Positions 1 to 64,000 of a stretch of DNA of 64,000 bases are shown here, in pieces (position 1 is the stretch's first letter; each line of letters starts with the position of its first letter). The position numbers and the translations under genes were made by a program. A model generated the notes under the pieces. It did not search any database and was not told where the DNA came from. It saw only the letters and a list, made by a program, of their open reading frames with translations. The DNA is from Paenibacillus timonensis (GTDB lineage Bacteria; Bacillota; Bacilli; Paenibacillales; Paenibacillaceae): assembly GCF_009725205.1 (NCBI RefSeq), contig NZ_WNZY01000026.1:1-64000 (forward strand), given 5' to 3'.

Positions 1-13
1 AAACCTTGAACCG

Positions 14-130
14 TTTGGTGGCGATGGCGGAGGGGTTCCACACGTACCCATCCCGAACACGACCGTTAAGCCCTCCAGCGCCGATGGTACTTGGACCGAA
101 GGGTCCTGGGAGAGTAGGACGCCGCCAAGC
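14..130 (+). rRNA. rrf: 5S ribosomal RNA
   Basis: This is the 5S rRNA of an rRNA operon whose 16S and 23S genes lie to the left, outside the window. The 5' end TTTGGTGGCG pairs with the 3' end CGCCGCCAAG, and the central CCCATCCCGAACACG and GGGAGAGTAGGACG segments are hallmark 5S sequences. The length of about 117 bases is typical for Firmicutes. A strong terminator follows within 10 bases. An rRNA operon just before ctsR is also found in Bacillus. Confidence 0.96.
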
Positions 131-136
131 AAAGGG

Positions 137-172
137 AAAGAGCACTACCGTTCATTCGGTAGTGCTCTTTTT
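137..172 (+). terminator. rRNA operon terminator
   Basis: A perfect 14-base-pair stem (AAAGAGCACTACCG / CGGTAGTGCTCTTT) with a 6-base loop runs into a T-rich tail. It lies directly behind the 5S gene, so it most likely ends the rRNA transcript. Confidence 0.92.
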
Positions 173-187
173 GCACTCCCGAGGAAA

Positions 188-366
188 AACTGCAATAGTG
201 CAGTTATTTTCGAGAAAGTCGCTCGTCATGGGCGAAAGCCTGCAAAAGTGCAGGTAATTTTTTTCGATTCGGTGTATATGAAGCGTTTGGGCCTCAAAAG
301 CCTGCACTTTTGCAGGTATTTTGATAAGTCGGCAGTCAGCTTCTCGAATAACTGTATTTTTGCAGG
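188..366. repeat. Array of four short CTGCA...TGCAG palindromes
   Basis: Four imperfect palindromes lie at 188-205 (AACTGCAATAGTGCAGTT), 239-254 (CCTGCAAAAGTGCAGG), 301-316 (CCTGCACTTTTGCAGG) and 350-366 (AACTGTATTTTTGCAGG), about 50-62 bases apart. Each is followed by an A/T tail of the TATTTT or AATTTT type. The third core is the exact reverse complement of the second, yet the tail stays on the right. The array fills the gap between the rRNA terminator and the ctsR promoter. No gene is seen here; its function is unknown. Confidence 0.8.
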
Positions 367-516
367 AATTAGCGAAGAAGTGACTTACCCGTATGTATCC
401 TGTAACACGCTCCCAATTCTAGACCGTTCGGCACCAACCGGACGGGTTTCTCATACGCTTAACCACGAATATTTTCCACCTCACACGCACACACTGAAAA
501 GGACAACGCATCCCCC

Positions 517-544
517 TTGGCAAATCATTAAATTATGGTATAAT
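517..544 (+). promoter_or_regulatory. Sigma-A promoter of the ctsR operon
   Basis: A -35 box TTGGCA (517-522) and a perfect -10 box TATAAT (539-544) are separated by 16 bases. The CtsR operator starts 9 bases downstream, over the expected transcription start, so a bound repressor would block initiation. Confidence 0.85.
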
Positions 545-552
545 GTTGATAA

Positions 553-569
553 AGTCAAAGAAAGTCAAA
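553..569 (+). promoter_or_regulatory. CtsR operator
   Basis: The tandem heptamers AGTCAAA-GAA-AGTCAAA match the CtsR consensus (direct repeat of RGTCAAA with a 3-base spacer) exactly. A further partial GTCAA follows at 570-574. The position just after the -10 box indicates autorepression of ctsR-mcsA-mcsB-clpC, relieved by heat or protein stress. Confidence 0.92.
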
Positions 570-677
570 GTCAACTACAAACGGAAATCGTTTATTTTGG
601 CGGGACTTGACGAGCAAGAATGAAATACCGCAAAGTCGCAACAAGAGATTCACGTGTGGAATAATGGAGGATGAGTG

Positions 678-1136
678 ATGCGTAATATCTCCGATATCAT
701 TGAGAAATATCTCAAGAGTATTTTGCATGAAAGTCCGGAGGGGACTATAGAGATTCAGCGTAACGAACTTGCCGACCAATTTTCCTGCGTGCCGTCGCAA
801 ATCAATTATGTCATCAGCACCCGCTTTACTCTGGAGAAAGGGTACCTGGTCGAGAGCAAACGCGGCGGCGGCGGTTACGTTCGGATTCGGCGAATTCAAC
901 TGCCAGGTCCAACGTCGCTGCACACGCATTTGCATGAAACGATCGGTGACGAGATCGGGCAATCCGCGGCGGAAGGGTTGATTTATCGCCTGGAGGAAGC
1001 CCGCTTTTTGACCCCTCGGGAAGCTGCCTTAATGCGCTCGGCGGTATCCCGCGAAGTGTTGGCGATCAAGCTGCCCTATCGCGACCAGATCCGGGCTAGG
1101 ATGATGAAAGCGATGTTAATCTCTTTGTTGTGTTAG
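678..1136 (+). CDS. ctsR: CtsR, transcriptional repressor of class III stress genes
   Basis: A 152-residue repressor of clp genes that binds RGTCAAA direct repeats as a dimer. The helix-turn-helix covers about residues 28-50. The wing holds R62 followed by four glycines (63-66): the Gly-rich loop acts as the thermosensor and the Arg is the residue attacked by the McsB arginine kinase in the Bacillus family. The ATG at 678 has GGAGG 7 bases upstream; a GTG at 675 is too close. It is the first gene of a four-gene operon with mcsA, mcsB and clpC, behind a promoter carrying its own operator. Function is inferred from family knowledge; the fit is very good. Confidence 0.96.
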   Translation: MRNISDIIEKYLKSILHESPEGTIEIQRNELADQFSCVPSQINYVISTRFTLEKGYLVESKRGGGGYVRIRRIQLPGPTSLHTHLHETIGDEIGQSAAEGLIYRLEEARFLTPREAALMRSAVSREVLAIKLPYRDQIRARMMKAMLISLLC

Positions 1137-1166
1137 CAACATCTATCCCGTAAGGAGGGACGTGCG

Positions 1167-1691
1167 ATGCAATGCCAAGAATGCGGCAAACGCCCGGCAA
1201 CCTTGCATTTTACGAAGATCGTCAATGGCGAGAAGACGGAGTTTCATTTCTGTGAAAGTTGCGCCAGGGAAAAAGGGGAGCTGATTCCAGGCACTTCGGG
1301 CGGCTTTTCGATTCATAACCTGCTATCGGGCTTTCTCGATTTGAGTCCGTCGAACAAAGGTCAAGTTTCCGGGCCTAGTACGCCAGAACATCTGCGCTGC
1401 GAAGAATGCGGCATGACGTATTCCCAGTTTAGCAAAATTGGACGTTTTGGATGCAGCTCGTGCTACAAATATTTTAACGATCGTCTGGATCCTTTGTTTA
1501 AGAAAGTGCATGGGAATACCGTCCACGTCGGGAAAGTCCCGAAACGGACCGGCGGTCACATTCAAGTGAAGCGTAAGCTCGATGATCTCCGCCGTGAGCT
1601 GCAGTACCGGATCCTCCAGGAGGAATTTGAGGAGGCTGCGGCGCTGCGGGACCAAATTCGCGAGCTTGAGAAGAACATATCCGCAGAGTAG
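1167..1691 (+). CDS. mcsA: McsA, zinc-binding activator of the McsB arginine kinase
   Basis: A 174-residue adaptor that activates McsB and modulates CtsR. Cysteine pairs C3/C6, C29/C32, about C79/C82 and C97/C100 form two zinc sites. A UvrB/UvrC-like (UVR) helical motif lies near residues 135-170 (EEFEEAAALRDQIRELE), the same kind that occurs in the ClpC linker. The start ATG follows TAAGGAGGGA. It lies 30 bases after ctsR and 12 bases before mcsB, so the genes are co-transcribed. Length is normal for the family. Confidence 0.95.
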   Translation: MQCQECGKRPATLHFTKIVNGEKTEFHFCESCAREKGELIPGTSGGFSIHNLLSGFLDLSPSNKGQVSGPSTPEHLRCEECGMTYSQFSKIGRFGCSSCYKYFNDRLDPLFKKVHGNTVHVGKVPKRTGGHIQVKRKLDDLRRELQYRILQEEFEEAAALRDQIRELEKNISAE

Positions 1692-1703
1692 GAGGGATGC
1701 AGG

Positions 1704-2762
1704 GTGACCAATCTCCGTTTTACTGAACAGCCGCTTAGCGAATGGATGAGCCAAGAAGGCAAAGAGTCGGATATCGTGATGAGCAGCCGGGTACGGATCG
1801 CCCGCAACGTGCTTCATCAACCCTTCCCGATGTTGGCCACCAACACGCAATCGGAGGAGGTGCTGAAGCTGCTTCAGGAGGTTCTGGACGACGAACAGCT
1901 TCAGGCTCAAGGCCAACTGTACCCGATCCTCCTTGCGGACTTGGATGAACTGGATAAGCGGGTGCTGGTTGAGAAGCACTTGATCAGTCCCAACTTAGCG
2001 AACGACTCCAGAAATGGGGCGGTCTTCATTAGCGAAGATGAAAGCCTCAGCATCATGGTTAATGAAGAGGATCATTTGCGCATCCAGTGTCTGTATCCGG
2101 GTCTGCAAGTCCAAGAGGCTTGGGAAAAAGCGACGGCGATCGACGACATTTTTGAATCGCATGTGGATTATGCTTTTGACGACCGTCGGGGTTACCTAAC
2201 CAGTTGTCCGACGAATGTGGGTACGGGGCTTCGCGCTTCAGTCATGATGCATTTGCCGGCCTTGGCACTGACACAACAGATCGGCCGCATTTTATCCGCG
2301 GTATCGCAGGTCGGTTTAACCGTCCGCGGGATCTACGGCGAAGGCAGCGAGGCCATGGGCAACTTGTTTCAAATCTCAAATCAGATTACACTAGGACAAA
2401 GTGAAGCTGAGATCATCGAAAATTTATATGGCGTGGTGCTGCAGATCATTCAGCATGAGAAGACGGCAAGAGAAAAGCTGATCGGCGAATCGCGCCTGCG
2501 GATGATGGACCGGGTCATGCGTTCTTACGGAATATTGTCACAGGCGTACATCATCGACTCGAAGGAAGCCGCTCAGCGGTTATCCGATGTCCGGCTTGGC
2601 GTAGACTTGGGGATTATCGAAGGCGTGTCGGCGCAGGCGCTCAATGAACTAAACGTGCTGACGCAGCCTGGATTTTTGCAAAAAAAATTCAGTGGCAGTA
2701 TGTCCCCAGGGGAAAGGGATATGTACCGCGCTAAACTCATTCGAGAGCGCATGGGGAAATAA
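1704..2762 (+). CDS. mcsB: McsB, protein arginine kinase
   Basis: Phosphorylates arginines in misfolded proteins, marking them for ClpCP, and inactivates CtsR. The 352-residue protein is a phosphagen-kinase homologue: SSRVRIARNV near residue 30 and TNVGTGLRASV near 172 are the nucleotide and guanidino-substrate motifs. The C-terminal RDMYRA fits the RDXXRA allosteric phospho-arginine site. Translation begins at GTG 1704 behind AGGAGGGATG. It lies between mcsA and clpC in one operon. No essential motif appears to be missing. Confidence 0.96.
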   Translation: MTNLRFTEQPLSEWMSQEGKESDIVMSSRVRIARNVLHQPFPMLATNTQSEEVLKLLQEVLDDEQLQAQGQLYPILLADLDELDKRVLVEKHLISPNLANDSRNGAVFISEDESLSIMVNEEDHLRIQCLYPGLQVQEAWEKATAIDDIFESHVDYAFDDRRGYLTSCPTNVGTGLRASVMMHLPALALTQQIGRILSAVSQVGLTVRGIYGEGSEAMGNLFQISNQITLGQSEAEIIENLYGVVLQIIQHEKTAREKLIGESRLRMMDRVMRSYGILSQAYIIDSKEAAQRLSDVRLGVDLGIIEGVSAQALNELNVLTQPGFLQKKFSGSMSPGERDMYRAKLIRERMGK

Positions 2763-2793
2763 CGAGAGGACTACTATGGAGGTGTAGGAGAAG

Positions 2794-5238
<2,445 letters not shown>

Positions 5239-5302
5239 CGCGAATAAAAATTGTTGGTAAATCCTACAAATCCGTAACGTTTAAGCCGATGAAATAAGTT
5301 AA

Positions 5303-5342
5303 AGGCAGCTTCCAAGGCGATGCTTTGGAAGCTGCTTTTTTT
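5303..5342 (+). terminator. Terminator of the ctsR-clpC operon
   Basis: An 11-base-pair stem GCAGCTTCCAA / TTGGAAGCTGC with a 9-base loop is followed by seven Ts. It lies 65 bases after clpC. Confidence 0.9.
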
Positions 5343-5475
5343 ATCCCGCCACTCCTGGCGGCAGCGCTCGGATCACTTTCGATAAACCCGAAAGGATGGT
5401 AAAATTTTAGGTACCATGACGAATACGGTGTCGGCTAGGTCTGTCAAATTTTGCAGTGGCGAGAAGGTGAGATAA

Positions 5476-6843
5476 ATGGTTAAAGTAAAACATAAGTTTT
5501 TCTGCTCCGAATGCGGCTATGAATCGCCTAAATGGTACGGAAAATGCCCGGGGTGCGGCGCGTGGAACTCCATGGTGGAAGAAGTGGAGAAAACCGTCAA
5601 AACGCAAGGGATGAATTCCGGGATATTTCATGCGAAAGAAAAGCCGCAGTCAATCATAAATATAGAGAGCGGCAAAGAACCGCGGATCCAAACGGGGATC
5701 GGGGAACTGAATCGAGTACTCGGCGGCGGCGTTGTGCCGGGCTCACTGGTCCTGGTCGGTGGGGACCCCGGGATCGGCAAGTCGACTTTGCTGCTGCAAA
5801 CTTCACATGAAATGGCCCGCTCTGGTCTGAAGGTTCTGTATATCTCAGGCGAGGAATCCGTTCGTCAGACGAAGCTGCGGGCGGAGCGGCTCGGGACATT
5901 GTCCCCGGAGTTATTCGTTTTGTGTGAGAGCAGTATGGACGGAATTGAAGAAGCGATCGACGAAGTAAAACCCGATTTTTTGGTGATCGATTCGATCCAA
6001 ACGGTCTATTTGCCCGAAGTTACCAGTGCCCCCGGCAGCGTATCGCAGGTACGCGAATGCACGGCGCGCTTTATGCGGATTGCCAAAGGGCAGGGCATTG
6101 CAACGGTTCTGGTCGGCCACGTTACCAAGGAAGGAGCCATCGCCGGACCGCGGATGCTGGAGCATATGGTCGACTGCGTGTTGTATTTCGAAGGCGAACG
6201 GCATCACTCTTATCGGCTGCTGCGGGCGGTCAAGAACCGCTTCGGTTCGACCAACGAAATCGGAATATTTGAGATGAACGAATCCGGCTTGGCGGAAGTA
6301 GCGAATCCGTCGGAGCTGTTCCTATCCGAACGGCCGCTCGGCGTGGCCGGTTCCACCGTCGTTGCCAGCATGGAAGGGACTCGCCCGATGCTGGTCGAGC
6401 TGCAGGCTTTGATCGCGGCCACCCATTTCCCTTCGCCAAGACGAATGGCCACCGGTGTGGACTATCAGCGGATGAACCTGATCCTTGCGGTACTCGAGAA
6501 GCGGATGGGCCTGTTCCTGCAAAATCAGGACGCTTACGTCAATTTGGCCGGCGGCGTCAAGCTGGACGAACCGGCGGTCGATTTAGCGATTGCGGTTAGC
6601 GTCGCTTCCAGCTTCCGTGACCTGCCGACCAAGCCGTATGATGTGTTTTTCGGAGAAGTTGGCTTGACCGGCGAAGTTCGGGCGGTCTCCCGGGCGGAGC
6701 AGCGCGTAAAGGAAGCGGCCAAGCTCGGCTTTAAACGGGTGATTTTGCCGGAGAAAAGCATGAAGGGGTGGAAGGGACCGCAAGAGATTCAATTGATTGG
6801 CGTAAATACCGTTGCAGATGCGCTAGCTGTTGCGTTAGATTAG
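5476..6843 (+). CDS. radA: RadA (Sms), DNA repair ATPase
   Basis: A RecA-like motor that helps branch migration and processing of recombination intermediates. The 455 residues contain an N-terminal C4 zinc finger (CSECGY...CPGCG, about 10-30), a RecA core with Walker [10 protein letters not shown] near 95-104, the RadA-specific KNRFG motif near 253, and a C-terminal Lon-protease-like domain without protease function. The start ATG follows GAGAAGGTGAG. disA follows after 11 bases, the usual pairing of two DNA-integrity genes in this group. Confidence 0.96.
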
Positions 6844-6854
6844 GGGGCATTGAG

Positions 6855-7931
6855 ATGAAGGAAACTACCCAAGCAGAGAAAATGAACGATTTGTTGAGGC
6901 TTGTTGCGCCGGGGACGGCTTTTCGCGACGGCCTTGAAAACGTGCTGCGGGCCAAGACCGGGGGCCTAATCGTCGTCGGTTACAGCCCGGAGGTGATGGA
7001 GGTCGTCGAGGGGGGCTTCTCCATCAACTGTGATTTCTCCCCGAACTATCTCTATGAGCTGGCCAAAATGGACGGGGCGATCATCCTTAGCGAGGATTTG
7101 AAACGGATTTTGTATGCAAATACACAGCTCATCCCGGACTCCTCGATCGCATCCTCTGAAACGGGCATTCGCCACCGTACCGCGGAACGGGTGGCCAAAC
7201 AGACGGGCAAGCTGGTCGTCTCTATCTCCCAGCGCCGTAACATCATTACCCTTTACCAAGGGGGATTACGGTACGCTCTGAAGGAAATTGGCGTCATCCT
7301 GACCAAAGCCAACCAGGCGATTCAGACGCTGGAGAAATACCGGTCTGTCTTGAATCAAGCCTTAACGAATTTAACGGCCTCCGAATTTGAAGAGCTGGTC
7401 TCCTTGCCTGAGGTGATCAATGTGATCCAGCGGGTGGAGATGGTGATCCGGATCAAGATGGAGATCAAGCGATTCATCAATGAATTGGGTACGGAAGGGC
7501 GGCTGATCAGCATGCAGATGGAGGAACTGGTCAGCAACATGGAAGAAGAAGCATGGCTCTTATACAAAGATTATGCCAAAGAGGATCAGGACGAAGCGAT
7601 CCGAGAAATTATTATGGGACTCAAACGTTCCACCGACGATGAGCTGCTGGACGACAATCACATTACCAAGCTCTTAGGATATCCTTCCTCTGCCGCGACT
7701 TCGGAGGAATTGATAGCACCACGCGGGTACCGTGTCTTGAACAAAATCCCCCGCTTGCCGAATGTCATCATTCACAATCTGGTCGAACGCTTTGACTGCT
7801 TGCCGAACGTGATGATGGCCAGCATCGAGGAGCTGGATGAGGTTGACGGTATTGGTGAGGTGCGCGCCCGTTCCATCAAAGAAGGGCTCAAACGTCTTCA
7901 GGAACAGGTATTCATTGACAGACAAATTTAA
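6855..7931 (+). CDS. disA: DisA, DNA-integrity scanning diadenylate cyclase
   Basis: Makes the second messenger c-di-AMP from two ATP and stops when bound to branched DNA, thereby reporting damage (notably at sporulation entry). The 358-residue protein carries the DAC catalytic motifs DGA (73-75) and RHR (106-108), a helical spine, and a C-terminal helix-hairpin-helix DNA-binding domain (about 300-350). ATG 6855 has GGGGGCA upstream; an upstream in-frame start inside radA was rejected because it adds residues foreign to the family. Likely in one transcript with radA. Confidence 0.96.
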
Positions 7932-7981
7932 ATCACCTATCATCAATGAATGGTTCAGGAATATCTACTCGAGGTGAAGAG

Positions 7982-8713
7982 ATGATAACGAAATCGATTC
8001 CGAACCTGTTTACGTTAGGAAACATGGTTCTCGGAATGCTGGCCATCATGCTGGCAATGGAAGGCCGCTTCAGCCTGGCCGCCATCATGGTCATTGTCGC
8101 TATGCTGCTCGATGGTTTGGATGGACGGGTCGCTCGTGCGCTGAACGCTCAAAGCGAGTTCGGGAAGGAACTCGATTCATTATCAGATCTAATTTCATTT
8201 GGTATCGCTCCGGCACTCATTATGTACTTGATCTCATTTCACAGCGTTCCTTCCGGTGTTGCTTGGGCCGTTACGATCATTTTTCCGATGTGCGGAGCGC
8301 TGCGGCTCGCCCGGTTTAATGTTCAGAAGGGAGCTCCGGGTTACTTCATTGGTTTGCCGATTCCGGCTGCAGGCGGGGTTCTGGCCACGCTGTCGCTGTT
8401 TTACAGAGAAATATCGGCGCCTTATTTCATCGTGTCCATGCTGCTGTTATCGTATTTGATGATCAGTACGGTCAGATATCCGAATTTCAAGAAAATCGGT
8501 CTGCCGAAAAAGGCGATCGCGTATACACCGCTTGTCGTGATCTTTGCAGTGGTTATCGCCGTCGTATTTCCGGATCAGATGGCGAAGCTTATTTTTATCC
8601 CCTTGGTCATTTACGCAGTTTACGGTTTACGTCAGAACATCAATCGGTTGCTTCGCCGTAAACGTCAGGACGAGGATGCCGATGCCCAGGAAATGTATCG
8701 TCCGAAGCGTTAA
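7982..8713 (+). CDS. pssA: CDP-diacylglycerol--serine O-phosphatidyltransferase
   Basis: Membrane enzyme that makes phosphatidylserine from CDP-diacylglycerol and serine, the first step to phosphatidylethanolamine. The CDP-alcohol phosphotransferase signature is complete: D44, D47-G48, A51-R52, G61, D65 and D69. Seven to eight hydrophobic segments are visible over 243 residues, and the C-terminus is basic. ATG 7982 follows GAGGTGAAGAG; a longer reading from 7946 has no ribosome site. It lies 50 bases after disA, and a bidirectional terminator follows. Confidence 0.9.
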   Translation: MITKSIPNLFTLGNMVLGMLAIMLAMEGRFSLAAIMVIVAMLLDGLDGRVARALNAQSEFGKELDSLSDLISFGIAPALIMYLISFHSVPSGVAWAVTIIFPMCGALRLARFNVQKGAPGYFIGLPIPAAGGVLATLSLFYREISAPYFIVSMLLLSYLMISTVRYPNFKKIGLPKKAIAYTPLVVIFAVVIAVVFPDQMAKLIFIPLVIYAVYGLRQNINRLLRRKRQDEDADAQEMYRPKR

Positions 8714-8738
8714 GAACGAATAATCCTATAACTATACG

Positions 8739-8784
8739 AAAAAGGCATGGATCTCCCGCGGGCGGAATGGATCGATGCCTTTTT
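8739..8784. terminator. Bidirectional terminator between convergent genes
   Basis: AAAAAGGCATGGATC pairs with GATCGATGCCTTTTT around a 16-base loop. Poly-A on the left and poly-T on the right let it serve both pssA (+) and the convergent gene at 8820 (-). Confidence 0.85.
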
Positions 8785-8792
8785 GATATACA

Positions 8793-8828
8793 CATTAACA
8801 TTAACATTTACGCTTACGTTTACGATAA
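8793..8828. repeat. Degenerate hexamer tandem repeat
   Basis: Six hexamers in a row (CATTAA, CATTAA, CATTTA, CGCTTA, CGTTTA, CGATAA) run across the stop codon region of the minus-strand gene that ends at 8820. It resembles a decaying microsatellite. No function is evident. Confidence 0.6.
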
Positions 8829-9215
8829 GTTGAATAACCCCAGCGTAGCGCATTTCTGCGACTCGCGCTCCACGATTTCCTCCATATTGATCCCCAGCAG
8901 ATTGCAAAGGGCGGACATATAGAAAAGGTTACGTCCAAGCTCATTCGTAATCGCATCCCGGCAATTTTCGCACAGTTCGCCATGAACATGCTTGGCGATC
9001 GTTTCTTTGGCGTGTTGCAAATCCATGCCAGGCTCGAAGTCTTGTTTGGTGGCATGCAGCTCGATGCAACCGCATTCGGTTACCGATTTGGTCACGGAAC
9101 GGACAGCAGCGGCGTTGGTTTGTCCCATCTTCGACATGACGTCCAACAGGCTGCGGTGACGGAGCAACAATTCAGAAACTTGTTCTTGAAAAGACTGAAG
9201 GCTTGGTGCGCTCAT
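8820..9215 (-). CDS. Small conserved protein, possibly DUF1573 family (function unknown)
   Basis: A 131-residue soluble protein on the minus strand with no signal peptide or membrane segment. The first 35 residues are helical (LQSFQEQVSELLLRH). Four cysteines lie in the middle: C48 and C50 (CGC) and C79 and C82 (CENC). The tail (NLFYMSALCNLLGINMEEIVERE) resembles the closing helix of MazG-like proteins. I believe similar proteins at this place in Paenibacillus are annotated DUF1573, but this is from memory. It has its own promoter and a GAGGTGG ribosome site. The cysteine pattern hints at a metal site. Confidence 0.75.
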   Translation of the reverse strand: MSAPSLQSFQEQVSELLLRHRSLLDVMSKMGQTNAAAVRSVTKSVTECGCIELHATKQDFEPGMDLQHAKETIAKHVHGELCENCRDAITNELGRNLFYMSALCNLLGINMEEIVERESQKCATLGLFNLS

Positions 9216-9248
9216 TTTCCATCCACCTCAATATTATGAATTGAATTC

Positions 9249-9278
9249 ATTATATTCCACCTTTTCCTCCAAGATCAA
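9249..9278 (-). promoter_or_regulatory. Sigma-A promoter of the minus-strand gene ending at 8820
   Basis: Read on the minus strand, TTGATC (9278-9273) and TATAAT (9254-9249) are 18 bases apart, about 35 bases before the gene start at 9215. Confidence 0.75.
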
Positions 9279-9419
9279 CCTGAAATCCCATAGCCAAGGG
9301 CTGTGTTTGAATATGGATTGGTTATTTTTTGGTAAAAAAGTTGTCGTCCACGGATTATGTGCCCCCAAATTGGTTCATACTGGCTAAAGAAGATACTTAA
9401 CTAGGAGGTGAAGAGAGAC

Positions 9420-10508
9420 GTGCTGAAAAAATACTTAATGATTCTAGCCGGTTTATGCGGGGCTTGGTTCGGTTACACGACCGGCGGTGTGTCCGGTGTG
9501 CTACCGGGTGCCGCCAGTGACTGGTTTCGTGAAATGAACCCGATCGCGGCAAATTTGATCTGGGCCGCAGCCGGCGCGCTACTGTTCTTGTTCCTGTTCT
9601 CCTTGGCTGCAGACGTCGTTTCTTCCAGAGTGAAATCGTGGATTTCCGCTTTGACGCGGATTCCGATGAATGAAATGGCTGCCGGTGCGGCCGGTTTGAC
9701 TGCGGGACTTCTTCTTTCCTTAACGGTCTATCCCCTGCTGTCCTGGCTCGGTACGCTGGAGAGCATGGCTCAATTCGCGGTATCGGCGTTGTTTGGCTAC
9801 ATTGGGCTATACGTCGGACTGGCCAAGAAGGAAGAGCTGTCCTCACTTTGGAAATCCGGCAAATGGGGAGCGTCCGTTCCGGAAGAGGAGCGTTGGGCGG
9901 AGGAACACAAAATTTTGGATACCAGCGTCATTATCGACGGGCGGATCGCTGACATCTGCAAAACCGGCTTCATTGAAGGGACGATCGTTATTCCGGAATT
10001 CGTGCTGGAGGAGTTGCAGCATATCGCCGATTCCTCGGATCTGCTCAAGCGGAACCGTGGGCGGCGGGGACTGGATATTTTGAACAAGATCCAGAAAGAG
10101 CTGGACGTCAAAGTCATGATCTATGAAGGGGATTTCGAGGAAATCTCCGAGGTCGACAGCAAACTGGTCAAGCTGGCGAAAGTCCTGCAGGGGAAAGTGG
10201 TGACCAACGACTTCAACCTGAACAAGGTGTGCGAGCTGCAGGGCGTATCCGTGCTGAACATCAACGATTTGGCCAATGCGGTCAAGCCGGTCGTGCTGCC
10301 TGGCGAGGAAATTATGGTCCAGGTGATCAAGGACGGCAAGGAGCATGGACAAGGTGTCGCTTATTTGGATGACGGAACGATGATCGTCGTGGAAGGCGGA
10401 CGCGATTACATCGGCACCATTACGGAGGTGCTGGTCACGAGCGTGCTGCAGACTTCGGCGGGACGAATGATTTTTGCCAAGCCAAAACTGTTGGAAAAAG
10501 CGCAGTAA
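9420..10508 (+). CDS. yacL: PIN/TRAM domain membrane protein (YacL family)
   Basis: Predicted membrane-anchored ribonuclease-like protein of 362 residues. About four hydrophobic segments cover residues 1-135. A PIN nuclease domain follows (HKILDTSVIIDGR, first acidic residue D167; conserved acidic and Asn residues at TNDFNLN), and a C-terminal TRAM RNA-binding domain covers about 295-355. The start is GTG 9420, placed after AGGAGGTGA; the upstream GTG at 9408 overlaps that ribosome site. It lies just before ispD, as in Bacillus. The substrate is unknown. Confidence 0.9.
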   Translation: MLKKYLMILAGLCGAWFGYTTGGVSGVLPGAASDWFREMNPIAANLIWAAAGALLFLFLFSLAADVVSSRVKSWISALTRIPMNEMAAGAAGLTAGLLLSLTVYPLLSWLGTLESMAQFAVSALFGYIGLYVGLAKKEELSSLWKSGKWGASVPEEERWAEEHKILDTSVIIDGRIADICKTGFIEGTIVIPEFVLEELQHIADSSDLLKRNRGRRGLDILNKIQKELDVKVMIYEGDFEEISEVDSKLVKLAKVLQGKVVTNDFNLNKVCELQGVSVLNINDLANAVKPVVLPGEEIMVQVIKDGKEHGQGVAYLDDGTMIVVEGGRDYIGTITEVLVTSVLQTSAGRMIFAKPKLLEKAQ

Positions 10509-10581
10509 TTCGGTATGATGGGATTAACTACGCTGCGCTGGCCGCGGCGCGGGTGAATTCCGGACAAAGGTGAGGCAGAAC

Positions 10582-11289
10582 ATGATGGGTTTACAAGCAA
10601 GCGGCGATACGGGAGTCATCGTGGTGGCGGCAGGCCGCGGTACGCGTATGGGAACGGTGGAAAGCAAGCAGTATCTTATGCTGGACGGCAAGCCGATCTT
10701 TATCCATACACTGGAGGTTTTTCACCGTCATCCGTCGATTTCGCAAATCGTGCTTGTCACCGGGGAACAGGATGTGGACCGGTGCCGGTCATGGATTGCC
10801 GAGTATGGCATGGCCGAGCAAATACAAGTTATTCCGGGCGGGGCTGAACGTCAACACTCGGTGCGCCAAGGATTGCTGTCTCTCAGCACACCTTGGGTAC
10901 TGGTGCATGACGGTGTCCGCCCTTTTGTCACGAGAGAACAGATTACGGCTTGTTGTGAAGCGGCCAGAACGTATGGAGCCGCCGTGCTCGCCGTACCCGT
11001 GAAGGATACGATCAAACTGGCGGACGAACAGGGATGGGTCGCAGCAACACTGGACCGGCGGAGTCTGTGGGCGATTCAGACGCCGCAGGCTTTTCGTCGC
11101 GCTGACCTGCTGGCAGCCCACGAGCGGGCTGTGGAGGAAGGGTTTATCGGCACCGACGACGCGATGTTGGTCGAACGGCTGAGCATCTCCGTTAAGCTGG
11201 TGGAAGGGGCTTACGACAATATTAAGATCACGACACCCGAGGATCTGGATTATGCAGAATTTATCCGGGGGAAAAGGCTTCGTGATTAA
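10582..11289 (+). CDS. ispD: IspD, 2-C-methyl-D-erythritol 4-phosphate cytidylyltransferase
   Basis: Transfers CMP to methylerythritol phosphate in the non-mevalonate isoprenoid pathway. The 235 residues begin with the nucleotidyltransferase loop VVAAGRGTRMG and contain VLVHDGVRPFV, PVKDTIK, TPQAF and TDDAMLVE, all family motifs. ATG 10582 is preceded by AAAGGTGAG. ispF follows after a 128-base gap that holds a structured repeat. The last codons and the stop (GCTTCGTGATTAAA, 11277-11290) are an exact copy of the right end of that repeat, so the C-terminus may have been reshaped by it. Confidence 0.94.
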   Translation: MMGLQASGDTGVIVVAAGRGTRMGTVESKQYLMLDGKPIFIHTLEVFHRHPSISQIVLVTGEQDVDRCRSWIAEYGMAEQIQVIPGGAERQHSVRQGLLSLSTPWVLVHDGVRPFVTREQITACCEAARTYGAAVLAVPVKDTIKLADEQGWVAATLDRRSLWAIQTPQAFRRADLLAAHERAVEEGFIGTDDAMLVERLSISVKLVEGAYDNIKITTPEDLDYAEFIRGKRLRD

Positions 11290-11293
11290 AGGA

Positions 11294-11400
11294 AGTCAGG
11301 TTTTAAGCACCGAGAAGGTTGGATGAAGGAGCGACCGACTGAATTCAAGATTCGACGTCGAATCAGCTTCATCGAGTTGCTTCGTGATTAAAAGATGACT
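11294..11400 (+). repeat. Structured intergenic repeat, copy 1 (short form)
   Basis: A 107-base element in the ispD-ispF gap. It starts with TTTTAAGCACCGAGAAGG and TTGGATGAAG and contains GAATTCAAG plus the perfect palindrome GATTCGACGTCGAATC. It ends with CTTCGTGATTAAAAG. The closing arms are AGTCA (11294-11298) and TGACT (11396-11400); GATGAAG pairs with CTTCATC inside. It lacks the internal CTACG hairpin found in the two long copies. The right end abuts the ispF ribosome site. Confidence 0.8.
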
Positions 11401-11417
11401 GGGAGAGGATGGGAAGG

Positions 11418-11906
11418 ATGTTTAGAGTAGGACAAGGCTTCGACGTGCATCAGCTCGTGGAGGGCAGGCCGTGTATCATCGGCGGGGTGCATATACCTTA
11501 TGAGAAAGGATTGCTGGGACACTCCGATGCCGACGTGTTGCTGCATACGATCAGTGACGCGATTTTGGGTGCGATAGGTCTCGGAGATATCGGGCGTCAT
11601 TTCCCGGACACCGATCCGGCGTTCAAAGATGCGGATAGCGTAGTTCTGTTGCAGCGGGTGTGGGACATGGCGGTTGAGAAAGGTTACCGTCTCGGCAACC
11701 TGGACGCAACGATTATCGCGCAAAAGCCGAAGATGGCCCCATACATTCCGCAAATGGTTGAGGTCATTGCTCGTACCCTGGGGACGGAGCCGGAGCTCGT
11801 CAATGTGAAAGCCACCACCACGGAACAGCTCGGGTTTACCGGACGCGGCGAAGGGATTGCGGCACAATGCATTGTGTGTCTTGTGCAGAATGTGCTATCA
11901 TCGTAA
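11418..11906 (+). CDS. ispF: IspF, 2-C-methyl-D-erythritol 2,4-cyclodiphosphate synthase
   Basis: Cyclises CDP-methylerythritol phosphate to the cyclodiphosphate, the step after IspD and the next kinase. The 162-residue protein has the signature GQGFDVHQL, zinc ligands in DVH and the [14 protein letters not shown] segment, and [11 protein letters not shown]. The ATG at 11418 has GGGAGAGG at a fitting distance; the ATG at 11409 sits directly on that site. The trimer contact segment [18 protein letters not shown] is intact. Confidence 0.94.
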
Positions 11907-11962
11907 CTTGCATCGAGCTTTTTTTCATATCATGAAGAACTGCAATTTAGGGAGGGATTGAA

Positions 11963-13423
11963 ATGGCTGAAGTCCGCGTGCGCTATGCGCCAAGTCCGAC
12001 GGGTCATTTACATATCGGGAACGCCAGAACGGCGTTGTTCAATTATTTATTTGCTAGACATCACGGGGGGAAATTCATTATCCGCATCGAGGATACGGAC
12101 GTGAAGCGCAACGTGGCCGGTGGCGAGGAAAACCAACTGACCTACCTCAAGTGGTTAGGCATGGATTGGGACGAAAGCGTGGACGTCGGCGGGAACTACG
12201 GGCCGTACCGGCAGACGGAGCGTCTAGATTTGTACCGTCCACTGGTACAGGACTTGTTGGACCGGGGTCTGGCGTATCGTTGCTACTGTACGGAAGAGGA
12301 GCTGGAGAAGGAGCGGGAAGAGCAAATGGCTCGCGGCGAAACCCCTCGGTATTCCGGGAAGTGCCGTCACTTGACGCCTGAGCAGCTAGCTGCGTTTGAC
12401 GCTGAAGGCCGTCAGTACAGCATTCGCTTCCGCGTTCCGGAAGGCCGTACGTTTACATTTGACGATCTGGTCAAAGGTCCGATCTCGTTCGAGTCCGAGG
12501 TTAGCGGTGATTTTGTTATCGTGAAAAAAGACGGAATCCCCACCTACAACTTCGCGGTCGTACTGGACGATCATCTGATGAACATTACCCATGTATTGCG
12601 TGGAGAGGACCATGTGTCCAATACGCCGCGTCAGCTCATGATCTACGATGCGTTTGGCTGGGAGCCGCCGGTATTTGGCCATATGACTTTGATCGTTGGG
12701 GAGAACCACAAAAAGCTGAGCAAACGCGACGAATCGGTGATTCAATTTATCGAGCAATATGATCAGCTTGGTTATCTGCCGGAAGCGATGTTTAACTTTA
12801 TCGCCCTGCTCGGCTGGTCGCCGGAAGGGGAAGAAGAGATTTTCAGCAAGGATGAATTGATTTCGATCTTTGACGCGAATCGTTTGTCGCGTAGTCCGGC
12901 CGTGTTCGATACGAACAAGCTGGCCCATTTGAACAACCACTATATCAAGAACGCCGATCCGCAGCGGATTGCGTCGTTGGCCATCCCGCATTTGCAACGG
13001 GCCGGCAAGCTTCCAGTCGAGCTGTCGCCGGAGCTGCAGGCATGGGCCGGGGCGCTCGTCGCGTTGTACCAAGAGCAAATGACCGCGGCTTCCGATATTG
13101 TGGAGTTGTCGGAGATGTTCTTCCGCAACGAGCCGGCGTTAGACGAAGAAGGTGCCGCCGTGTTGGCGGAGCCGCAGGTGCCGACCGTGCTTGCCGCGTT
13201 TTTGGCGAAGATTGAAGGCCTTGCCGAATTCAGCGTGGAGAACATCGGCGCCTCGATCAAAGAGGTACAGAAGGAAACGGGCAGCAAGGGCAAAGGTCTA
13301 TTCATGCCGATTCGCGTGGCGTTGACCGGACAGATGCATGGCCGCGACTTGAACCAGACGATTTATCTGCTTGGACAGGACAAAGTCATCGATCGGTTGA
13401 AGTCGCGTATCGCTGCTTTGTAA
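11963..13423 (+). CDS. gltX: Glutamyl-tRNA synthetase
   Basis: Class I synthetase that charges tRNA-Glu (and, in Gram-positive bacteria lacking glutaminyl-tRNA synthetase, tRNA-Gln with Glu for later amidation). HIGH-type motif [10 protein letters not shown] is at residues 10-19 and the KMSKS-type motif KLSKRD near 251. The catalytic core contains four cysteine/histidine positions around CYCTEEE...GKCRH (about 110-135), a possible zinc site. The 486-residue length is normal. GGAGGGA precedes the ATG. It is separated from cysE by a T-box leader, as in Bacillus. Confidence 0.96.
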
Positions 13424-13475
13424 GGCGGCGGGGTTACTGGACGCAGGGATAAAGTGTCTGAGGCTCGTACTTATG

Positions 13476-13660
13476 CTAACGCTTGCCAGGAAGCTTATTT
13501 TGGGAAAAAGAGGCTTGTTTCATTTCTAACGCTTGTCTGTATGCTTATAGGGACGATTCCTCCCCTTTTCGTTGATAAAATAAGGGGATAAGGTTGCAGG
13601 TAAGCGTTAGCGCAGAGCAAGTGCCTTTTTCGCCCAGATCGCGTTTGATATAAGCGTTAG
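13476..13660. repeat. Array of four CTAACGCTT repeats, two direct and two inverted
   Basis: Units begin at 13476 (CTAACGCTTGCCAGGAAGC then TTATTTT) and 13526 (CTAACGCTTGTCTGTATGC then TTAT) in one direction. Inverted units end at 13610 (ATAAGG...GGTAAGCGTTAG, from 13588) and 13660 (TAAGCGTTAG, from 13651). The two pairs face each other and could fold back. The rest of 13424-13775 holds no recognisable gene. Confidence 0.78.
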
Positions 13661-13775
13661 GTACGTATTTTTTTCGGGTACCATTGTCAGTAGGCCGTCC
13701 ATTAGGTAATATATAGGCAGGAATACCTTACAACTAGATGACTGGCGGCCATTAGCCGCCTTAATGCCACCGGCA

Positions 13776-14080
13776 TAGATCGGGAGAAGTACGCGATCAG
13801 CCGTATCGTCCAGAGAGGATAACCGGGACCCTTCGGTGCGGACCGCGCAAAGAAGTTACCAGGCTGGAAGTTATCCGGATACGCGCTGGCGGAAATGCAC
13901 CCGGGAGCCGCGAATGCGAACTCGCCTAGAGAGGCGAAGTAGCTTTCGCCGTTTCGTCCGCGTTAAGGATCTTGAGAGGGAGGAGTCGGCTTTTTTATCG
14001 AGGCTGACTCATCCAAGGCAGAGTGGAACCGCGTCGTTAGGCGTCTCTGTAGCGAAAGCTGCAGGGGCGCCTTTTTTGAT
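13776..14080 (+). promoter_or_regulatory. T-box leader (tRNA-Cys sensor) of cysE-cysS
   Basis: The leader has the T-box layout. GAAGTACGCG begins stem I and CCAGAGAGG carries the AG-rich motif. The arms GTATC/GATAC, GGATAAC/GTTATCC and CAGC/GCTG close the stem. The specifier loop GGAAATGCACCC offers TGC (13896-13898), a cysteine codon. The hallmark T-box sequence AGAGTGGAACCGCG lies at 14021-14034, followed by a terminator. Uncharged tRNA-Cys should pair and allow read-through into cysE and cysS. Confidence 0.93.
14040..14077 (+). terminator. T-box controlled attenuator
   Basis: GGCGTCTCTGTAGC-GAAA-GCTGCAGGGGCGCC followed by six Ts. It directly follows the T-box sequence with which it competes for pairing. 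Confidence 0.9.
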
Positions 14081-14124
14081 TGGATCTGTCCGTATGCGAT
14101 AGGAATAGAAGGTGGGGGGAAACT

Positions 14125-14784
14125 ATGTTCAAAAGAATCCGATCCGATATCCAGGCGGTGTTCGACAACGACCCGGCAGCACGAAGCTGGTTCGAAGTGA
14201 TCTTTACCTATTCCGGTCTGCATGCGATTTGGAGTCACCGGATTGCGCACTTTTTTTACCGCCGCCGCTGGTATACCGCTGCACGTACGATTTCGCAGAT
14301 CAGCCGGTTTTTCACCGGCATCGAGATCCATCCGGGAGCGCGGATCGGCAATCGGCTGTTCATCGACCACGGGATGGGCGTTGTGATTGGGGAAACTTGC
14401 GAAATCGGGGACGATGTGGTTATCTATCAGGGAGTCACATTGGGCGGCAGCGGTAAGGAAAAGGGCAAGCGCCACCCGACCGTCGGCAACAATGTCGTTA
14501 TCGGGTCGGGGGCAAAGGTGCTTGGTTCGTTTAAGATCGGAGACCAAGCGAACATCGGAGCAAACTCGGTTGTTCTGAAGGAGGTGCCTGCCGGCAGCAC
14601 CGTGGTCGGCATCCCAGGCAAAGTGGTTCGCCAGGACGGAAAACGCCTGGACCGCCTCAGCCATCAGCTGCCCGATCCGATGGTTGACGCGATGCGCGAG
14701 ATGCAGCGCGAGATCGAACAGCTGCGCGGCGAGGTCCTCGAGCTCAGGGGGCAGGTGCGCGACAAGCAACCGAGTGAGCTGTGA
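14125..14784 (+). CDS. cysE: Serine O-acetyltransferase
   Basis: Acetylates serine to O-acetylserine, the acceptor for sulfide in cysteine synthesis. The 219 residues carry the left-handed beta-helix hexapeptide repeats ([26 protein letters not shown] and on, about 68-160) with the catalytic HPGA and DHG motifs, and a helical N-terminus shorter than the enterobacterial one. The C-terminus is a charged coiled coil. ATG 14125 follows AAGGTGGGGGG. Expression is set by the cysteine T-box, which fits with cysS downstream. Confidence 0.96.
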
Positions 14785-14891
14785 GCTACTGCTGGGCGAA
14801 AACCTTTATGCGAGGAGTCTGGACAACCGGCGGGACAGCGGAACTTGAGGTCCCTTGATATTGTCGGTTATGCGATCGTGGTTTCCGAGTA

Positions 14892-15074
14892 TAACGGACT
14901 CCAGAGACGTTAATGTGATGGAATACCAGCGGTCTCCATTGTAACGGACTGAGGTGACGTTATTTGCCCTGGATCAGCGACTTAGCATGTGAATTGGGCG
15001 AAATAAGGTCAATGGAGTCCGTTAAATCGGGAAATCCCCGGGAAATGGGAGAATAGCGTCTCTGAGGTCCGTTA
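14892..15074. repeat. Array of four TAACGGACTCC repeats, two direct and two inverted
   Basis: Direct units: 14892-14912 (TAACGGACTCCAGAGACGTTA) is followed by 14942-14965 (begins TAACGGACTGAGGTGACG). Inverted units: 15001-15024 (begins AAATAAGGTCAATGGAGTCC) and 15052-15074 (begins AATAGCGTCTCTGAGG). The reverse complements of the last two restore the same consensus, ending in TTATTT. The layout mirrors that at 13476-13660, though the sequence is different. No gene is present in 14785-15407. Confidence 0.82.
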
Positions 15075-15084
15075 GCGGTCGACA

Positions 15085-15199
15085 GCGACCGAATGAATTC
15101 AAGAATCGAGGGAGCAACGGAGCGACCAACTGAGTTCAAGATTCGACGCCGAGTCCGCTCCCTTGAAATACTTCGTGATGGGAAGCCAAATTGAAAACT
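15085..15199 (+). repeat. Structured intergenic repeat, copy 2 (5'-truncated, composite)
   Basis: Right half of the element: GAGCAACGGAGCGACC, CTGAGTTCAAGATTCGACG, CTCCCTTGAAATACTTCGTG and ATTGAAAAC are shared with copy 3. GGGAG (15110-15114) can pair with CTCCC (15158-15162). A second degenerate piece (GCGACCGAATGAATTCAAG, from 15086) precedes it. The left part (GGTTTTCAGCACC) is missing. It stands head-to-tail with copy 3. Confidence 0.72.
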
Positions 15200-15215
15200 A
15201 CCTCAGTTAAATCAA

Positions 15216-15385
15216 GGTTTTCAAATGGGGTTTTCAGCACCAAGAAGGTTGGATGAAGGAGAGAGGGAGTAGCGGAGCGTAGGGATGCCTACGTGAGCAA
15301 CGGAGCGACCAACTGAGTTCAAGATTCGACGCCGAGTCCACTCCCTTGATATACTTCGTGATGGGAAGCCGATTTGAAAACTACC
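15216..15385 (+). repeat. Structured intergenic repeat, copy 3 (full length)
   Basis: A 170-base element. Closing arms GTTTTCAAAT (15217-15226) and ATTTGAAAAC (15372-15381) pair perfectly. Inside lie TTTTCAGCACC, TTGGATGAAG, AGGGAGT (pairs with ACTCCCT), the hairpin CGTAG-GGATGC-CTACG, GTTCAAGATTCGACGCCGAG and CTTCGTGATGGGAAG. It ends just upstream of the cysS ribosome site, so it would lie in the cysE-cysS transcript. Confidence 0.82.
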
Positions 15386-15407
15386 TTACAAGGAAGGAAA
15401 GTGCAGT

Positions 15408-16814
15408 ATGGGATTGCAGATTTATAACACCTTAACCCGCGCCAAGGAAGAGTTCGTCAGCCTGACGCCCGGAAAAGTGAAGATGTATGTTTGCGGACCT
15501 ACCGTCTACGGTTATATTCATATTGGGAACGCGCGGCCGATGATCTTTTTTGACGTGGTGCGCAGTTACCTGGAGAATCAACAATATGATGTAAATTACG
15601 TCGTAAACTTTACAGATGTGGACGATAAACTGATTCGCAAAGCGGAAGAAATGAACCTGACCGTACCCGAAGTGGCTGAGATGTTCATTGAGGCCTACTA
15701 CGAGGATTTGGATGGTCTCGGGATTCCGCGCGCCACAGCCAATCCGCGGGTCACGGAGAACATGGAAGTGATCATCGATTTTATCCGCGACCTGGAACAA
15801 AAGGGATTTGCTTACGAAAGCGGCGGGGACGTGTTCTATCGTACGAACAAATTCTCGGAATACGGCAAATTGTCCGGACAAAATATCGGCGAGCTGCAGT
15901 TCGGTATCCGCATTGACGTGGACGATCGCAAGGAAAATCCGGAGGATTTCGTGCTATGGAAAGCGGCCAAGCCCGGCGAAATTCACTGGAGTAGTCCATG
16001 GGGCGAGGGTCGCCCCGGCTGGCATATTGAATGCTCGGCAATGTCCCGGCAATTACTGGGCGATACGCTGGATATCCACGGCGGGGGTCAGGACCTGCAG
16101 TTCCCTCACCACGAGTGCGAGGTAGCGCAGTCGGAGGCCGCCACCGGCAAGCCGTTGGCGAATTACTGGATGCATAACGGATATATCAACATAGACGGGG
16201 AGAAGATGTCCAAATCGCTTGGCAATGGCGTACTTGTCAAGGATTTGCGCTCGCTATACAAGCGGGAAGCCATCCGTTACTTCATGCTGTCGACCCATTA
16301 TCGCAATCCGCTGAACTTCTCGGAAGATACGATGCAGCAGGCGGAACGCAGTGTAGAGCGGATCAGCAATGCCGCAAACAATCTTCGTCATCGGATGAAT
16401 GCGGCGCCACAAGGCGGAGAGACGCAGGTCACGCCAGATTGGGCCGAGAAGCTGGAGGCGGTCCGTGCTTTGTTTCACGCCAAAATGCAAGATGACTTCA
16501 ACACGCCGGACGCAATTACGGCGGTGTTCGAATGGGTGAGCGAGGTCAATACGCTGCTGCAGCAGCCGGTCGCCGGCCGCGGGGATCTTGAAGCGGCGCT
16601 GAAGTTGTTCGAGGAGATGAACGGCGTACTGCGCATCGCATTGCCGCCGGAGACTGAACTGCCCGGCGAAGAGATCGAAGCGCTGATCGCGGAGCGGGCC
16701 GAAGCGCGGAAGGCCAAGAACTGGGCCCGCGCGGACGAAATCCGCGACCTGCTGGACGCCCGGGGCATCGTGCTCGAGGACACGCCGCAGGGCATGAGAT
16801 GGCGGCGCAAATGA
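15408..16814 (+). CDS. cysS: Cysteinyl-tRNA synthetase
   Basis: Class I synthetase that charges tRNA-Cys. The HIGH motif appears as YIHIGNARP (about 34-42), the KMSKS motif as KMSKSLGN near 266-273. Zinc ligands are C28 (CGPTVYG), the Cys in WHIECSAMS, and the His/Cys of [12 protein letters not shown], so metal-based cysteine selection is intact. 468 residues is normal. Its stop overlaps the mrnC start (ATGA). Control by the T-box upstream of cysE is expected. Confidence 0.96.
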
Positions 16815-17335
16815 GCGGGCCGCACGGGCCAGGCGCGGGGCAAGGGGCCCTGACCGGGCCGCAGCCAGGGCAGACGGCTCCCGGCGAAGAGACCGCGGCG
16901 TCACGAAACGCCGCCGCGCTCTGGTTCCCCGACCCGCCTGCCAAGCCCGCCCGGCTGCTGCCGCCCCTTGCCCTCGCCTACATCGGCGACGCTGTCTACG
17001 AGGTCGCTGTCCGCCAGCATGTGATGGCCCGCCCGAATTTGCGGCCCCACCATCTGCATGGCCAGTCGACGAAGTACGTCTCGGCCAAGGCGCAGGCGCG
17101 GCTGCTGGAGTTGATCGAGCCGCTGCTCACCGAAGAGGAGAAGGACGTTGTCCGCCAAGGGCGCAACGCCAAGTCCGGCACGGTGCCGAAGAACGCCAAC
17201 GTGCTGGATTATCGCCTCGCCACCGCTTTTGAGAGCTTGGTCGGGTACCTGTATTATATCGGAGCGCATGACCGCCTTCGCGGGCTGATCGCCCAAGGAT
17301 TCGCTGATTTGGAGGATAACCGGGACCGCGGCTAG
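16811..17335 (+). CDS. mrnC: Mini-ribonuclease III (MrnC) with a low-complexity N-terminus
   Basis: RNase III-like enzyme without a double-strand RNA-binding domain; in Bacillus it matures 23S rRNA ends. The core from about residue 50 is typical: ALAYIGDAVYEVAVRQHV holds the catalytic acidic residues, followed by NAKSGTVPKNANVLDYRLATAFESLVGYLY. ATG 16811 overlaps the cysS stop (ATGA), implying coupling. Oddity: the first ~45 residues are rich in Gly, Pro, Ala and Gln and encoded by very GC-rich DNA, and the product (174 residues) is longer than the usual 130-145. Confidence 0.93.
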   Translation: MSGPHGPGAGQGALTGPQPGQTAPGEETAASRNAAALWFPDPPAKPARLLPPLALAYIGDAVYEVAVRQHVMARPNLRPHHLHGQSTKYVSAKAQARLLELIEPLLTEEEKDVVRQGRNAKSGTVPKNANVLDYRLATAFESLVGYLYYIGAHDRLRGLIAQGFADLEDNRDRG

Positions 17336-17366
17336 AGACGCGTCACCAATGCATAGGAGGATTCCG

Positions 17367-18119
17367 ATGGAGGAACAAGAATGGATCGGCGGCAAGCATT
17401 CGCTGCTCGAAGCGCTGCATGCCGGTCGCACGATCAATAAAATATGGGTGGCCGAAGGCGCCCAAAAGCATCTGACCCAGCCCATTGTGGCTGAAGCCAA
17501 AAAACACGGCATCATCGTGCAGTTTGTGGACAAACGCAAGCTGGACCAAATGGCACCCGGCCTGCAGCATCAGGGCGTAGTTGCCCAGGTTGCCCCGTAT
17601 GCTTACGCTGAGGTGGAGGATTTACTGGCCCGCGCTCAGGAACACGGCGAAGACCCGTTCTTGCTGATTCTGGACGAGATCGAGGATCCGCATAACCTGG
17701 GTTCGATTTTGCGGACGGCCGAGTGCACGGGAGTGCATGGGGTGATCATCCCTAAACGCCGCTCAGCAGCAGTGACGGCTACCGTGTCCAAAACCTCGGC
17801 CGGTGCCGTGGAATACATCCCCGTCGCTCGGGTGACGAATCTGGTGCAGACGATGGAACAACTGAAGGAAGCGGGCGTATGGATCGTCGGTACGGACGTA
17901 GGCGCAAAAGAAGAGATGTATCGCAGCGGCAACGTGCTGACCGGACCGGTGGCGATTGTTATCGGCAATGAGAACAAAGGCATGGGACGGCTGGTTCGGG
18001 AAACTTGCGACGTTCTGGTTAAGCTCCCGATGAACGGTCGTCTCAACTCCCTGAATGCCTCCGTCGCCGCCGGGGTTATCATGTACGAAGTGTTGCGCAG
18101 ACGACGCGCTGAAGGATAA
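17367..18119 (+). CDS. rlmB: 23S rRNA (guanosine-2'-O)-methyltransferase RlmB (SpoU family)
   Basis: SPOUT-class RNA 2'-O-ribose methyltransferase of 250 residues. An N-terminal substrate-binding domain (GGKHSLLEALHAGR) is followed by the trefoil-knot domain with the three SpoU motifs: LDEIEDPHNLGSILRTAE, IVIGNENKGMGRLV and LPMNGRLNSLNASVAAGVIMYE. ATG 17367 follows TAGGAGGATTCCG; the earlier ATG at 17349 lies before that site. It sits between mrnC and rae1 as in Bacillus. The exact target base is inferred by family only. Confidence 0.93.
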   Translation: MEEQEWIGGKHSLLEALHAGRTINKIWVAEGAQKHLTQPIVAEAKKHGIIVQFVDKRKLDQMAPGLQHQGVVAQVAPYAYAEVEDLLARAQEHGEDPFLLILDEIEDPHNLGSILRTAECTGVHGVIIPKRRSAAVTATVSKTSAGAVEYIPVARVTNLVQTMEQLKEAGVWIVGTDVGAKEEMYRSGNVLTGPVAIVIGNENKGMGRLVRETCDVLVKLPMNGRLNSLNASVAAGVIMYEVLRRRRAEG

Positions 18120-18124
18120 AGGCC

Positions 18125-18646
18125 ATGCGCGATTTGCGCGATGTGCTATTGGTTGACGGATACAATATGATCGGCGGGTGGGCTGAACTGGCCGAATTGT
18201 CCAAACGGGACCTGCAGGCCGCAAGAGACAGATTGCTTGAGCGGCTCGCCGATTATCAAGCCTTTTCCGGAAGAAAGGTGATCGTCGTTTTTGATGCTTA
18301 TCGGGTTCCGGGGCTTGGGAAGGCCTATTCCCAAAACAAGGTAGAGATGTACTTTACGAAGGAGAAGGAAACGGCGGACGAATGTATAGAACGGCTGGTC
18401 GGCGAGCTCAAGCACCGTCGTCGGCAGATATACGTTGCTACGAGCGATATGGTAGAGCAGCACGTGATTTTTGGTCAAGGGGCGTTGCGGGTATCGGCTC
18501 GAGAACTCTTAATCCAAGTGGAGCAAAGCGAGAAGGAAATTCAGGCCAAAATCGCCGAGCGCAGCGCGAATTCTAGCCGCAACACACTGGATGCCAAGCT
18601 GACTCCAGAGCAGCGTAAGTTGTTCGAACGATGGCGCAGGGAATGA
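18125..18646 (+). CDS. rae1: NYN-domain ribonuclease (Rae1/YacP family)
   Basis: A 173-residue NYN/PIN-like nuclease; the Bacillus homologue cuts mRNA in the ribosomal A site. Core motifs: VLLVDGYNMIGGW at the start, VIVVFDAYRVPG (about 53-64), KEKETADECIERLV (about 79-92) and VATSDMVEQ, which bring the conserved Asp residues together. The C-terminus is charged and helical. It lies 5 bases after rlmB, so it ends the cysE-cysS-mrnC-rlmB-rae1 run. Confidence 0.9.
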   Translation: MRDLRDVLLVDGYNMIGGWAELAELSKRDLQAARDRLLERLADYQAFSGRKVIVVFDAYRVPGLGKAYSQNKVEMYFTKEKETADECIERLVGELKHRRRQIYVATSDMVEQHVIFGQGALRVSARELLIQVEQSEKEIQAKIAERSANSSRNTLDAKLTPEQRKLFERWRRE

Positions 18647-18719
18647 AAGGGCATTCTCAAGTTTTGCTACCAAATGCCCTTGACAAAGTTCGACTTTACA
18701 TCTTTTGGTACTTTTGCGG

Positions 18720-18749
18720 TTGACGCTAATATGCACCTTCATATATACT
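18720..18749 (+). promoter_or_regulatory. Probable sigma-A promoter of sigH
   Basis: TTGACG (18720-18725) and TATACT (18744-18749) with an 18-base spacer, about 58 bases before the sigH start. A second TTGACA at 18680 has no convincing -10 partner. Confidence 0.7.
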
Positions 18750-18807
18750 GTTCGTATTACTTGAATGAGTGACGGGGAACCGTGCGTTGCGGCCGGAGGG
18801 ATTTGTG

Positions 18808-19458
18808 GTGAGTGTCAAACTCGAAACATGGGTAAGGTTTGACTATGAGATCCAAAGTGACGAAGACATTGTCGAGGCGGTTCGGGAAGGCGACAGTGAA
18901 GCGTTGGAGTACTTGATTAACAAGTACCGGAGCTTCGTGCGCGCCAAAGCTAGGTCTTATTTTCTCATCGGCGCCGATCGCGAAGACATCATCCAGGAAG
19001 GTATGATCGGACTCTACAAATCGATCCGTGACTTTCGGGGGGATAAGCTCGCTTCTTTCAAAGCGTTCGCGGAGTTGTGCATCACGCGCCAAATTATCAC
19101 CGCGATTAAAACGGCAACGAGACAGAAGCATATCCCACTCAACTCGTACGTTTCATTGGACAAGCCGATCTACGATGAGGAATCGGATCGGACGTTACTC
19201 GACGTCATTTGCGGCACTCAGGTGAGTGATCCGGAAGAATTGATCATCAATCAAGAAGAATTTACCGGCCTAGAGGACAAGATGTCCGAAATTCTCAGTG
19301 ATCTGGAGCGCAAAGTGCTAATGCTGTATCTGGACGGTAGATCCTATCAGGAAATCGCAGTGGATTTGAATCGCCACGTTAAATCGATCGATAATGCCCT
19401 GCAGCGCGTAAAGCGTAAGCTGGAACGTTATCTGGAAGTGCGCGACGGCAGCATTTGA
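18808..19458 (+). CDS. sigH: RNA polymerase sigma-H (SigH/Spo0H)
   Basis: Sigma factor for the switch to stationary phase, competence and sporulation onset. The 216 residues show region 2 (EYLINKYRSFVRAKARSYFLIGADREDIIQEGMIGLYKSIRDF) and region 4 (LSDLERKVLMLYLDGRSYQEIAVDLNRHVKSIDNALQRVKRKLE, helix-turn-helix). GTG 18808 follows GGAGGG at 7 bases; a GTG at 18805 is less well spaced. Its position before rpmG-secE-nusG is the classic one, and its presence supports a spore-former. Confidence 0.95.
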   Translation: MSVKLETWVRFDYEIQSDEDIVEAVREGDSEALEYLINKYRSFVRAKARSYFLIGADREDIIQEGMIGLYKSIRDFRGDKLASFKAFAELCITRQIITAIKTATRQKHIPLNSYVSLDKPIYDEESDRTLLDVICGTQVSDPEELIINQEEFTGLEDKMSEILSDLERKVLMLYLDGRSYQEIAVDLNRHVKSIDNALQRVKRKLERYLEVRDGSI

Positions 19459-19501
19459 ACTTATTCTTAATTTAATTAGGCCTTACATAAACAAGTAGAC
19501 T

Positions 19502-19537
19502 CAAGGGTTGCCTGGTTGCAGGAGGCCCTTTTTTTAC
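19502..19537 (+). terminator. sigH terminator
   Basis: AAGGGTTGCCTG pairs with CAGGAGGCCCTT (some bulges), followed by seven Ts, 45 bases after sigH. Confidence 0.85.
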
Positions 19538-19720
19538 CACAAAATATCGATGCTCCAAAGTTTCGGAACGGCCGCAACTAAGCGGATTTACTGACCGGAT
19601 CCCACTTCTTCTCCCCTGCCTCTCTTTAGCGTTTCCCCTACGGATTTCTCTCTCAAGGGTTTATCTTCCAAATTCGTGAGCTATACTATAAATAATCGAA
19701 GAGGTTGGCTTGATGTCTCG

Positions 19721-19749
19721 TTGACACGGGTAGTGCCATGTGATAAAGT
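19721..19749 (+). promoter_or_regulatory. Sigma-A promoter of rpmG-secE-nusG
   Basis: TTGACA (19721-19726) and TAAAGT (19744-19749) with a 17-base spacer. The rest of the 19540-19855 gap holds no gene that I can recognise. Confidence 0.75.
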
Positions 19750-19855
19750 GTTTTAGGTAGGCCTAATTTTGTGTTTCCCTTTTTTAGGTGGCAAACATTC
19801 GATTTAGGTCAATATAGAGACAGCTCATTTAGAATGTCTTCGGGAGGTGCACATC

Positions 19856-20005
19856 ATGCGGGTAATAATTACGTTGGCTTGTACGAATTGCAAACAAAGA
19901 AACTACACGACAACGAAAAACAAGCGTAACCACCCCGACCGCATGGAGATGAAGAAATTTTGCAAGTTTTGTAACGAGCAAGTTCCTCATCGCGAAACCA
20001 GATAG
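19856..20005 (+). CDS. rpmG: 50S ribosomal protein L33 (zinc-ribbon form)
   Basis: A 49-residue protein beginning [17 protein letters not shown]. It carries two CxxC pairs, CTNC and CKFC, so it is the zinc-binding paralogue type. GGGAGGTG precedes the ATG by 8 bases. The location before secE-nusG is conserved in Firmicutes. Spore-formers often have a second, zinc-free L33, not seen in this window. Confidence 0.95.
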
Positions 20006-20026
20006 TCTTTGGAGGTGTAGTCGCGC

Positions 20027-20218
20027 ATGAAACGTAGTTTTAAGTCGTTGTTTTCCTTTTTCTCTGAGAGCTGGGCTGAGCTTAAAAAGGTTCGCTGGCC
20101 TAATCGTAAAGAGCTGACTAATTATACGCTGATTGTGCTCGGTACAATTACCGTTGTCGCGATTTATTTTTGGGTTCTGGACATCGGCATCTCTGCTGTG
20201 ATCGAAGCGATAATTTAA
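20027..20218 (+). CDS. secE: Preprotein translocase subunit SecE
   Basis: A 63-residue single-span membrane clamp of the SecYEG channel. The amphipathic segment WAELKKVRWPNRKELTNYT (about 15-33) is the SecE signature and is followed by one transmembrane helix (about 34-60). GGAGGTG lies upstream of the ATG. It belongs to rpmG-secE-nusG; the partner secY lies at 46333. Confidence 0.95.
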   Translation: MKRSFKSLFSFFSESWAELKKVRWPNRKELTNYTLIVLGTITVVAIYFWVLDIGISAVIEAII

Positions 20219-20241
20219 GAAGGGTCCCTAGGTGGCTTGAT

Positions 20242-20775
20242 ATGGAAAAAAGATGGTATGTCGTTCATACCTATTCTGGGTATGAGAACAAAGTCAAAGC
20301 CAATTTAGAAAAACGCGTCGAGTCTATGGGCATGGAAGACAAGATATTCCGCGTTCTTGTTCCGATGGAAGAAGAAGTGGTAAACAAAGACGGTAAGAAG
20401 AAAACTGTCATGCGTAAAGTTTACCCCGGGTACGTCTTGGTGGAAATGATCCAAACCGATGATTCTTGGTATGTTGTTCGCAACACGCCGGGAGTCACTG
20501 GGTTTGTTGGCTCTACGGGTTCTGGTTCCAAACCTACGCCGCTGCTCCCTGAAGAAGTGGATCAGATCTTGGCGCATATGGGGATGGAGGAGCCGAAGCC
20601 GGTCATCGAGTTCGAGCTCAAAGAATCCGTGCGCATCAAAGTTGGTCCGTTTGCCAATTTTGTTGGCTCGGTGGAAGAGATTCTGACCGAGAAAAGCAAG
20701 GTCAAGGTTCACGTCAACATGTTTGGACGAGAAACCCCGCTTGAACTGGATTACACTCAAGTGGAGAAGATATAA
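20242..20775 (+). CDS. nusG: Transcription termination/antitermination factor NusG
   Basis: A 177-residue elongation factor. The NGN domain starts with KRWYVVHTYSGYENKVKANLE and includes GYVLVEM; the KOW domain near the C-terminus has VKVGPFANFVGSVEEI type motifs, and the end reads TPLELDYTQVEKI. ATG 20242 is chosen because the product then starts as in the family; the ribosome site (AGGTGG) is short. It binds RNA polymerase and in Firmicutes promotes pausing. Confidence 0.95.
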   Translation: MEKRWYVVHTYSGYENKVKANLEKRVESMGMEDKIFRVLVPMEEEVVNKDGKKKTVMRKVYPGYVLVEMIQTDDSWYVVRNTPGVTGFVGSTGSGSKPTPLLPEEVDQILAHMGMEEPKPVIEFELKESVRIKVGPFANFVGSVEEILTEKSKVKVHVNMFGRETPLELDYTQVEKI

Positions 20776-20851
20776 GGTTTCTTAGGGTTTCAAAGTGGGA
20801 GGGGCTGGTATCAGTTCCGTCTACCACAATTAGGGCAAGGAGGTGTTTTAC

Positions 20852-21277
20852 ATGGCGAAAAAAGTTATTAAAGTGGTAAAACTGCAAATTCCTGCAGGTA
20901 AAGCGAACCCTGCACCTCCGGTAGGTCCGGCGTTGGGTCAAGCAGGTGTCAACATCATGGCATTCTGTAAGGAGTTTAACGCACGTACCGCCGATCAAGC
21001 AGGTTTGATCATTCCGGTTGAAATTTCGGTGTTTGAAGACCGTTCTTTTACTTTCATCACCAAAACTCCTCCGGCAGCCGTTCTGCTTCGTGTTGCAGCG
21101 AAGATCGAGAAGGGTTCCGGCGAACCGAACAAGAAGAAAGTGGCTACCGTGAAACGCGACACCGTTCGTCAAATCGCGGAGCAAAAAATGCCTGACCTGA
21201 ACGCAGCATCCGTTGAAGCGGCTATGCGTATGGTTGAAGGTACCGCTCGCAGCATGGGCATCACGATTCAAGACTAA
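20852..21277 (+). CDS. rplK: 50S ribosomal protein L11
   Basis: A 141-residue protein of the GTPase-associated centre. The Pro-rich segment [25 protein letters not shown] is the L11 signature (thiostrepton-binding domain), and the C-terminal RNA-binding domain ends [13 protein letters not shown] 20852 follows AAGGAGGTGTTTTAC; the GTG at 20843 lies inside that site. rplA follows 80 bases on. Confidence 0.96.
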
Positions 21278-21357
21278 TCTTGGATCCTCGAATGGAGGTC
21301 AAACTCCATTCTCAAGTGGGAGGAATTTCCGCTAATACCACAAAGGAGGACGAATTC

Positions 21358-22050
21358 ATGGCTAAACACGGTAAGAAATACCTGGAAGCCGCTAAGCTGA
21401 TTGACAGCGAAGCGACATATGAGCCTTCTGAAGCCGTTGAACTGGTGAAAAAGGCAGCGACTGCTAAATTCGACGAAACCGTTGAAGCTGCAGTTCGCTT
21501 GGGCGTAGACCCTCGTAAACAAGACCAAGCCGTTCGTGGTGTCGTTGTTCTGCCGCATGGCACGGGCAAAACCCAACGCGTATTGGTGTTCGCCAAAGGC
21601 GACAAAGCAAAGGAAGCGGAAGCGGCCGGAGCAGATTTCGTCGGCGATCAAGACATGATCAACAAAATCCAACAAGGCTGGTTCGAGTTCGATGTCTGCG
21701 TAGCTACACCGGACATGATGAGCGAAGTTGGTAAACTTGGCCGTCTGCTCGGCGGTAAAGGCCTTATGCCTAACCCGAAAGCAGGCACAGTTACGTTTGA
21801 CGTAGCTAAAGCCGTTCAAGAAATCAAAGCGGGTAAAATCGAGTACCGTCTGGACAAAGCGGGCCAAATTCATGCGCCGATCGGTAAAGTATCGTTTACT
21901 TCCGAACAATTGAATGAGAACCTCAAAGCTCTCATCGACGCATTGAACCGGGCTAAACCGGCTGCTGCTAAGGGCGTTTACTTGAAGAATATCGCGATTT
22001 CTTCGACCATGGGCCCAAGCGCTCGCGTGAATACGGCCGTTTACAGATAA
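21358..22050 (+). CDS. rplA: 50S ribosomal protein L1
   Basis: A 230-residue L1-stalk protein that helps release deacylated tRNA. Motifs include [21 protein letters not shown]-like text (here [17 protein letters not shown]), [17 protein letters not shown] and [21 protein letters not shown] 21358 has AAGGAGGACGAATTC; the open frame runs upstream to 21280, but that part is untranslated leader by family length. Confidence 0.96.
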
Positions 22051-22077
22051 TACCTCCCGCACTTTGCGGATCGGGGA

Positions 22078-22107
22078 TTGACACACTAGTGTCGCCCTTG
22101 GTATACT
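22078..22107 (+). promoter_or_regulatory. Sigma-A promoter of rplJ-rplL
   Basis: Perfect TTGACA (22078-22083) and TATACT (22102-22107) with an 18-base spacer. It drives the L10 leader. Confidence 0.82.
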
Positions 22108-22148
22108 GAAACAGTTGTTTTATGTGAGACTTAAATAAGAATATGCTT

Positions 22149-22195
22149 ACCGTAGACAGTAGGTGCCGTAAGGCTTAATTCCCTACCGAGGTGTT
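22149..22195 (+). promoter_or_regulatory. L10 leader RNA (autoregulation by L10/L12)
   Basis: The transcript segment CCGTAGACAGTAGGTGCC ... TTCCCTACCGAGGTG fits the conserved ribosomal L10 leader, which mimics the 23S rRNA binding site of the L10-L12 complex. A terminator-like hairpin follows at 22245, before rplJ, giving a plausible attenuation switch. Confidence 0.82.
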
Positions 22196-22244
22196 GTGAT
22201 AGAACGTCAATGGATACAGCGTTGCTGTGTGCAGATGATCCATC

Positions 22245-22274
22245 AAGCCTTCGTGATTCTGCGGAGGCTTTTTT
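22245..22274 (+). terminator. Attenuator upstream of rplJ
   Basis: AAGCCTTCGTG-ATT-CTGCGGAGGCTT with a T6 tail lies between the L10 leader and rplJ. It most likely stops part of the transcripts. Confidence 0.78.
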
Positions 22275-22328
22275 CAATGCCTTGCGGAAGTAGCAAGAGG
22301 CTCATGAATCTAATAGGAGGTGTGCAGT

Positions 22329-22832
22329 TTGGCAAACGCAAATGTCATTCAAGCAAAACAAGAAGCCGTTGACGCTGTAACGTCTAAATTGCGCGAAAGC
22401 GCAACGACCGTCGTTGCGGACTATCGCGGATTGAATGTTGCTCAAGTTACTGAACTCCGCAAACAGCTTCGTGAAGCTGGCGTGGAATTCCAAGTGCTTA
22501 AGAACACGCTCGTTCGCCGCGCAACAGCTGCTGCGGAATTGACTGAGCTGGACGAAGTGTTGGCCGGTCCTACGGCCATCGCGTTCAGTGCAGAAGATGC
22601 AGTGGCTCCAGCCAAAATCTTGAGCGATTTCGCCAAGAAGAACGATGCCCTGAAAGTGAAAGGTGGCGTGGTTGAAGGCCGTGTTGTTGGCGTCGACCAA
22701 ATCAAAGCGCTGGCGGATCTTCCGTCCCGCGAAGGTCTCCTTTCGATGCTCCTCAGCGTGCTTCAAGCACCGGTGCGCAACTTCGCACTGGCTGTCAAAG
22801 CCGTTGCCGAGAAAGAAGAAGCAAGCGCGTAA
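22329..22832 (+). CDS. rplJ: 50S ribosomal protein L10
   Basis: A 167-residue stalk base protein that holds L7/L12 dimers. Typical features: [19 protein letters not shown] near the start, [32 protein letters not shown], and an Ala/Glu-rich C-terminus ([15 protein letters not shown]) for L12 binding. Start is TTG 22329 after AGGAGGTG; a GTG at 22320 lies in that site. Autoregulation by the leader upstream is expected. Confidence 0.95.
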
Positions 22833-22899
22833 GTTAGCCTTGCGAAAGCAAGTCATCTGATTCGCAAAAAATAAACTATTATATAATGGAGGTTCTACC

Positions 22900-23265
22900 A
22901 TGAGTAAAGAAGCAATCTTGGAAGCAATCAAAGGTATGACCGTTCTTGAACTGAACGATCTCGTTAAAGCAATCGAAGAAGAATTCGGCGTAACTGCAGC
23001 AGCTCCGGTTGTTGTAGCTGGCGGCGGCGGCGGTGCTGCAGCAGCTGAAGAGCAAACTGAATTCGACGTAATCCTGACTAACGCTGGTGCTTCCAAAATC
23101 AACGTTATCAAAGTGGTTCGCGAAATCACAGGCCTCGGCTTGAAAGAAGCAAAAGACTTGGTTGACAACGCACCAAAACCACTGAAAGAAAAAGTGGGTA
23201 AAGAAGAAGCAGACGGCGTTAAAGCCAAATTGGAAGAAGCAGGCGCAACTGTAGAAGTGAAGTAA
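22900..23265 (+). CDS. rplL: 50S ribosomal protein L7/L12
   Basis: A 121-residue stalk protein that recruits translational GTPases. It has the N-terminal dimer domain ([29 protein letters not shown]), an Ala/Gly hinge (about 40-52), and the C-terminal factor-binding domain ([24 protein letters not shown]). TGGAGGTTCTACC lies before the ATG. A strong terminator follows. Confidence 0.96.
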
Positions 23266-23281
23266 TCACTACTTCTCCTAT

Positions 23282-23316
23282 AACAAACCCCTTGAACTTG
23301 ATTCAAGGGGTTTGTT
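23282..23316 (+). terminator. rplL terminator
   Basis: A perfect 15-base-pair stem (AACAAACCCCTTGAA / TTCAAGGGGTTTGTT) with a 5-base loop. Confidence 0.88.
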
Positions 23317-23410
23317 GCCTATCACCCTCTTATTTGAGGGAGCAGGAATGGATATAATAGGGGACGAACCATGAATTGATCCTAAGAAATAATGGAGGGA
23401 ACACGTAATC

Positions 23411-24010
23411 ATGTCTGATCACTACTACTCCAACAAGCCGACCGCAGCTCATGATCGTAAGACTTGGGACGCTAAGTTGAGGGGACAAACCTTTCGCTTT
23501 GTGAGTGATGCGGGCGTATTTGCCAAAGGGGGCGTTGATTTCGGAAGCCGTACATTGATCGAATCGATGGACATTCCGGAAGATGCCGAAGTTCTTGATG
23601 TAGGCTGCGGTTACGGACCGATTGGACTTGCGGCTGCCAAGCTGGCTAACCGGGGGCATGTGATGATGATCGACGTGAACTCACGTGCCGTGGAATTGGC
23701 CAAGGAAAATGCGGCTGCCAATGGCGTGAACAACGTGACGATTACGGAAAGCGATTTGTTCTCGGCCGTAGGAAACCGGCAATTTGACGTTGTGCTGACC
23801 AATCCACCGATTCGCGCCGGCAAAGCCACGGTTCATGCGATCTTTGAAGGTGCCTTTGAACGCTTGCGTTCAGGCGGATCCCTATGGGTAGTTATTCAGA
23901 AGAAGCAAGGTGCACCATCGGCGAAGGAGAAGTTGGAGACTCTTTTTGCGCGGGTGGAGGAAGTGACGAAGGAGAAGGGGTACCGCATCTTTAAAGCGGT
24001 CAAAGCCTGA
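23411..24010 (+). CDS. Class I methyltransferase, RsmC-like (YbxB family)
   Basis: A 199-residue S-adenosylmethionine-dependent methyltransferase. Motif I is VLDVGCGYGPIG (about 60-71), and the catalytic NPPIRAGK (about 137-144) is the form seen in RsmC/RsmD-type rRNA guanine methyltransferases. It starts with YYSNKPTAAHDRKTWDAKLRG, typical of Firmicute YbxB between rplL and rpoB. GGAGGGA lies upstream. The target is not proven; 16S rRNA is the likely one. Confidence 0.88.
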   Translation: MSDHYYSNKPTAAHDRKTWDAKLRGQTFRFVSDAGVFAKGGVDFGSRTLIESMDIPEDAEVLDVGCGYGPIGLAAAKLANRGHVMMIDVNSRAVELAKENAAANGVNNVTITESDLFSAVGNRQFDVVLTNPPIRAGKATVHAIFEGAFERLRSGGSLWVVIQKKQGAPSAKEKLETLFARVEEVTKEKGYRIFKAVKA

Positions 24011-24028
24011 GATGGAATTAAGGTTGAC

Positions 24029-24058
24029 TTGACAAAATCGATATGTTATTATTATAAA
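24029..24058 (+). promoter_or_regulatory. Probable promoter of rpoB-rpoC
   Basis: TTGACA (24029-24034) and TATAAA (24053-24058), 18 bases apart. It is followed by a long leader of about 290 bases up to rpoB. Confidence 0.7.
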
Positions 24059-24192
24059 ATGTCAGCATTAGGATGCCCTCGGTGGCTTTAGTTTGGTGAA
24101 ATGTCAATAGCTTTGCGAAAACAATGCATAAAAATGTGTTGTTTTACGTATAATATGCACATTTTGGATAAACTAATAAATACGGGGACATC

Positions 24193-24230
24193 AGAGCAGA
24201 AACAGACACGGATAAATGATGCTCTTTTTT
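24193..24230 (+). promoter_or_regulatory. Possible attenuator in the rpoB leader
   Basis: AGAGCA (24193-24198) pairs with TGCTCT (24220-24225) and is followed by six Ts. The 6-bp stem with a 21-base loop is weak. The rest of 24059-24353 shows no gene that I trust. Confidence 0.4.
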
Positions 24231-24353
24231 CGAAAGCATTCGATAAGGGCTTTTCTTTATTTGTGGATGAATCCGTATGGTCCTATTATAAGGGCACAAA
24301 CACGGGTTCGCAATGTATTTTTAAAGTGAGTAGACATGAGGGGTGAGTTTAAG

Positions 24354-27300
24354 TTGGCAGGACATCTTGTTCAATATGGTCGACGCACTCGGCGTAGTTA
24401 TGCGCGAATTAACGAGATACTCGAAGTACCGAACCTGATCGAAATCCAGCAGAAATCCTATGAGTGGTTCTTGGAAGAAGGCCTTCGGGAAATGTTCCAA
24501 GATATCTCGCCGATTCAGGATTTCACCGGGAATCTGGTGTTGGAGTTTATCGATTACAGCCTGGGCGAACCGAAGTATACGGTGGATGACGCGAAGGAAC
24601 GCGACGTTACCTATGCGGCGCCGCTTCGGGTAAAAGTCCGGCTTATTAATAAGGAAACCGGCGAAGTCAAAGAGCAGGAAGTATTCATGGGAGATTTCCC
24701 GCTGATGACCGAAACCGGCACGTTCATTATTAACGGTGCGGAACGGGTTATTGTCAGCCAGTTGGTTCGCTCTCCTAGCGTCTATTTCAGCACGAAAGTG
24801 GATAAGAACGGTAAGAAAATGTATACCGCAACCGTTATTCCGAACCGCGGCGCTTGGCTCGAATTGGAGACGGATGCGAAGGATATTATTTACGTGCGGA
24901 TCGATCGTACTCGTAAAATTCCGGTGACCGTGTTGCTTCGTGCGCTTGGTTTCGGAACCGATGCGGAAATTTTGGAGTTGCTCGGCAACGACGAATATAT
25001 CCGCAATACGCTTGACAAGGACAATACGGATTCGACGGAGAAAGCGCTGATCGAGATCTACGAACGTCTGCGTCCAGGCGAGCCGCCGACACTAGAAAAT
25101 GCGAAGAGCTTGCTCGTGGCCCGCTTCTTCGATCCAAAACGTTACGATCTGGCCAATGTCGGCCGTTACAAAATCAATAAAAAGCTGCATATCAAAAACC
25201 GTTTGTTCAACCAACGTCTTGCTGAGTCGTTGATCGATACGAACACGGGTGAAATCATTGCCGAAGCCGGCCAAATGGTGGATCGTCGTCTGTTGGACGA
25301 GATTTTGCCGCATCTTGAGAACAACGTTGGTTTCAAGAATTACCATGTTGCCGGCGGTGTGCTTGATGCAGATGATGTACCTCTGCAAACCATCGACGTA
25401 TTCTCGCCGATTGAAGACGGTAAAGTGGTTAAGGTGATCGCGAATCGCAACATCGATAAATCGGTGAAGCATATCACTCCTGCTGATATTATTTCTTCAA
25501 TCAGCTATTTTATCAATTTACTGCACGGCATCGGCAGCACGGACGATATCGACCATCTTGGCAACCGCCGTTTGCGTTCGGTCGGTGAGCTCCTGCAGAA
25601 CCAATTCCGCATTGGCTTGTCCCGGATGGAACGCGTCGTGCGCGAAAGAATGTCGATTCAAGACGCTAATGTGATCACGCCGCAAGCTTTGATCAACATT
25701 CGTCCGGTCATCGCATCGATTAAAGAGTTCTTCGGCAGCTCGCAATTGTCGCAGTTCATGGACCAAACGAACCCGCTTGCTGAGTTGACTCACAAACGCC
25801 GTTTGTCCGCACTGGGTCCTGGTGGTTTGACTCGGGAACGCGCCGGCATGGAAGTCCGTGACGTTCACCCGTCCCACTATGGACGGATGTGTCCGATCGA
25901 AACGCCGGAAGGTCCGAACATCGGTTTGATTAACTCCTTGTCGACGTTTGCGAGAATTAACGAGTACGGCTTTATTGAAGCTCCGTATCGTTGGGTTGAT
26001 CCGAAGACAGGAGTCGTTACCGATCAAGTCGCTTACCTGACGGCAGATGAGGAAGATAACTATATCATTGCCCAGGCCAATGCGAAGTTGACCGAAGATA
26101 ACAAGTTCGAAGACGAATCGGTTATCGTTCGTTACAACAAACAGTCGGATAACATCTTGACCATGCCGAGCAGCCGTGTAGATTACATGGATATTTCGCC
26201 GAAACAGGTCGTATCCGTCGCGACGGCGCTGATTCCGTTCTTGGAAAATGACGACTCGAACCGTGCGCTTATGGGTTCGAACATGCAGCGTCAAGCGGTA
26301 CCGTTGCTCATTCCGAAGGCTCCGCTCGTCGGAACCGGGATGGAACATAAATCGGCCAAAGACTCTGGTGTCTGCATTGTGTCGAAATATGATGGGATCA
26401 TCGAGCGTTCGGCGGCTAACGAAATTTGGCTGCGCCGCGTTGAAGTCGTGGATGGCAAGGAAGTCAAAGGCGACCTTGTTAAACATAAATTACACAAATT
26501 TATGCGTTCTAACCAAGGAACCTGCATTAACCAACGTCCGATTGTGAAGCGGGGAGAAGTCATCAAGAAAGGTGACATCCTGGCGGATGGTCCTTCGACC
26601 GAAATGGGTGAATTGGCACTCGGCCGTAACGTAGTCGTTGCCTTCATGACTTGGGAAGGCTACAACTACGAGGATGCGATCCTGCTTAGTGAGAAGTTGG
26701 TGAAGGAGGATGTATACACTTCGATCCACATCGAGGAATACGAATCCGAAGCCCGCGATACGAAGCTGGGGCCGGAAGAAATTACCCGCGACATTCCGAA
26801 TGTCGGCGAAGAAGCGTTGCGTAACCTGGATGAACGCGGGATTATCCGCGTCGGCGCAGAAATTGCCGCTGGCGATATCCTGGTCGGGAAAGTGACGCCG
26901 AAGGGCGTAACCGAACTGACGGCAGAAGAACGCCTGTTGCACGCGATCTTCGGGGAGAAGGCTCGCGAAGTCCGCGATACTTCTCTGCGAGTGCCGCACG
27001 GTACGGACGGGATTGTCGTCGATGTGAAGGTGTTCACCCGCGATAACGGTGATGAATTGCCGCCGGGCGTGAATCAACTCGTTCGCGTATACATTGCGCA
27101 AAAACGGAAAATCTCCGAAGGCGATAAAATGGCCGGACGCCATGGTAACAAAGGGGTCGTGGCTCGTATTTTGCCGGAAGAAGATATGCCGTTCATGCCG
27201 GATGGAACACCGGTACAGGTTGTCCTGAATCCGCTGGGCGTACCTTCGCGGATGAACATTGGGCAGGTGCTGGAAATCCACCTGGGTATGGCTGCATTGC

Positions 27301-27899
27301 AAATGGGTATTCACGTAGCTACGCCGGTATTCGACGGAGCGAACGAAGAAGATGTGTTTGACACGATGGAAGAAGCCGGTATGCAACGTAACGGTAAAAC
27401 GATCCTATACGACGGCCGGACAGGCGAACCGTTTGAACGCGAAGTCACCGTCGGCGTCATGCACATGATTAAACTCGCACACATGGTTGACGATAAAATC
27501 CATGCTCGTTCGACAGGTCCTTACTCGCTCGTTACGCAGCAGCCGCTGGGTGGTAAAGCTCAGTTCGGCGGTCAGCGTTTCGGGGAGATGGAAGTGTGGG
27601 CGCTAGAAGCTTATGGCGCCGCTTATACGCTGCAAGAGATTCTTACCGTCAAATCGGACGACGTGGTGGGCCGGGTGAAAACCTACGAATCCATCGTCAA
27701 AGGAGAAAACGTGCCTGAACCGGGCGTGCCTGAATCGTTTAAGGTCTTGATCAAGGAGCTGCAAAGCTTAGGTATGGACGTCAAGATCCTGACCGAGAAC
27801 GAAGAAGAGATCGAGATGAAAGAGATCGACGACGAGGACGATGCGTCGGGCGACAAGCTTAGTCTCAATCTGGAAGGCGCAGAAGTCGGCGTAGAATAG
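24354..27899 (+). CDS. rpoB: RNA polymerase subunit beta
   Basis: The 1181-residue catalytic subunit. The start TTG 24354 gives the usual [21 protein letters not shown] and follows GAGGGGTGAG; the ATG at 24336 lies upstream of that site. The rifampicin pocket (about 461-490: [20 protein letters not shown]) has wild-type residues. Other landmarks: [13 protein letters not shown] and PEGPNIGLI. The C-terminal tail ([16 protein letters not shown]) is acidic, as in related species. rpoC follows after 45 bases. Confidence 0.97.
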
Positions 27900-27944
27900 A
27901 GCGTTATACAGTCAAATCAGGACTTGGTTAAGGAGGGATGCTCC

Positions 27945-30900
27945 TTGTTGGACGTCAACAACTTCGAGTTTATGAAAATTGGGCTTGCTTCCCCAGATAA
28001 AATTCGTTCTTGGTCCCGCGGAGAAGTGAAGAAACCGGAAACGATCAACTACCGTACGTTGAAACCAGAGAAGGAAGGGCTGTTCTGCGAAAAGATTTTT
28101 GGCCCAACCAAGGACTGGGAATGTCATTGCGGTAAATATAAACGCGTTCGCTACAAAGGCGTCGTCTGCGACCGCTGCGGCGTTGAGGTTACTCGCGCTA
28201 AAGTGCGCCGCGAACGGATGGGGCATATCGAACTGGCAGCGCCGGTGTCTCATATTTGGTACTTCAAAGGGATCCCGAGCCGGATGGGCCTTGCGCTCGA
28301 CATGTCTCCGCGTTCCTTGGAAGAGATCATTTATTTTGCATCTTATGTCGTAACGGATCCAGGCGAAACGCCGTTGGAGAAAAAGCAACTATTGTCCGAG
28401 AAAGAATACCGCAGCTACCGCGAGAAGTACGGCTACGGATTCCAAGCCGGCATGGGTGCGGAAGCGGTGAAGAAGCTGCTCCAGGATCTCGATATTGACA
28501 AAGAACTTGATTTTCTGAAGGAAGAATTACGCACGGCCCAAGGTCAACGCCGTAACCGTGCAATCAAACGTTTAGAAGTCATCGAAGCGTTCAAAAGCTC
28601 CGGCAATGAGCCGGAGTGGATGATCCTCGACGTGCTTCCGGTGATTCCGCCGGAACTGCGCCCGATGGTTCAGCTCGATGGCGGCCGTTTTGCAACGTCC
28701 GACTTGAACGATTTGTATCGCCGCGTCATCAACCGGAACAACCGGTTGAAACGTCTGCTTGACCTGGGCGCGCCGGACATCATTGTTCAAAACGAGAAAC
28801 GCATGTTGCAGGAAGCTGTTGACGCTCTGATCGACAACGGTCGCCGCGGGCGTCCGGTTACAGGTCCGGGCAACCGTCCGTTGAAATCCCTGAGCCATAT
28901 GCTCAAAGGGAAACAAGGTCGGTTCCGGCAGAACCTGCTCGGGAAACGGGTTGACTACTCCGGTCGTTCTGTTATCGTTGTAGGCCCGTATCTGAAAATG
29001 TACCAATGCGGTTTGCCGAAGGAAATGGCGCTGGAGTTGTTCAAGCCTTTCGTCATGAAAGAGCTGGTTAACAAAGGTTTGGCCCATAACATCAAGAGCG
29101 CAAAACGCAAAGTTGAACGTGTCAGTCCGGAAGTTTGGGACGTGCTCGAAGAAGTCATTAAGGAGCATCCGGTTCTCTTGAACCGTGCACCTACGCTTCA
29201 CCGTCTCGGTATCCAGGCGTTCGAACCGATTCTGGTTGAGGGCCGTGCCATCCGTCTGCATCCGCTCGTTTGTACGGCGTACAATGCCGACTTCGACGGT
29301 GACCAAATGGCTGTTCACGTGCCGTTGTCTGCGGAAGCTCAAGCAGAAGCTCGTATCTTGATGCTGGCATCGGGCAACATTTTGAACCCGAAAGACGGTA
29401 AACCTGTCGTTACGCCTTCGCAGGACATGGTCCTCGGCTCCTACTATCTGACGATGGATAACAAGGAAGCCAAAGGCGCCGGCATGATTCTGTCTTCGAT
29501 TAACGAAGCGGTATCGGCTTATCAACGCGGAACGGCTTCTCTGCATGCGCGGGTAGCGATTCCAACTAAAGCGTTGGGCAAAACCAGCTTTACGGAAGCA
29601 CAGCAAAATGCTTTGCTGATCACGACCGTGGGTAAAATCATTTTCAATGAGATTTTCCCGGCTAGTTTCCCATATATCAACGAAGCAACTCGGGTGAACT
29701 TGTTCCAAGGAACACCGGATCATTACTTTATCCATGATAAAGGCGCCAATGTTCTGGAACGCATCATGGCTGCTCCGCTAGCAGGCGGTGTCGGCAAGGA
29801 ATACCTCGGCGAAATTATCGGCCGCTGCTTCGAAATCTACCATACGACGGAAACCTCCGTCATACTGGACAGAATCAAGCAAACCGGTTTTACTTACTCG
29901 ACTCGCGCGGGTGTAAGTATCGCGGTGGCGGACGTTATCGTGCCTCAGGAGAAGCAGGAAATCCTGCGTGATTCCGATGAGAAAGTCCGTGTTGTAACGA
30001 ACCAATACCGTCGCGGTTTGATCACCAACGAAGAACGGTATGACCGCGTTATCGATATCTGGTCTAAATGTAAGGATCAAATTACCGAAGTGCTCATGAA
30101 ATCGATGGATCGCTACAATTCCATCATGCTCATGGTTGACTCCAAGGCACGCGGTAACAAATCGCAGATCACCCAGCTGGGCGGTATGCGGGGTCTGATG
30201 GCCAACCCGGCGGGTCGGATCATCGAGCTCCCAATTAAATCGAACTTCCGCGAAGGCCTGACCGTCCTCGAGTACTTCTTGTCGACGCACGGTGCGCGTA
30301 AAGGTTTGGCCGATACCGCGCTGCGGACTGCCGACTCCGGTTACTTGACACGCCGACTTGTCGACGTGGCCCAGGACGTTATCGTTCGCGAAGAAGATTG
30401 CGGTACGGATAAAGGCTTTACCGTTAGCGTGATTCAAGATGGTAAAGAAGTCATCGAGGACCTGTACGACCGGATCGAAGGCCGCTACTCGTTTGAAACG
30501 ATCAAGCATCCGAAAACGGGTGAGATCATCATTCATCGCAATGAATTGATCGACTCCGATAAAGCGCATGAAATCGTTGATGCGGGCATTGCCAAGCTGC
30601 AAATTCGCTCCGTACTTAGCTGCCGCGCTCGTCATGGCGTGTGCAAGAAGTGCTACGGACGTAACCTGGCTACCGGGAAACACGTGGAAATCGGGGAAGC
30701 TGTCGGGATCATCGCGGCTCAATCGATCGGTGAACCAGGGACACAGCTCACCATGCGTACGTTCCATACCGGGGGCGTTGCGGGTGACGATATTACCCAA
30801 GGTCTTCCGCGGATTCAGGAGTTGTTCGAAGCTCGGAATCCGAAAGGTCAAGCAACGATCAGTGAGATCGACGGCGTGATCAAGGAGATCCGTGAAGCCA

Positions 30901-31559
30901 AGGACCGCCGCGAAATCGAGGTTCAAGGCGAAGCAGAAACGAAGGTTTACTCCGTCACTTACGGTTCTCGTTTGCGCGTCAGCGAAGGCGATGAAATCGA
31001 AGCTGGCGACGAGTTGACGGATGGTTCGATCGACCCGAAAGAAATTTTGCGCATCAAAGGGATCCGCGGCGTACAGAACTACATTCTGCAGGAAGTACAA
31101 CGCGTATACCGGAACCAAGGCGTAGAAATCAACGATAAGCACGTTGAGGTTATGATTCGCCAAATGCTGCGCAAGATCCGGATAGTCGATGCCGGCGATA
31201 CGCCGCTCTTGCCAGGCTCTTTCGTTGACCTGCACGAGTACGAAGTCGCCAACAAAGACGCGATCCTCTCCGGGAAAGAGCCGGCGGTTGCCAAACCGGT
31301 TCTGCTCGGGATTACGAAAGCGTCGCTGGAAACCGATTCCTTCCTGTCCGCCGCTTCCTTCCAGGAAACGACGCGGGTGCTTACCGACGCTGCCATCAAA
31401 GGTAAAGTCGATAAGTTGCTCGGTTTGAAAGAGAATGTTATCATCGGTAAGCTGATTCCGGCCGGTACCGGCATGAATCGTTATCGCAGCATTCAATTTG
31501 AAGAACCGGAGCAAGACGAGACGGCAGAAGAAAGCCTAGAGCCTGTTTCCGTAGAGTAA
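27945..31559 (+). CDS. rpoC: RNA polymerase subunit beta'
   Basis: The 1204-residue clamp and active-site subunit. The N-terminal zinc site is CHCG...CDRCG (about 60-80); the catalytic [12 protein letters not shown] lies at about 447-458 and holds the three Mg-binding aspartates. A second zinc site is [16 protein letters not shown] 27945 follows AAGGAGGGATGC and gives [13 protein letters not shown], the usual start. The upstream TTG at 27924 precedes the ribosome site. A GC-rich terminator follows. Confidence 0.97.
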
Positions 31560-31580
31560 CTAATTAAACGAAAGCTATTA

Positions 31581-31632
31581 CCGGCGCGGCCCTGAAGCAA
31601 GTTGTTTCCGGGGCGCGCCGGCCTGTTTTCTT
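31581..31632 (+). terminator. rpoBC terminator
   Basis: CCGGCGCGGCCC pairs with GGGGCGCGCCGG across an 18-base loop, followed by CCTGTTTTCTT. Confidence 0.82.
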
Positions 31633-31657
31633 AGGTGAAATCCGCTGAATAATTTGC

Positions 31658-31687
31658 TTGACATCGGCTATAGCGGAGTGATACTAT
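31658..31687 (+). promoter_or_regulatory. Promoter of the L7Ae-like gene and str operon
   Basis: TTGACA (31658-31663) and TACTAT (31682-31687) with an 18-base spacer, 50 bases before the next gene. Confidence 0.72.
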
Positions 31688-31736
31688 ATCATAGTGCGTG
31701 AGTAAGGATAAACCCTGTGCTTTGGAGGACGTCATG

Positions 31737-31988
31737 ATGTCTAATGATAAAGGACTACGGGACGCACCGATTAAGATCGGCAGCAAGCAAACCATGCGAA
31801 TGGTCGAGCTTGGACGGGCCGAGGAAGTTTACGTTGCTGAGAATGCAGATCCGCGTCTTACATCAAGGGTCGTCGCTTTATGCAACCAACACGCCGTCAA
31901 AGTCACATATGTGGATACGATGGCCAATCTCGGCAAGGCTTGCGGGATTGAAGTGGGAGCGGCGATGGCTGCGATTGTAAAGTCATAG
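31737..31988 (+). CDS. rplGB: L7Ae-like kink-turn RNA-binding protein (YbxF family)
   Basis: An 83-residue protein of the L7Ae/L30e/S12e fold. Conserved text: IKIGSKQTMRMVELGRAEEVYVAENADPRL and GKACGIEVGAAMAAIV, which in the Bacillus homologue binds kink-turn RNA. ATG 31737 is 7 bases after GGAGGA; ATG 31734 is possible. It precedes rpsL as in Bacillus. Role on the ribosome or on riboswitch kink-turns is not settled. Confidence 0.92.
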   Translation: MSNDKGLRDAPIKIGSKQTMRMVELGRAEEVYVAENADPRLTSRVVALCNQHAVKVTYVDTMANLGKACGIEVGAAMAAIVKS

Positions 31989-31996
31989 TTGATCGA

Positions 31997-32039
31997 AAAT
32001 GTTTTTGCTAATGAGGGTGACTCCTTGGCAAAAACATTT
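31997..32039 (+). promoter_or_regulatory. Perfect 12-bp hairpin between the L7Ae-like gene and rpsL
   Basis: AAATGTTTTTGC (31997-32008) and GCAAAAACATTT (32028-32039) pair fully, with a 19-base loop that contains GAGGGTGACTCC. No run of Ts follows directly, so it is either a weak terminator or a leader structure of the str operon. Confidence 0.6.
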
Positions 32040-32130
32040 CCTTTGTTCTTTTATGAACCGCCTGGGTCTGTGGGCTTAATCAAGAGGTTTGTAAAGTGAA
32101 ATGAATTCTGAGGAAGGGGGTGGCAACAAC

Positions 32131-32553
32131 ATGCCAACTATTAACCAATTAGTACGTAAGGGACGCCAAGATAAGGTGTACAAATCCAAATCGCCAGCGT
32201 TGCAAAGAGGTTTTAATGCTCTGAAACGTGAGGCTACGGATTTGAGTTCTCCGCAAAAACGCGGTGTCTGCACTCGTGTAGGTACGATGACTCCGAAGAA
32301 ACCGAACTCCGCACTTCGTAAATATGCCCGTGTTCGTTTGACGAACCGTGTAGAGGTGACGGCTTACATTCCAGGGATCGGTCACAACCTGCAAGAACAC
32401 AGCGTGGTGCTGATTCGTGGCGGCCGGGTCAAAGACCTTCCAGGTGTACGTTACCATATCGTACGCGGAGCTTTGGATACCGCTGGGGTTAACAATCGGA
32501 TGCAAGCACGTTCCAAATACGGCGCGAAACGTCCGAAAGCGAAGAAGTCCTAA
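32131..32553 (+). CDS. rpsL: 30S ribosomal protein S12
   Basis: A 140-residue decoding-centre protein. The segment [11 protein letters not shown] keeps the Lys that is altered in streptomycin resistance, and the second loop [12 protein letters not shown] is also wild type. ATG 32131 gives [12 protein letters not shown]; in-frame ATG 32101 upstream adds GGG-rich codons from the ribosome site. First gene of rpsL-rpsG-fusA-tuf. Confidence 0.97.
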
Positions 32554-32576
32554 GATTGCTTGGGATTTATATGGAT

Positions 32577-32742
32577 GTTCAAAAACCGGCTTTTCAGCAC
32601 CGAGAAGGTTGGATGAAGCTGGGGACTGAGTAGCGGAGCGTAGCTGTAAGCTACGTGAGCAACGGAAGGCCCGGCTGAATTCAAGATTCGAAGTCGAGAT
32701 TGCATCATGATGTACATCGTGATCAAAAGATGGTTTTTGAAC
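32577..32742 (+). repeat. Structured intergenic repeat, copy 4 (full length)
   Basis: A 166-base element between rpsL and rpsG. Closing arms GTTCAAAAACC (32577-32587) and GGTTTTTGAAC (32732-32742) pair perfectly. Inside are TTTTCAGCACCGAGAAGG, TTGGATGAAG, GAGTAGCGGAGC, the hairpin GTAGCT-GTA-AGCTAC, GTGAGCAACGGA, GAATTCAAGATTCGAAGTCG and ATCGTGATCAAAAG. It lies in the transcribed strand of the str operon. Confidence 0.84.
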
Positions 32743-32787
32743 TACTACTAAAGGTTTTAATTATTGTTGAAAGGGGGATAACAAACT

Positions 32788-33258
32788 ATGCCACGCAAAG
32801 GTCCAGTTACGAAGAGAGACGTGTTGCCAGATCCGGTGTATAACAGCAAATTGGTTACTCGCTTGATCAACCGCATCATGCTTGACGGTAAACGCGGCGT
32901 TGCTCAAAGCATTCTGTACAATGCGTTCAACCTCATTCAAGAACGTACGGGGAATGACCCTATGGAAGTGTTTGAAGCAGCGATCAAAAATATCATGCCT
33001 GTACTGGAAGTTAAAGCTCGTCGTGTCGGCGGTGCGAACTACCAGGTTCCAATCGAGGTTAAACCAGAGAGACGTACATCCTTGGGATTACGTTGGCTCG
33101 TTAACTACTCCCGCAACCGCGGTGAGAAAACGATGGAAGAACGTTTGGCTGCTGAGATCATCGATGCATCCAACAACACAGGCGCTTCCGTGAAGAAACG
33201 CGAAGATACGCACAAGATGGCGGAAGCGAACAAAGCGTTCGCGCACTACCGTTGGTAG
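32788..33258 (+). CDS. rpsG: 30S ribosomal protein S7
   Basis: A 156-residue head protein that starts 16S 3'-domain assembly. [28 protein letters not shown] at the N-terminus, [14 protein letters not shown] and the C-terminal [11 protein letters not shown] are conserved. AAGGGGGATAAC lies before the ATG. In other bacteria S7 can repress the str operon; the repeat in the gap before it could affect that. Confidence 0.96.
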
Positions 33259-33305
33259 GATAACGCCCGTATTTCAAAATTTATATTTTGAAGGGAGACA
33301 GATTC

Positions 33306-35384
33306 ATGGCAAGAGAGTTCTCCTTGAAAAATACACGTAATATCGGGATTATGGCGCATATTGACGCCGGTAAGACAACCACGACGGAACGGATCTTGTT
33401 CTACACAGGCCGTACGCACAAAATCGGGGAAGTTCACGAGGGTGCTGCGACAATGGACTGGATGGAACAAGAACAAGAGCGCGGAATCACGATTACGTCC
33501 GCTGCGACGACCGCTCAATGGAAAGGTCACCGCGTAAATATCATCGATACCCCGGGACACGTCGACTTCACCGTTGAAGTCGAACGTTCCCTGCGTGTAT
33601 TGGACGGGGCTGTAGGCGTGTTCAGTGCTAAAGAAGGCGTTGAACCGCAGTCTGAAACCGTTTGGAGACAAGCTGACCGTTATGGTGTTCCGCGGATCGC
33701 TTACGTCAACAAAATGGATATCATCGGTGCTGATTACCTGAACGTTGTCAAAGATATGCGCGAGCGTCTGCAAGCGAATGCAGTTGCAATCCAACTGCCA
33801 ATCGGTGCGGAAAATGACTTTGTCGGGATTATCGATATCGTTGCGCAAAAAGCGTATATGTATAAAGATGATTTGGGTCAGGATATCGAAGAAACAGAAA
33901 TTCCTTCTGAATTCACAGCACAAGTTGAAGAGCTTCGTGCGGAACTAGTTGAGAAGGTTGCTGAGCTGGACGAAGACTTGACGATGAAATACCTCGAAGG
34001 TGAGGAAATCACCGTTGAAGAACTGAAAGCAGCGCTCCGTAAGGGTGTTGTCGAAGTGAAAATCTTCCCGGTTATCTGTGGATCTTCCTACCGTAACAAA
34101 GGGGTTCAGCTGATGCTGGATGCCGTCATCGATTACTTGCCAGCTCCAATTGACGTACCAAGCATCCAAGGTCACTTGGAAGACGGTACGGAAGTGGAAC
34201 GTCACTCTTCCGATGAAGAGCCATTCTCGGCGCTTGCATTTAAAATCATGACCGACCCTTATGTGGGTAAGCTGACGTTCTTCCGCGTATACTCCGGTAT
34301 TTTGCAATCCGGCTCCTACGTGTTGAATGCAACGAAAGGCAAACGCGAACGGATCGGACGTATCCTGCAAATGCACGCGAACAGCCGTCAAGAGATCTCC
34401 GAAGTTTACTCCGGTGATATCGCGGCAGCTGTTGGTTTGAAAGATACGGGGACAGGTGATACACTGTGTGATGAGAAGGCACCGGTTATTCTTGAATCGA
34501 TGAACTTCCCTGATCCGGTTATCGAAATCGCCGTTGAACCTAAGACGAAAGCTGACCAGGATAAAATGGGCGTTGCTCTCGGTAAACTGACGGAGGAAGA
34601 CCCAACGCTTCGTGCTCATACGGATGAAGAAACGGGACAAACGATCCTTGCTGGTATGGGTGAGCTTCACCTTGATATCATCATTGACCGGATGCGCCGT
34701 GAATTCAAAGTTGAGACGAACGTAGGTAAACCACAAGTTGCTTATCGTGAAACGTTCAAAGCTCCTGCACGCGTCGAAGGTAAATTCGTTCGTCAGTCCG
34801 GTGGCCGCGGTCAATACGGTCACGTATGGGTTGAATTCGAACCGCTGGAACCAGGTACTGGTAACCAATTCGAGAGTAAAATCGTCGGTGGTTCCGTTCC
34901 TAGAGAGTATATCGCTCCGGCACAACAAGGTATTGAAGAAGCTATGAAGAATGGCGTACTCGCAGGCTTCCCGCTTGTAGACGTTAAAGCCACGATCGTA
35001 GACGGTTCTTACCATGATGTCGACTCCAGTGAAATGGCGTTTAAAATCGCCGGCTCTATGGCCCTGAAAGCGGCTAAAGAGAAGTGTCAACCGGTTCTGC
35101 TTGAACCGATCATGAAAGTCGAAGTGACGGTACCTGAGGAGTACATGGGTGACGTTATGGGTATGCTGAACTCTCGCCGTGGCCGTATCGAAGGTATGGA
35201 CTCTCGCGGTGGAGCGCAAATTATCCGTGCGAAAGTGCCTCTCTCCGAAATGTTCGGTTACTCGACAACTCTTCGTTCCGGTACGCAAGGACGCGGCGTA
35301 TTCTCGATGGAACTTTCTCACTATGAAGAAGTTCCAAGAAGTATCTCCGAAGAAATCGTATCCAAGAACAAAGGCGGAGAGTAA
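33306..35384 (+). CDS. fusA: Elongation factor G
   Basis: A 692-residue translocation GTPase. G motifs: [13 protein letters not shown] (17-29), DTPGHVD, NKMD. The effector region [12 protein letters not shown] is intact. Domains II-V follow, with [16 protein letters not shown] and [15 protein letters not shown] in domain IV. ATG 33306 follows GAAGGGAGACAG. tuf follows 83 bases on. Confidence 0.97.
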
Positions 35385-35467
35385 TTTAATGTATTTGCTG
35401 GTCGGGAGACCCGTTCTTCCGATCGGTCACACATAACAATCCATATTTTAAGGAGGAACTGTTTAAA

Positions 35468-36658
35468 ATGGCAAAGGCTAAATACGAACGTACAAAACCG
35501 CACGTTAATATCGGTACGATTGGTCACGTCGACCATGGTAAAACAACTCTGACTGCAGCCATCACGACTGTATTGTCCAAAACATATGGCGGTGCTGCTG
35601 TAGCATTCGACCAAATCGACAAAGCTCCAGAAGAGCGCGAACGCGGTATCACAATCTCGACGGCACACGTTGAGTATGAAACCAACAACCGTCACTACGC
35701 ACACGTTGACTGCCCAGGACACGCCGACTATGTTAAAAACATGATCACCGGCGCAGCTCAAATGGACGGCGCAATCTTGGTTGTATCCGCAGCTGACGGC
35801 CCAATGCCGCAAACTCGCGAGCACATCCTGTTGTCCCGTAACGTAGGCGTTCCTTACATCGTTGTGTTCCTGAACAAATGCGACATGGTTGAAGACGAAG
35901 AGTTGCTCGAATTGGTTGAGATGGAAGTTCGTGACCTGTTGAACGAATATGAGTTCCCAGGCGACGACACTCCAATCATCCGTGGTTCCGCTCGTGAAGC
36001 TCTGCAAAACCCAGAAGGCGATTGGGCTAAGAAAATCGTTGAAATGTTCGAAATCATCGACGAGTACATTCCGTTGCCAGAACGTCCAGTTGACAAACCG
36101 TTCCTGATGCCTGTCGAGGACGTATTCTCGATCACTGGCCGTGGTACAGTTGCTACGGGTCGTGTTGAACGCGGTACGGTTAAAGTCGGCGACGAAATCG
36201 AAATCGTGGGTATCCACGAAGAAACGAAAAAATCCGTCGTTACTGGCGTTGAAATGTTCCGTAAATTGCTCGATTCCGCTCAAGCGGGCGACAACATCGG
36301 CGCATTGCTCCGCGGTGTTGACCGTAACCAAATCGAACGCGGTCAAGTATTGGCTAAACCAGCTTCCGTTAATCCGCATACTGAGTTCAGCGCTCAAGTA
36401 TACGTATTGACTAAAGAAGAAGGCGGACGCCATAAGCCGTTCTTCTCCGGCTACCGTCCTCAGTTCTACTTCCGTACTACGGACGTAACTGGCATCATCA
36501 ACCTGCCAGAAGGTACTGAAATGGTTATGCCTGGCGATAACATCGAAGTTACCGTTCAACTGATCTCCCCAATCGCGATCGAAGAAGGAACTCGCTTCTC
36601 CATTCGTGAAGGCGGCCGTACAGTTGGATCCGGTGCCGTTGTTAACATCAGCAAATAA
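35468..36658 (+). CDS. tuf: Elongation factor Tu
   Basis: A 396-residue GTPase that brings aminoacyl-tRNA to the ribosome. GHVDHGKTT (18-26), [16 protein letters not shown] and NKCD are the GTPase motifs. Codon use is strongly biased (CGT, AAA, GAA, GTA), a sign of very high expression. AAGGAGGAACTG precedes the ATG. Ends the str operon with a strong terminator. Confidence 0.97.
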
Positions 36659-36680
36659 TAAGGCTTAATCAGCCTGAAAG

Positions 36681-36718
36681 AAGGAGCTGCACTCCGGTTT
36701 CGGAGTGCAGCTCCTTTT
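36681..36718 (+). terminator. str operon terminator
   Basis: A 16-base-pair perfect stem AAGGAGCTGCACTCCG / CGGAGTGCAGCTCCTT followed by Ts. Confidence 0.93.
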
Positions 36719-36752
36719 ATTTTATGGAAAACAAAAACTTCAGATATTATGC

Positions 36753-36781
36753 TTGCATTTCGCCTATCTTTTCTATATAAT
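36753..36781 (+). promoter_or_regulatory. Promoter of the S10-spc-alpha cluster
   Basis: TTGCAT (36753-36758) and a perfect TATAAT (36776-36781), spacer 17. A leader of about 130 bases follows before rpsJ. Confidence 0.82.
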
Positions 36782-36816
36782 AGTGAATGTTGTTCTGTGA
36801 CGTTGCGATGATGTGA

Positions 36817-37227
<411 letters not shown>

Positions 37228-37273
37228 TACCTACTATATGTAAGGTAACCAGGAAAGGAAAAGAGGTGTCAAC

Positions 37274-37897
37274 ATGAAAGGTATCTTAGGGAAAAAACTT
37301 GGAATGACTCAAGTGTTTACTCCGGAAGGGAACGTAGTTCCTGTAACGGTTATTGAGGCGAGTTCTAACGTGGTTCTGCAGAAGAAAGATCTGGAGAATG
37401 ACGGCTATGAAGCGATCCAAATCGGTTATGCCGATAAGAAGGAAGCAAGAGCGAACAAACCGGAAGTTGGGCATGCGAAGAAAGCAGGCGCAACGCCTAA
37501 GCGCTACGTTCGCGAGATTCGCGGTGTTGATTTGGCAGGATACGAGGTTGGCCAAGAGGTCAAAGTCGATATTTTTGCTGAAGGCGAATTTGTTGACGTA
37601 ACAGGTATTTCGAAAGGTAAAGGGTTCCAAGGCGTAATCAAACGCTGGGGACAAAGCCGCGGCCCGATGGCTCACGGTTCCCGTTACCATCGCAGACCAG
37701 GTTCGATGGGTTCCATTCAAGCGAACCGTGTTCCTAAAGGTAAACACCTTCCAGGACATATGGGCAGCGAAACCGTAACGATCCAAAACCTCGAAATCGT
37801 GCGCGTGGATGCAGAACGCAACGTACTGCTTGTTAAAGGCTCGATTCCAGGTCCTAAAAACAGCTTCGTTAAAATCAAACAAACCATTAAGAAATAA
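37274..37897 (+). CDS. rplC: 50S ribosomal protein L3
   Basis: A 207-residue protein near the peptidyl transferase centre. [29 protein letters not shown] is the N-terminal signature; the long loop [24 protein letters not shown] reaches the active site. AGAGGTG precedes the ATG. Lies between rpsJ and rplD. Confidence 0.96.
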
Positions 37898-37925
37898 TTA
37901 GCCCTCAAGAAAGGAGGAACAACAA

Positions 37926-38549
37926 ATGCCAAAAGTAGCACTTTTCAATATTAGCGGTAGCCAAGTAGGCGAAGTGGAATTGAATGACGCCGTATTCGGA
38001 ATTGAACCGAACGCGCATGTCCTTCATGAAGCTGTAGTCATGCAGCGCGCTTCTCTGCGTTTTGGTACGCATAAAGTTAAAGGACGCTCCGAAGTTCGTG
38101 GCGGCGGTCGTAAACCTTGGAAACAAAAAGGTACAGGGCGGGCTCGTCAAGGCTCCATTCGCGCTCCTCAATGGAAAGGCGGCGGCGTGGTATTCGGACC
38201 AACTCCGCGCAGCTATTCCTACAAACTGCCTAAGAAAGTTCGTCGTTTGGCGATCAAATCGGCGCTCTCGTCGAAAGTGATCGATCAGGACATCATCGTA
38301 TTGGATACACTTGCGATGAACGCTCCTAAAACGAAAGAATTCGCGGCGATTTTGAACAACCTGAAAGTGGAACGCAAAGCTTTGATCGTAGCGCCTAGCT
38401 ATGACGACAATCTGGCGCTTTCCGCACGCAATATCCCAGGTGTTAAATTCGTAGCGGCAGACGGCATTAATGTTCTTGACGTGCTGACGCACGACAAACT
38501 GATCATTACGAAGGAAGCAGTTCAGAAGGTAGAGGAGGTGCTCGCGTAA
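37926..38549 (+). CDS. rplD: 50S ribosomal protein L4
   Basis: A 207-residue protein lining the peptide exit tunnel. The extended loop [23 protein letters not shown] (about 62-85) contains the macrolide-contact residues, wild type in appearance. AAGGAGGAAC precedes the ATG. Its stop overlaps the rplW ATG (TAATG). Confidence 0.96.
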
Positions 38550-38839
38550 TGAAAGATCCTCGCGATATTATCAAACGCCCGGTGATTACGGAACGTTCTA
38601 CGGAATACATGAACGACTTGAAATATGTCTTCGAAGTAGATCTGCGTGCCAACAAAACCGAAGTCAAACAAGCAATTGAGTCGATTTTCGGTGTGAAGGT
38701 TAAGAACGTTAACACCCTGCGTGTTCCCGGGAAGTTGAAACGTTACGGACGCTACTCCGGATACACTCCTGAGTGGAAGAAAGCTTTTGTTACATTGACT
38801 GCGGACAGCAAGCCGCTTCAATTCTTTGAATCGGTATAA
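38549..38839 (+). CDS. rplW: 50S ribosomal protein L23
   Basis: A 96-residue protein at the tunnel exit, the docking site for trigger factor and [19 protein letters not shown] and [13 protein letters not shown] are typical. The ATG overlaps the rplD stop by one base and GGAGG lies inside the end of rplD. Confidence 0.95.
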
Positions 38840-38867
38840 AATCGTTTAAAGTAAGGAGGGAAATCTC

Positions 38868-39698
38868 GTGCCAATCAAAAAGTACAAACCGACATCCCCG
38901 GCAAGACGCGCCATGAGCGTGTCGACCTTCGAAGAAATTACGACGGATCAACCGGAGAAATCTTTGCTTGCGCCGCTGAGCAAAACGGCTGGCCGCAACA
39001 ACCAAGGTAAAATTACTGTTCGTCACCACGGCGGCGGGCATAAACGTAAATACCGCATCATCGACTTCAAACGGAACAAAGATGGAATTCCAGGCCGCGT
39101 TGCTACGATCGAATACGATCCAAACCGGACTTCGAACATCGCTTTGATCCATTATGCCGATGGCGAAAAACGCTACATCATCGCTCCTAAAGGTTTGAAA
39201 GTGGGCGACGTGATCGAATCTGGCGTAGGCTCCGACATCAAAATCGGTAACGCTATGCCGCTGGAGAACATCCCGGTAGGTACTGTAATCCACAACATCG
39301 AGCTGAAACCAGGCAAAGGCGGACAACTCGTTCGTGCTGCTGGTACAGAAGCTCAATTGCTCGGTAAAGAAGAGAAATACGTTACGATCCGCCTGTCTTC
39401 TGGCGAAGTACGTAAAGTCTTGAAAGTTTGCCGTGCAACGATCGGTTCCGTGGGTAACGGTGACCATGAGCTCGTGAAAATCGGTAAAGCAGGACGCAGC
39501 CGCTGGCTCGGACAACGTCCGGAAGTGCGCGGTGTCGTCATGAACCCGAACGATCACCCTCACGGTGGTGGTGAAGGTCGCGCTCCAATCGGCCGTAAAT
39601 CTCCGTTGTCTCCTTGGGGCAAACCGACCCTGGGTTACAAAACTCGTAAAAAAGGCAAAGCATCTGATAAATATATTGTTCGTGGTCGCACGAAGTAA
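38868..39698 (+). CDS. rplB: 50S ribosomal protein L2
   Basis: A 276-residue core protein of the peptidyl transferase region. [25 protein letters not shown] and the C-terminal [30 protein letters not shown] are the hallmarks. Starts at GTG 38868 behind AAGGAGGGAAATCTC. Confidence 0.96.
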
Positions 39699-39771
39699 TC
39701 CGCATATCGCGGATCACTTCGCGGCTTGAACGAGCGTAACATGCAGCGCATTGTGAAGGGAGGATAAATGA

Positions 39772-40050
39772 ATGAGTCGCAGTCTGAAAAAGGGACCTTT
39801 TATCGACGGTTACCTGCTTAAGAAAGTCGAGGAAGCGAGCGCTTCGAGCAAGAAGGTCGTGATCAAAACTTGGTCCCGTCGCTCCACGATCTATCCGCAA
39901 TTCATTGGTCAAACGTTTGGTGTTTATGATGGCCGCAAGCACGTACCGGTGTATGTGACCGAGGATATGGTCGGACATAAACTGGGCGAATTTGCTCCAA
40001 CCCGGACCTACAAAGGTCATACGGATGACGATAAGAAAACGAGACGTTAA
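39772..40050 (+). CDS. rpsS: 30S ribosomal protein S19
   Basis: A 92-residue 30S head protein. [19 protein letters not shown] and [15 protein letters not shown] are conserved. AGGGAGGATAA precedes the ATG. Confidence 0.96.
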
Positions 40051-40088
40051 TAACGATAAGTTCTTCGTTTGAGAGGAGGTAATACTAC

Positions 40089-40421
40089 ATGGAAGCTAAA
40101 GCACATGCAAGATCGATTCGTATTGCTCCCCGCAAAGCTCAGCTCGTTATCGACCTGATCCGCGGTAAGCAAGTTGGCGACGCGATCGCGATTCTCCGCC
40201 ATACGCCAAAGGCGGCGTCCCCGATCGTTGAGAAGCTTTTGAACTCGGCGATTGCCAATGCTGAACATAACTATTCTATGGATGTAAATAAATTGGTGAT
40301 TACGCAAGCTTACGTAAACCAAGGCCCGACGATGAAACGTTTCCGTCCACGGGCAATGGGACGTGCTAGCCGGATCAACAAACGCACCAGCCACATTACT
40401 TTGGTGGTATCCGAAAAATAA
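40089..40421 (+). CDS. rplV: 50S ribosomal protein L22
   Basis: A 110-residue protein whose beta hairpin lines the exit tunnel ([22 protein letters not shown], about 83-104). [26 protein letters not shown] is the N-terminal signature. GAGAGGAGGTAATAC precedes the ATG. Confidence 0.96.
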
Positions 40422-40434
40422 GGAGGGAAAACGT

Positions 40435-41103
40435 GTGGGCCAAAAGGTAAATCCGGTCGGATTACGAGTAGGGATTATCCGTGATTGGGAATCCAAATGG
40501 TACGCAGGCAAAGATTTTGGTGATCTCTTGCTGGAAGACGTAAAAATTCGTGAGCACCTGAAAAATAAACTGAAAGACTCCGCGGTATCTCGGATTGAGA
40601 TCGAGAGAGCGGCAAATCGTGTGAACGTTACGATCCACACAGCCAAGCCGGGTATGGTTATCGGTAAAGGCGGTTCGGAAGTAGAAAACCTGCGCGGAGC
40701 AATTACGAAAATCGCAGGCGGTAAAAAAGTTCACATTAACATTTCCGAAATCAAACACCCCGATCTTGACGCAATTTTGGTTGCTGAAAGCATCGCACAA
40801 CAATTGGAACGTCGCGTTTCTTTCCGTCGTGCGCTGAAACAAGCGATTCAAAGAACGATGCGTTCGGGAGCTAAAGGGATTAAAACGGCAGTCAGCGGTC
40901 GCCTCGGCGGTGCTGAAATTGCTCGTACGGAAGGCTACAGTGAAGGAACTGTTCCACTTCATACGCTCCGCGCCGACATCGATTACGGTACGGCAGAAGC
41001 GCATACAACTTATGGCCGCATCGGCGTAAAAGTATGGATTTATCGTGGAGAGGTTCTTCCTACGGCTAAGAAACAACAAGCTGCTCAGGAAGGAGGCAAC
41101 TAA
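40435..41103 (+). CDS. rpsC: 30S ribosomal protein S3
   Basis: A 222-residue mRNA-entry protein with helicase-associated role. [24 protein letters not shown] at the start, KH domain [15 protein letters not shown] (about 75-90), and [15 protein letters not shown] 40435 follows AAGGAGGGAAAAC; the frame upstream overlaps rplV and is not used. Confidence 0.96.
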
Positions 41104-41105
41104 TC

Positions 41106-41540
41106 ATGTTGGTACCTAAACGCGTAAAACACCGCAAACAACAACGCGGTAATATGAGAGGCCAAGCAAAAGGCGGCACCGAACTTAACTTCGGCGAATA
41201 CGGCCTGCAAGCTTTGGAGCCGACTTGGATCACGAACCGTCAGATCGAAGCAGCGCGTATCGCGATGACTCGTTACATCAAACGTGGCGGTAAAGTATGG
41301 ATTAAGATTTTCCCTGACAAGCCGATTACTCAAAAGCCTCTTGAAGTCCGGATGGGTAGCGGTAAAGGTAACGTAGAAAAATGGGTCGCAGTTGTGAAAC
41401 CGGGAAAAATCATGTTTGAGCTTGCCGGTGTATCGGAGGAAATTGCACGCGAAGCGATGCGTCTTGCCGCCCACAAACTGCCGATCAAAACGAAGTTTGT
41501 GAAACGTGAAGAATTGGGTGGTGAAGCAAATGAAAGCTAA
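41106..41540 (+). CDS. rplP: 50S ribosomal protein L16
   Basis: A 144-residue protein near the A-site tRNA elbow. [24 protein letters not shown] and [20 protein letters not shown] are typical. GGAGGCAACTAATC lies before the ATG. It overlaps the rpmC start by 11 bases. Confidence 0.96.
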
Positions 41541-41730
41541 TGAACTTCGCAACTTAACCACTGCTGAAATCGAACAAAAAATCGCAGGTTTTAAAGAAGA
41601 ACTCTTTAACCTCCGTTTTCAGTTGGCTACCGGCCAACTCGATAACCCGACTCGGATCCGCGATGTGCGTAAGGAAATAGCTCGTGCTAAAACCGTTATC
41701 CGTGAAAGAGAACTTGGGATTATCAGTTAA
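41530..41730 (+). CDS. rpmC: 50S ribosomal protein L29
   Basis: A 66-residue helical hairpin protein near the tunnel exit. [31 protein letters not shown] matches the family. ATG 41530 lies inside rplP, with GGTGGTGAAG upstream; the earlier ATG at 41506 adds 8 foreign residues. Confidence 0.95.
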
Positions 41731-41781
41731 GAAGCGCTAAATGCGTAAGCGAAGCGCCTAAGTCCAGGAAGGAGGCTAACC

Positions 41782-42045
41782 ATGAGCGAACGTAACAGCC
41801 GTAAAGTGCAAATTGGTAAAGTCGTCAGCGACAAGATGGACAAAACGATCGTTGTTGCTGTAGAAACCTACAAAAAGCATGATTTGTACCACAAACGTAT
41901 TAAATATACGAAGAAGTTTAAAGCGCATGACGAGAACAACACCGCGAAAATCGGAGATACCGTCAAAATCGCCGAAACTCGTCCGTTGTCCAAAGACAAA
42001 CGCTGGAGACTCGTTGAAGTCGTTGAAGAAGCGGTTATCATTTAA
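41782..42045 (+). CDS. rpsQ: 30S ribosomal protein S17
   Basis: An 87-residue OB-fold primary 16S binder. [21 protein letters not shown] and [18 protein letters not shown] are the signature. GGAAGGAGGCTAACC precedes the ATG. Confidence 0.96.
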
Positions 42046-42081
42046 TAGCACGGTAGCTTAGACCGAAAGGAGGAAATATCC

Positions 42082-42450
42082 ATGATTCAACCATTTACAC
42101 GTTTGCAGGTTGCTGACAACTCCGGCGCGAAGGAACTGATGTGTATCCGCGTTTTGGGTGGTACGGGTCGTCGTACAGCACAAATCGGAGATCTGATCGT
42201 TTGTTCCGTCAAACAAGCAACACCAGGCGGCGTTGTCAAAAAAGGTGATGTAGTCAGAGCGGTTGTCGTTCGTACGAAACGTTCGGTTCGTCGTAAAGAC
42301 GGTTCCTACATTGCATTCGATGAGAACGCAGCGGTTGTTGTTAAAGAAGATAAGAGCCCACGCGGAACGCGTATCTTCGGACCTGTCGCTCGCGAACTTC
42401 GCGACAAAGACTTTATGAAGATCGTTTCCTTGGCTCCGGAAGTTATCTAA
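42082..42450 (+). CDS. rplN: 50S ribosomal protein L14
   Basis: A 122-residue interface protein; docking site for silencing factor Rsf[28 protein letters not shown] and [13 protein letters not shown] are typical. First gene of the spc group; GAAAGGAGGAAATATC precedes the ATG. Confidence 0.96.
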
Positions 42451-42502
42451 GAACACCCCATAAACAAACGGGGAGCCCGATTTAACAGGAGGTGTAAACC
42501 AA

Positions 42503-42856
42503 GTGCCTAGACTGAAGAAGATTCTTGAATCTCATAACAATAAGCTGCACGTCAAAAAGGACGACACGGTCATCGTGATTTCCGGTAAAGACAAAGGCAA
42601 AAAAGGCCGCGTCATCGCCGCTTATCCTCGCGAAAACCGCGTTCTTGTGGAAGGCGTGAACATGGTTAAGAAACATCAAAAACCAAATCAACTGAATCCA
42701 CAAGGCGGCATTATCGAGAAAGAAGCTCCGATTCACGTTTCGAACGTAATGCATGTTGATCCGAAGAGCGGAAAAGTAACCCGTATCGGTTACAAAGTAT
42801 TGGACAACGGCAAGAAGGTTCGCGTAGCGAAGAGATCCGGAGAAGTAATCGACTAA
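42503..42856 (+). CDS. rplX: 50S ribosomal protein L24
   Basis: A 117-residue early assembly protein with a KOW motif ([36 protein letters not shown], about 24-58). Starts at GTG 42503 after AGGAGGTGTAAACCAA. The length is slightly above the usual 103-105 owing to an N-terminal [13 protein letters not shown] extension, which may be real or suggests a start further in. Confidence 0.93.
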
Positions 42857-42889
42857 TCCAGTAACGTTAAGAAAGGAGGTCCATGATTC

Positions 42890-43432
42890 ATGGCAGCAAG
42901 AATGAAAGAACGCTTTTTGAACGAAGTAACACCTGCTTTGGTTCAAAAATTCAACTATACAACGGTAATGCAAGTACCGAAGATCGAGAAAGTCGTTATC
43001 AACATGGGTGTTGGTGACGCTGTAGCGAACTCCAAAGTGCTTGATTCCGCAGTAAACGATATGCAGTTGATCGCTGGTCAAAAGCCGGTTATCACCCGTG
43101 CGAAGAAATCCATCGCCGGTTTCAAACTGCGTGAGAACATGCCGATCGGCGTGAAAGTAACCCTTCGCGGTGACCGCATGTACCATTTCCTCGACAAACT
43201 GTTTAATGTAACGCTTCCGCGTGTCCGTGACTTCCACGGTGTATCGACGAAAGCATTCGACGGTCGCGGTAACTATACGCTGGGCCTGAAAGAGCAACTG
43301 ATTTTCCCAGAGATCGAATACGATCAAGTGGATAAAGTGCGTGGTATGGATATCGTCATCGTAACGACGGCGAAAACCGACGAAGAATCCCGCGAGCTCT
43401 TGACGCAACTCGGCATGCCGTTTGCTAAGTAA
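42890..43432 (+). CDS. rplE: 50S ribosomal protein L5
   Basis: A 180-residue protein that binds 5S rRNA in the central protuberance. [38 protein letters not shown] and [20 protein letters not shown] are the signature. AAGGAGGTCC precedes the ATG. Confidence 0.96.
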
Positions 43433-43474
43433 AAGTCCATTTTCTCCGAAACTATTTAGGAGGTGTCAGGCTAA

Positions 43475-43660
43475 GTGGCTAAAACTTCGATGAAAGTTAA
43501 ACAACAACGTACACCTAAATTCAAAGTTCGGGCTTATACCCGTTGTGAACGTTGTGGTCGCCCACATTCGGTATTGCAAAAGTACAAGATTTGCAGAATT
43601 TGCTTCCGTGAATTAGCTTATAAAGGCCAGATTCCTGGCGTGAAAAAAGCAAGCTGGTAA
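43475..43660 (+). CDS. rpsZ: 30S ribosomal protein S14 type Z (zinc-binding)
   Basis: A 61-residue short form with zinc-ribbon cysteines in CERCGR and CRICFRE. Starts at GTG 43475 behind TTTAGGAGGTGTCAGGCTAA. Many spore-formers have an additional zinc-free S14 elsewhere; none is here. Confidence 0.95.
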
Positions 43661-43691
43661 TTAATCAACAACGGGAAGGAGGTTTACACGT

Positions 43692-44090
43692 ATGACTATG
43701 TCAGATCCAATTGCAGATATGCTTACTCGTATTCGTAACGCCAATACGGTGCGTCACGAGACGGTTGAACTGCCTGCGTCCACGATCAAGAAACAAATCG
43801 CTGAAATCCTGAAGCGTGAAGGTTTCATCCGTGACGCTGAATATATCGATGATAACAAACAAGGGATCATCCGTATTTTCCTGAAATACGGCCCGAACAA
43901 CGAACGCGTCATCTCTGGACTTAAGAGAATCAGTAAACCAGGCCTTCGCGTGTACACGAAAAGTAACGAAGTTCCTCGTGTCCTCGGCGGCTTGGGTATC
44001 GCGATTATCTCCACTTCCAAAGGTGTCATGACTGACAAGGAAGCTCGCCAGTCCAAAGCCGGCGGCGAAGTTGTCTGCTACGTTTGGTAA
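43692..44090 (+). CDS. rpsH: 30S ribosomal protein S8
   Basis: A 132-residue 16S central-domain binder. [27 protein letters not shown] and [22 protein letters not shown] are conserved. GAAGGAGGTTTACACGT lies before ATG 43692; ATG 43698 is a less well spaced option. Confidence 0.96.
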
Positions 44091-44120
44091 TTAACGTCTT
44101 ATAACAAGGAGGTGCAATAA

Positions 44121-44663
44121 ATGTCTCGTATTGGTCGCAAACCAATTACAGTACCAAGTGGTGTGGATATCACACTTGATAATAGCGTCATTACGGTAAA
44201 AGGGCCAAAAGGCACTTTGACTCGTGAGCTTCATAAGGACATCAAGGTATCGGTTGACAGCAACGTGATTACCGTTGAACGTCCTTCTGATAATAAGCTG
44301 CATCGTTCTCTGCATGGCACGACTCGCTCCGTTGTGAGCAACATGGTCAACGGGGTAACGGAAGGCTTCTCCAAAACGCTCGAGCTGGTTGGTGTCGGTT
44401 ATCGCGCAAGCTTGTCCGGCAACAAACTGGTTTTGAACGTAGGCTACTCCCACCCGGTGGAAATCACCCCGGAAGCGGGCATCGAATTTGAAGTACCTTC
44501 GAATACGAAGATCATCGTTAAAGGGATCAATAAAGAGCGCGTAGGCGAATACGCTGCTAAAATTCGTTCCGTCCGCGCACCTGAGCCATACAAAGGCAAA
44601 GGGATCAAGTATGAAGGTGAACGCATCATTCGTAAGGAAGGTAAAGCCGGTAAGAAGAAATAA
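44121..44663 (+). CDS. rplF: 50S ribosomal protein L6
   Basis: A 180-residue protein near the factor-binding site. [20 protein letters not shown] and [23 protein letters not shown] are typical. AAGGAGGTGCAATAA precedes the ATG. Confidence 0.96.
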
Positions 44664-44738
44664 GTTTCTTCTTAACGCGCCTGTCCTTCTGGCGTCTTGA
44701 AATGAAATGTCCGATAGTGGTAAACCGAAGGGAGTGAA

Positions 44739-45116
44739 ATGGAAGTCATGATTACAAAAGGTGATAAGAATAAAGCACGTCTGAAAAGACATCTGCGTGT
44801 GCGTAGAAAAGTCCAAGGAACGGCAGCTCGTCCAAGACTGAACGTATACCGTTCTTCCAAACATATCTACGTACAATTGATCGACGACGTAGCAGGCGTA
44901 ACGCTGGCTAGCGCATCGACGGTTGATAAAGAGCTGAGCAGTTCGATCGGCAACGGAGGCAACGTGGAGTCCGCTCGCAAAGTTGGCGAATTGATCGCTA
45001 AACGCGCTCAAGAAAAAGGGGTCAAAAACATTGTGTTTGACCGCGGAGGATACTTGTACCATGGACGGATTCAGGCACTGGCTGACGCAGCCCGCGAAGC
45101 AGGCTTGGAATTCTAA
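44739..45116 (+). CDS. rplR: 50S ribosomal protein L18
   Basis: A 5S rRNA-binding protein of 122-125 residues. [36 protein letters not shown] and [26 protein letters not shown] are the signature. The start is ambiguous: ATG 44739 has GAAGGGAGTGAA close by; ATG 44748 gives the common MITK start and the family length of 122 but a more distant ribosome site. Confidence 0.93.
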
Positions 45117-45144
45117 AAATAATCACTAAAAGGAGGTTAACGAC

Positions 45145-45642
45145 TTGCGTGTAGATCCGAACACTTTAGAACTGACAGAAAGAGTTGTAAACATTAACCG
45201 CGTAGCTAAAGTAGTTAAAGGCGGACGCCGTTTTAGCTTCAGCGCGCTCGTGGTTGTCGGCGACGGCAAAGGTTGGGTTGGCGCCGGGATCGGTAAAGCA
45301 GGCGAAGTGCCTGACGCGATCCGCAAAGGCATCGAAGATGCGAAGAAAAACCTTGTGCATGTTCCGCTCGTAGGCACAACGATCCCTCACCAAGTAATCG
45401 GGCATTTCGGAGCTGGCCGCGTTCTTCTGAAACCGGCGTCCGAAGGTACCGGGGTTATCGCTGGCGGTCCGGTTCGTGCGGTTCTCGAGCTAGCAGGCGT
45501 AGGCGACATTTTAACTAAATCCTTGGGTTCTTCGAATTCCATCAACATGGTCAACGCGACTTTGGAGGGCTTGTCCCGTCTGAAACGCGCTGAGGATGTT
45601 GCGAAATTGCGCGGTAAAACCGTCGAAGAACTTCTCGGTTAA
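45145..45642 (+). CDS. rpsE: 30S ribosomal protein S5
   Basis: A 165-residue protein linked to decoding accuracy. [28 protein letters not shown] (spectinomycin loop, wild-type in appearance) and [18 protein letters not shown] are conserved. TTG 45145 is the start, placed after AAGGAGGTTAACGAC. Confidence 0.95.
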
Positions 45643-45654
45643 GGAGGGAATCTC

Positions 45655-45840
45655 ATGGCTAAACTGCAAATTACCCTCGTGCGTAGTTTGATCGGTCGTC
45701 CGGAGAACCAACGTACTACCGTGAAAACATTGGGTCTTCGCAAAATCAACCAATCCGTTGTTCACAACGACAACCCAGCCATTCGTGGCATGGTTAATCA
45801 AGTGAGCCATCTGGTATCGGTTAAAGAAATCGAAGCCTAA
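45655..45840 (+). CDS. rpmD: 50S ribosomal protein L30
   Basis: A 61-residue protein. [37 protein letters not shown] matches the bacterial L30 family. AAGGAGGGAATCTC precedes the ATG, only 12 bases after rpsE. Confidence 0.96.
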
Positions 45841-45892
45841 GGATATCGTAAGTTTTTAAGTGCCAACAATAAATAAGGAGGTGCAACGAACG

Positions 45893-46333
45893 ATGAAGTT
45901 ACATGAGCTTTCCCCAGCTCCTGGCTCCCGCCAAGAACGCAAACGCGTCGGCCGCGGTACAGGTAGCGGTATGGGTAAAACATCTACTCGCGGTCACAAA
46001 GGTCAAAACGCTCGTTCTGGCGGTGGTGTGCGTCCAGGCTTCGAAGGCGGTCAAAACCCGCTGTATCGTCGCTTGCCAAAACGCGGGTTCATCAATCCGA
46101 CGCGGAAAGAGTATGCGATTGTTAACATCGAAGATTTGAACAACTTTGCGGCGGATACGGAAGTGACTCCTGAACTGTTGTTTGAACAAGGAATCGTGAA
46201 AGACGCGAAAAGCGGCATCAAGATTCTCGGCAACGGTGAAGTTACTGTCAAGTTGACAGTTAAAGCGAATAAGTTCTCCCAATCTGCGGTAGAGAAAATC
46301 GAGGCTGCCGGCGGTAAAACCGAGGTGATCTAA
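45893..46333 (+). CDS. rplO: 50S ribosomal protein L15
   Basis: A 146-residue protein with a long basic N-terminal arm ([33 protein letters not shown]). ATG 45893 follows AAGGAGGTGCAACGAACG. Its stop overlaps the secY start by one base. Confidence 0.96.
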
Positions 46334-47631
46334 TGTTTAAAACCATTAAGAACATATGGCATGTTCAAGACCTTCGCAACCGCATTTTGTTTACGTTGTT
46401 TATTTTCCTCATTTACCGGATCGGTTCTTTCGTTCCGGTTCCGGGCGTTAATAAAGACGTCTTCGAGGCGACGAACACGGCAGGCAGCGACTTGTTAGGG
46501 TTCTTGAACACCTTCTCGGGCGGCGCCCTGAAGAACTTCTCTATTTTCGCCCTCGGGATTATGCCTTATATCACGGCTTCCATCATCGTGCAACTCTTGT
46601 CGATGGACGTCATTCCGAAATTTGCGGAATGGGCCAAACAAGGGGAACACGGCAAGAAAAAAATGGCTCAAGTGACTCGTTACGGTACTGTCATTTTGGC
46701 CGTGATTCAGGCTTTCGCCACATCGATTGGCTTTAACCGGTTGTATGGTACGGAAATGGTGCCAAACGCAACGTTTGGTGACTATCTGGTCATTGCAATC
46801 GTGTTAACGGCAGGTACATCGTTCCTGATGTGGTTAGGTGAGCAGATTACCGAAAGAGGGATCGGCAACGGGATTTCGCTCATCATCTTCGCCGGGATTG
46901 TCGCAACGATCCCATCGCATATCACGACAATTGCTCAATCCGAGTTTATTGTTGAAGGTCAAGCGTTTATCAACGTGGTGAAGTCCATTGCGATTATCCT
47001 CGTCTGCGTATTGATCGTGATCGGCGTCATTTACATCCAACAAGCGATTCGGAAAATTCCGGTACAATACGCTAAACGCGTAGTCGGCAATAAAATGTAT
47101 GGCGGGCAGAATACCCATATTCCGCTCAAAATCAATGCTGCCGGCGTGATTCCGGTCATTTTCGCCGTTTCCTTGCTGCAATTCCCAGTGGTTATCGCCA
47201 GCTTTTGGTCGACGCACACTTGGGCGCAATGGATCAGCAACAACTTGTCTACCAACCGTCCGCTCGGGATGGTGCTTTATGTGGTCATGATCGTCGGCTT
47301 CACGTTCTTCTATACGTTCGTACAGATGAACCCGCAGCAGATGGCTGAGAACATGAAGAAAAACGGTGGATATATTCCAGGGATCCGTCCGGGTAAAACG
47401 ACGGAAACCTATCTTACTCGGGTATTGACCCGTCTGACGATGACCGGCGCTATTTTCCTAGCCGCAATCTCCATCCTTCCTATGGCTTTGGGGGCTTTGG
47501 CAGGACTGCCGCGTACGGTTCTGATTGGCGGTACTTCGATTCTAATCGTTATCGGCGTTGCGCTGGATACGATGAAGACCATCGAAGGCCAATTGATCAA
47601 ACGTCACTATAAAGGTTTCATCAATAAATAG
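46333..47631 (+). CDS. secY: Preprotein translocase subunit SecY
   Basis: The 432-residue channel of the Sec translocon with about ten membrane helices. The N-terminus FKTIKNIWHVQDLRNRILFTLFIFLIYRIGSFVPVPG and GIGNGISLIIFAGIVA are signature segments. TAATG overlap with rplO suggests coupling. A 46-base hairpin lies between it and adk. Confidence 0.96.
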   Translation: MFKTIKNIWHVQDLRNRILFTLFIFLIYRIGSFVPVPGVNKDVFEATNTAGSDLLGFLNTFSGGALKNFSIFALGIMPYITASIIVQLLSMDVIPKFAEWAKQGEHGKKKMAQVTRYGTVILAVIQAFATSIGFNRLYGTEMVPNATFGDYLVIAIVLTAGTSFLMWLGEQITERGIGNGISLIIFAGIVATIPSHITTIAQSEFIVEGQAFINVVKSIAIILVCVLIVIGVIYIQQAIRKIPVQYAKRVVGNKMYGGQNTHIPLKINAAGVIPVIFAVSLLQFPVVIASFWSTHTWAQWISNNLSTNRPLGMVLYVVMIVGFTFFYTFVQMNPQQMAENMKKNGGYIPGIRPGKTTETYLTRVLTRLTMTGAIFLAAISILPMALGALAGLPRTVLIGGTSILIVIGVALDTMKTIEGQLIKRHYKGFINK

Positions 47632-47635
47632 TCGG

Positions 47636-48373
<738 letters not shown>

Positions 48374-48378
48374 GTGTA

Positions 48379-49131
48379 ATGATCATTTGTAAATCCGAAA
48401 CGGAACTAGGCTTTATGCGAGAAGCTGGGCGGATCGTAGCGGAAACGCACAGGCTCATGGCGGAATCGATTGAGCCTGGAATTACGACGGGGGAACTCGA
48501 TCAACTCGCCGATAAATACATTCGCAGTCAGGGCGCCGTGCCGTCCTTTAAAGGTTACAACGGTTTTCCTTACAGCATTTGCGCTTCGGTCAACGAAGAA
48601 TTGGTACACGGATTTCCCGGCAAACGCAAATTGAACGAAGGCGATATCATCACTTTAGATATCGGCGCGGAGTATCGTGGTTTCCATGGGGACTCGGCGT
48701 GGACTTATCCGGTGGGCGAAATTTCGGAGGAAGCCAAGAAGCTCTTGGAAGTTACCGAAGGATCTCTGTATGCGGGCCTTGAGCTCGTTAAACCGGATGT
48801 TCGATTGTTCACGATCTCGCATGCGATTCAGCAATTTATCGAAGCTGCCGGTTTTTCCGTCGTTCGGGAATATGTCGGTCACGGCATTGGCGCGAGCTTG
48901 CACGAAGAACCGCAAATTCCGAATTATGGTTTGCCTGACCGGGGTCCCCGGCTTAAGCCCGGGATGGTCCTGGCGATCGAACCGATGGTTAACATGGGGA
49001 AGCGATATGTAAAAACGCTGGAAGACAACTGGACAGTGGTCACGGTCGACGGTTCCCTCTGCGCTCATTTTGAGCACACGGTAGCTGTAACGCCGGACGG
49101 AATGGAAATTTTCACGAAGCTGAATGCGTAG
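48379..49131 (+). CDS. map: Methionine aminopeptidase type I
   Basis: Removes initiator methionine. The 250 residues hold the five metal ligands of the pita-bread fold: [22 protein letters not shown] (two Asp), GHGIG (His), EPMV (Glu) and the C-terminal FEHTVAVT (Glu). GCGAGGTTAGGTG precedes ATG 48379. The adk-map-infA order is classic. Confidence 0.96.
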
Positions 49132-49134
49132 GTG

Positions 49135-49449
49135 ATGAACGTGAAAGAACGCTCGGAGCCGCAGGTCGGTCAGTTGGTGAAAGTTCTCAAAGGCAGAGAT
49201 GCCGGGGCGATTTATGTGATTGTCGGGATTCTAGACAACAGATTCGTCTGGATCGCGGATGGAAACAAACGCAAGTTTGATGAACCCAAACGTAAAAACG
49301 CCCAGCATCTTGAGCTACTGCCCATAGTTAGCAGCGAGGTTGTTCATAGTTTGCAGGAAAGCGGACGTGTGACAAACGGGAAACTGCGGCATGCAGTTCT
49401 TGTTTATCAGAACTCCGCCGATTCTATGGCTGAAGAGAAAGGAGACTGA
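49135..49449 (+). CDS. KOW-domain RNA-binding protein (L14e-like)
   Basis: About 104 residues. The N-terminal KOW-like motif [46 protein letters not shown] resembles archaeal/eukaryotic L14e; the tail is acidic. The gene lies between map and infA as in many Firmicutes. Start is uncertain: ATG 49135 or GTG 49141, with TAGGTGA upstream. Role on the ribosome is unproven. Confidence 0.85.
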
Positions 49450-49451
49450 CT

Positions 49452-49667
49452 GTGGCTAAAGAAGATGTCATTGAAGTCGAAGGCGTGGTCATTGAACCAT
49501 TGCCGAATGCTACATTCAAAGTGGAGCTGGAGAATGGGCATCAAATTCTCGCTCACGTTTCCGGTAAGCTGCGGATGCACTTTATCCGCATTTTGACGGG
49601 GGACAAAGTGGTCGTTCAGCTTTCGCCTTATGATTTGTCGAAAGGCCGGATCACTTACCGCAAATAG
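49452..49667 (+). CDS. infA: Translation initiation factor IF-1
   Basis: A 71-residue OB-fold factor that covers the A site in initiation. [29 protein letters not shown] and [32 protein letters not shown] are the signature. Starts at GTG 49452, two bases after the previous stop, with GAAAGGAGACTGACT upstream. Confidence 0.96.
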
Positions 49668-49818
49668 ACTATACCAATTACGGTAAAGTTGTGGTACAAT
49701 ATTCAGGTTGAGTTGTTTCAGAGAGTAGTTTATGATTAGAATGCCTGCGATTCGAGTTTTGCTTCGCAAAACAAAGCGTATGCTTTCGATCCCAGTTTTA
49801 CTTCTGTAAAACTTTTAG

Positions 49819-49944
<126 letters not shown>

Positions 49945-49965
49945 TTGAAGGGGGTGTAGCGTAAA

Positions 49966-50334
49966 ATGGCACGTATAGCTGGTGTGGATTTGCCACGTGA
50001 TAAACGCGTTGAGATCGCCTTAACTTACATTTTCGGAATCGGTAAAACGACTTCCCAGAAAATCCTGAGCACAACAGGCATCAATCCGGACACTCGTGTT
50101 CGTGATTTGACGGAAGATGAGGTTAGCAAACTACGCGAAACGATCGACAAAACGGTCAAGGTTGAAGGCGACCTGCGTCGTGAAATTTCCTTAAATATTA
50201 AACGTTTGATCGAGATTGGCTGCTACCGCGGAGTGCGTCATCGTCGCGGCTTGCCGGTTCGTGGACAACGTACGAAAACGAATGCCCGTACTCGTAAGGG
50301 TCCTCGTCGTACTGTAGCGAACAAGAAGAAATAA
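49966..50334 (+). CDS. rpsM: 30S ribosomal protein S13
   Basis: A 122-residue 30S head protein at the subunit bridge. [30 protein letters not shown] and [26 protein letters not shown] are typical. GAAGGGGGTGTAGCGTAAA precedes the ATG. Confidence 0.97.
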
Positions 50335-50353
50335 GAAGGGGGGATAACAGACA

Positions 50354-50749
50354 ATGGCTAAACCAAAAAAAGTCGTACGTACAAAACGTCGTGACCGGAA
50401 AAATATTGAATCTGGTGTGGCTCATATTCGCTCCACCTTCAATAATACGATTGTAACCATTACGGATCCGCATGGTAATGCGATTTCCTGGGCCAGCTCC
50501 GGCGGCCTCGGATTTAAAGGTTCCCGTAAGTCGACTCCGTTTGCCGCGCAAATGGCTGCTGAATCTGCTGCCAAAGCTGCGATGGAACATGGCATGAAGA
50601 GTGTTGAGGTTATGGTTAAAGGCCCTGGTGCTGGCCGTGAGGCCGCTATCCGCTCCTTGCAAGCGGCAGGCCTTGAAGTCAACATGATCAAAGACGTTAC
50701 TCCAATTCCTCATAACGGCTGCCGTCCTCCAAAACGCCGCCGCGTTTAA
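50354..50749 (+). CDS. rpsK: 30S ribosomal protein S11
   Basis: A 131-residue platform protein. [46 protein letters not shown] and the C-terminal [18 protein letters not shown] are conserved. GAAGGGGGGATAACAGACA precedes the ATG. Confidence 0.97.
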
Positions 50750-50881
50750 TGAAGCCGCGCTGAAGCCGTGGTATAACAACAGCGTCAATTGGGAACAATG
50801 GTTGTTTAGGCATACTACGTTTCAAACTTCAGCAAAATAGGCAGATTCAAAGGAACGACGTTTTGAAGGAGGGGTACTTTC

Positions 50882-51826
50882 GTGATAGAAATCGAAAAGC
50901 CAAAAATCGAGACCGTAGAAGTTAACGATGAAGGCACCTATGGGAAATTTGTAGTAGAACCACTTGAACGTGGGTATGGCACCACACTGGGCAACTCGCT
51001 TCGCCGGATTTTGCTCTCTTCTCTGCCGGGTGCTGCGGTAACCTCGGTCCAAATCGATGGAGTTCTGCATGAATTCGCGACCGTACCGGGCGTTATGGAA
51101 GACGTTACGGAGATCATTCTGAACCTTAAGGCTCTCTCGCTGAAAATTCATTCGGATGAGGAAAAAATCCTCGAAATCGATGCAGAAGGCGAAGGAGTCG
51201 TAACGGCAGGAGATATCCGTGCGGACAGCGACGTGGAAATTTTGAATCCGGACTTGCATATTGCTACGCTTGAACCGGGTTCGAGACTCCACATGCGCGT
51301 TTACGCAGGCCGTGGTCGTGGTTACGTTCAGGCAGATCGAAATAAACGAGATGATCAACCGATCGGTGTCATTCCCGTCGATTCGATCTATACCCCGATT
51401 ACACGGGTCAATTACGTGGTGGAGAACACCCGGGTTGGCCAAGTGACCAACTACGACAAGCTCACGCTTGAAGTATGGACCGATGGCAGTATCAGACCTG
51501 AAGAAGCGGTTAGCCTCGGCGCCAAAATTTTGACCGAGCATCTCTTCTTGTTCGTTGGTTTAACGGACGAAGCGAAAGACGCGGAAATCATGGTCGAAAA
51601 GGAAGAAGACAAGAAAGAAAAAGTGCTTGAAATGACGATTGAAGAGCTTGATCTCTCCGTTCGTTCCTATAACTGCCTCAAACGTGCCGGCATTAATACG
51701 GTACAAGAGCTGACGACGAAAACCGAAGAAGATATGATGAAGGTGCGTAACCTGGGTCGTAAATCTTTGGAGGAAGTTCAAGAGAAGCTTGAAGAGCTTG
51801 GTTTGGGATTGCGTACTGAAGAATAA
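50882..51826 (+). CDS. rpoA: RNA polymerase subunit alpha
   Basis: A 314-residue subunit. The N-terminal dimerisation domain has [26 protein letters not shown]; the C-terminal domain (about 245-310) has the helix-hairpin-helix segments [23 protein letters not shown] and [15 protein letters not shown] for UP-element contact. GTG 50882 follows AAGGAGGGGTACTTTC. Confidence 0.97.
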
Positions 51827-51863
51827 GTTAGCTTAAATCGTTCTAGCGAAGGAGGGAAAACTC

Positions 51864-52229
51864 ATGGCATACCAAAAGTTGGGCCGCGATTCCAGCGCGC
51901 GTAAAGCATTGTTCCGTGACCTGGTAACCGACCTGTTCTTATACGAACGCATCCAAACGACGGAGGCGAAAGCGAAAGAAGTTCGTTCGATCGCTGAGAA
52001 ACTGATCACCAAAGCAAAACGTGGTGACCTGCACGCCCGTCGTCAAGTGGCAGCTTATGTTCGCCGCGAATCGATCGATGGCGAGCAGGATGCAATCCAA
52101 AAGCTGTTCAACGAACTGGCAACACGTTATTCCAGCCGTCCAGGCGGATACACTCGTATCCTGAAGCTGGGACCTCGCCGCGGCGACGCTGCACCTATGG
52201 TTTACCTGGAACTGGTAGACCGCGCATAA
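51864..52229 (+). CDS. rplQ: 50S ribosomal protein L17
   Basis: A 121-residue protein near the tunnel exit. [38 protein letters not shown] is the signature. GAAGGAGGGAAAACTC precedes the ATG. A terminator follows; the ECF transporter genes that often come next in relatives are absent. Confidence 0.96.
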
Positions 52230-52256
52230 TTCAGGGGATTCCCTAACTAGCGTGTA

Positions 52257-52307
52257 AAACTCTCTGTCGGCTCGCCTTATGGCTAAGCTTTCGGAGAGTT
52301 TTTTTAT
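52257..52307 (+). terminator. alpha operon terminator
   Basis: AAACTCTC...GAGAGTTT with an extended interior, followed by seven Ts. Confidence 0.8.
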
Positions 52308-52336
52308 TGGGATTCAAACAAGAAAGGAAGGGACCG

Positions 52337-53116
52337 ATGCGCAACTTGCTGATGACCGTCAGCTATGACGGAACGAACTATTTCGGTTTTCAAACCCAGC
52401 CGGGTGGAAACACGGTTCAGGATCATATCGAGGAAGCCATCCGTCAGTTGACGGGAGAACAATTGAAGATCCATGGTTCCGGGCGAACGGATGCTGGGGT
52501 ACATGCCCGGCAACAACCGTTCCATTTTCACACCGCTTCGCAAATTCCTGTGGAACGCTGGTGTTTGGCGCTAAACGGGCGGCTCCCTTCCGATATACGC
52601 GTATTAACGGCTCGGGAAGTCCCGTTGGATTTTCATTCCCGGCGCTCGGCCAAACGTAAGACCTACCGCTATACCATCAATGCCAACCGAATCACGGATG
52701 TATTTGAACGGAATTATCAGTTTCACCATCCAGGCAAGTTGAACATCGAGGCGATGCAGCAGAGTCTGCCTTTCTTGCTTGGAACCCATGATTACACCTC
52801 GTTTGCTTCGCGTCACTCCACGAAGGCCAGTCATGTTCGTACCATTTATGATGCCCGGATGATAGTGGATTCATCAGCGAATGTAGCAGGCACAACGGGC
52901 CAGGGAATCCTCCATTTATACGTAACCGGCAACGGGTTCCTGCAGCATATGGTCAGAATCATCGTAGGGACGTTACTTGAAATAGGCGAAGGTAAACGCA
53001 CGCCGGTATCCATGAAGACGATTCTAGAGGCGAAGGACCGGAAAGCCGCAGGCCCAACGGCCGAAAGCAAGGGACTTATGCTCTGGAGTGTCGAATATGA
53101 CGAAATATCGGGGTGA
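52337..53116 (+). CDS. truA: tRNA pseudouridine(38-40) synthase TruA
   Basis: Makes pseudouridine in the tRNA anticodon arm. In 259 residues the catalytic D52 lies in GSGRTDAGVHARQQ. N-terminal text MRNLLMTVSYDGTNYFGFQTQPGGNTVQD and C-terminal FLQHMVRIIVGTLLEIGEGK are typical. ATG 52337 follows AAAGGAAGGGACC; the upstream ATG 52307 is in the terminator region. Confidence 0.95.
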   Translation: MRNLLMTVSYDGTNYFGFQTQPGGNTVQDHIEEAIRQLTGEQLKIHGSGRTDAGVHARQQPFHFHTASQIPVERWCLALNGRLPSDIRVLTAREVPLDFHSRRSAKRKTYRYTINANRITDVFERNYQFHHPGKLNIEAMQQSLPFLLGTHDYTSFASRHSTKASHVRTIYDARMIVDSSANVAGTTGQGILHLYVTGNGFLQHMVRIIVGTLLEIGEGKRTPVSMKTILEAKDRKAAGPTAESKGLMLWSVEYDEISG

Positions 53117-53203
53117 AGGTGTGAAGACTGAAACCTTAGAGACGGCTATCCGTAACTTATTTAAAAAGTAAGATAGTTCGATGAATCTAAGGAGGGTTTT
53201 ACC

Positions 53204-53515
53204 TTGAAATGTCCAGTATGTAACGATGTGCGTATGAGAGAAGTGGAGAAAGACGGCGTTCTGATCGATGTATGTCCGGATTGCAAAGGCGTATGGCTTG
53301 ACCGTGGAGAGCTAGAGAAGCTGATGAGCGAAATTCGGGATATCCGACCGGCTTTTAACGAGTGGTACGAGCACCGGGAGGATCGATACGAAGATCACCG
53401 CAACTCGGGACATTATGAGAAGCCCAAGTCGTCTTCAGGATACCCTCAGCAGGGACACTATAAGCCCAAGAAGAAGAAGTCGGCGCTGGACATCTTTGGA
53501 GATTTGTTCGATTGA
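53204..53515 (+). CDS. Zinc-ribbon protein (zf-TFIIB family)
   Basis: A 103-residue protein. The zinc ribbon CPVCNDVRMREV ... CPDCKGVWLDRGELEKLM (C3, C6, C24, C27) matches the zf-TFIIB family. The tail is hydrophilic (His, Glu, Lys, Tyr) and ends KKKKSALDIFGDLFD. TTG 53204 is the start behind AAGGAGGGTTTTACC. It lies between truA and rplM, where ribosomal context dominates. Function unknown. Confidence 0.85.
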   Translation: MKCPVCNDVRMREVEKDGVLIDVCPDCKGVWLDRGELEKLMSEIRDIRPAFNEWYEHREDRYEDHRNSGHYEKPKSSSGYPQQGHYKPKKKKSALDIFGDLFD

Positions 53516-53555
53516 TCAGGTTCCCGGATTATTGGGGGATATTCTGAAAAAAGAC

Positions 53556-53584
53556 TTGCGTATTAATTGCGCTTCCTGTAAAAT
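53556..53584 (+). promoter_or_regulatory. Promoter of rplM-rpsI
   Basis: TTGCGT (53556-53561) and TAAAAT (53579-53584) with a 17-base spacer. Confidence 0.72.
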
Positions 53585-53593
53585 AAAAGTTGT

Positions 53594-53634
53594 GTTTTCT
53601 TGATGGCTATCCCACAGCCCCCAATCGAGAAAAC
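53594..53634 (+). promoter_or_regulatory. L13 leader-type hairpin
   Basis: GTTTTCTTGAT pairs with ATCGAGAAAAC, with an inner GGCT/AGCC stem. It lies at the very start of the rplM transcript, 140 bases before the gene, the place where Firmicutes carry the L13 autoregulatory leader. The link to L13 is inferred. Confidence 0.65.
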
Positions 53635-53775
53635 CGCTCAAATCAGATTTTAAGCTTGCTAAACATGAACGAAACGATCGAAGATAAATCTGCTGGAGAG
53701 GTCAAGCGACCCGAAGAGCAAGATCGTTTTCAGCAGGATGAACCATTTCGGACGAACTTGAAGGAGGATCTTTAC

Positions 53776-54213
53776 ATGCGTACCACTTATATGGCGAAGC
53801 CAGCCGAAGTAGAGCGCAAATGGCACATTATCGATGCCGAAGGCAAAACGCTGGGCCGCTTGGCTAGCGAAGCTGCTGCTCTTATCCGCGGTAAACACAA
53901 ACCACAATTCACTCCACATGTTGACGGCGGTGACTTTGTTATCGTCATTAACGCGGAGAAAATTGCCTTGACTGGCAAAAAGATGGATAACAAAAAGTAC
54001 TATCGTCATTCCCTGCATCCGGGCGGTTTGAAAGTGACCGTTGCCAAAGATATGCTGAGAACGAAACCTGAACGTGTAATCGAGTCCGCCGTTCACGGCA
54101 TGCTGCCTAAAACTCGCCAAGGCGAGAAAATGAAGCTGAGACTGAAAGCTTACGCTGGCACAGAGCATCCACATGCGGCACAAAAACCTGAAGTTTACGA
54201 ACTTCGCGGATAA
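53776..54213 (+). CDS. rplM: 50S ribosomal protein L13
   Basis: A 145-residue protein. [34 protein letters not shown] and [22 protein letters not shown] are conserved. ATG 53776 follows AAGGAGGATCTTTAC. The open frame continues upstream to 53590, but that stretch is leader and does not resemble L13. Confidence 0.96.
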
Positions 54214-54233
54214 TTAAAAGGGAGGACAGTTTC

Positions 54234-54626
54234 ATGGCACAAGTACAATACTATGGGACAGGTCGTCGTAAACATTCGGTAGCACGTGTTCGCCTTGTAC
54301 CGGGTGAAGGACGCATTGTCATCAATAAACGCGACATCAACGAATATTTTGGTCTGGAAACGCTGAAGCTGATCGTAAAACAACCGTTGACTTTGACGGA
54401 AACGCTCGGTAACTACGACGTAATCGTCATCGCTCATGGTGGCGGGATCTCCGGTCAAGCCGGCGCAATCCGCCACGGGATTTCCCGCGCTCTGCTTAAG
54501 GCAGATCCGGAATTCCGTCCTGCATTGAAGAAAGCAGGATTCCTGACTCGTGACCCACGGATGAAAGAACGTAAGAAATACGGCCTCAAAGCAGCTCGCC
54601 GTGCTCCTCAGTTCTCGAAACGTTAA
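54234..54626 (+). CDS. rpsI: 30S ribosomal protein S9
   Basis: A 130-residue 30S head protein. [23 protein letters not shown] and the C-terminal [19 protein letters not shown], which touches P-site tRNA, are typical. GGGAGGACAGTTTC precedes the ATG. It marks the end of the conserved ribosomal region. Confidence 0.97.
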
Positions 54627-54640
54627 TCTTCAAGATTTGG

Positions 54641-54676
54641 AAGGCTCTCAACCGTTAGGGTTGGGGGCCTTTTTCA
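54641..54676 (+). terminator. rplM-rpsI terminator
   Basis: AAGGCTCTCAACC pairs with GGTTGGGGGCCTT, followed by Ts. Confidence 0.87.
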
Positions 54677-54706
54677 TACATAAGAATTGGTTTGTTTTAT
54701 TTAAGC

Positions 54707-54737
54707 AAAAAGGATAAGGGCGTACCTTATCCTTTTT
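54707..54737 (+). terminator. Second terminator-like hairpin
   Basis: AAAAGGATAAGG / CCTTATCCTTTT, perfect 12-bp stem with a 6-base loop and a T-rich 3' side. It insulates the collagen gene from the ribosomal operon. Confidence 0.82.
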
Positions 54738-54859
54738 TATTTTTGCTTCAACCCGTTGATTAAAGTATTGAGCGACAAAAACGAAGGAGTAACTAAATTG
54801 GGTTTTTAGGAATATATTTGGGTTGACGGCATTTTCACTCATAAAGGGGAGTATATCCT

Positions 54860-57262
<2,403 letters not shown>

Positions 57263-57280
57263 AACACATGGAGGAAGATC

Positions 57281-58366
57281 ATGTCAACGATCAGTCTTTG
57301 TATGATTGTAAAAAATGAAGGGGCCTATCTAGAAAGGTGCTTAACATCCGCAGCATCTGTCGTTGATGAGATCATCATCGCAGATACTGGATCTACCGAT
57401 GAGACGAGGGAAATCGCAAAATCATTTCATGCACGCATCACGGATTTTCAATGGATCGATGACTTCTCTGCCGCGAGGAATTTTGCATTTGCTCAAGCCA
57501 CGAAGGATTATATCCTGTGGCTTGATGCAGATGACGTTTTGCTGGAAGAAGACCTGGAGAAGTTAGCAAAGCTGAAAAAAGAGCTGAATGACACCATCGA
57601 TTCCGTAACCATGTTCTACCATTATGCCTTCGATGAGTTTGGAAATGTAACTACAAGTCTAAGAAGAAACCGGCTGGTCAAACGGAGCCGGCAATTTCAA
57701 TGGATGGGCCCAGTGCACGAATACCTTGATGTAAAGGGCAACATCATTCACTCGGATATCGTGGTAACCCATACGCGAAAGCATGCTCATACAGGGCGTA
57801 ATCTGACCATTTTTGACAAGCGGTTTGCGGGGGGAGAAACATTCTCTCCTCGCGACCTGTATTATTACGGAAATGAATTGATGGACAACCGTCATTATGA
57901 AAAAGCAGCCGAAATATATGAAACCTTCATGGCAGGACGAAATGGCTGGGTGGAAGATATTCTTTCCGCCTGCTATCGGTTAAGTGAGATTTATACGCTG
58001 CAAAATCAGGATGAGAAAGCGTTCAGGGCAGCGATCTTTTCCTTTGATTATGATTCGCCAAGAGCAGAGCTGTGCTGCAGGCTGGGTTTGCTTTTTTTAA
58101 AGCAGCAACAATGGGAACAGGCGGCTTATTGGTTTATGCTGGCTGCCGAAATGGAAAAACCGGCAGACCACTTGGGATTTATTCAGGAGGCTTGCTGGAC
58201 GTGGTTCCCGCACCTCCAGCTATGTATTTGCTATTATCATCTCGGCGACTTTATACAATCACACAAGCATAATGAGCTGGCCAGAAAGTATAGACCCGAC
58301 GACCTTCATGTCCTTCACAACAAGAAACTGCTGGAAGGAATATTGCGATCCGAGGTGAGTTTATGA
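57281..58366 (+). CDS. Family 2 glycosyltransferase with C-terminal TPR module
   Basis: A 361-residue predicted cytoplasmic enzyme. The GT-A domain (1-190) has TISLCMIVKNEGAYLERCL, ADTGSTDETREIA and the metal-binding DADD (about 86-89). The C-terminal part (about 195-355) is TPR-like, with the motif ACWTWFPHLQLCICYYHLGDF. This module is clearly homologous to the middle of the next protein. SunS-type and many capsule/exosporium enzymes look alike. It starts 18 bases after the collagen gene (GGAGGAAGATC site) and overlaps the next gene (ATGA). Proposed substrate: the collagen Thr residues or the first sugar on them. Confidence 0.88.
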   Translation: MSTISLCMIVKNEGAYLERCLTSAASVVDEIIIADTGSTDETREIAKSFHARITDFQWIDDFSAARNFAFAQATKDYILWLDADDVLLEEDLEKLAKLKKELNDTIDSVTMFYHYAFDEFGNVTTSLRRNRLVKRSRQFQWMGPVHEYLDVKGNIIHSDIVVTHTRKHAHTGRNLTIFDKRFAGGETFSPRDLYYYGNELMDNRHYEKAAEIYETFMAGRNGWVEDILSACYRLSEIYTLQNQDEKAFRAAIFSFDYDSPRAELCCRLGLLFLKQQQWEQAAYWFMLAAEMEKPADHLGFIQEACWTWFPHLQLCICYYHLGDFIQSHKHNELARKYRPDDLHVLHNKKLLEGILRSEVSL

Positions 58367-60627
58367 AAATTGTTCATGTTGCTCCCGATTTCTATCCAGT
58401 TCCTCCGCAATATTATGGCGGAATTGAGCGGATGATCCATTCGCTCATCGAAGAAAGTGTGAGAAGAGGGCATGAGGTTTATTTGTATGCGAGGGAGGGG
58501 AGCGAGACTAGCGCAAGCCTGATTCCTTACCACCATCCGGCGGGCAATCCGGATCTCATCGCCGACTATGTTCTACATACGCTTCCCGATGGGATCGACA
58601 TCATCCATGACCACACCCATCATTCAGTGATTGGAAGGAAACGCCTTTCCGTTCCGACCGTATGCACCATCCATGATAGTTTGAATAACGAGATTGAGCA
58701 TCCAGTTTATGTTAGTCAACGTGCGCTCGAAGTGATCGGGAATAACCATGGGTACTACGTATATAACGGCATCGATGTGGAGGAATATCCGGTTCAGCAT
58801 AAGAAGGAGGACTATTTGCTGTTTCTTGGGGTATTAAGTCAGCATAAAGGCATCCATCATGCGCTCGACCTGGCCGAAAAAACAAAGCAGCGCATGATCA
58901 TTGCAGGTCCAGTGTTTCATCACGACTATTTCCGAACCGATATCGAGCCTCGCATCCAAGCGATGTCTCATGTTGAATTTGTGGGTGAGGTCGGAGGAGA
59001 AGAACGGCTGAAACTTCTCCAGCAAGCCCGATGTCTATTGTTTCCTACTTCATGGGAAGAGCCCTTTGGATTAGTTATGGTTGAAGCGATGGCTTGCGGT
59101 ACGCCGGTCATTGCTCTTGGGAATGGAGCCGTTCCTGAGGTTCTCCATTCCTATCCGGAGTTCATCTGCCGATCTGCGGAGGAGATGCGTGAAAAACTGG
59201 GTCGTCTCCATTACCATTCGGATGCATTAAGGAAATATGTCGCCGATCATTTTTCGGTAAAGCAGATGGCTGATGGTTATTTCGATGTGTATGAACAGGC
59301 GATCAGGCGGGGGGAGGAACTCGGAGAAACAACCGATTGGATTCAAAAAGGGGAAGAGCTAAAAAAAAGAATGCGCTATGAAGAAGCGATTGAACTGTAT
59401 GAAGGCATCCTCATGTCGTCTACCACGTCTAAAGAAGATAAAATTGCCGCCTGCAATGAAGCGGCAGACGTCTATTACCGTCAGGCAAACAAGGATAAAG
59501 AAAGAGAATACGCATTCCGCTCATTTCTTTATGCCCCGCCCAGGGCCGAAATCTGTTGCCGATTGGGTTATCAATTTCTGCAGCTGAACCGGCTGGAACA
59601 AGCTATATTTTGGTATAAGGAAGCCACCAAAGCAAAACGACCGGAAGTAGAAACTGTATTATATTATGAGGCATGCTGGACATGGCTGCCGCATATTCAG
59701 CTTTGTATTTGTTACTACCAGCTGGGAGACTATAAAAGTGCTTATGAGCATAATGAACAGGCGATGCGGTATGAGCCGCATAACGAGTATGGTTTGAATA
59801 ATAAGAAAACGCTTGATGAGCTGCTTGGGAAATCGTCTGCACCTGCTATGACCTTGAATGAAGTCACCTTATTGGATGTGGATGGCAAGCCGTTCAAGAT
59901 GCTATTGCAAACGCCGGGATTCATTGAAGAGATGATTATCCAGAAGGGGAATTGGGAGCCGCATCTTGCTCCTATGCTCAGGTCTTTTATTAAGAAAGAC
60001 AACTTGTTCTTGGATATAGGTGCGAATATTGGCTATCATTCCCTCCATGTGGCCAGCCTTTGCAGAGATGCGCGATGTATTAGCTTTGAACCTCACCCTT
60101 CCATCTATCAGCAGTTATCCGCAAATGTATCGCTAAATCCTTTTGACAACATTGAGATATATCCCTTGGCTGTGGGGGAAACGCCAGGCCAAACCCGTTT
60201 TTTTATGCAAAAGGAGGATAGCTACAACCGGGGAATGTCCGCGGTAGAATATTACGATGGACTCGGTGGGGAGTATTCAGAGATCGAAGTAACGATGACC
60301 TCCCTGGATTCCTTTTTGGACGAAGAGAACAAGAAAAAAGTCAGTGTGATTAAAATAGATACGCAAGGCAACGAGTATCAAGTATTAAAAGGCGCCAGCA
60401 GCGTAATCAACGAATCGAAACCTCTTATAGCGCTGGAAGATCATAATAACGCCAAACATTCCATTGAGGATATATTAAAGCTACTCGAAGGTTATGCAGC
60501 CTATAAAGTGAATCTCTGGGACGGAAGGGTAACGGAATATAGGAATGAACTGGATCAGTTTCAGGATGATTATTTGTTGATCCCAGTGCATCTGGTCAAG
60601 CGATTTTTGGCCGAGAGAGCAGAGTAA
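58363..60627 (+). CDS. Three-part fusion: GT4 glycosyltransferase, TPR module, FkbM methyltransferase
   Basis: A 754-residue protein in three parts. Residues 1-320: GT-B fold, family 4 type (VAPDFYPVPPQYYGGIERM; TSWEEPFGLVMVEAMACGTPVIA). About 325-490: TPR module with YYEACWTWLPHIQLCICYYQLGDY, a relative of the one in the preceding gene. About 505-754: FkbM-type methyltransferase with SAM motif LFLDIGANIGYHSLHV and VIKIDTQGNEYQVLKGA. The start ATG overlaps the previous stop (ATGA). It could add a sugar and O-methylate it, as BclA glycans carry methylated sugars; this is inference. No signal peptide. Confidence 0.88.
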   Translation: MKIVHVAPDFYPVPPQYYGGIERMIHSLIEESVRRGHEVYLYAREGSETSASLIPYHHPAGNPDLIADYVLHTLPDGIDIIHDHTHHSVIGRKRLSVPTVCTIHDSLNNEIEHPVYVSQRALEVIGNNHGYYVYNGIDVEEYPVQHKKEDYLLFLGVLSQHKGIHHALDLAEKTKQRMIIAGPVFHHDYFRTDIEPRIQAMSHVEFVGEVGGEERLKLLQQARCLLFPTSWEEPFGLVMVEAMACGTPVIALGNGAVPEVLHSYPEFICRSAEEMREKLGRLHYHSDALRKYVADHFSVKQMADGYFDVYEQAIRRGEELGETTDWIQKGEELKKRMRYEEAIELYEGILMSSTTSKEDKIAACNEAADVYYRQANKDKEREYAFRSFLYAPPRAEICCRLGYQFLQLNRLEQAIFWYKEATKAKRPEVETVLYYEACWTWLPHIQLCICYYQLGDYKSAYEHNEQAMRYEPHNEYGLNNKKTLDELLGKSSAPAMTLNEVTLLDVDGKPFKMLLQTPGFIEEMIIQKGNWEPHLAPMLRSFIKKDNLFLDIGANIGYHSLHVASLCRDARCISFEPHPSIYQQLSANVSLNPFDNIEIYPLAVGETPGQTRFFMQKEDSYNRGMSAVEYYDGLGGEYSEIEVTMTSLDSFLDEENKKKVSVIKIDTQGNEYQVLKGASSVINESKPLIALEDHNNAKHSIEDILKLLEGYAAYKVNLWDGRVTEYRNELDQFQDDYLLIPVHLVKRFLAERAE

Positions 60628-60722
60628 AACAATGCTACTATGTGCAATAATTCACATACATTACCTGCCAACCATGCTACCATCTTCTTGGAAATGACAA
60701 CAAGATAGTGGGGGTAATTATT

Positions 60723-61616
60723 TTGAAGAAAAGCATGACAATCGTTGGGACAGTCCTTATTCTTGCCCTGGCATTAACGGCGTGCGGAGGAAATAACAAA
60801 GAAGCCGCTAATAATGCAACGACAAGCAACAATGGCTCGAATAACGCCGCTGCGACAACGAATAACTCGGCGGCCACCGGTACGTATCAAGATGGTACGT
60901 ACAAAGGGATCTATGACCGCAAGGACGTCCGGAATTGGACGGCGTATGTCGAGGTGACGGTGAAGGACGGCAAGATCGAGAAGGCTTACTACGATTATAC
61001 GAATGAAAACGGCGATTTGCGCACCAACGACGAGAACTACACGAGTGCATTTAAAGCGGCTAATAAAATGACACCGCGGGAAGCTTTCGATCAACTCGGA
61101 GGTAAACTGGTTGAGGTTCAAGATGCAGCGAAGGTAGATGCCGTGACAGGTGCTACGCACTCTTCCAGAAACTTCAACGAGCTGGCTGCTGCCGCTTTGG
61201 AACATGCCAAGACGGGTGATACCAGTGATGCGATCGTTAATCTGTACGAAGATGGCACCTACAAGGTTGAGGCCGATGCGTTTGACGACCATGGCTGGAA
61301 ACCGCAGCTAGAGCTGACCATCAAGGACCACAAGGTCGATTCCGTTGCTTTTGACTACGTGAATGAGGAAGGCAAGCTGAAAACCGAAGACGCAGATTAT
61401 AAAGCCGCTATGGAACCTAAATCGGGAACCTATCCAGCGAAATACACCGAAGAGCTTGAGAAACAACTTGTCGATAAGCAATTGATCGGCGACGTTGACG
61501 CCATTGCTGGAGCAACTACATCCTCCAATAACTTTTCTGCGCTTGTAGAATACGCATTGGACGACATGGCCGAAGTCGGCGATACGGATTTAAAAGCGAT
61601 CAAGATCGAAGAATAA
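60723..61616 (+). CDS. Lipoprotein with two FMN-binding repeats (PplA-like)
   Basis: A 297-residue secreted lipoprotein. Signal peptide 1-20 ends in the lipobox LTAC (C21). A Asn/Ser/Thr linker (about 24-52) leads to two FMN_bind repeats. Each begins with a DGTYK segment (57-61 and 177-181) and ends in a flavinylation-like site: VTGATHSS (T145) and IAGATTSS (T265). In Listeria PplA such Thr residues carry FMN and pass electrons outside the cell. TTG 60723 follows GTGGGGGTAATTAT. No apbE (flavin transferase) is in the window. A terminator follows. Confidence 0.88.
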   Translation: MKKSMTIVGTVLILALALTACGGNNKEAANNATTSNNGSNNAAATTNNSAATGTYQDGTYKGIYDRKDVRNWTAYVEVTVKDGKIEKAYYDYTNENGDLRTNDENYTSAFKAANKMTPREAFDQLGGKLVEVQDAAKVDAVTGATHSSRNFNELAAAALEHAKTGDTSDAIVNLYEDGTYKVEADAFDDHGWKPQLELTIKDHKVDSVAFDYVNEEGKLKTEDADYKAAMEPKSGTYPAKYTEELEKQLVDKQLIGDVDAIAGATTSSNNFSALVEYALDDMAEVGDTDLKAIKIEE

Positions 61617-61646
61617 TTGGATAGGACGACTAATAGGATAACTAGT

Positions 61647-61684
61647 GACCTGGCTTCTCTATGGAGAGGTTAGGTCTTTTTTTC
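61647..61684 (+). terminator. Terminator of the flavin lipoprotein gene
   Basis: GACCTGGCTTCTC pairs with GAGAGGTTAGGTC (loop TATG), followed by eight Ts. Confidence 0.9.
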
Positions 61685-61702
61685 ATTTTGGTTTTTTTAG
61701 TA

Positions 61703-61730
61703 TTGACTTATAAGGCGAATGACATATACT
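61703..61730 (+). promoter_or_regulatory. Promoter of cysH-sat
   Basis: TTGACT (61703-61708) and TATACT (61725-61730) with a 16-base spacer. A palindrome lies just downstream. Confidence 0.75.
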
Positions 61731-61743
61731 TAAAAATATAATT

Positions 61744-61756
61744 CTAATCAGATTAG
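61744..61756 (+). promoter_or_regulatory. Perfect palindrome after the cysH promoter
   Basis: CTAATC-A-GATTAG, 14 bases behind the -10 box and followed by TTGGAATAATG. A repressor bound here would block transcription. A sulfur regulator such as CymR is a guess only. Confidence 0.5.
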
Positions 61757-61811
61757 TTGGAATAATGTTTTGATTTACCATGTTTAGCTTAATGCGGGAG
61801 GTCTGAGGAAA

Positions 61812-62504
61812 GTGAATCTATTGGAAAAAGAGCAGTTGATTGCGGCCAAGGCCGACGAGTTCGAGTCATCCACACCCCAAGAAATCATCGCCTGGGCGGT
61901 TGAAACGTTTCCGAATATCACCTTTGCCTGCAGCTTTGGCGCCGAGGATGTCGTTCTGGTGGATATGCTGCAGCAAATCAGCCCATCCACCGACATTTTT
62001 TACTTGGACACGGACTTTCATTTTAAAGAAACTTATGAGACTAGGGATGCGATTGCTGCCAAATACGGGCTGGAATTCGTTCGGGTATCGCCGAAGCTGA
62101 CGCCAGAGGAACAGGCGGTCCAGTATGGGGAGGAACTGTGGAAGTCGGATCCAAACGCCTGCTGTAATGTACGTAAGGTTGAACCGCTGACACGGGTTTT
62201 GGGGCGCTATGAGGCCTGGATTACAGGGATTCGCCGCGATCAGGCCCCAACTCGAGCGAATGCGAAGAAAATCGAATACGATGCCAAGTTCGGACTGGTC
62301 AAGTTTAATCCAATCGCGCATTGGACATCCGATGACGTATGGAATTATATTCGTGAACATGAGCTCATTTATAATCCTTTGCATGACCGCAATTATCCCA
62401 GCATTGGCTGTGAATATTGTACGCGTCAGGTAATGCCTGGCGAAGACCCTCGTGCGGGACGCTGGTCCGGTACGGAGAAGACGGAATGTGGCCTGCATAA
62501 ATAA
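61812..62504 (+). CDS. cysH: Assimilatory adenylylsulfate/phosphoadenylylsulfate reductase
   Basis: Reduces activated sulfate to sulfite. The 230 residues contain C117-C118 and C200/C203, the four cysteines that hold a 4Fe-4S cluster in APS-reducing enzymes, and the catalytic ECGLH near the end (C226). With sat next and no APS kinase in view, APS is the likely substrate. Core motifs: ACSFGAEDVVLV, YLDTDFHF. GTG 61812 follows GAGGTCTGAGGAAA. The final sulfite reductase is not in the window. Confidence 0.94.
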   Translation: MNLLEKEQLIAAKADEFESSTPQEIIAWAVETFPNITFACSFGAEDVVLVDMLQQISPSTDIFYLDTDFHFKETYETRDAIAAKYGLEFVRVSPKLTPEEQAVQYGEELWKSDPNACCNVRKVEPLTRVLGRYEAWITGIRRDQAPTRANAKKIEYDAKFGLVKFNPIAHWTSDDVWNYIREHELIYNPLHDRNYPSIGCEYCTRQVMPGEDPRAGRWSGTEKTECGLHK

Positions 62505-62546
62505 AACGGACGGATTCGGAAGATTTCAAAAGTGGAGGAGATACGG

Positions 62547-63716
62547 GTGACGACAATATTACCACATGGCGGAAGCTTAGTACATCGACTGGTTACTGGA
62601 GAGCAACGGGATCATCTCTTGGAGACAGCTAAGGGACTTCCGGCTATTCCGATCAGTAACTGGGCCATATCCGACCTCGACCTCATTGGGGTAGGTGCTT
62701 TTTCGCCATTAACTGGATTTATGAACGAAGAAGATTATCGATCCGTTGTCGACCGCATGCGGCTAGCGAACGGAACGGTCTGGAGCATCCCGATCACCCT
62801 CTCCGTCGCCCGTGAGCAGGCGGAAGGCCTAGAGATCGGAGAGCAGGTTGCTTTGGTTGGTGAACAGGACGGGGTCATCTACGGCCTTTTGGAAATTGGC
62901 AGCGTATATCATGTTGATCAGGCGGAGGAAGCGCGGAAGGTATTCAAAACCGATGATTCCGAGCATCCTGGGGTTAAGAAACTGCTTGAGCGCTCCCCAT
63001 ACTATGTCGGTGGCTCTGTTCAGGTGTTAAATCGTCCAGAACCGGCACGCTTCAAGGAGTTTTATTTCGATCCAGCCGAGACGCGTCGTATTTTTGCCGA
63101 GAAGGGGTGGAAGACTGTCGTTGGTTTTCAGACTCGGAATCCAGTTCATCGGGCTCACGAATATATCCAGAAAAGTGCAATGGAAATCGTGGATGCCTTA
63201 TTTCTTAATCCGCTAGTGGGTGAAACCAAATCGGATGACGTACCTGCGGATGTCCGGATGAAGAGCTATTTGACCCTACTGGATAACTATTACCCCGCAG
63301 ACCGTACGTTTCTGGGCGTTTTCCCTGCAGCAATGCGCTATGCCGGACCGCGTGAAGCGATTTTTCATGCAATGGTACGCAAAAACTACGGGTGCACCCA
63401 TTTTATCGTTGGCCGAGATCATGCGGGTGTTGGCGATTACTATGGCACGTATGAGGCACAGGAAATTTTCTCGAATTTCACTCCCGAGGAGTTGGGGATC
63501 TCTCCCCTATTCTTTGAACATAGCTTCTTCTGCACGAAGTGCGGGAATATGGCTTCCAGCAAAACTTGCCCGCATTCGAAAGAAGATCATTTGACCTTAT
63601 CCGGTACGAAGGTTCGCGGATTGCTGCGTGATGGGATCTGCCCGCCGCCTGAATTTACCCGGCCCGAGGTTGCCGAGGTCCTGATTGACGGGATGAAGCA
63701 GCAGGTCCACAACTAA
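62547..63716 (+). CDS. sat: Sulfate adenylyltransferase (ATP sulfurylase)
   Basis: Makes APS from ATP and sulfate. The 389 residues include the [12 protein letters not shown] motif (nucleotide binding), [12 protein letters not shown] and the C-terminal zinc-type cysteines [18 protein letters not shown] 62547 follows GTGGAGGAGATACGG; the in-frame GTG at 62532 is part of that site. It lies 42 bases after cysH, so the two form an operon feeding sulfite to cysteine synthesis, in line with cysE upstream in the window. Confidence 0.95.
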
Positions 63717-63733
63717 ACGCGCATCTCCATGTG

Positions 63734-63762
63734 TCATATTTGTCCACCTTGTCCCATATCAT
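63734..63762 (+). promoter_or_regulatory. Putative sigma-E promoter of cwlD
   Basis: TCATATT (63734-63740), 14 bases, then CATATCAT (63755-63762) fits the sigma-E pattern (K/M)ATATT-N14-CATACANT with small changes. In Bacillus cwlD is expressed in sporulation, so this fits. Sequence-based only. Confidence 0.55.
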
Positions 63763-63797
63763 GAGTAATGTCATGAAGGAGAAAGGTGGCTTTTTTT

Positions 63798-64000
63798 ATG
63801 CGCGATCGAGATAAGGTGACGTTATGGATTTCCCTGAACCACATCAAAATAGCGCTGATCGGCGTCGGCCTTGCTGCCATGATCCTCGGGATGGCTTTCT
63901 ACCACGTGCCGTCGCAGAAAGCATGGAATTACTGGAGTCTGCCGTTGGCGGGTCAGATTATCGCTCTGGATGCGGGCCACGGCGGGCCGGACGGCGGAGC
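63798..64000 (+). CDS. cwlD: N-acetylmuramoyl-L-alanine amidase CwlD (5' part, cut by window edge)
   Basis: Only the first 67 codons are visible. The start MRDRDKVTLWISLNHIKIAL is followed by a membrane anchor (about 14-36, IALIGVGLAAMILGMAF) and the catalytic zinc site of amidase_3, IIALDAGHGGPDGGA (about 53-67). CwlD makes muramic lactam in the spore cortex. AGGAGAAAGGTGG precedes the ATG. Its place after rpsI is known in Bacillus, so the genes in between mark an insertion. Confidence 0.88.
   Translation, partial: MRDRDKVTLWISLNHIKIALIGVGLAAMILGMAFYHVPSQKAWNYWSLPLAGQIIALDAGHGGPDGG

Follow-up and report, generated by a model that had tools for sequence, protein, structure and literature searches.

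Three consecutive forward-strand genes in the window, by which we mean the whole 64,000-nucleotide stretch of Paenibacillus timonensis DNA analysed here, appear to form a portable operon for building and decorating a collagen-like filament at a surface, most probably that of the spore, a reading to which we assign a probability of about 0.7. The window's ORF list places them at 54860-57262 (gene 1, 800 aa), 57281-58366 (gene 2, 361 aa) and 58363-60627 (gene 3, 754 aa); gene 2 starts 18 bases past the collagen stop codon and overlaps gene 3 by 4 bases, the spacing given in a first-pass annotation of this DNA. That annotation set the unit between rpsI and cwlD. The rpsI side of this placement stands and the cwlD side is loose, as the gene directly downstream encodes a PplA-like FMN-binding lipoprotein by family models (60708-61616), followed by putative cysH and sat genes and only then by a putative cwlD frame from about position 63799 (names assigned by reading the sequence).

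The unit occupies an islet of about 6.0 kb (approximately 54632..60636, + strand) between rpsI and the pplA-like gene. Flank homology to nearer relatives ends near 54632, past which the alignment is weak and patchy, and returns at about 60637-60641. The three genes are missing at this site in all eight close relatives fetched, and in seven of these the rpsI-pplA-like gap is just about 150-295 bp. The interval between rpsI and the unit carries a terminator-like inverted repeat with a 13-bp stem (54707..54737, + strand), a consensus match only, of a kind found five times in the window against a shuffled mean of 6.7. None of 290 plasmid records matching gene 3 covers more than 80% of it in one place, and therefore no plasmid-borne copy of the gene was found. 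Among phage records, gene 2 has 15 matches, 14 of them below 60% identity and the exception a 22% fragment. We also note that in large viral, probably phage, genomes collagen-like ORFs adjoin genes for a GT2-TPR protein and a multi-domain glycosyltransferase, with a methyltransferase in one.

Gene 1 (54860..57262, + strand) encodes a collagen-like protein by both Pfam scan (PF01391, E 1.9e-72) and triplet count, and the earlier description of a GPT-rich protein of 800 residues holds. Its stalk (residues 108-639; 55181..56776, + strand) contains 175 in-register G-x-y triplets in six runs, 53 of them GPT, and threonine occupies the Y position in 77 triplets and the X position in none. The GPT triplets are encoded by several synonymous codon sets and therefore reflect more than mere DNA slippage. 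NCBIfam names matching the stalk are those of adhesins such as Lcl and Scl, below cut-offs. The N-terminal head (residues 1-105; 54860..55174, + strand) is basic, with 30 K/R against 6 D/E, and holds no hydrophobic signal-like stretch (highest mean KD over 19 residues 0.59), both as first described. Searched separately, as had been proposed, the head is an orphan with no match at E<=0.001 among 195 other genomes of the family. A head motif resembling G-x-L-F-L-D...F-N-G-x-x-W occurred in one of 99 collagens, the window's own, and was dropped. Scored by net charge, 19 of the 99 collagens have basic heads. Grouped by tip, heads are basic in three of four readable DUF4183-tipped and one of five readable BclA_C-tipped proteins (18 of 23 of the latter ran off the locus end); the basic head is therefore not established as a general spore anchor.

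The C-terminal tip (56771..57259, + strand) is better represented, with matches at E<=0.001 in 10 of the 195 other family genomes and in P. contaminans; in seven of those ten the match extends over almost all of the domain, with 46-55% identity. We call the tip all-beta and no more, because its AlphaFold2 model is of low confidence (mean pLDDT 64) and Foldseek and VIA mainly align it with generic viral jelly-rolls (best E 4.3e-3 in Foldseek, best Z 7.3). No BclA entry stands among the best 50 matches listed by Foldseek and VIA, which is no argument against a BclA-like fold. The Pfam scan of gene 1 gave no BclA_C (PF18573) match at E<=0.001, and no exosporium leader family was matched in the Pfam and NCBIfam scans, whose libraries may lack a leader model. 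Another collagen of the same genome shows a weak BclA_C match (34.7 bits, cut-off 38).

Gene 2 (57281..58366, + strand) encodes a glycosyltransferase of the SgtA/GmaR class, as indicated by family models, solved relatives and profile comparison. A Glycos_transf_2 domain at residues 5-143 contains the sequence WLDADD, which we take to be the DxD motif, and is followed by a TPR module (residues 191-361; 57851..58363, + strand) identified by Pfam TPR_2, a profile match and alignment with gene 3. The best solved relative is GmaR (E 2.2e-27), followed by SunS (E 2.1e-14), and the model for SunS-type peptide S-glycosyltransferases also matches, below its cut-off. Judged by sequence, gene 2 is in the same class as known protein O-GlcNAc transferases. 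Among these, C. difficile SgtA is a 358-aa protein with a glycosyltransferase domain and four TPRs whose gene adjoins bclA3, and it moves GlcNAc from UDP-GlcNAc onto threonines of collagen-repeat peptides; according to the available part of that report, its authors never found an activity that extends the BclA3 glycan (PMC7157674). The two loci share a GT-plus-TPR enzyme of about 360 aa adjoining a GPT-repeat collagen-like protein, which in C. difficile is a spore protein. A possible orthology of gene 2 and SgtA rests on this likeness of build and neighbourhood and on the N-terminus encoded by the forward primer printed in that paper (MITISLCMI, against MSTISLCMI in gene 2). The arrangement differs in that sgtA lies upstream of bclA3, whereas gene 2 lies downstream of the collagen gene and is followed by gene 3. 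Listeria GmaR likewise has a GT2-type domain followed by TPRs and adds GlcNAc to a filament protein, but is a 637-aa protein with an antirepressor domain and flagellin as its substrate (PMC9638930, in the part available).

Gene 3 (58363..60627, + strand), first annotated as a second glycosyltransferase, is not a plain one: Pfam, NCBIfam and alignments resolve it into a GT4 domain, a TPR module and an FkbM-type methyltransferase. The GT4 domain (residues 1-318; 58363..59316, + strand) passes the PF00534 and PF13692 cut-offs, has a GT-B fold and finds its closest solved relatives in the alpha-1,2-glucosyltransferase Tll1591 (best Foldseek match, TMt 0.80, E 1.5e-20) and AviGT4; its sequence EPFGLVMVE is presumably the E-x7-E motif. 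The FkbM domain (residues 549-709; 60007..60489, + strand) is well over cut-offs (TIGR01444, 118.7 bits against 37.7; PF05050, 78.7 against 22.7) and carries DIGANIG at residue 551, which we assume to be the SAM motif. Between the two lies the TPR module (about residues 326-487; 59338..59823, + strand), which shares 42% identity with its gene 2 counterpart over 159 residues, and 13 GT4-borne TPRs fall into a single group in a TPR tree. We tentatively propose, at somewhat short of even odds, that the TPR is a collagen-docking module within a portable O-glycosylation code of initiator and extender/methylator enzymes, mobile among spore formers and with viral counterparts.

The three genes travel together. 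In all seven genomes found with the full fusion, the order is collagen, GT2-TPR, fusion, the collagen gene coming immediately before the enzyme genes in the same orientation, and the window's rpsI and pplA-like neighbours are absent from the other six stretches. One of the seven, in P. terrigena, has a short collagen ORF (240 aa) without the tip. The fusion is present in at least 5 of 196 genomes, in a scan that scored at most five candidates per genome. In a GT2-TPR tree of 140 rows (FastTree, local supports only), a collagen gene lies within 3 kb in 64 of the 86 rows of the clade containing gene 2 and in 7 of the 39 rows of its sister lineages within the same ingroup (Fisher p 4e-9), with the caveats that rows are not independent, that they include loci retrieved by searching the cassette itself and are thereby biased toward collagen linkage, and that 15 distant rows, six of them collagen-linked, were set aside. 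The remaining 22 of the 86 rows have no collagen within 3 kb, and the wider family, with linkage in those 7 of 39 sister rows, does exist away from collagen genes. Among 39 loci examined, collagen occurs in 16 of 22 with a GT2-TPR gene (three of the six without collagen, L080, L082 and L083, end at a contig edge near that gene) and in none of 17 without one. Across 100 GT2-TPR regions, hand-picked from about 155 matches listed (most upper rows and part of the remainder), a collagen ORF, in certain cases with short G-x-y runs only, lies within 3 kb in 53 and within 7 kb in 55, and 45 have none in the stretch. A prevalence of these glycosyltransferases without a collagen gene, named at the outset as the finding that would count against the proposal, was looked for, and the opposite was found for the fusion (seven of seven with collagen) and for the clade of gene 2. 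Fusion-cassette stalks also have a raised GPT share (0.22-0.38 in seven cassettes, against a median of 0.035 in 64 other linked collagens) and a lower share of threonine at Y (median 0.43 against 0.74). The conserved triad, the absence of the islet from the eight relatives and the class of gene 2 support the earlier view of a dedicated collagen-glycosylation unit. The further description as a minimal factory holds only in part, since the three-gene unit contains no sugar-nucleotide supply gene.

A further parallel is the region around bclA1 on B. megaterium plasmid pBM500 (NC_014025), where bclA1 has beside it a GT2-TPR gene whose product shares 52% identity with gene 2, together with another glycosyltransferase and two methyltransferases. 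The bclA1 product is a collagen-like spore protein with GXT repeats which, in the available text, is described as lacking the BclA targeting motif; a GFP fusion to its N-terminal domain localised to the forespore, the fluorescence disappeared on spore maturation, and a null mutant is reported as not obtainable (PMC4674009). Unlike the present locus, the region is plasmid-borne, its GT2-TPR gene is divergent to bclA1, its second glycosyltransferase is GT2-type with no TPR match, and its methyltransferases are separate non-FkbM genes. BclA of B. anthracis and B. cereus is likewise a collagen-like surface glycoprotein (PMC11952670, as far as the part available describes it). Gene 1 differs from it in having neither a BclA_C tip nor a leader-family match. 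The glycosylation genes of that BclA also differ from those found here.

On the reading we prefer, 800-aa chains in the mother cell would form a triple-helical stalk, with the basic head docking onto the spore surface and the beta tip facing outward. Gene 2, to judge from its class, would place the first sugar, probably GlcNAc, on the Y-position threonines; from its domains, gene 3 would attach the next sugar through GT4 and O-methylate the glycan through FkbM, which makes a methyl cap plausible. The related TPRs of the two enzymes would be the stalk-docking surface, keeping the reactions on one substrate. Counting against this reading are the failed search for promoter patterns at the locus, the missing BclA_C and leader matches, the orphan head, the GT2-TPR genes away from collagen (22 of them in the clade of gene 2), the lower share of threonine at Y in fusion-cassette stalks, the short tipless ORF of P. 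terrigena and, for pBM500, the fading fluorescence and the unobtainable null mutant.

A spore location is likely by analogy: the genome has SASP matches, and the architecture of gene 1 resembles spore filaments of other species. The unit might instead act at the vegetative cell surface or in the extracellular matrix, with the collagen glycosylated in the cytoplasm and leaving by lysis or an unrecognised route, which we consider improbable. This alternative draws on the adhesin names matched by the stalk, on the heads of some BclA_C-tipped family proteins, which are long and by eye unlike spore leaders, and on the promoter search at the locus, where neither exact sigma-K and sigma-E patterns nor, on the + strand, a sigma-70-type site was found upstream of the operon. 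Against it stand the head without a signal-like stretch, the forespore-located bclA1 product within the linked family (PMC4674009, available part), and a sigma-K-like pattern more common upstream of collagens (11 of 94, at least two of the 11 coming from six extra loci that have no GT2-TPR row) than of control ORFs (30 of 1249; Fisher p 6e-5), with patterns taken from consensus sequences and start codons guessed mechanically. Only sigma-K indicates sporulation in this comparison, because the sigma-E pattern precedes none of the 94 collagens as opposed to 24 of the 1249 controls, and the sigma-A pattern precedes one of the 94 as opposed to 32 of the 1249.

That both enzymes act on another target, such as flagellin or a wall polymer, and adjoin the collagen gene by chance is very unlikely. 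Their class does contain the flagellin-acting GmaR (PMC9638930, part available), and gene 2 has its sub-cut-off SunS match; a chance neighbourhood is hard to square with a same-strand collagen gene directly upstream in every fusion genome found, six of them outside the window's gene context, with the 64 of 86 linked clade rows and with the raised GPT share. We give somewhat more room, while still holding it unlikely, to an FkbM domain that is inactive or methylates something else, leaving the glycan methyl-free. FkbM substrates are varied, and a search by sequence found no solved relative of this domain; set against this, DIGANIG is invariant across four aligned fusions, and the remaining three also show a match over the FkbM region.

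Glycosylated collagen-like materials might be made with a compact pair of enzymes that act on GPT repeats, and GT4-TPR-FkbM proteins, with their related TPR, are a candidate class for the missing step that extends the BclA3 glycan. In its available part, a 2022 review regards bacterial collagen as mostly not glycosylated and gives threonine as 48.3% of Gram-positive Y positions (PMC8968730). The linkage of SgtA-class enzymes to collagen genes suggests that O-glycosylation of bacterial collagens on threonine is widespread among Paenibacillaceae and extends beyond them.

Three genes on the same strand of the window encode an 800-residue collagen-like protein (54860-57262; Pfam collagen, E 1.9e-72), a 361-residue protein with Glycos_transf_2 and TPR domains (GT2-TPR, 57281-58366) and a 754-residue fusion of GT4, TPR and FkbM methyltransferase domains (58363-60627), the latter two assigned through Pfam and NCBIfam. 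These coordinates agree with the 18 bp between the first two genes and the 4-bp overlap between the second and third described in the first-pass annotation. The collagen stalk comprises 175 triplets, 53 of them GPT, with threonine at Y in 77 and at X in none. The head that precedes it carries 30 K/R and 6 D/E residues, and no hydrophobic stretch was found in it. The AlphaFold2 model of the fusion consists of an alpha/beta module (~1-317), a helical module (~326-487) and another alpha/beta module (~497-752); because mean pLDDT is 77 and pTM 0.44, the relative placement of these modules is unsure.

The collagen head has no match in the 195 other Paenibacillaceae genomes. The nearest relatives, picked among 39 other genomes of the genus by their downstream PplA-like protein (93-76% identity), provided eight regions for comparison. 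The distance from rpsI to the pplA-like gene is ~150-295 bp in seven of them, the eighth (L269) has ~1.7 kb of other sequence between the two genes, and a collagen run is found in none. Since homology to the window ends at ~54632 and starts again at ~60637, and these relatives hold no collagen run there, the ~6.0 kb containing just the three genes would be a gain in the window's lineage, a simpler account than loss of the unit from all eight relatives. The gap in L269 (8141-9864) holds other ORFs, by eye including a WYL-type regulator and a VOC-like protein, so the rpsI-pplA gap may be a spot of gene gain. The downstream gene in the window (60708-61616) resembles PplA, a flavoprotein of extracellular electron transfer, at 218 bits, under the cut-off of 325.

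The same triad recurs elsewhere. A search with the fusion finds it complete in at least five of 196 Paenibacillaceae genomes, the window's included, the others being P. nanensis, P. soyae, P. terrigena and G062, whose cassette was pieced together across the start of its record; a named collection adds P. contaminans and P. pinisoli, for seven in total. The three genes, which the first-pass annotation took for a dedicated factory making a glycosylated, methyl-capped spore- or cell-surface filament, do co-occur, in the order collagen, GT2-TPR, fusion on one strand, in all seven. Neither rpsI nor pplA-like neighbours appear in the other six stretches. The collagen proteins vary among the cassettes, with heads that are basic by charge count, and the window's head matches none of the others. 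The tip of the window's collagen protein also occurs in those of G062 and P. contaminans, and a second tip type is common, by eye, to those of P. nanensis and P. soyae. The P. terrigena collagen ORF (L056, 11625-12347) has 240 residues, few repeats and no tip, which may reflect either decay or repeats collapsed in assembly. Layouts lacking FkbM include collagen, GT2-TPR and GT4-TPR in tandem in Clostridium drakei, and collagen, GT2-TPR, GT4 and GT4 in two Clostridia MAGs; in Rossellomorea and Bacillus, the genes of such layouts are spread over both strands.

A collagen ORF lies within 3 kb in 53 of 100 fetched GT2-TPR loci. On a FastTree phylogeny of 140 GT2-TPR rows, this label requires 23 changes versus a shuffled mean of 46, with none of 500 shuffles as low. 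The window's GT2-TPR falls in a clade (local support 100) where 64 of 86 rows are collagen-linked; among the remaining rows of that ingroup, 7 of 39 are. Because collagens are widespread in the family (178 of 196 genomes), a control based on position is needed: among 39 loci fetched through the fusion (L073-L111), a collagen ORF is present in 16 of 22 with GT2-TPR and in 0 of 17 without. Several BclA_C-tipped proteins also adjoin GT2-TPR places, with coordinates matched by eye (for example G043 C1, 160463 and 160940; G097 C2, 282197 and 282648). Several collagen heads (L058, L161, L182, L196 and L198) finish in C-P-P-P-K-I just before the stalk, possibly a crosslinking or anchoring motif.

The best solved relative of the window's GT2-TPR is Listeria GmaR (E 2.2e-27; 3.7e-39 with a profile), followed by SunS (E 2.1e-14). 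In GmaR, the GT domain adds GlcNAc to flagellin, and the TPR has been proposed to recognise the substrate (PMC9638930). The same two-part build is seen in C. difficile SgtA, a 358-residue enzyme with four TPRs whose gene adjoins bclA3 and which places GlcNAc on threonines of collagen-repeat peptides; the authors of that work did not find a glycan-extending activity (PMC7157674). The GT4 part of the fusion is closest to the alpha-1,2-glucosyltransferase Tll1591 and to AviGT4, whose titles suggest sugar acceptors (alpha-glucan and avilamycin A), in keeping with a role in extending the glycan. The FkbM domain is consistent with a predicted O-methylation.

An ungapped alignment of 159 residues gives 42% identity between the TPRs of the two enzymes. 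In a quick tree of 138 TPR modules, with long branches, all 13 carried on GT4 proteins group together (SH-aLRT 91), from which we infer that TPR probably became attached to GT4 in a single event and thereafter stayed beside its parent type. The GPT share of the stalk is 0.22-0.38 in the seven fusion cassettes; for 64 other linked collagens the median is 0.035, and four of these exceed 0.38, up to 0.74. The difference has p 2.7e-4 by the Mann-Whitney test, with cassettes that are related and hence not independent. This higher share favours the shared TPR as a putative docking surface for the stalk. A simple reading in which fusion cassettes offer more sites is disfavoured, because median threonine share at Y is 0.43 in them versus 0.74 in the other linked collagens.

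We put a spore location for the window's collagen protein at about three chances in four. The genome has 6 SASP matches, and a GT2-TPR 52% identical to the window's is encoded on the B. megaterium plasmid pBM500 (NC_014025; L419, 2424-11641), where bclA1 and bclA2 accompany two GT genes, one of them this GT2-TPR, and two methyltransferase genes. BclA1 has been put forward as the nap protein. Its N-terminal domain, which lacks the BclA motif, localises to the forespore; the fluorescence is gone on maturation, a null mutant was not made, and the stem 'glycosyl' is absent from the paper's text (PMC4674009). Two more collagen genes of the window's genome score above the Pfam cut-off, one carrying a weak BclA_C tip and the other a DUF4183 tip. 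DUF4183 is also the kind of tip found on F-Anchor, through which spore appendages are attached to the exosporium (PMC11952670). Counting against a spore location, no promoter evidence was found upstream of the three-gene unit. The genome's further collagen proteins (L063, 3912-4937, contig C71; L064, 4814-5947, contig C21) have K/R/H-rich heads. A second DUF4183 ORF on C21 (9265-9471) makes an F-ENA-like appendage locus there possible.

Collagen-like ORFs, of up to 1943 residues in the fetched stretch, also adjoin GT2-TPR genes on large viral contigs from IMG/VR (L353, 1-9817; L355, 1-10462; L342, L344 and L345, from 6001). A GT4-GT2-GT4 protein of ~780 residues follows in L353 and L355, with a Methyltransf_24 gene also present in L355 and, in L353, a neighbour weakly matching a tail-fibre-network/virion protein. 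Counting near-copies apart, 16 of 80 viral loci hold a collagen ORF.

No earlier report of the collagen, GT2-TPR and GT4-TPR-FkbM triad was found in the open-access literature, and the text of a 2026 phylogenomic study of BclA in C. difficile does not mention sgtA. Comparison strongly supports the prediction that the three genes are a dedicated collagen-glycosylation unit. As judged from sequence, the window's unit would be a variant of the known SgtA-BclA3 pairing, with a three-domain enzyme added and packed as a compact insert.
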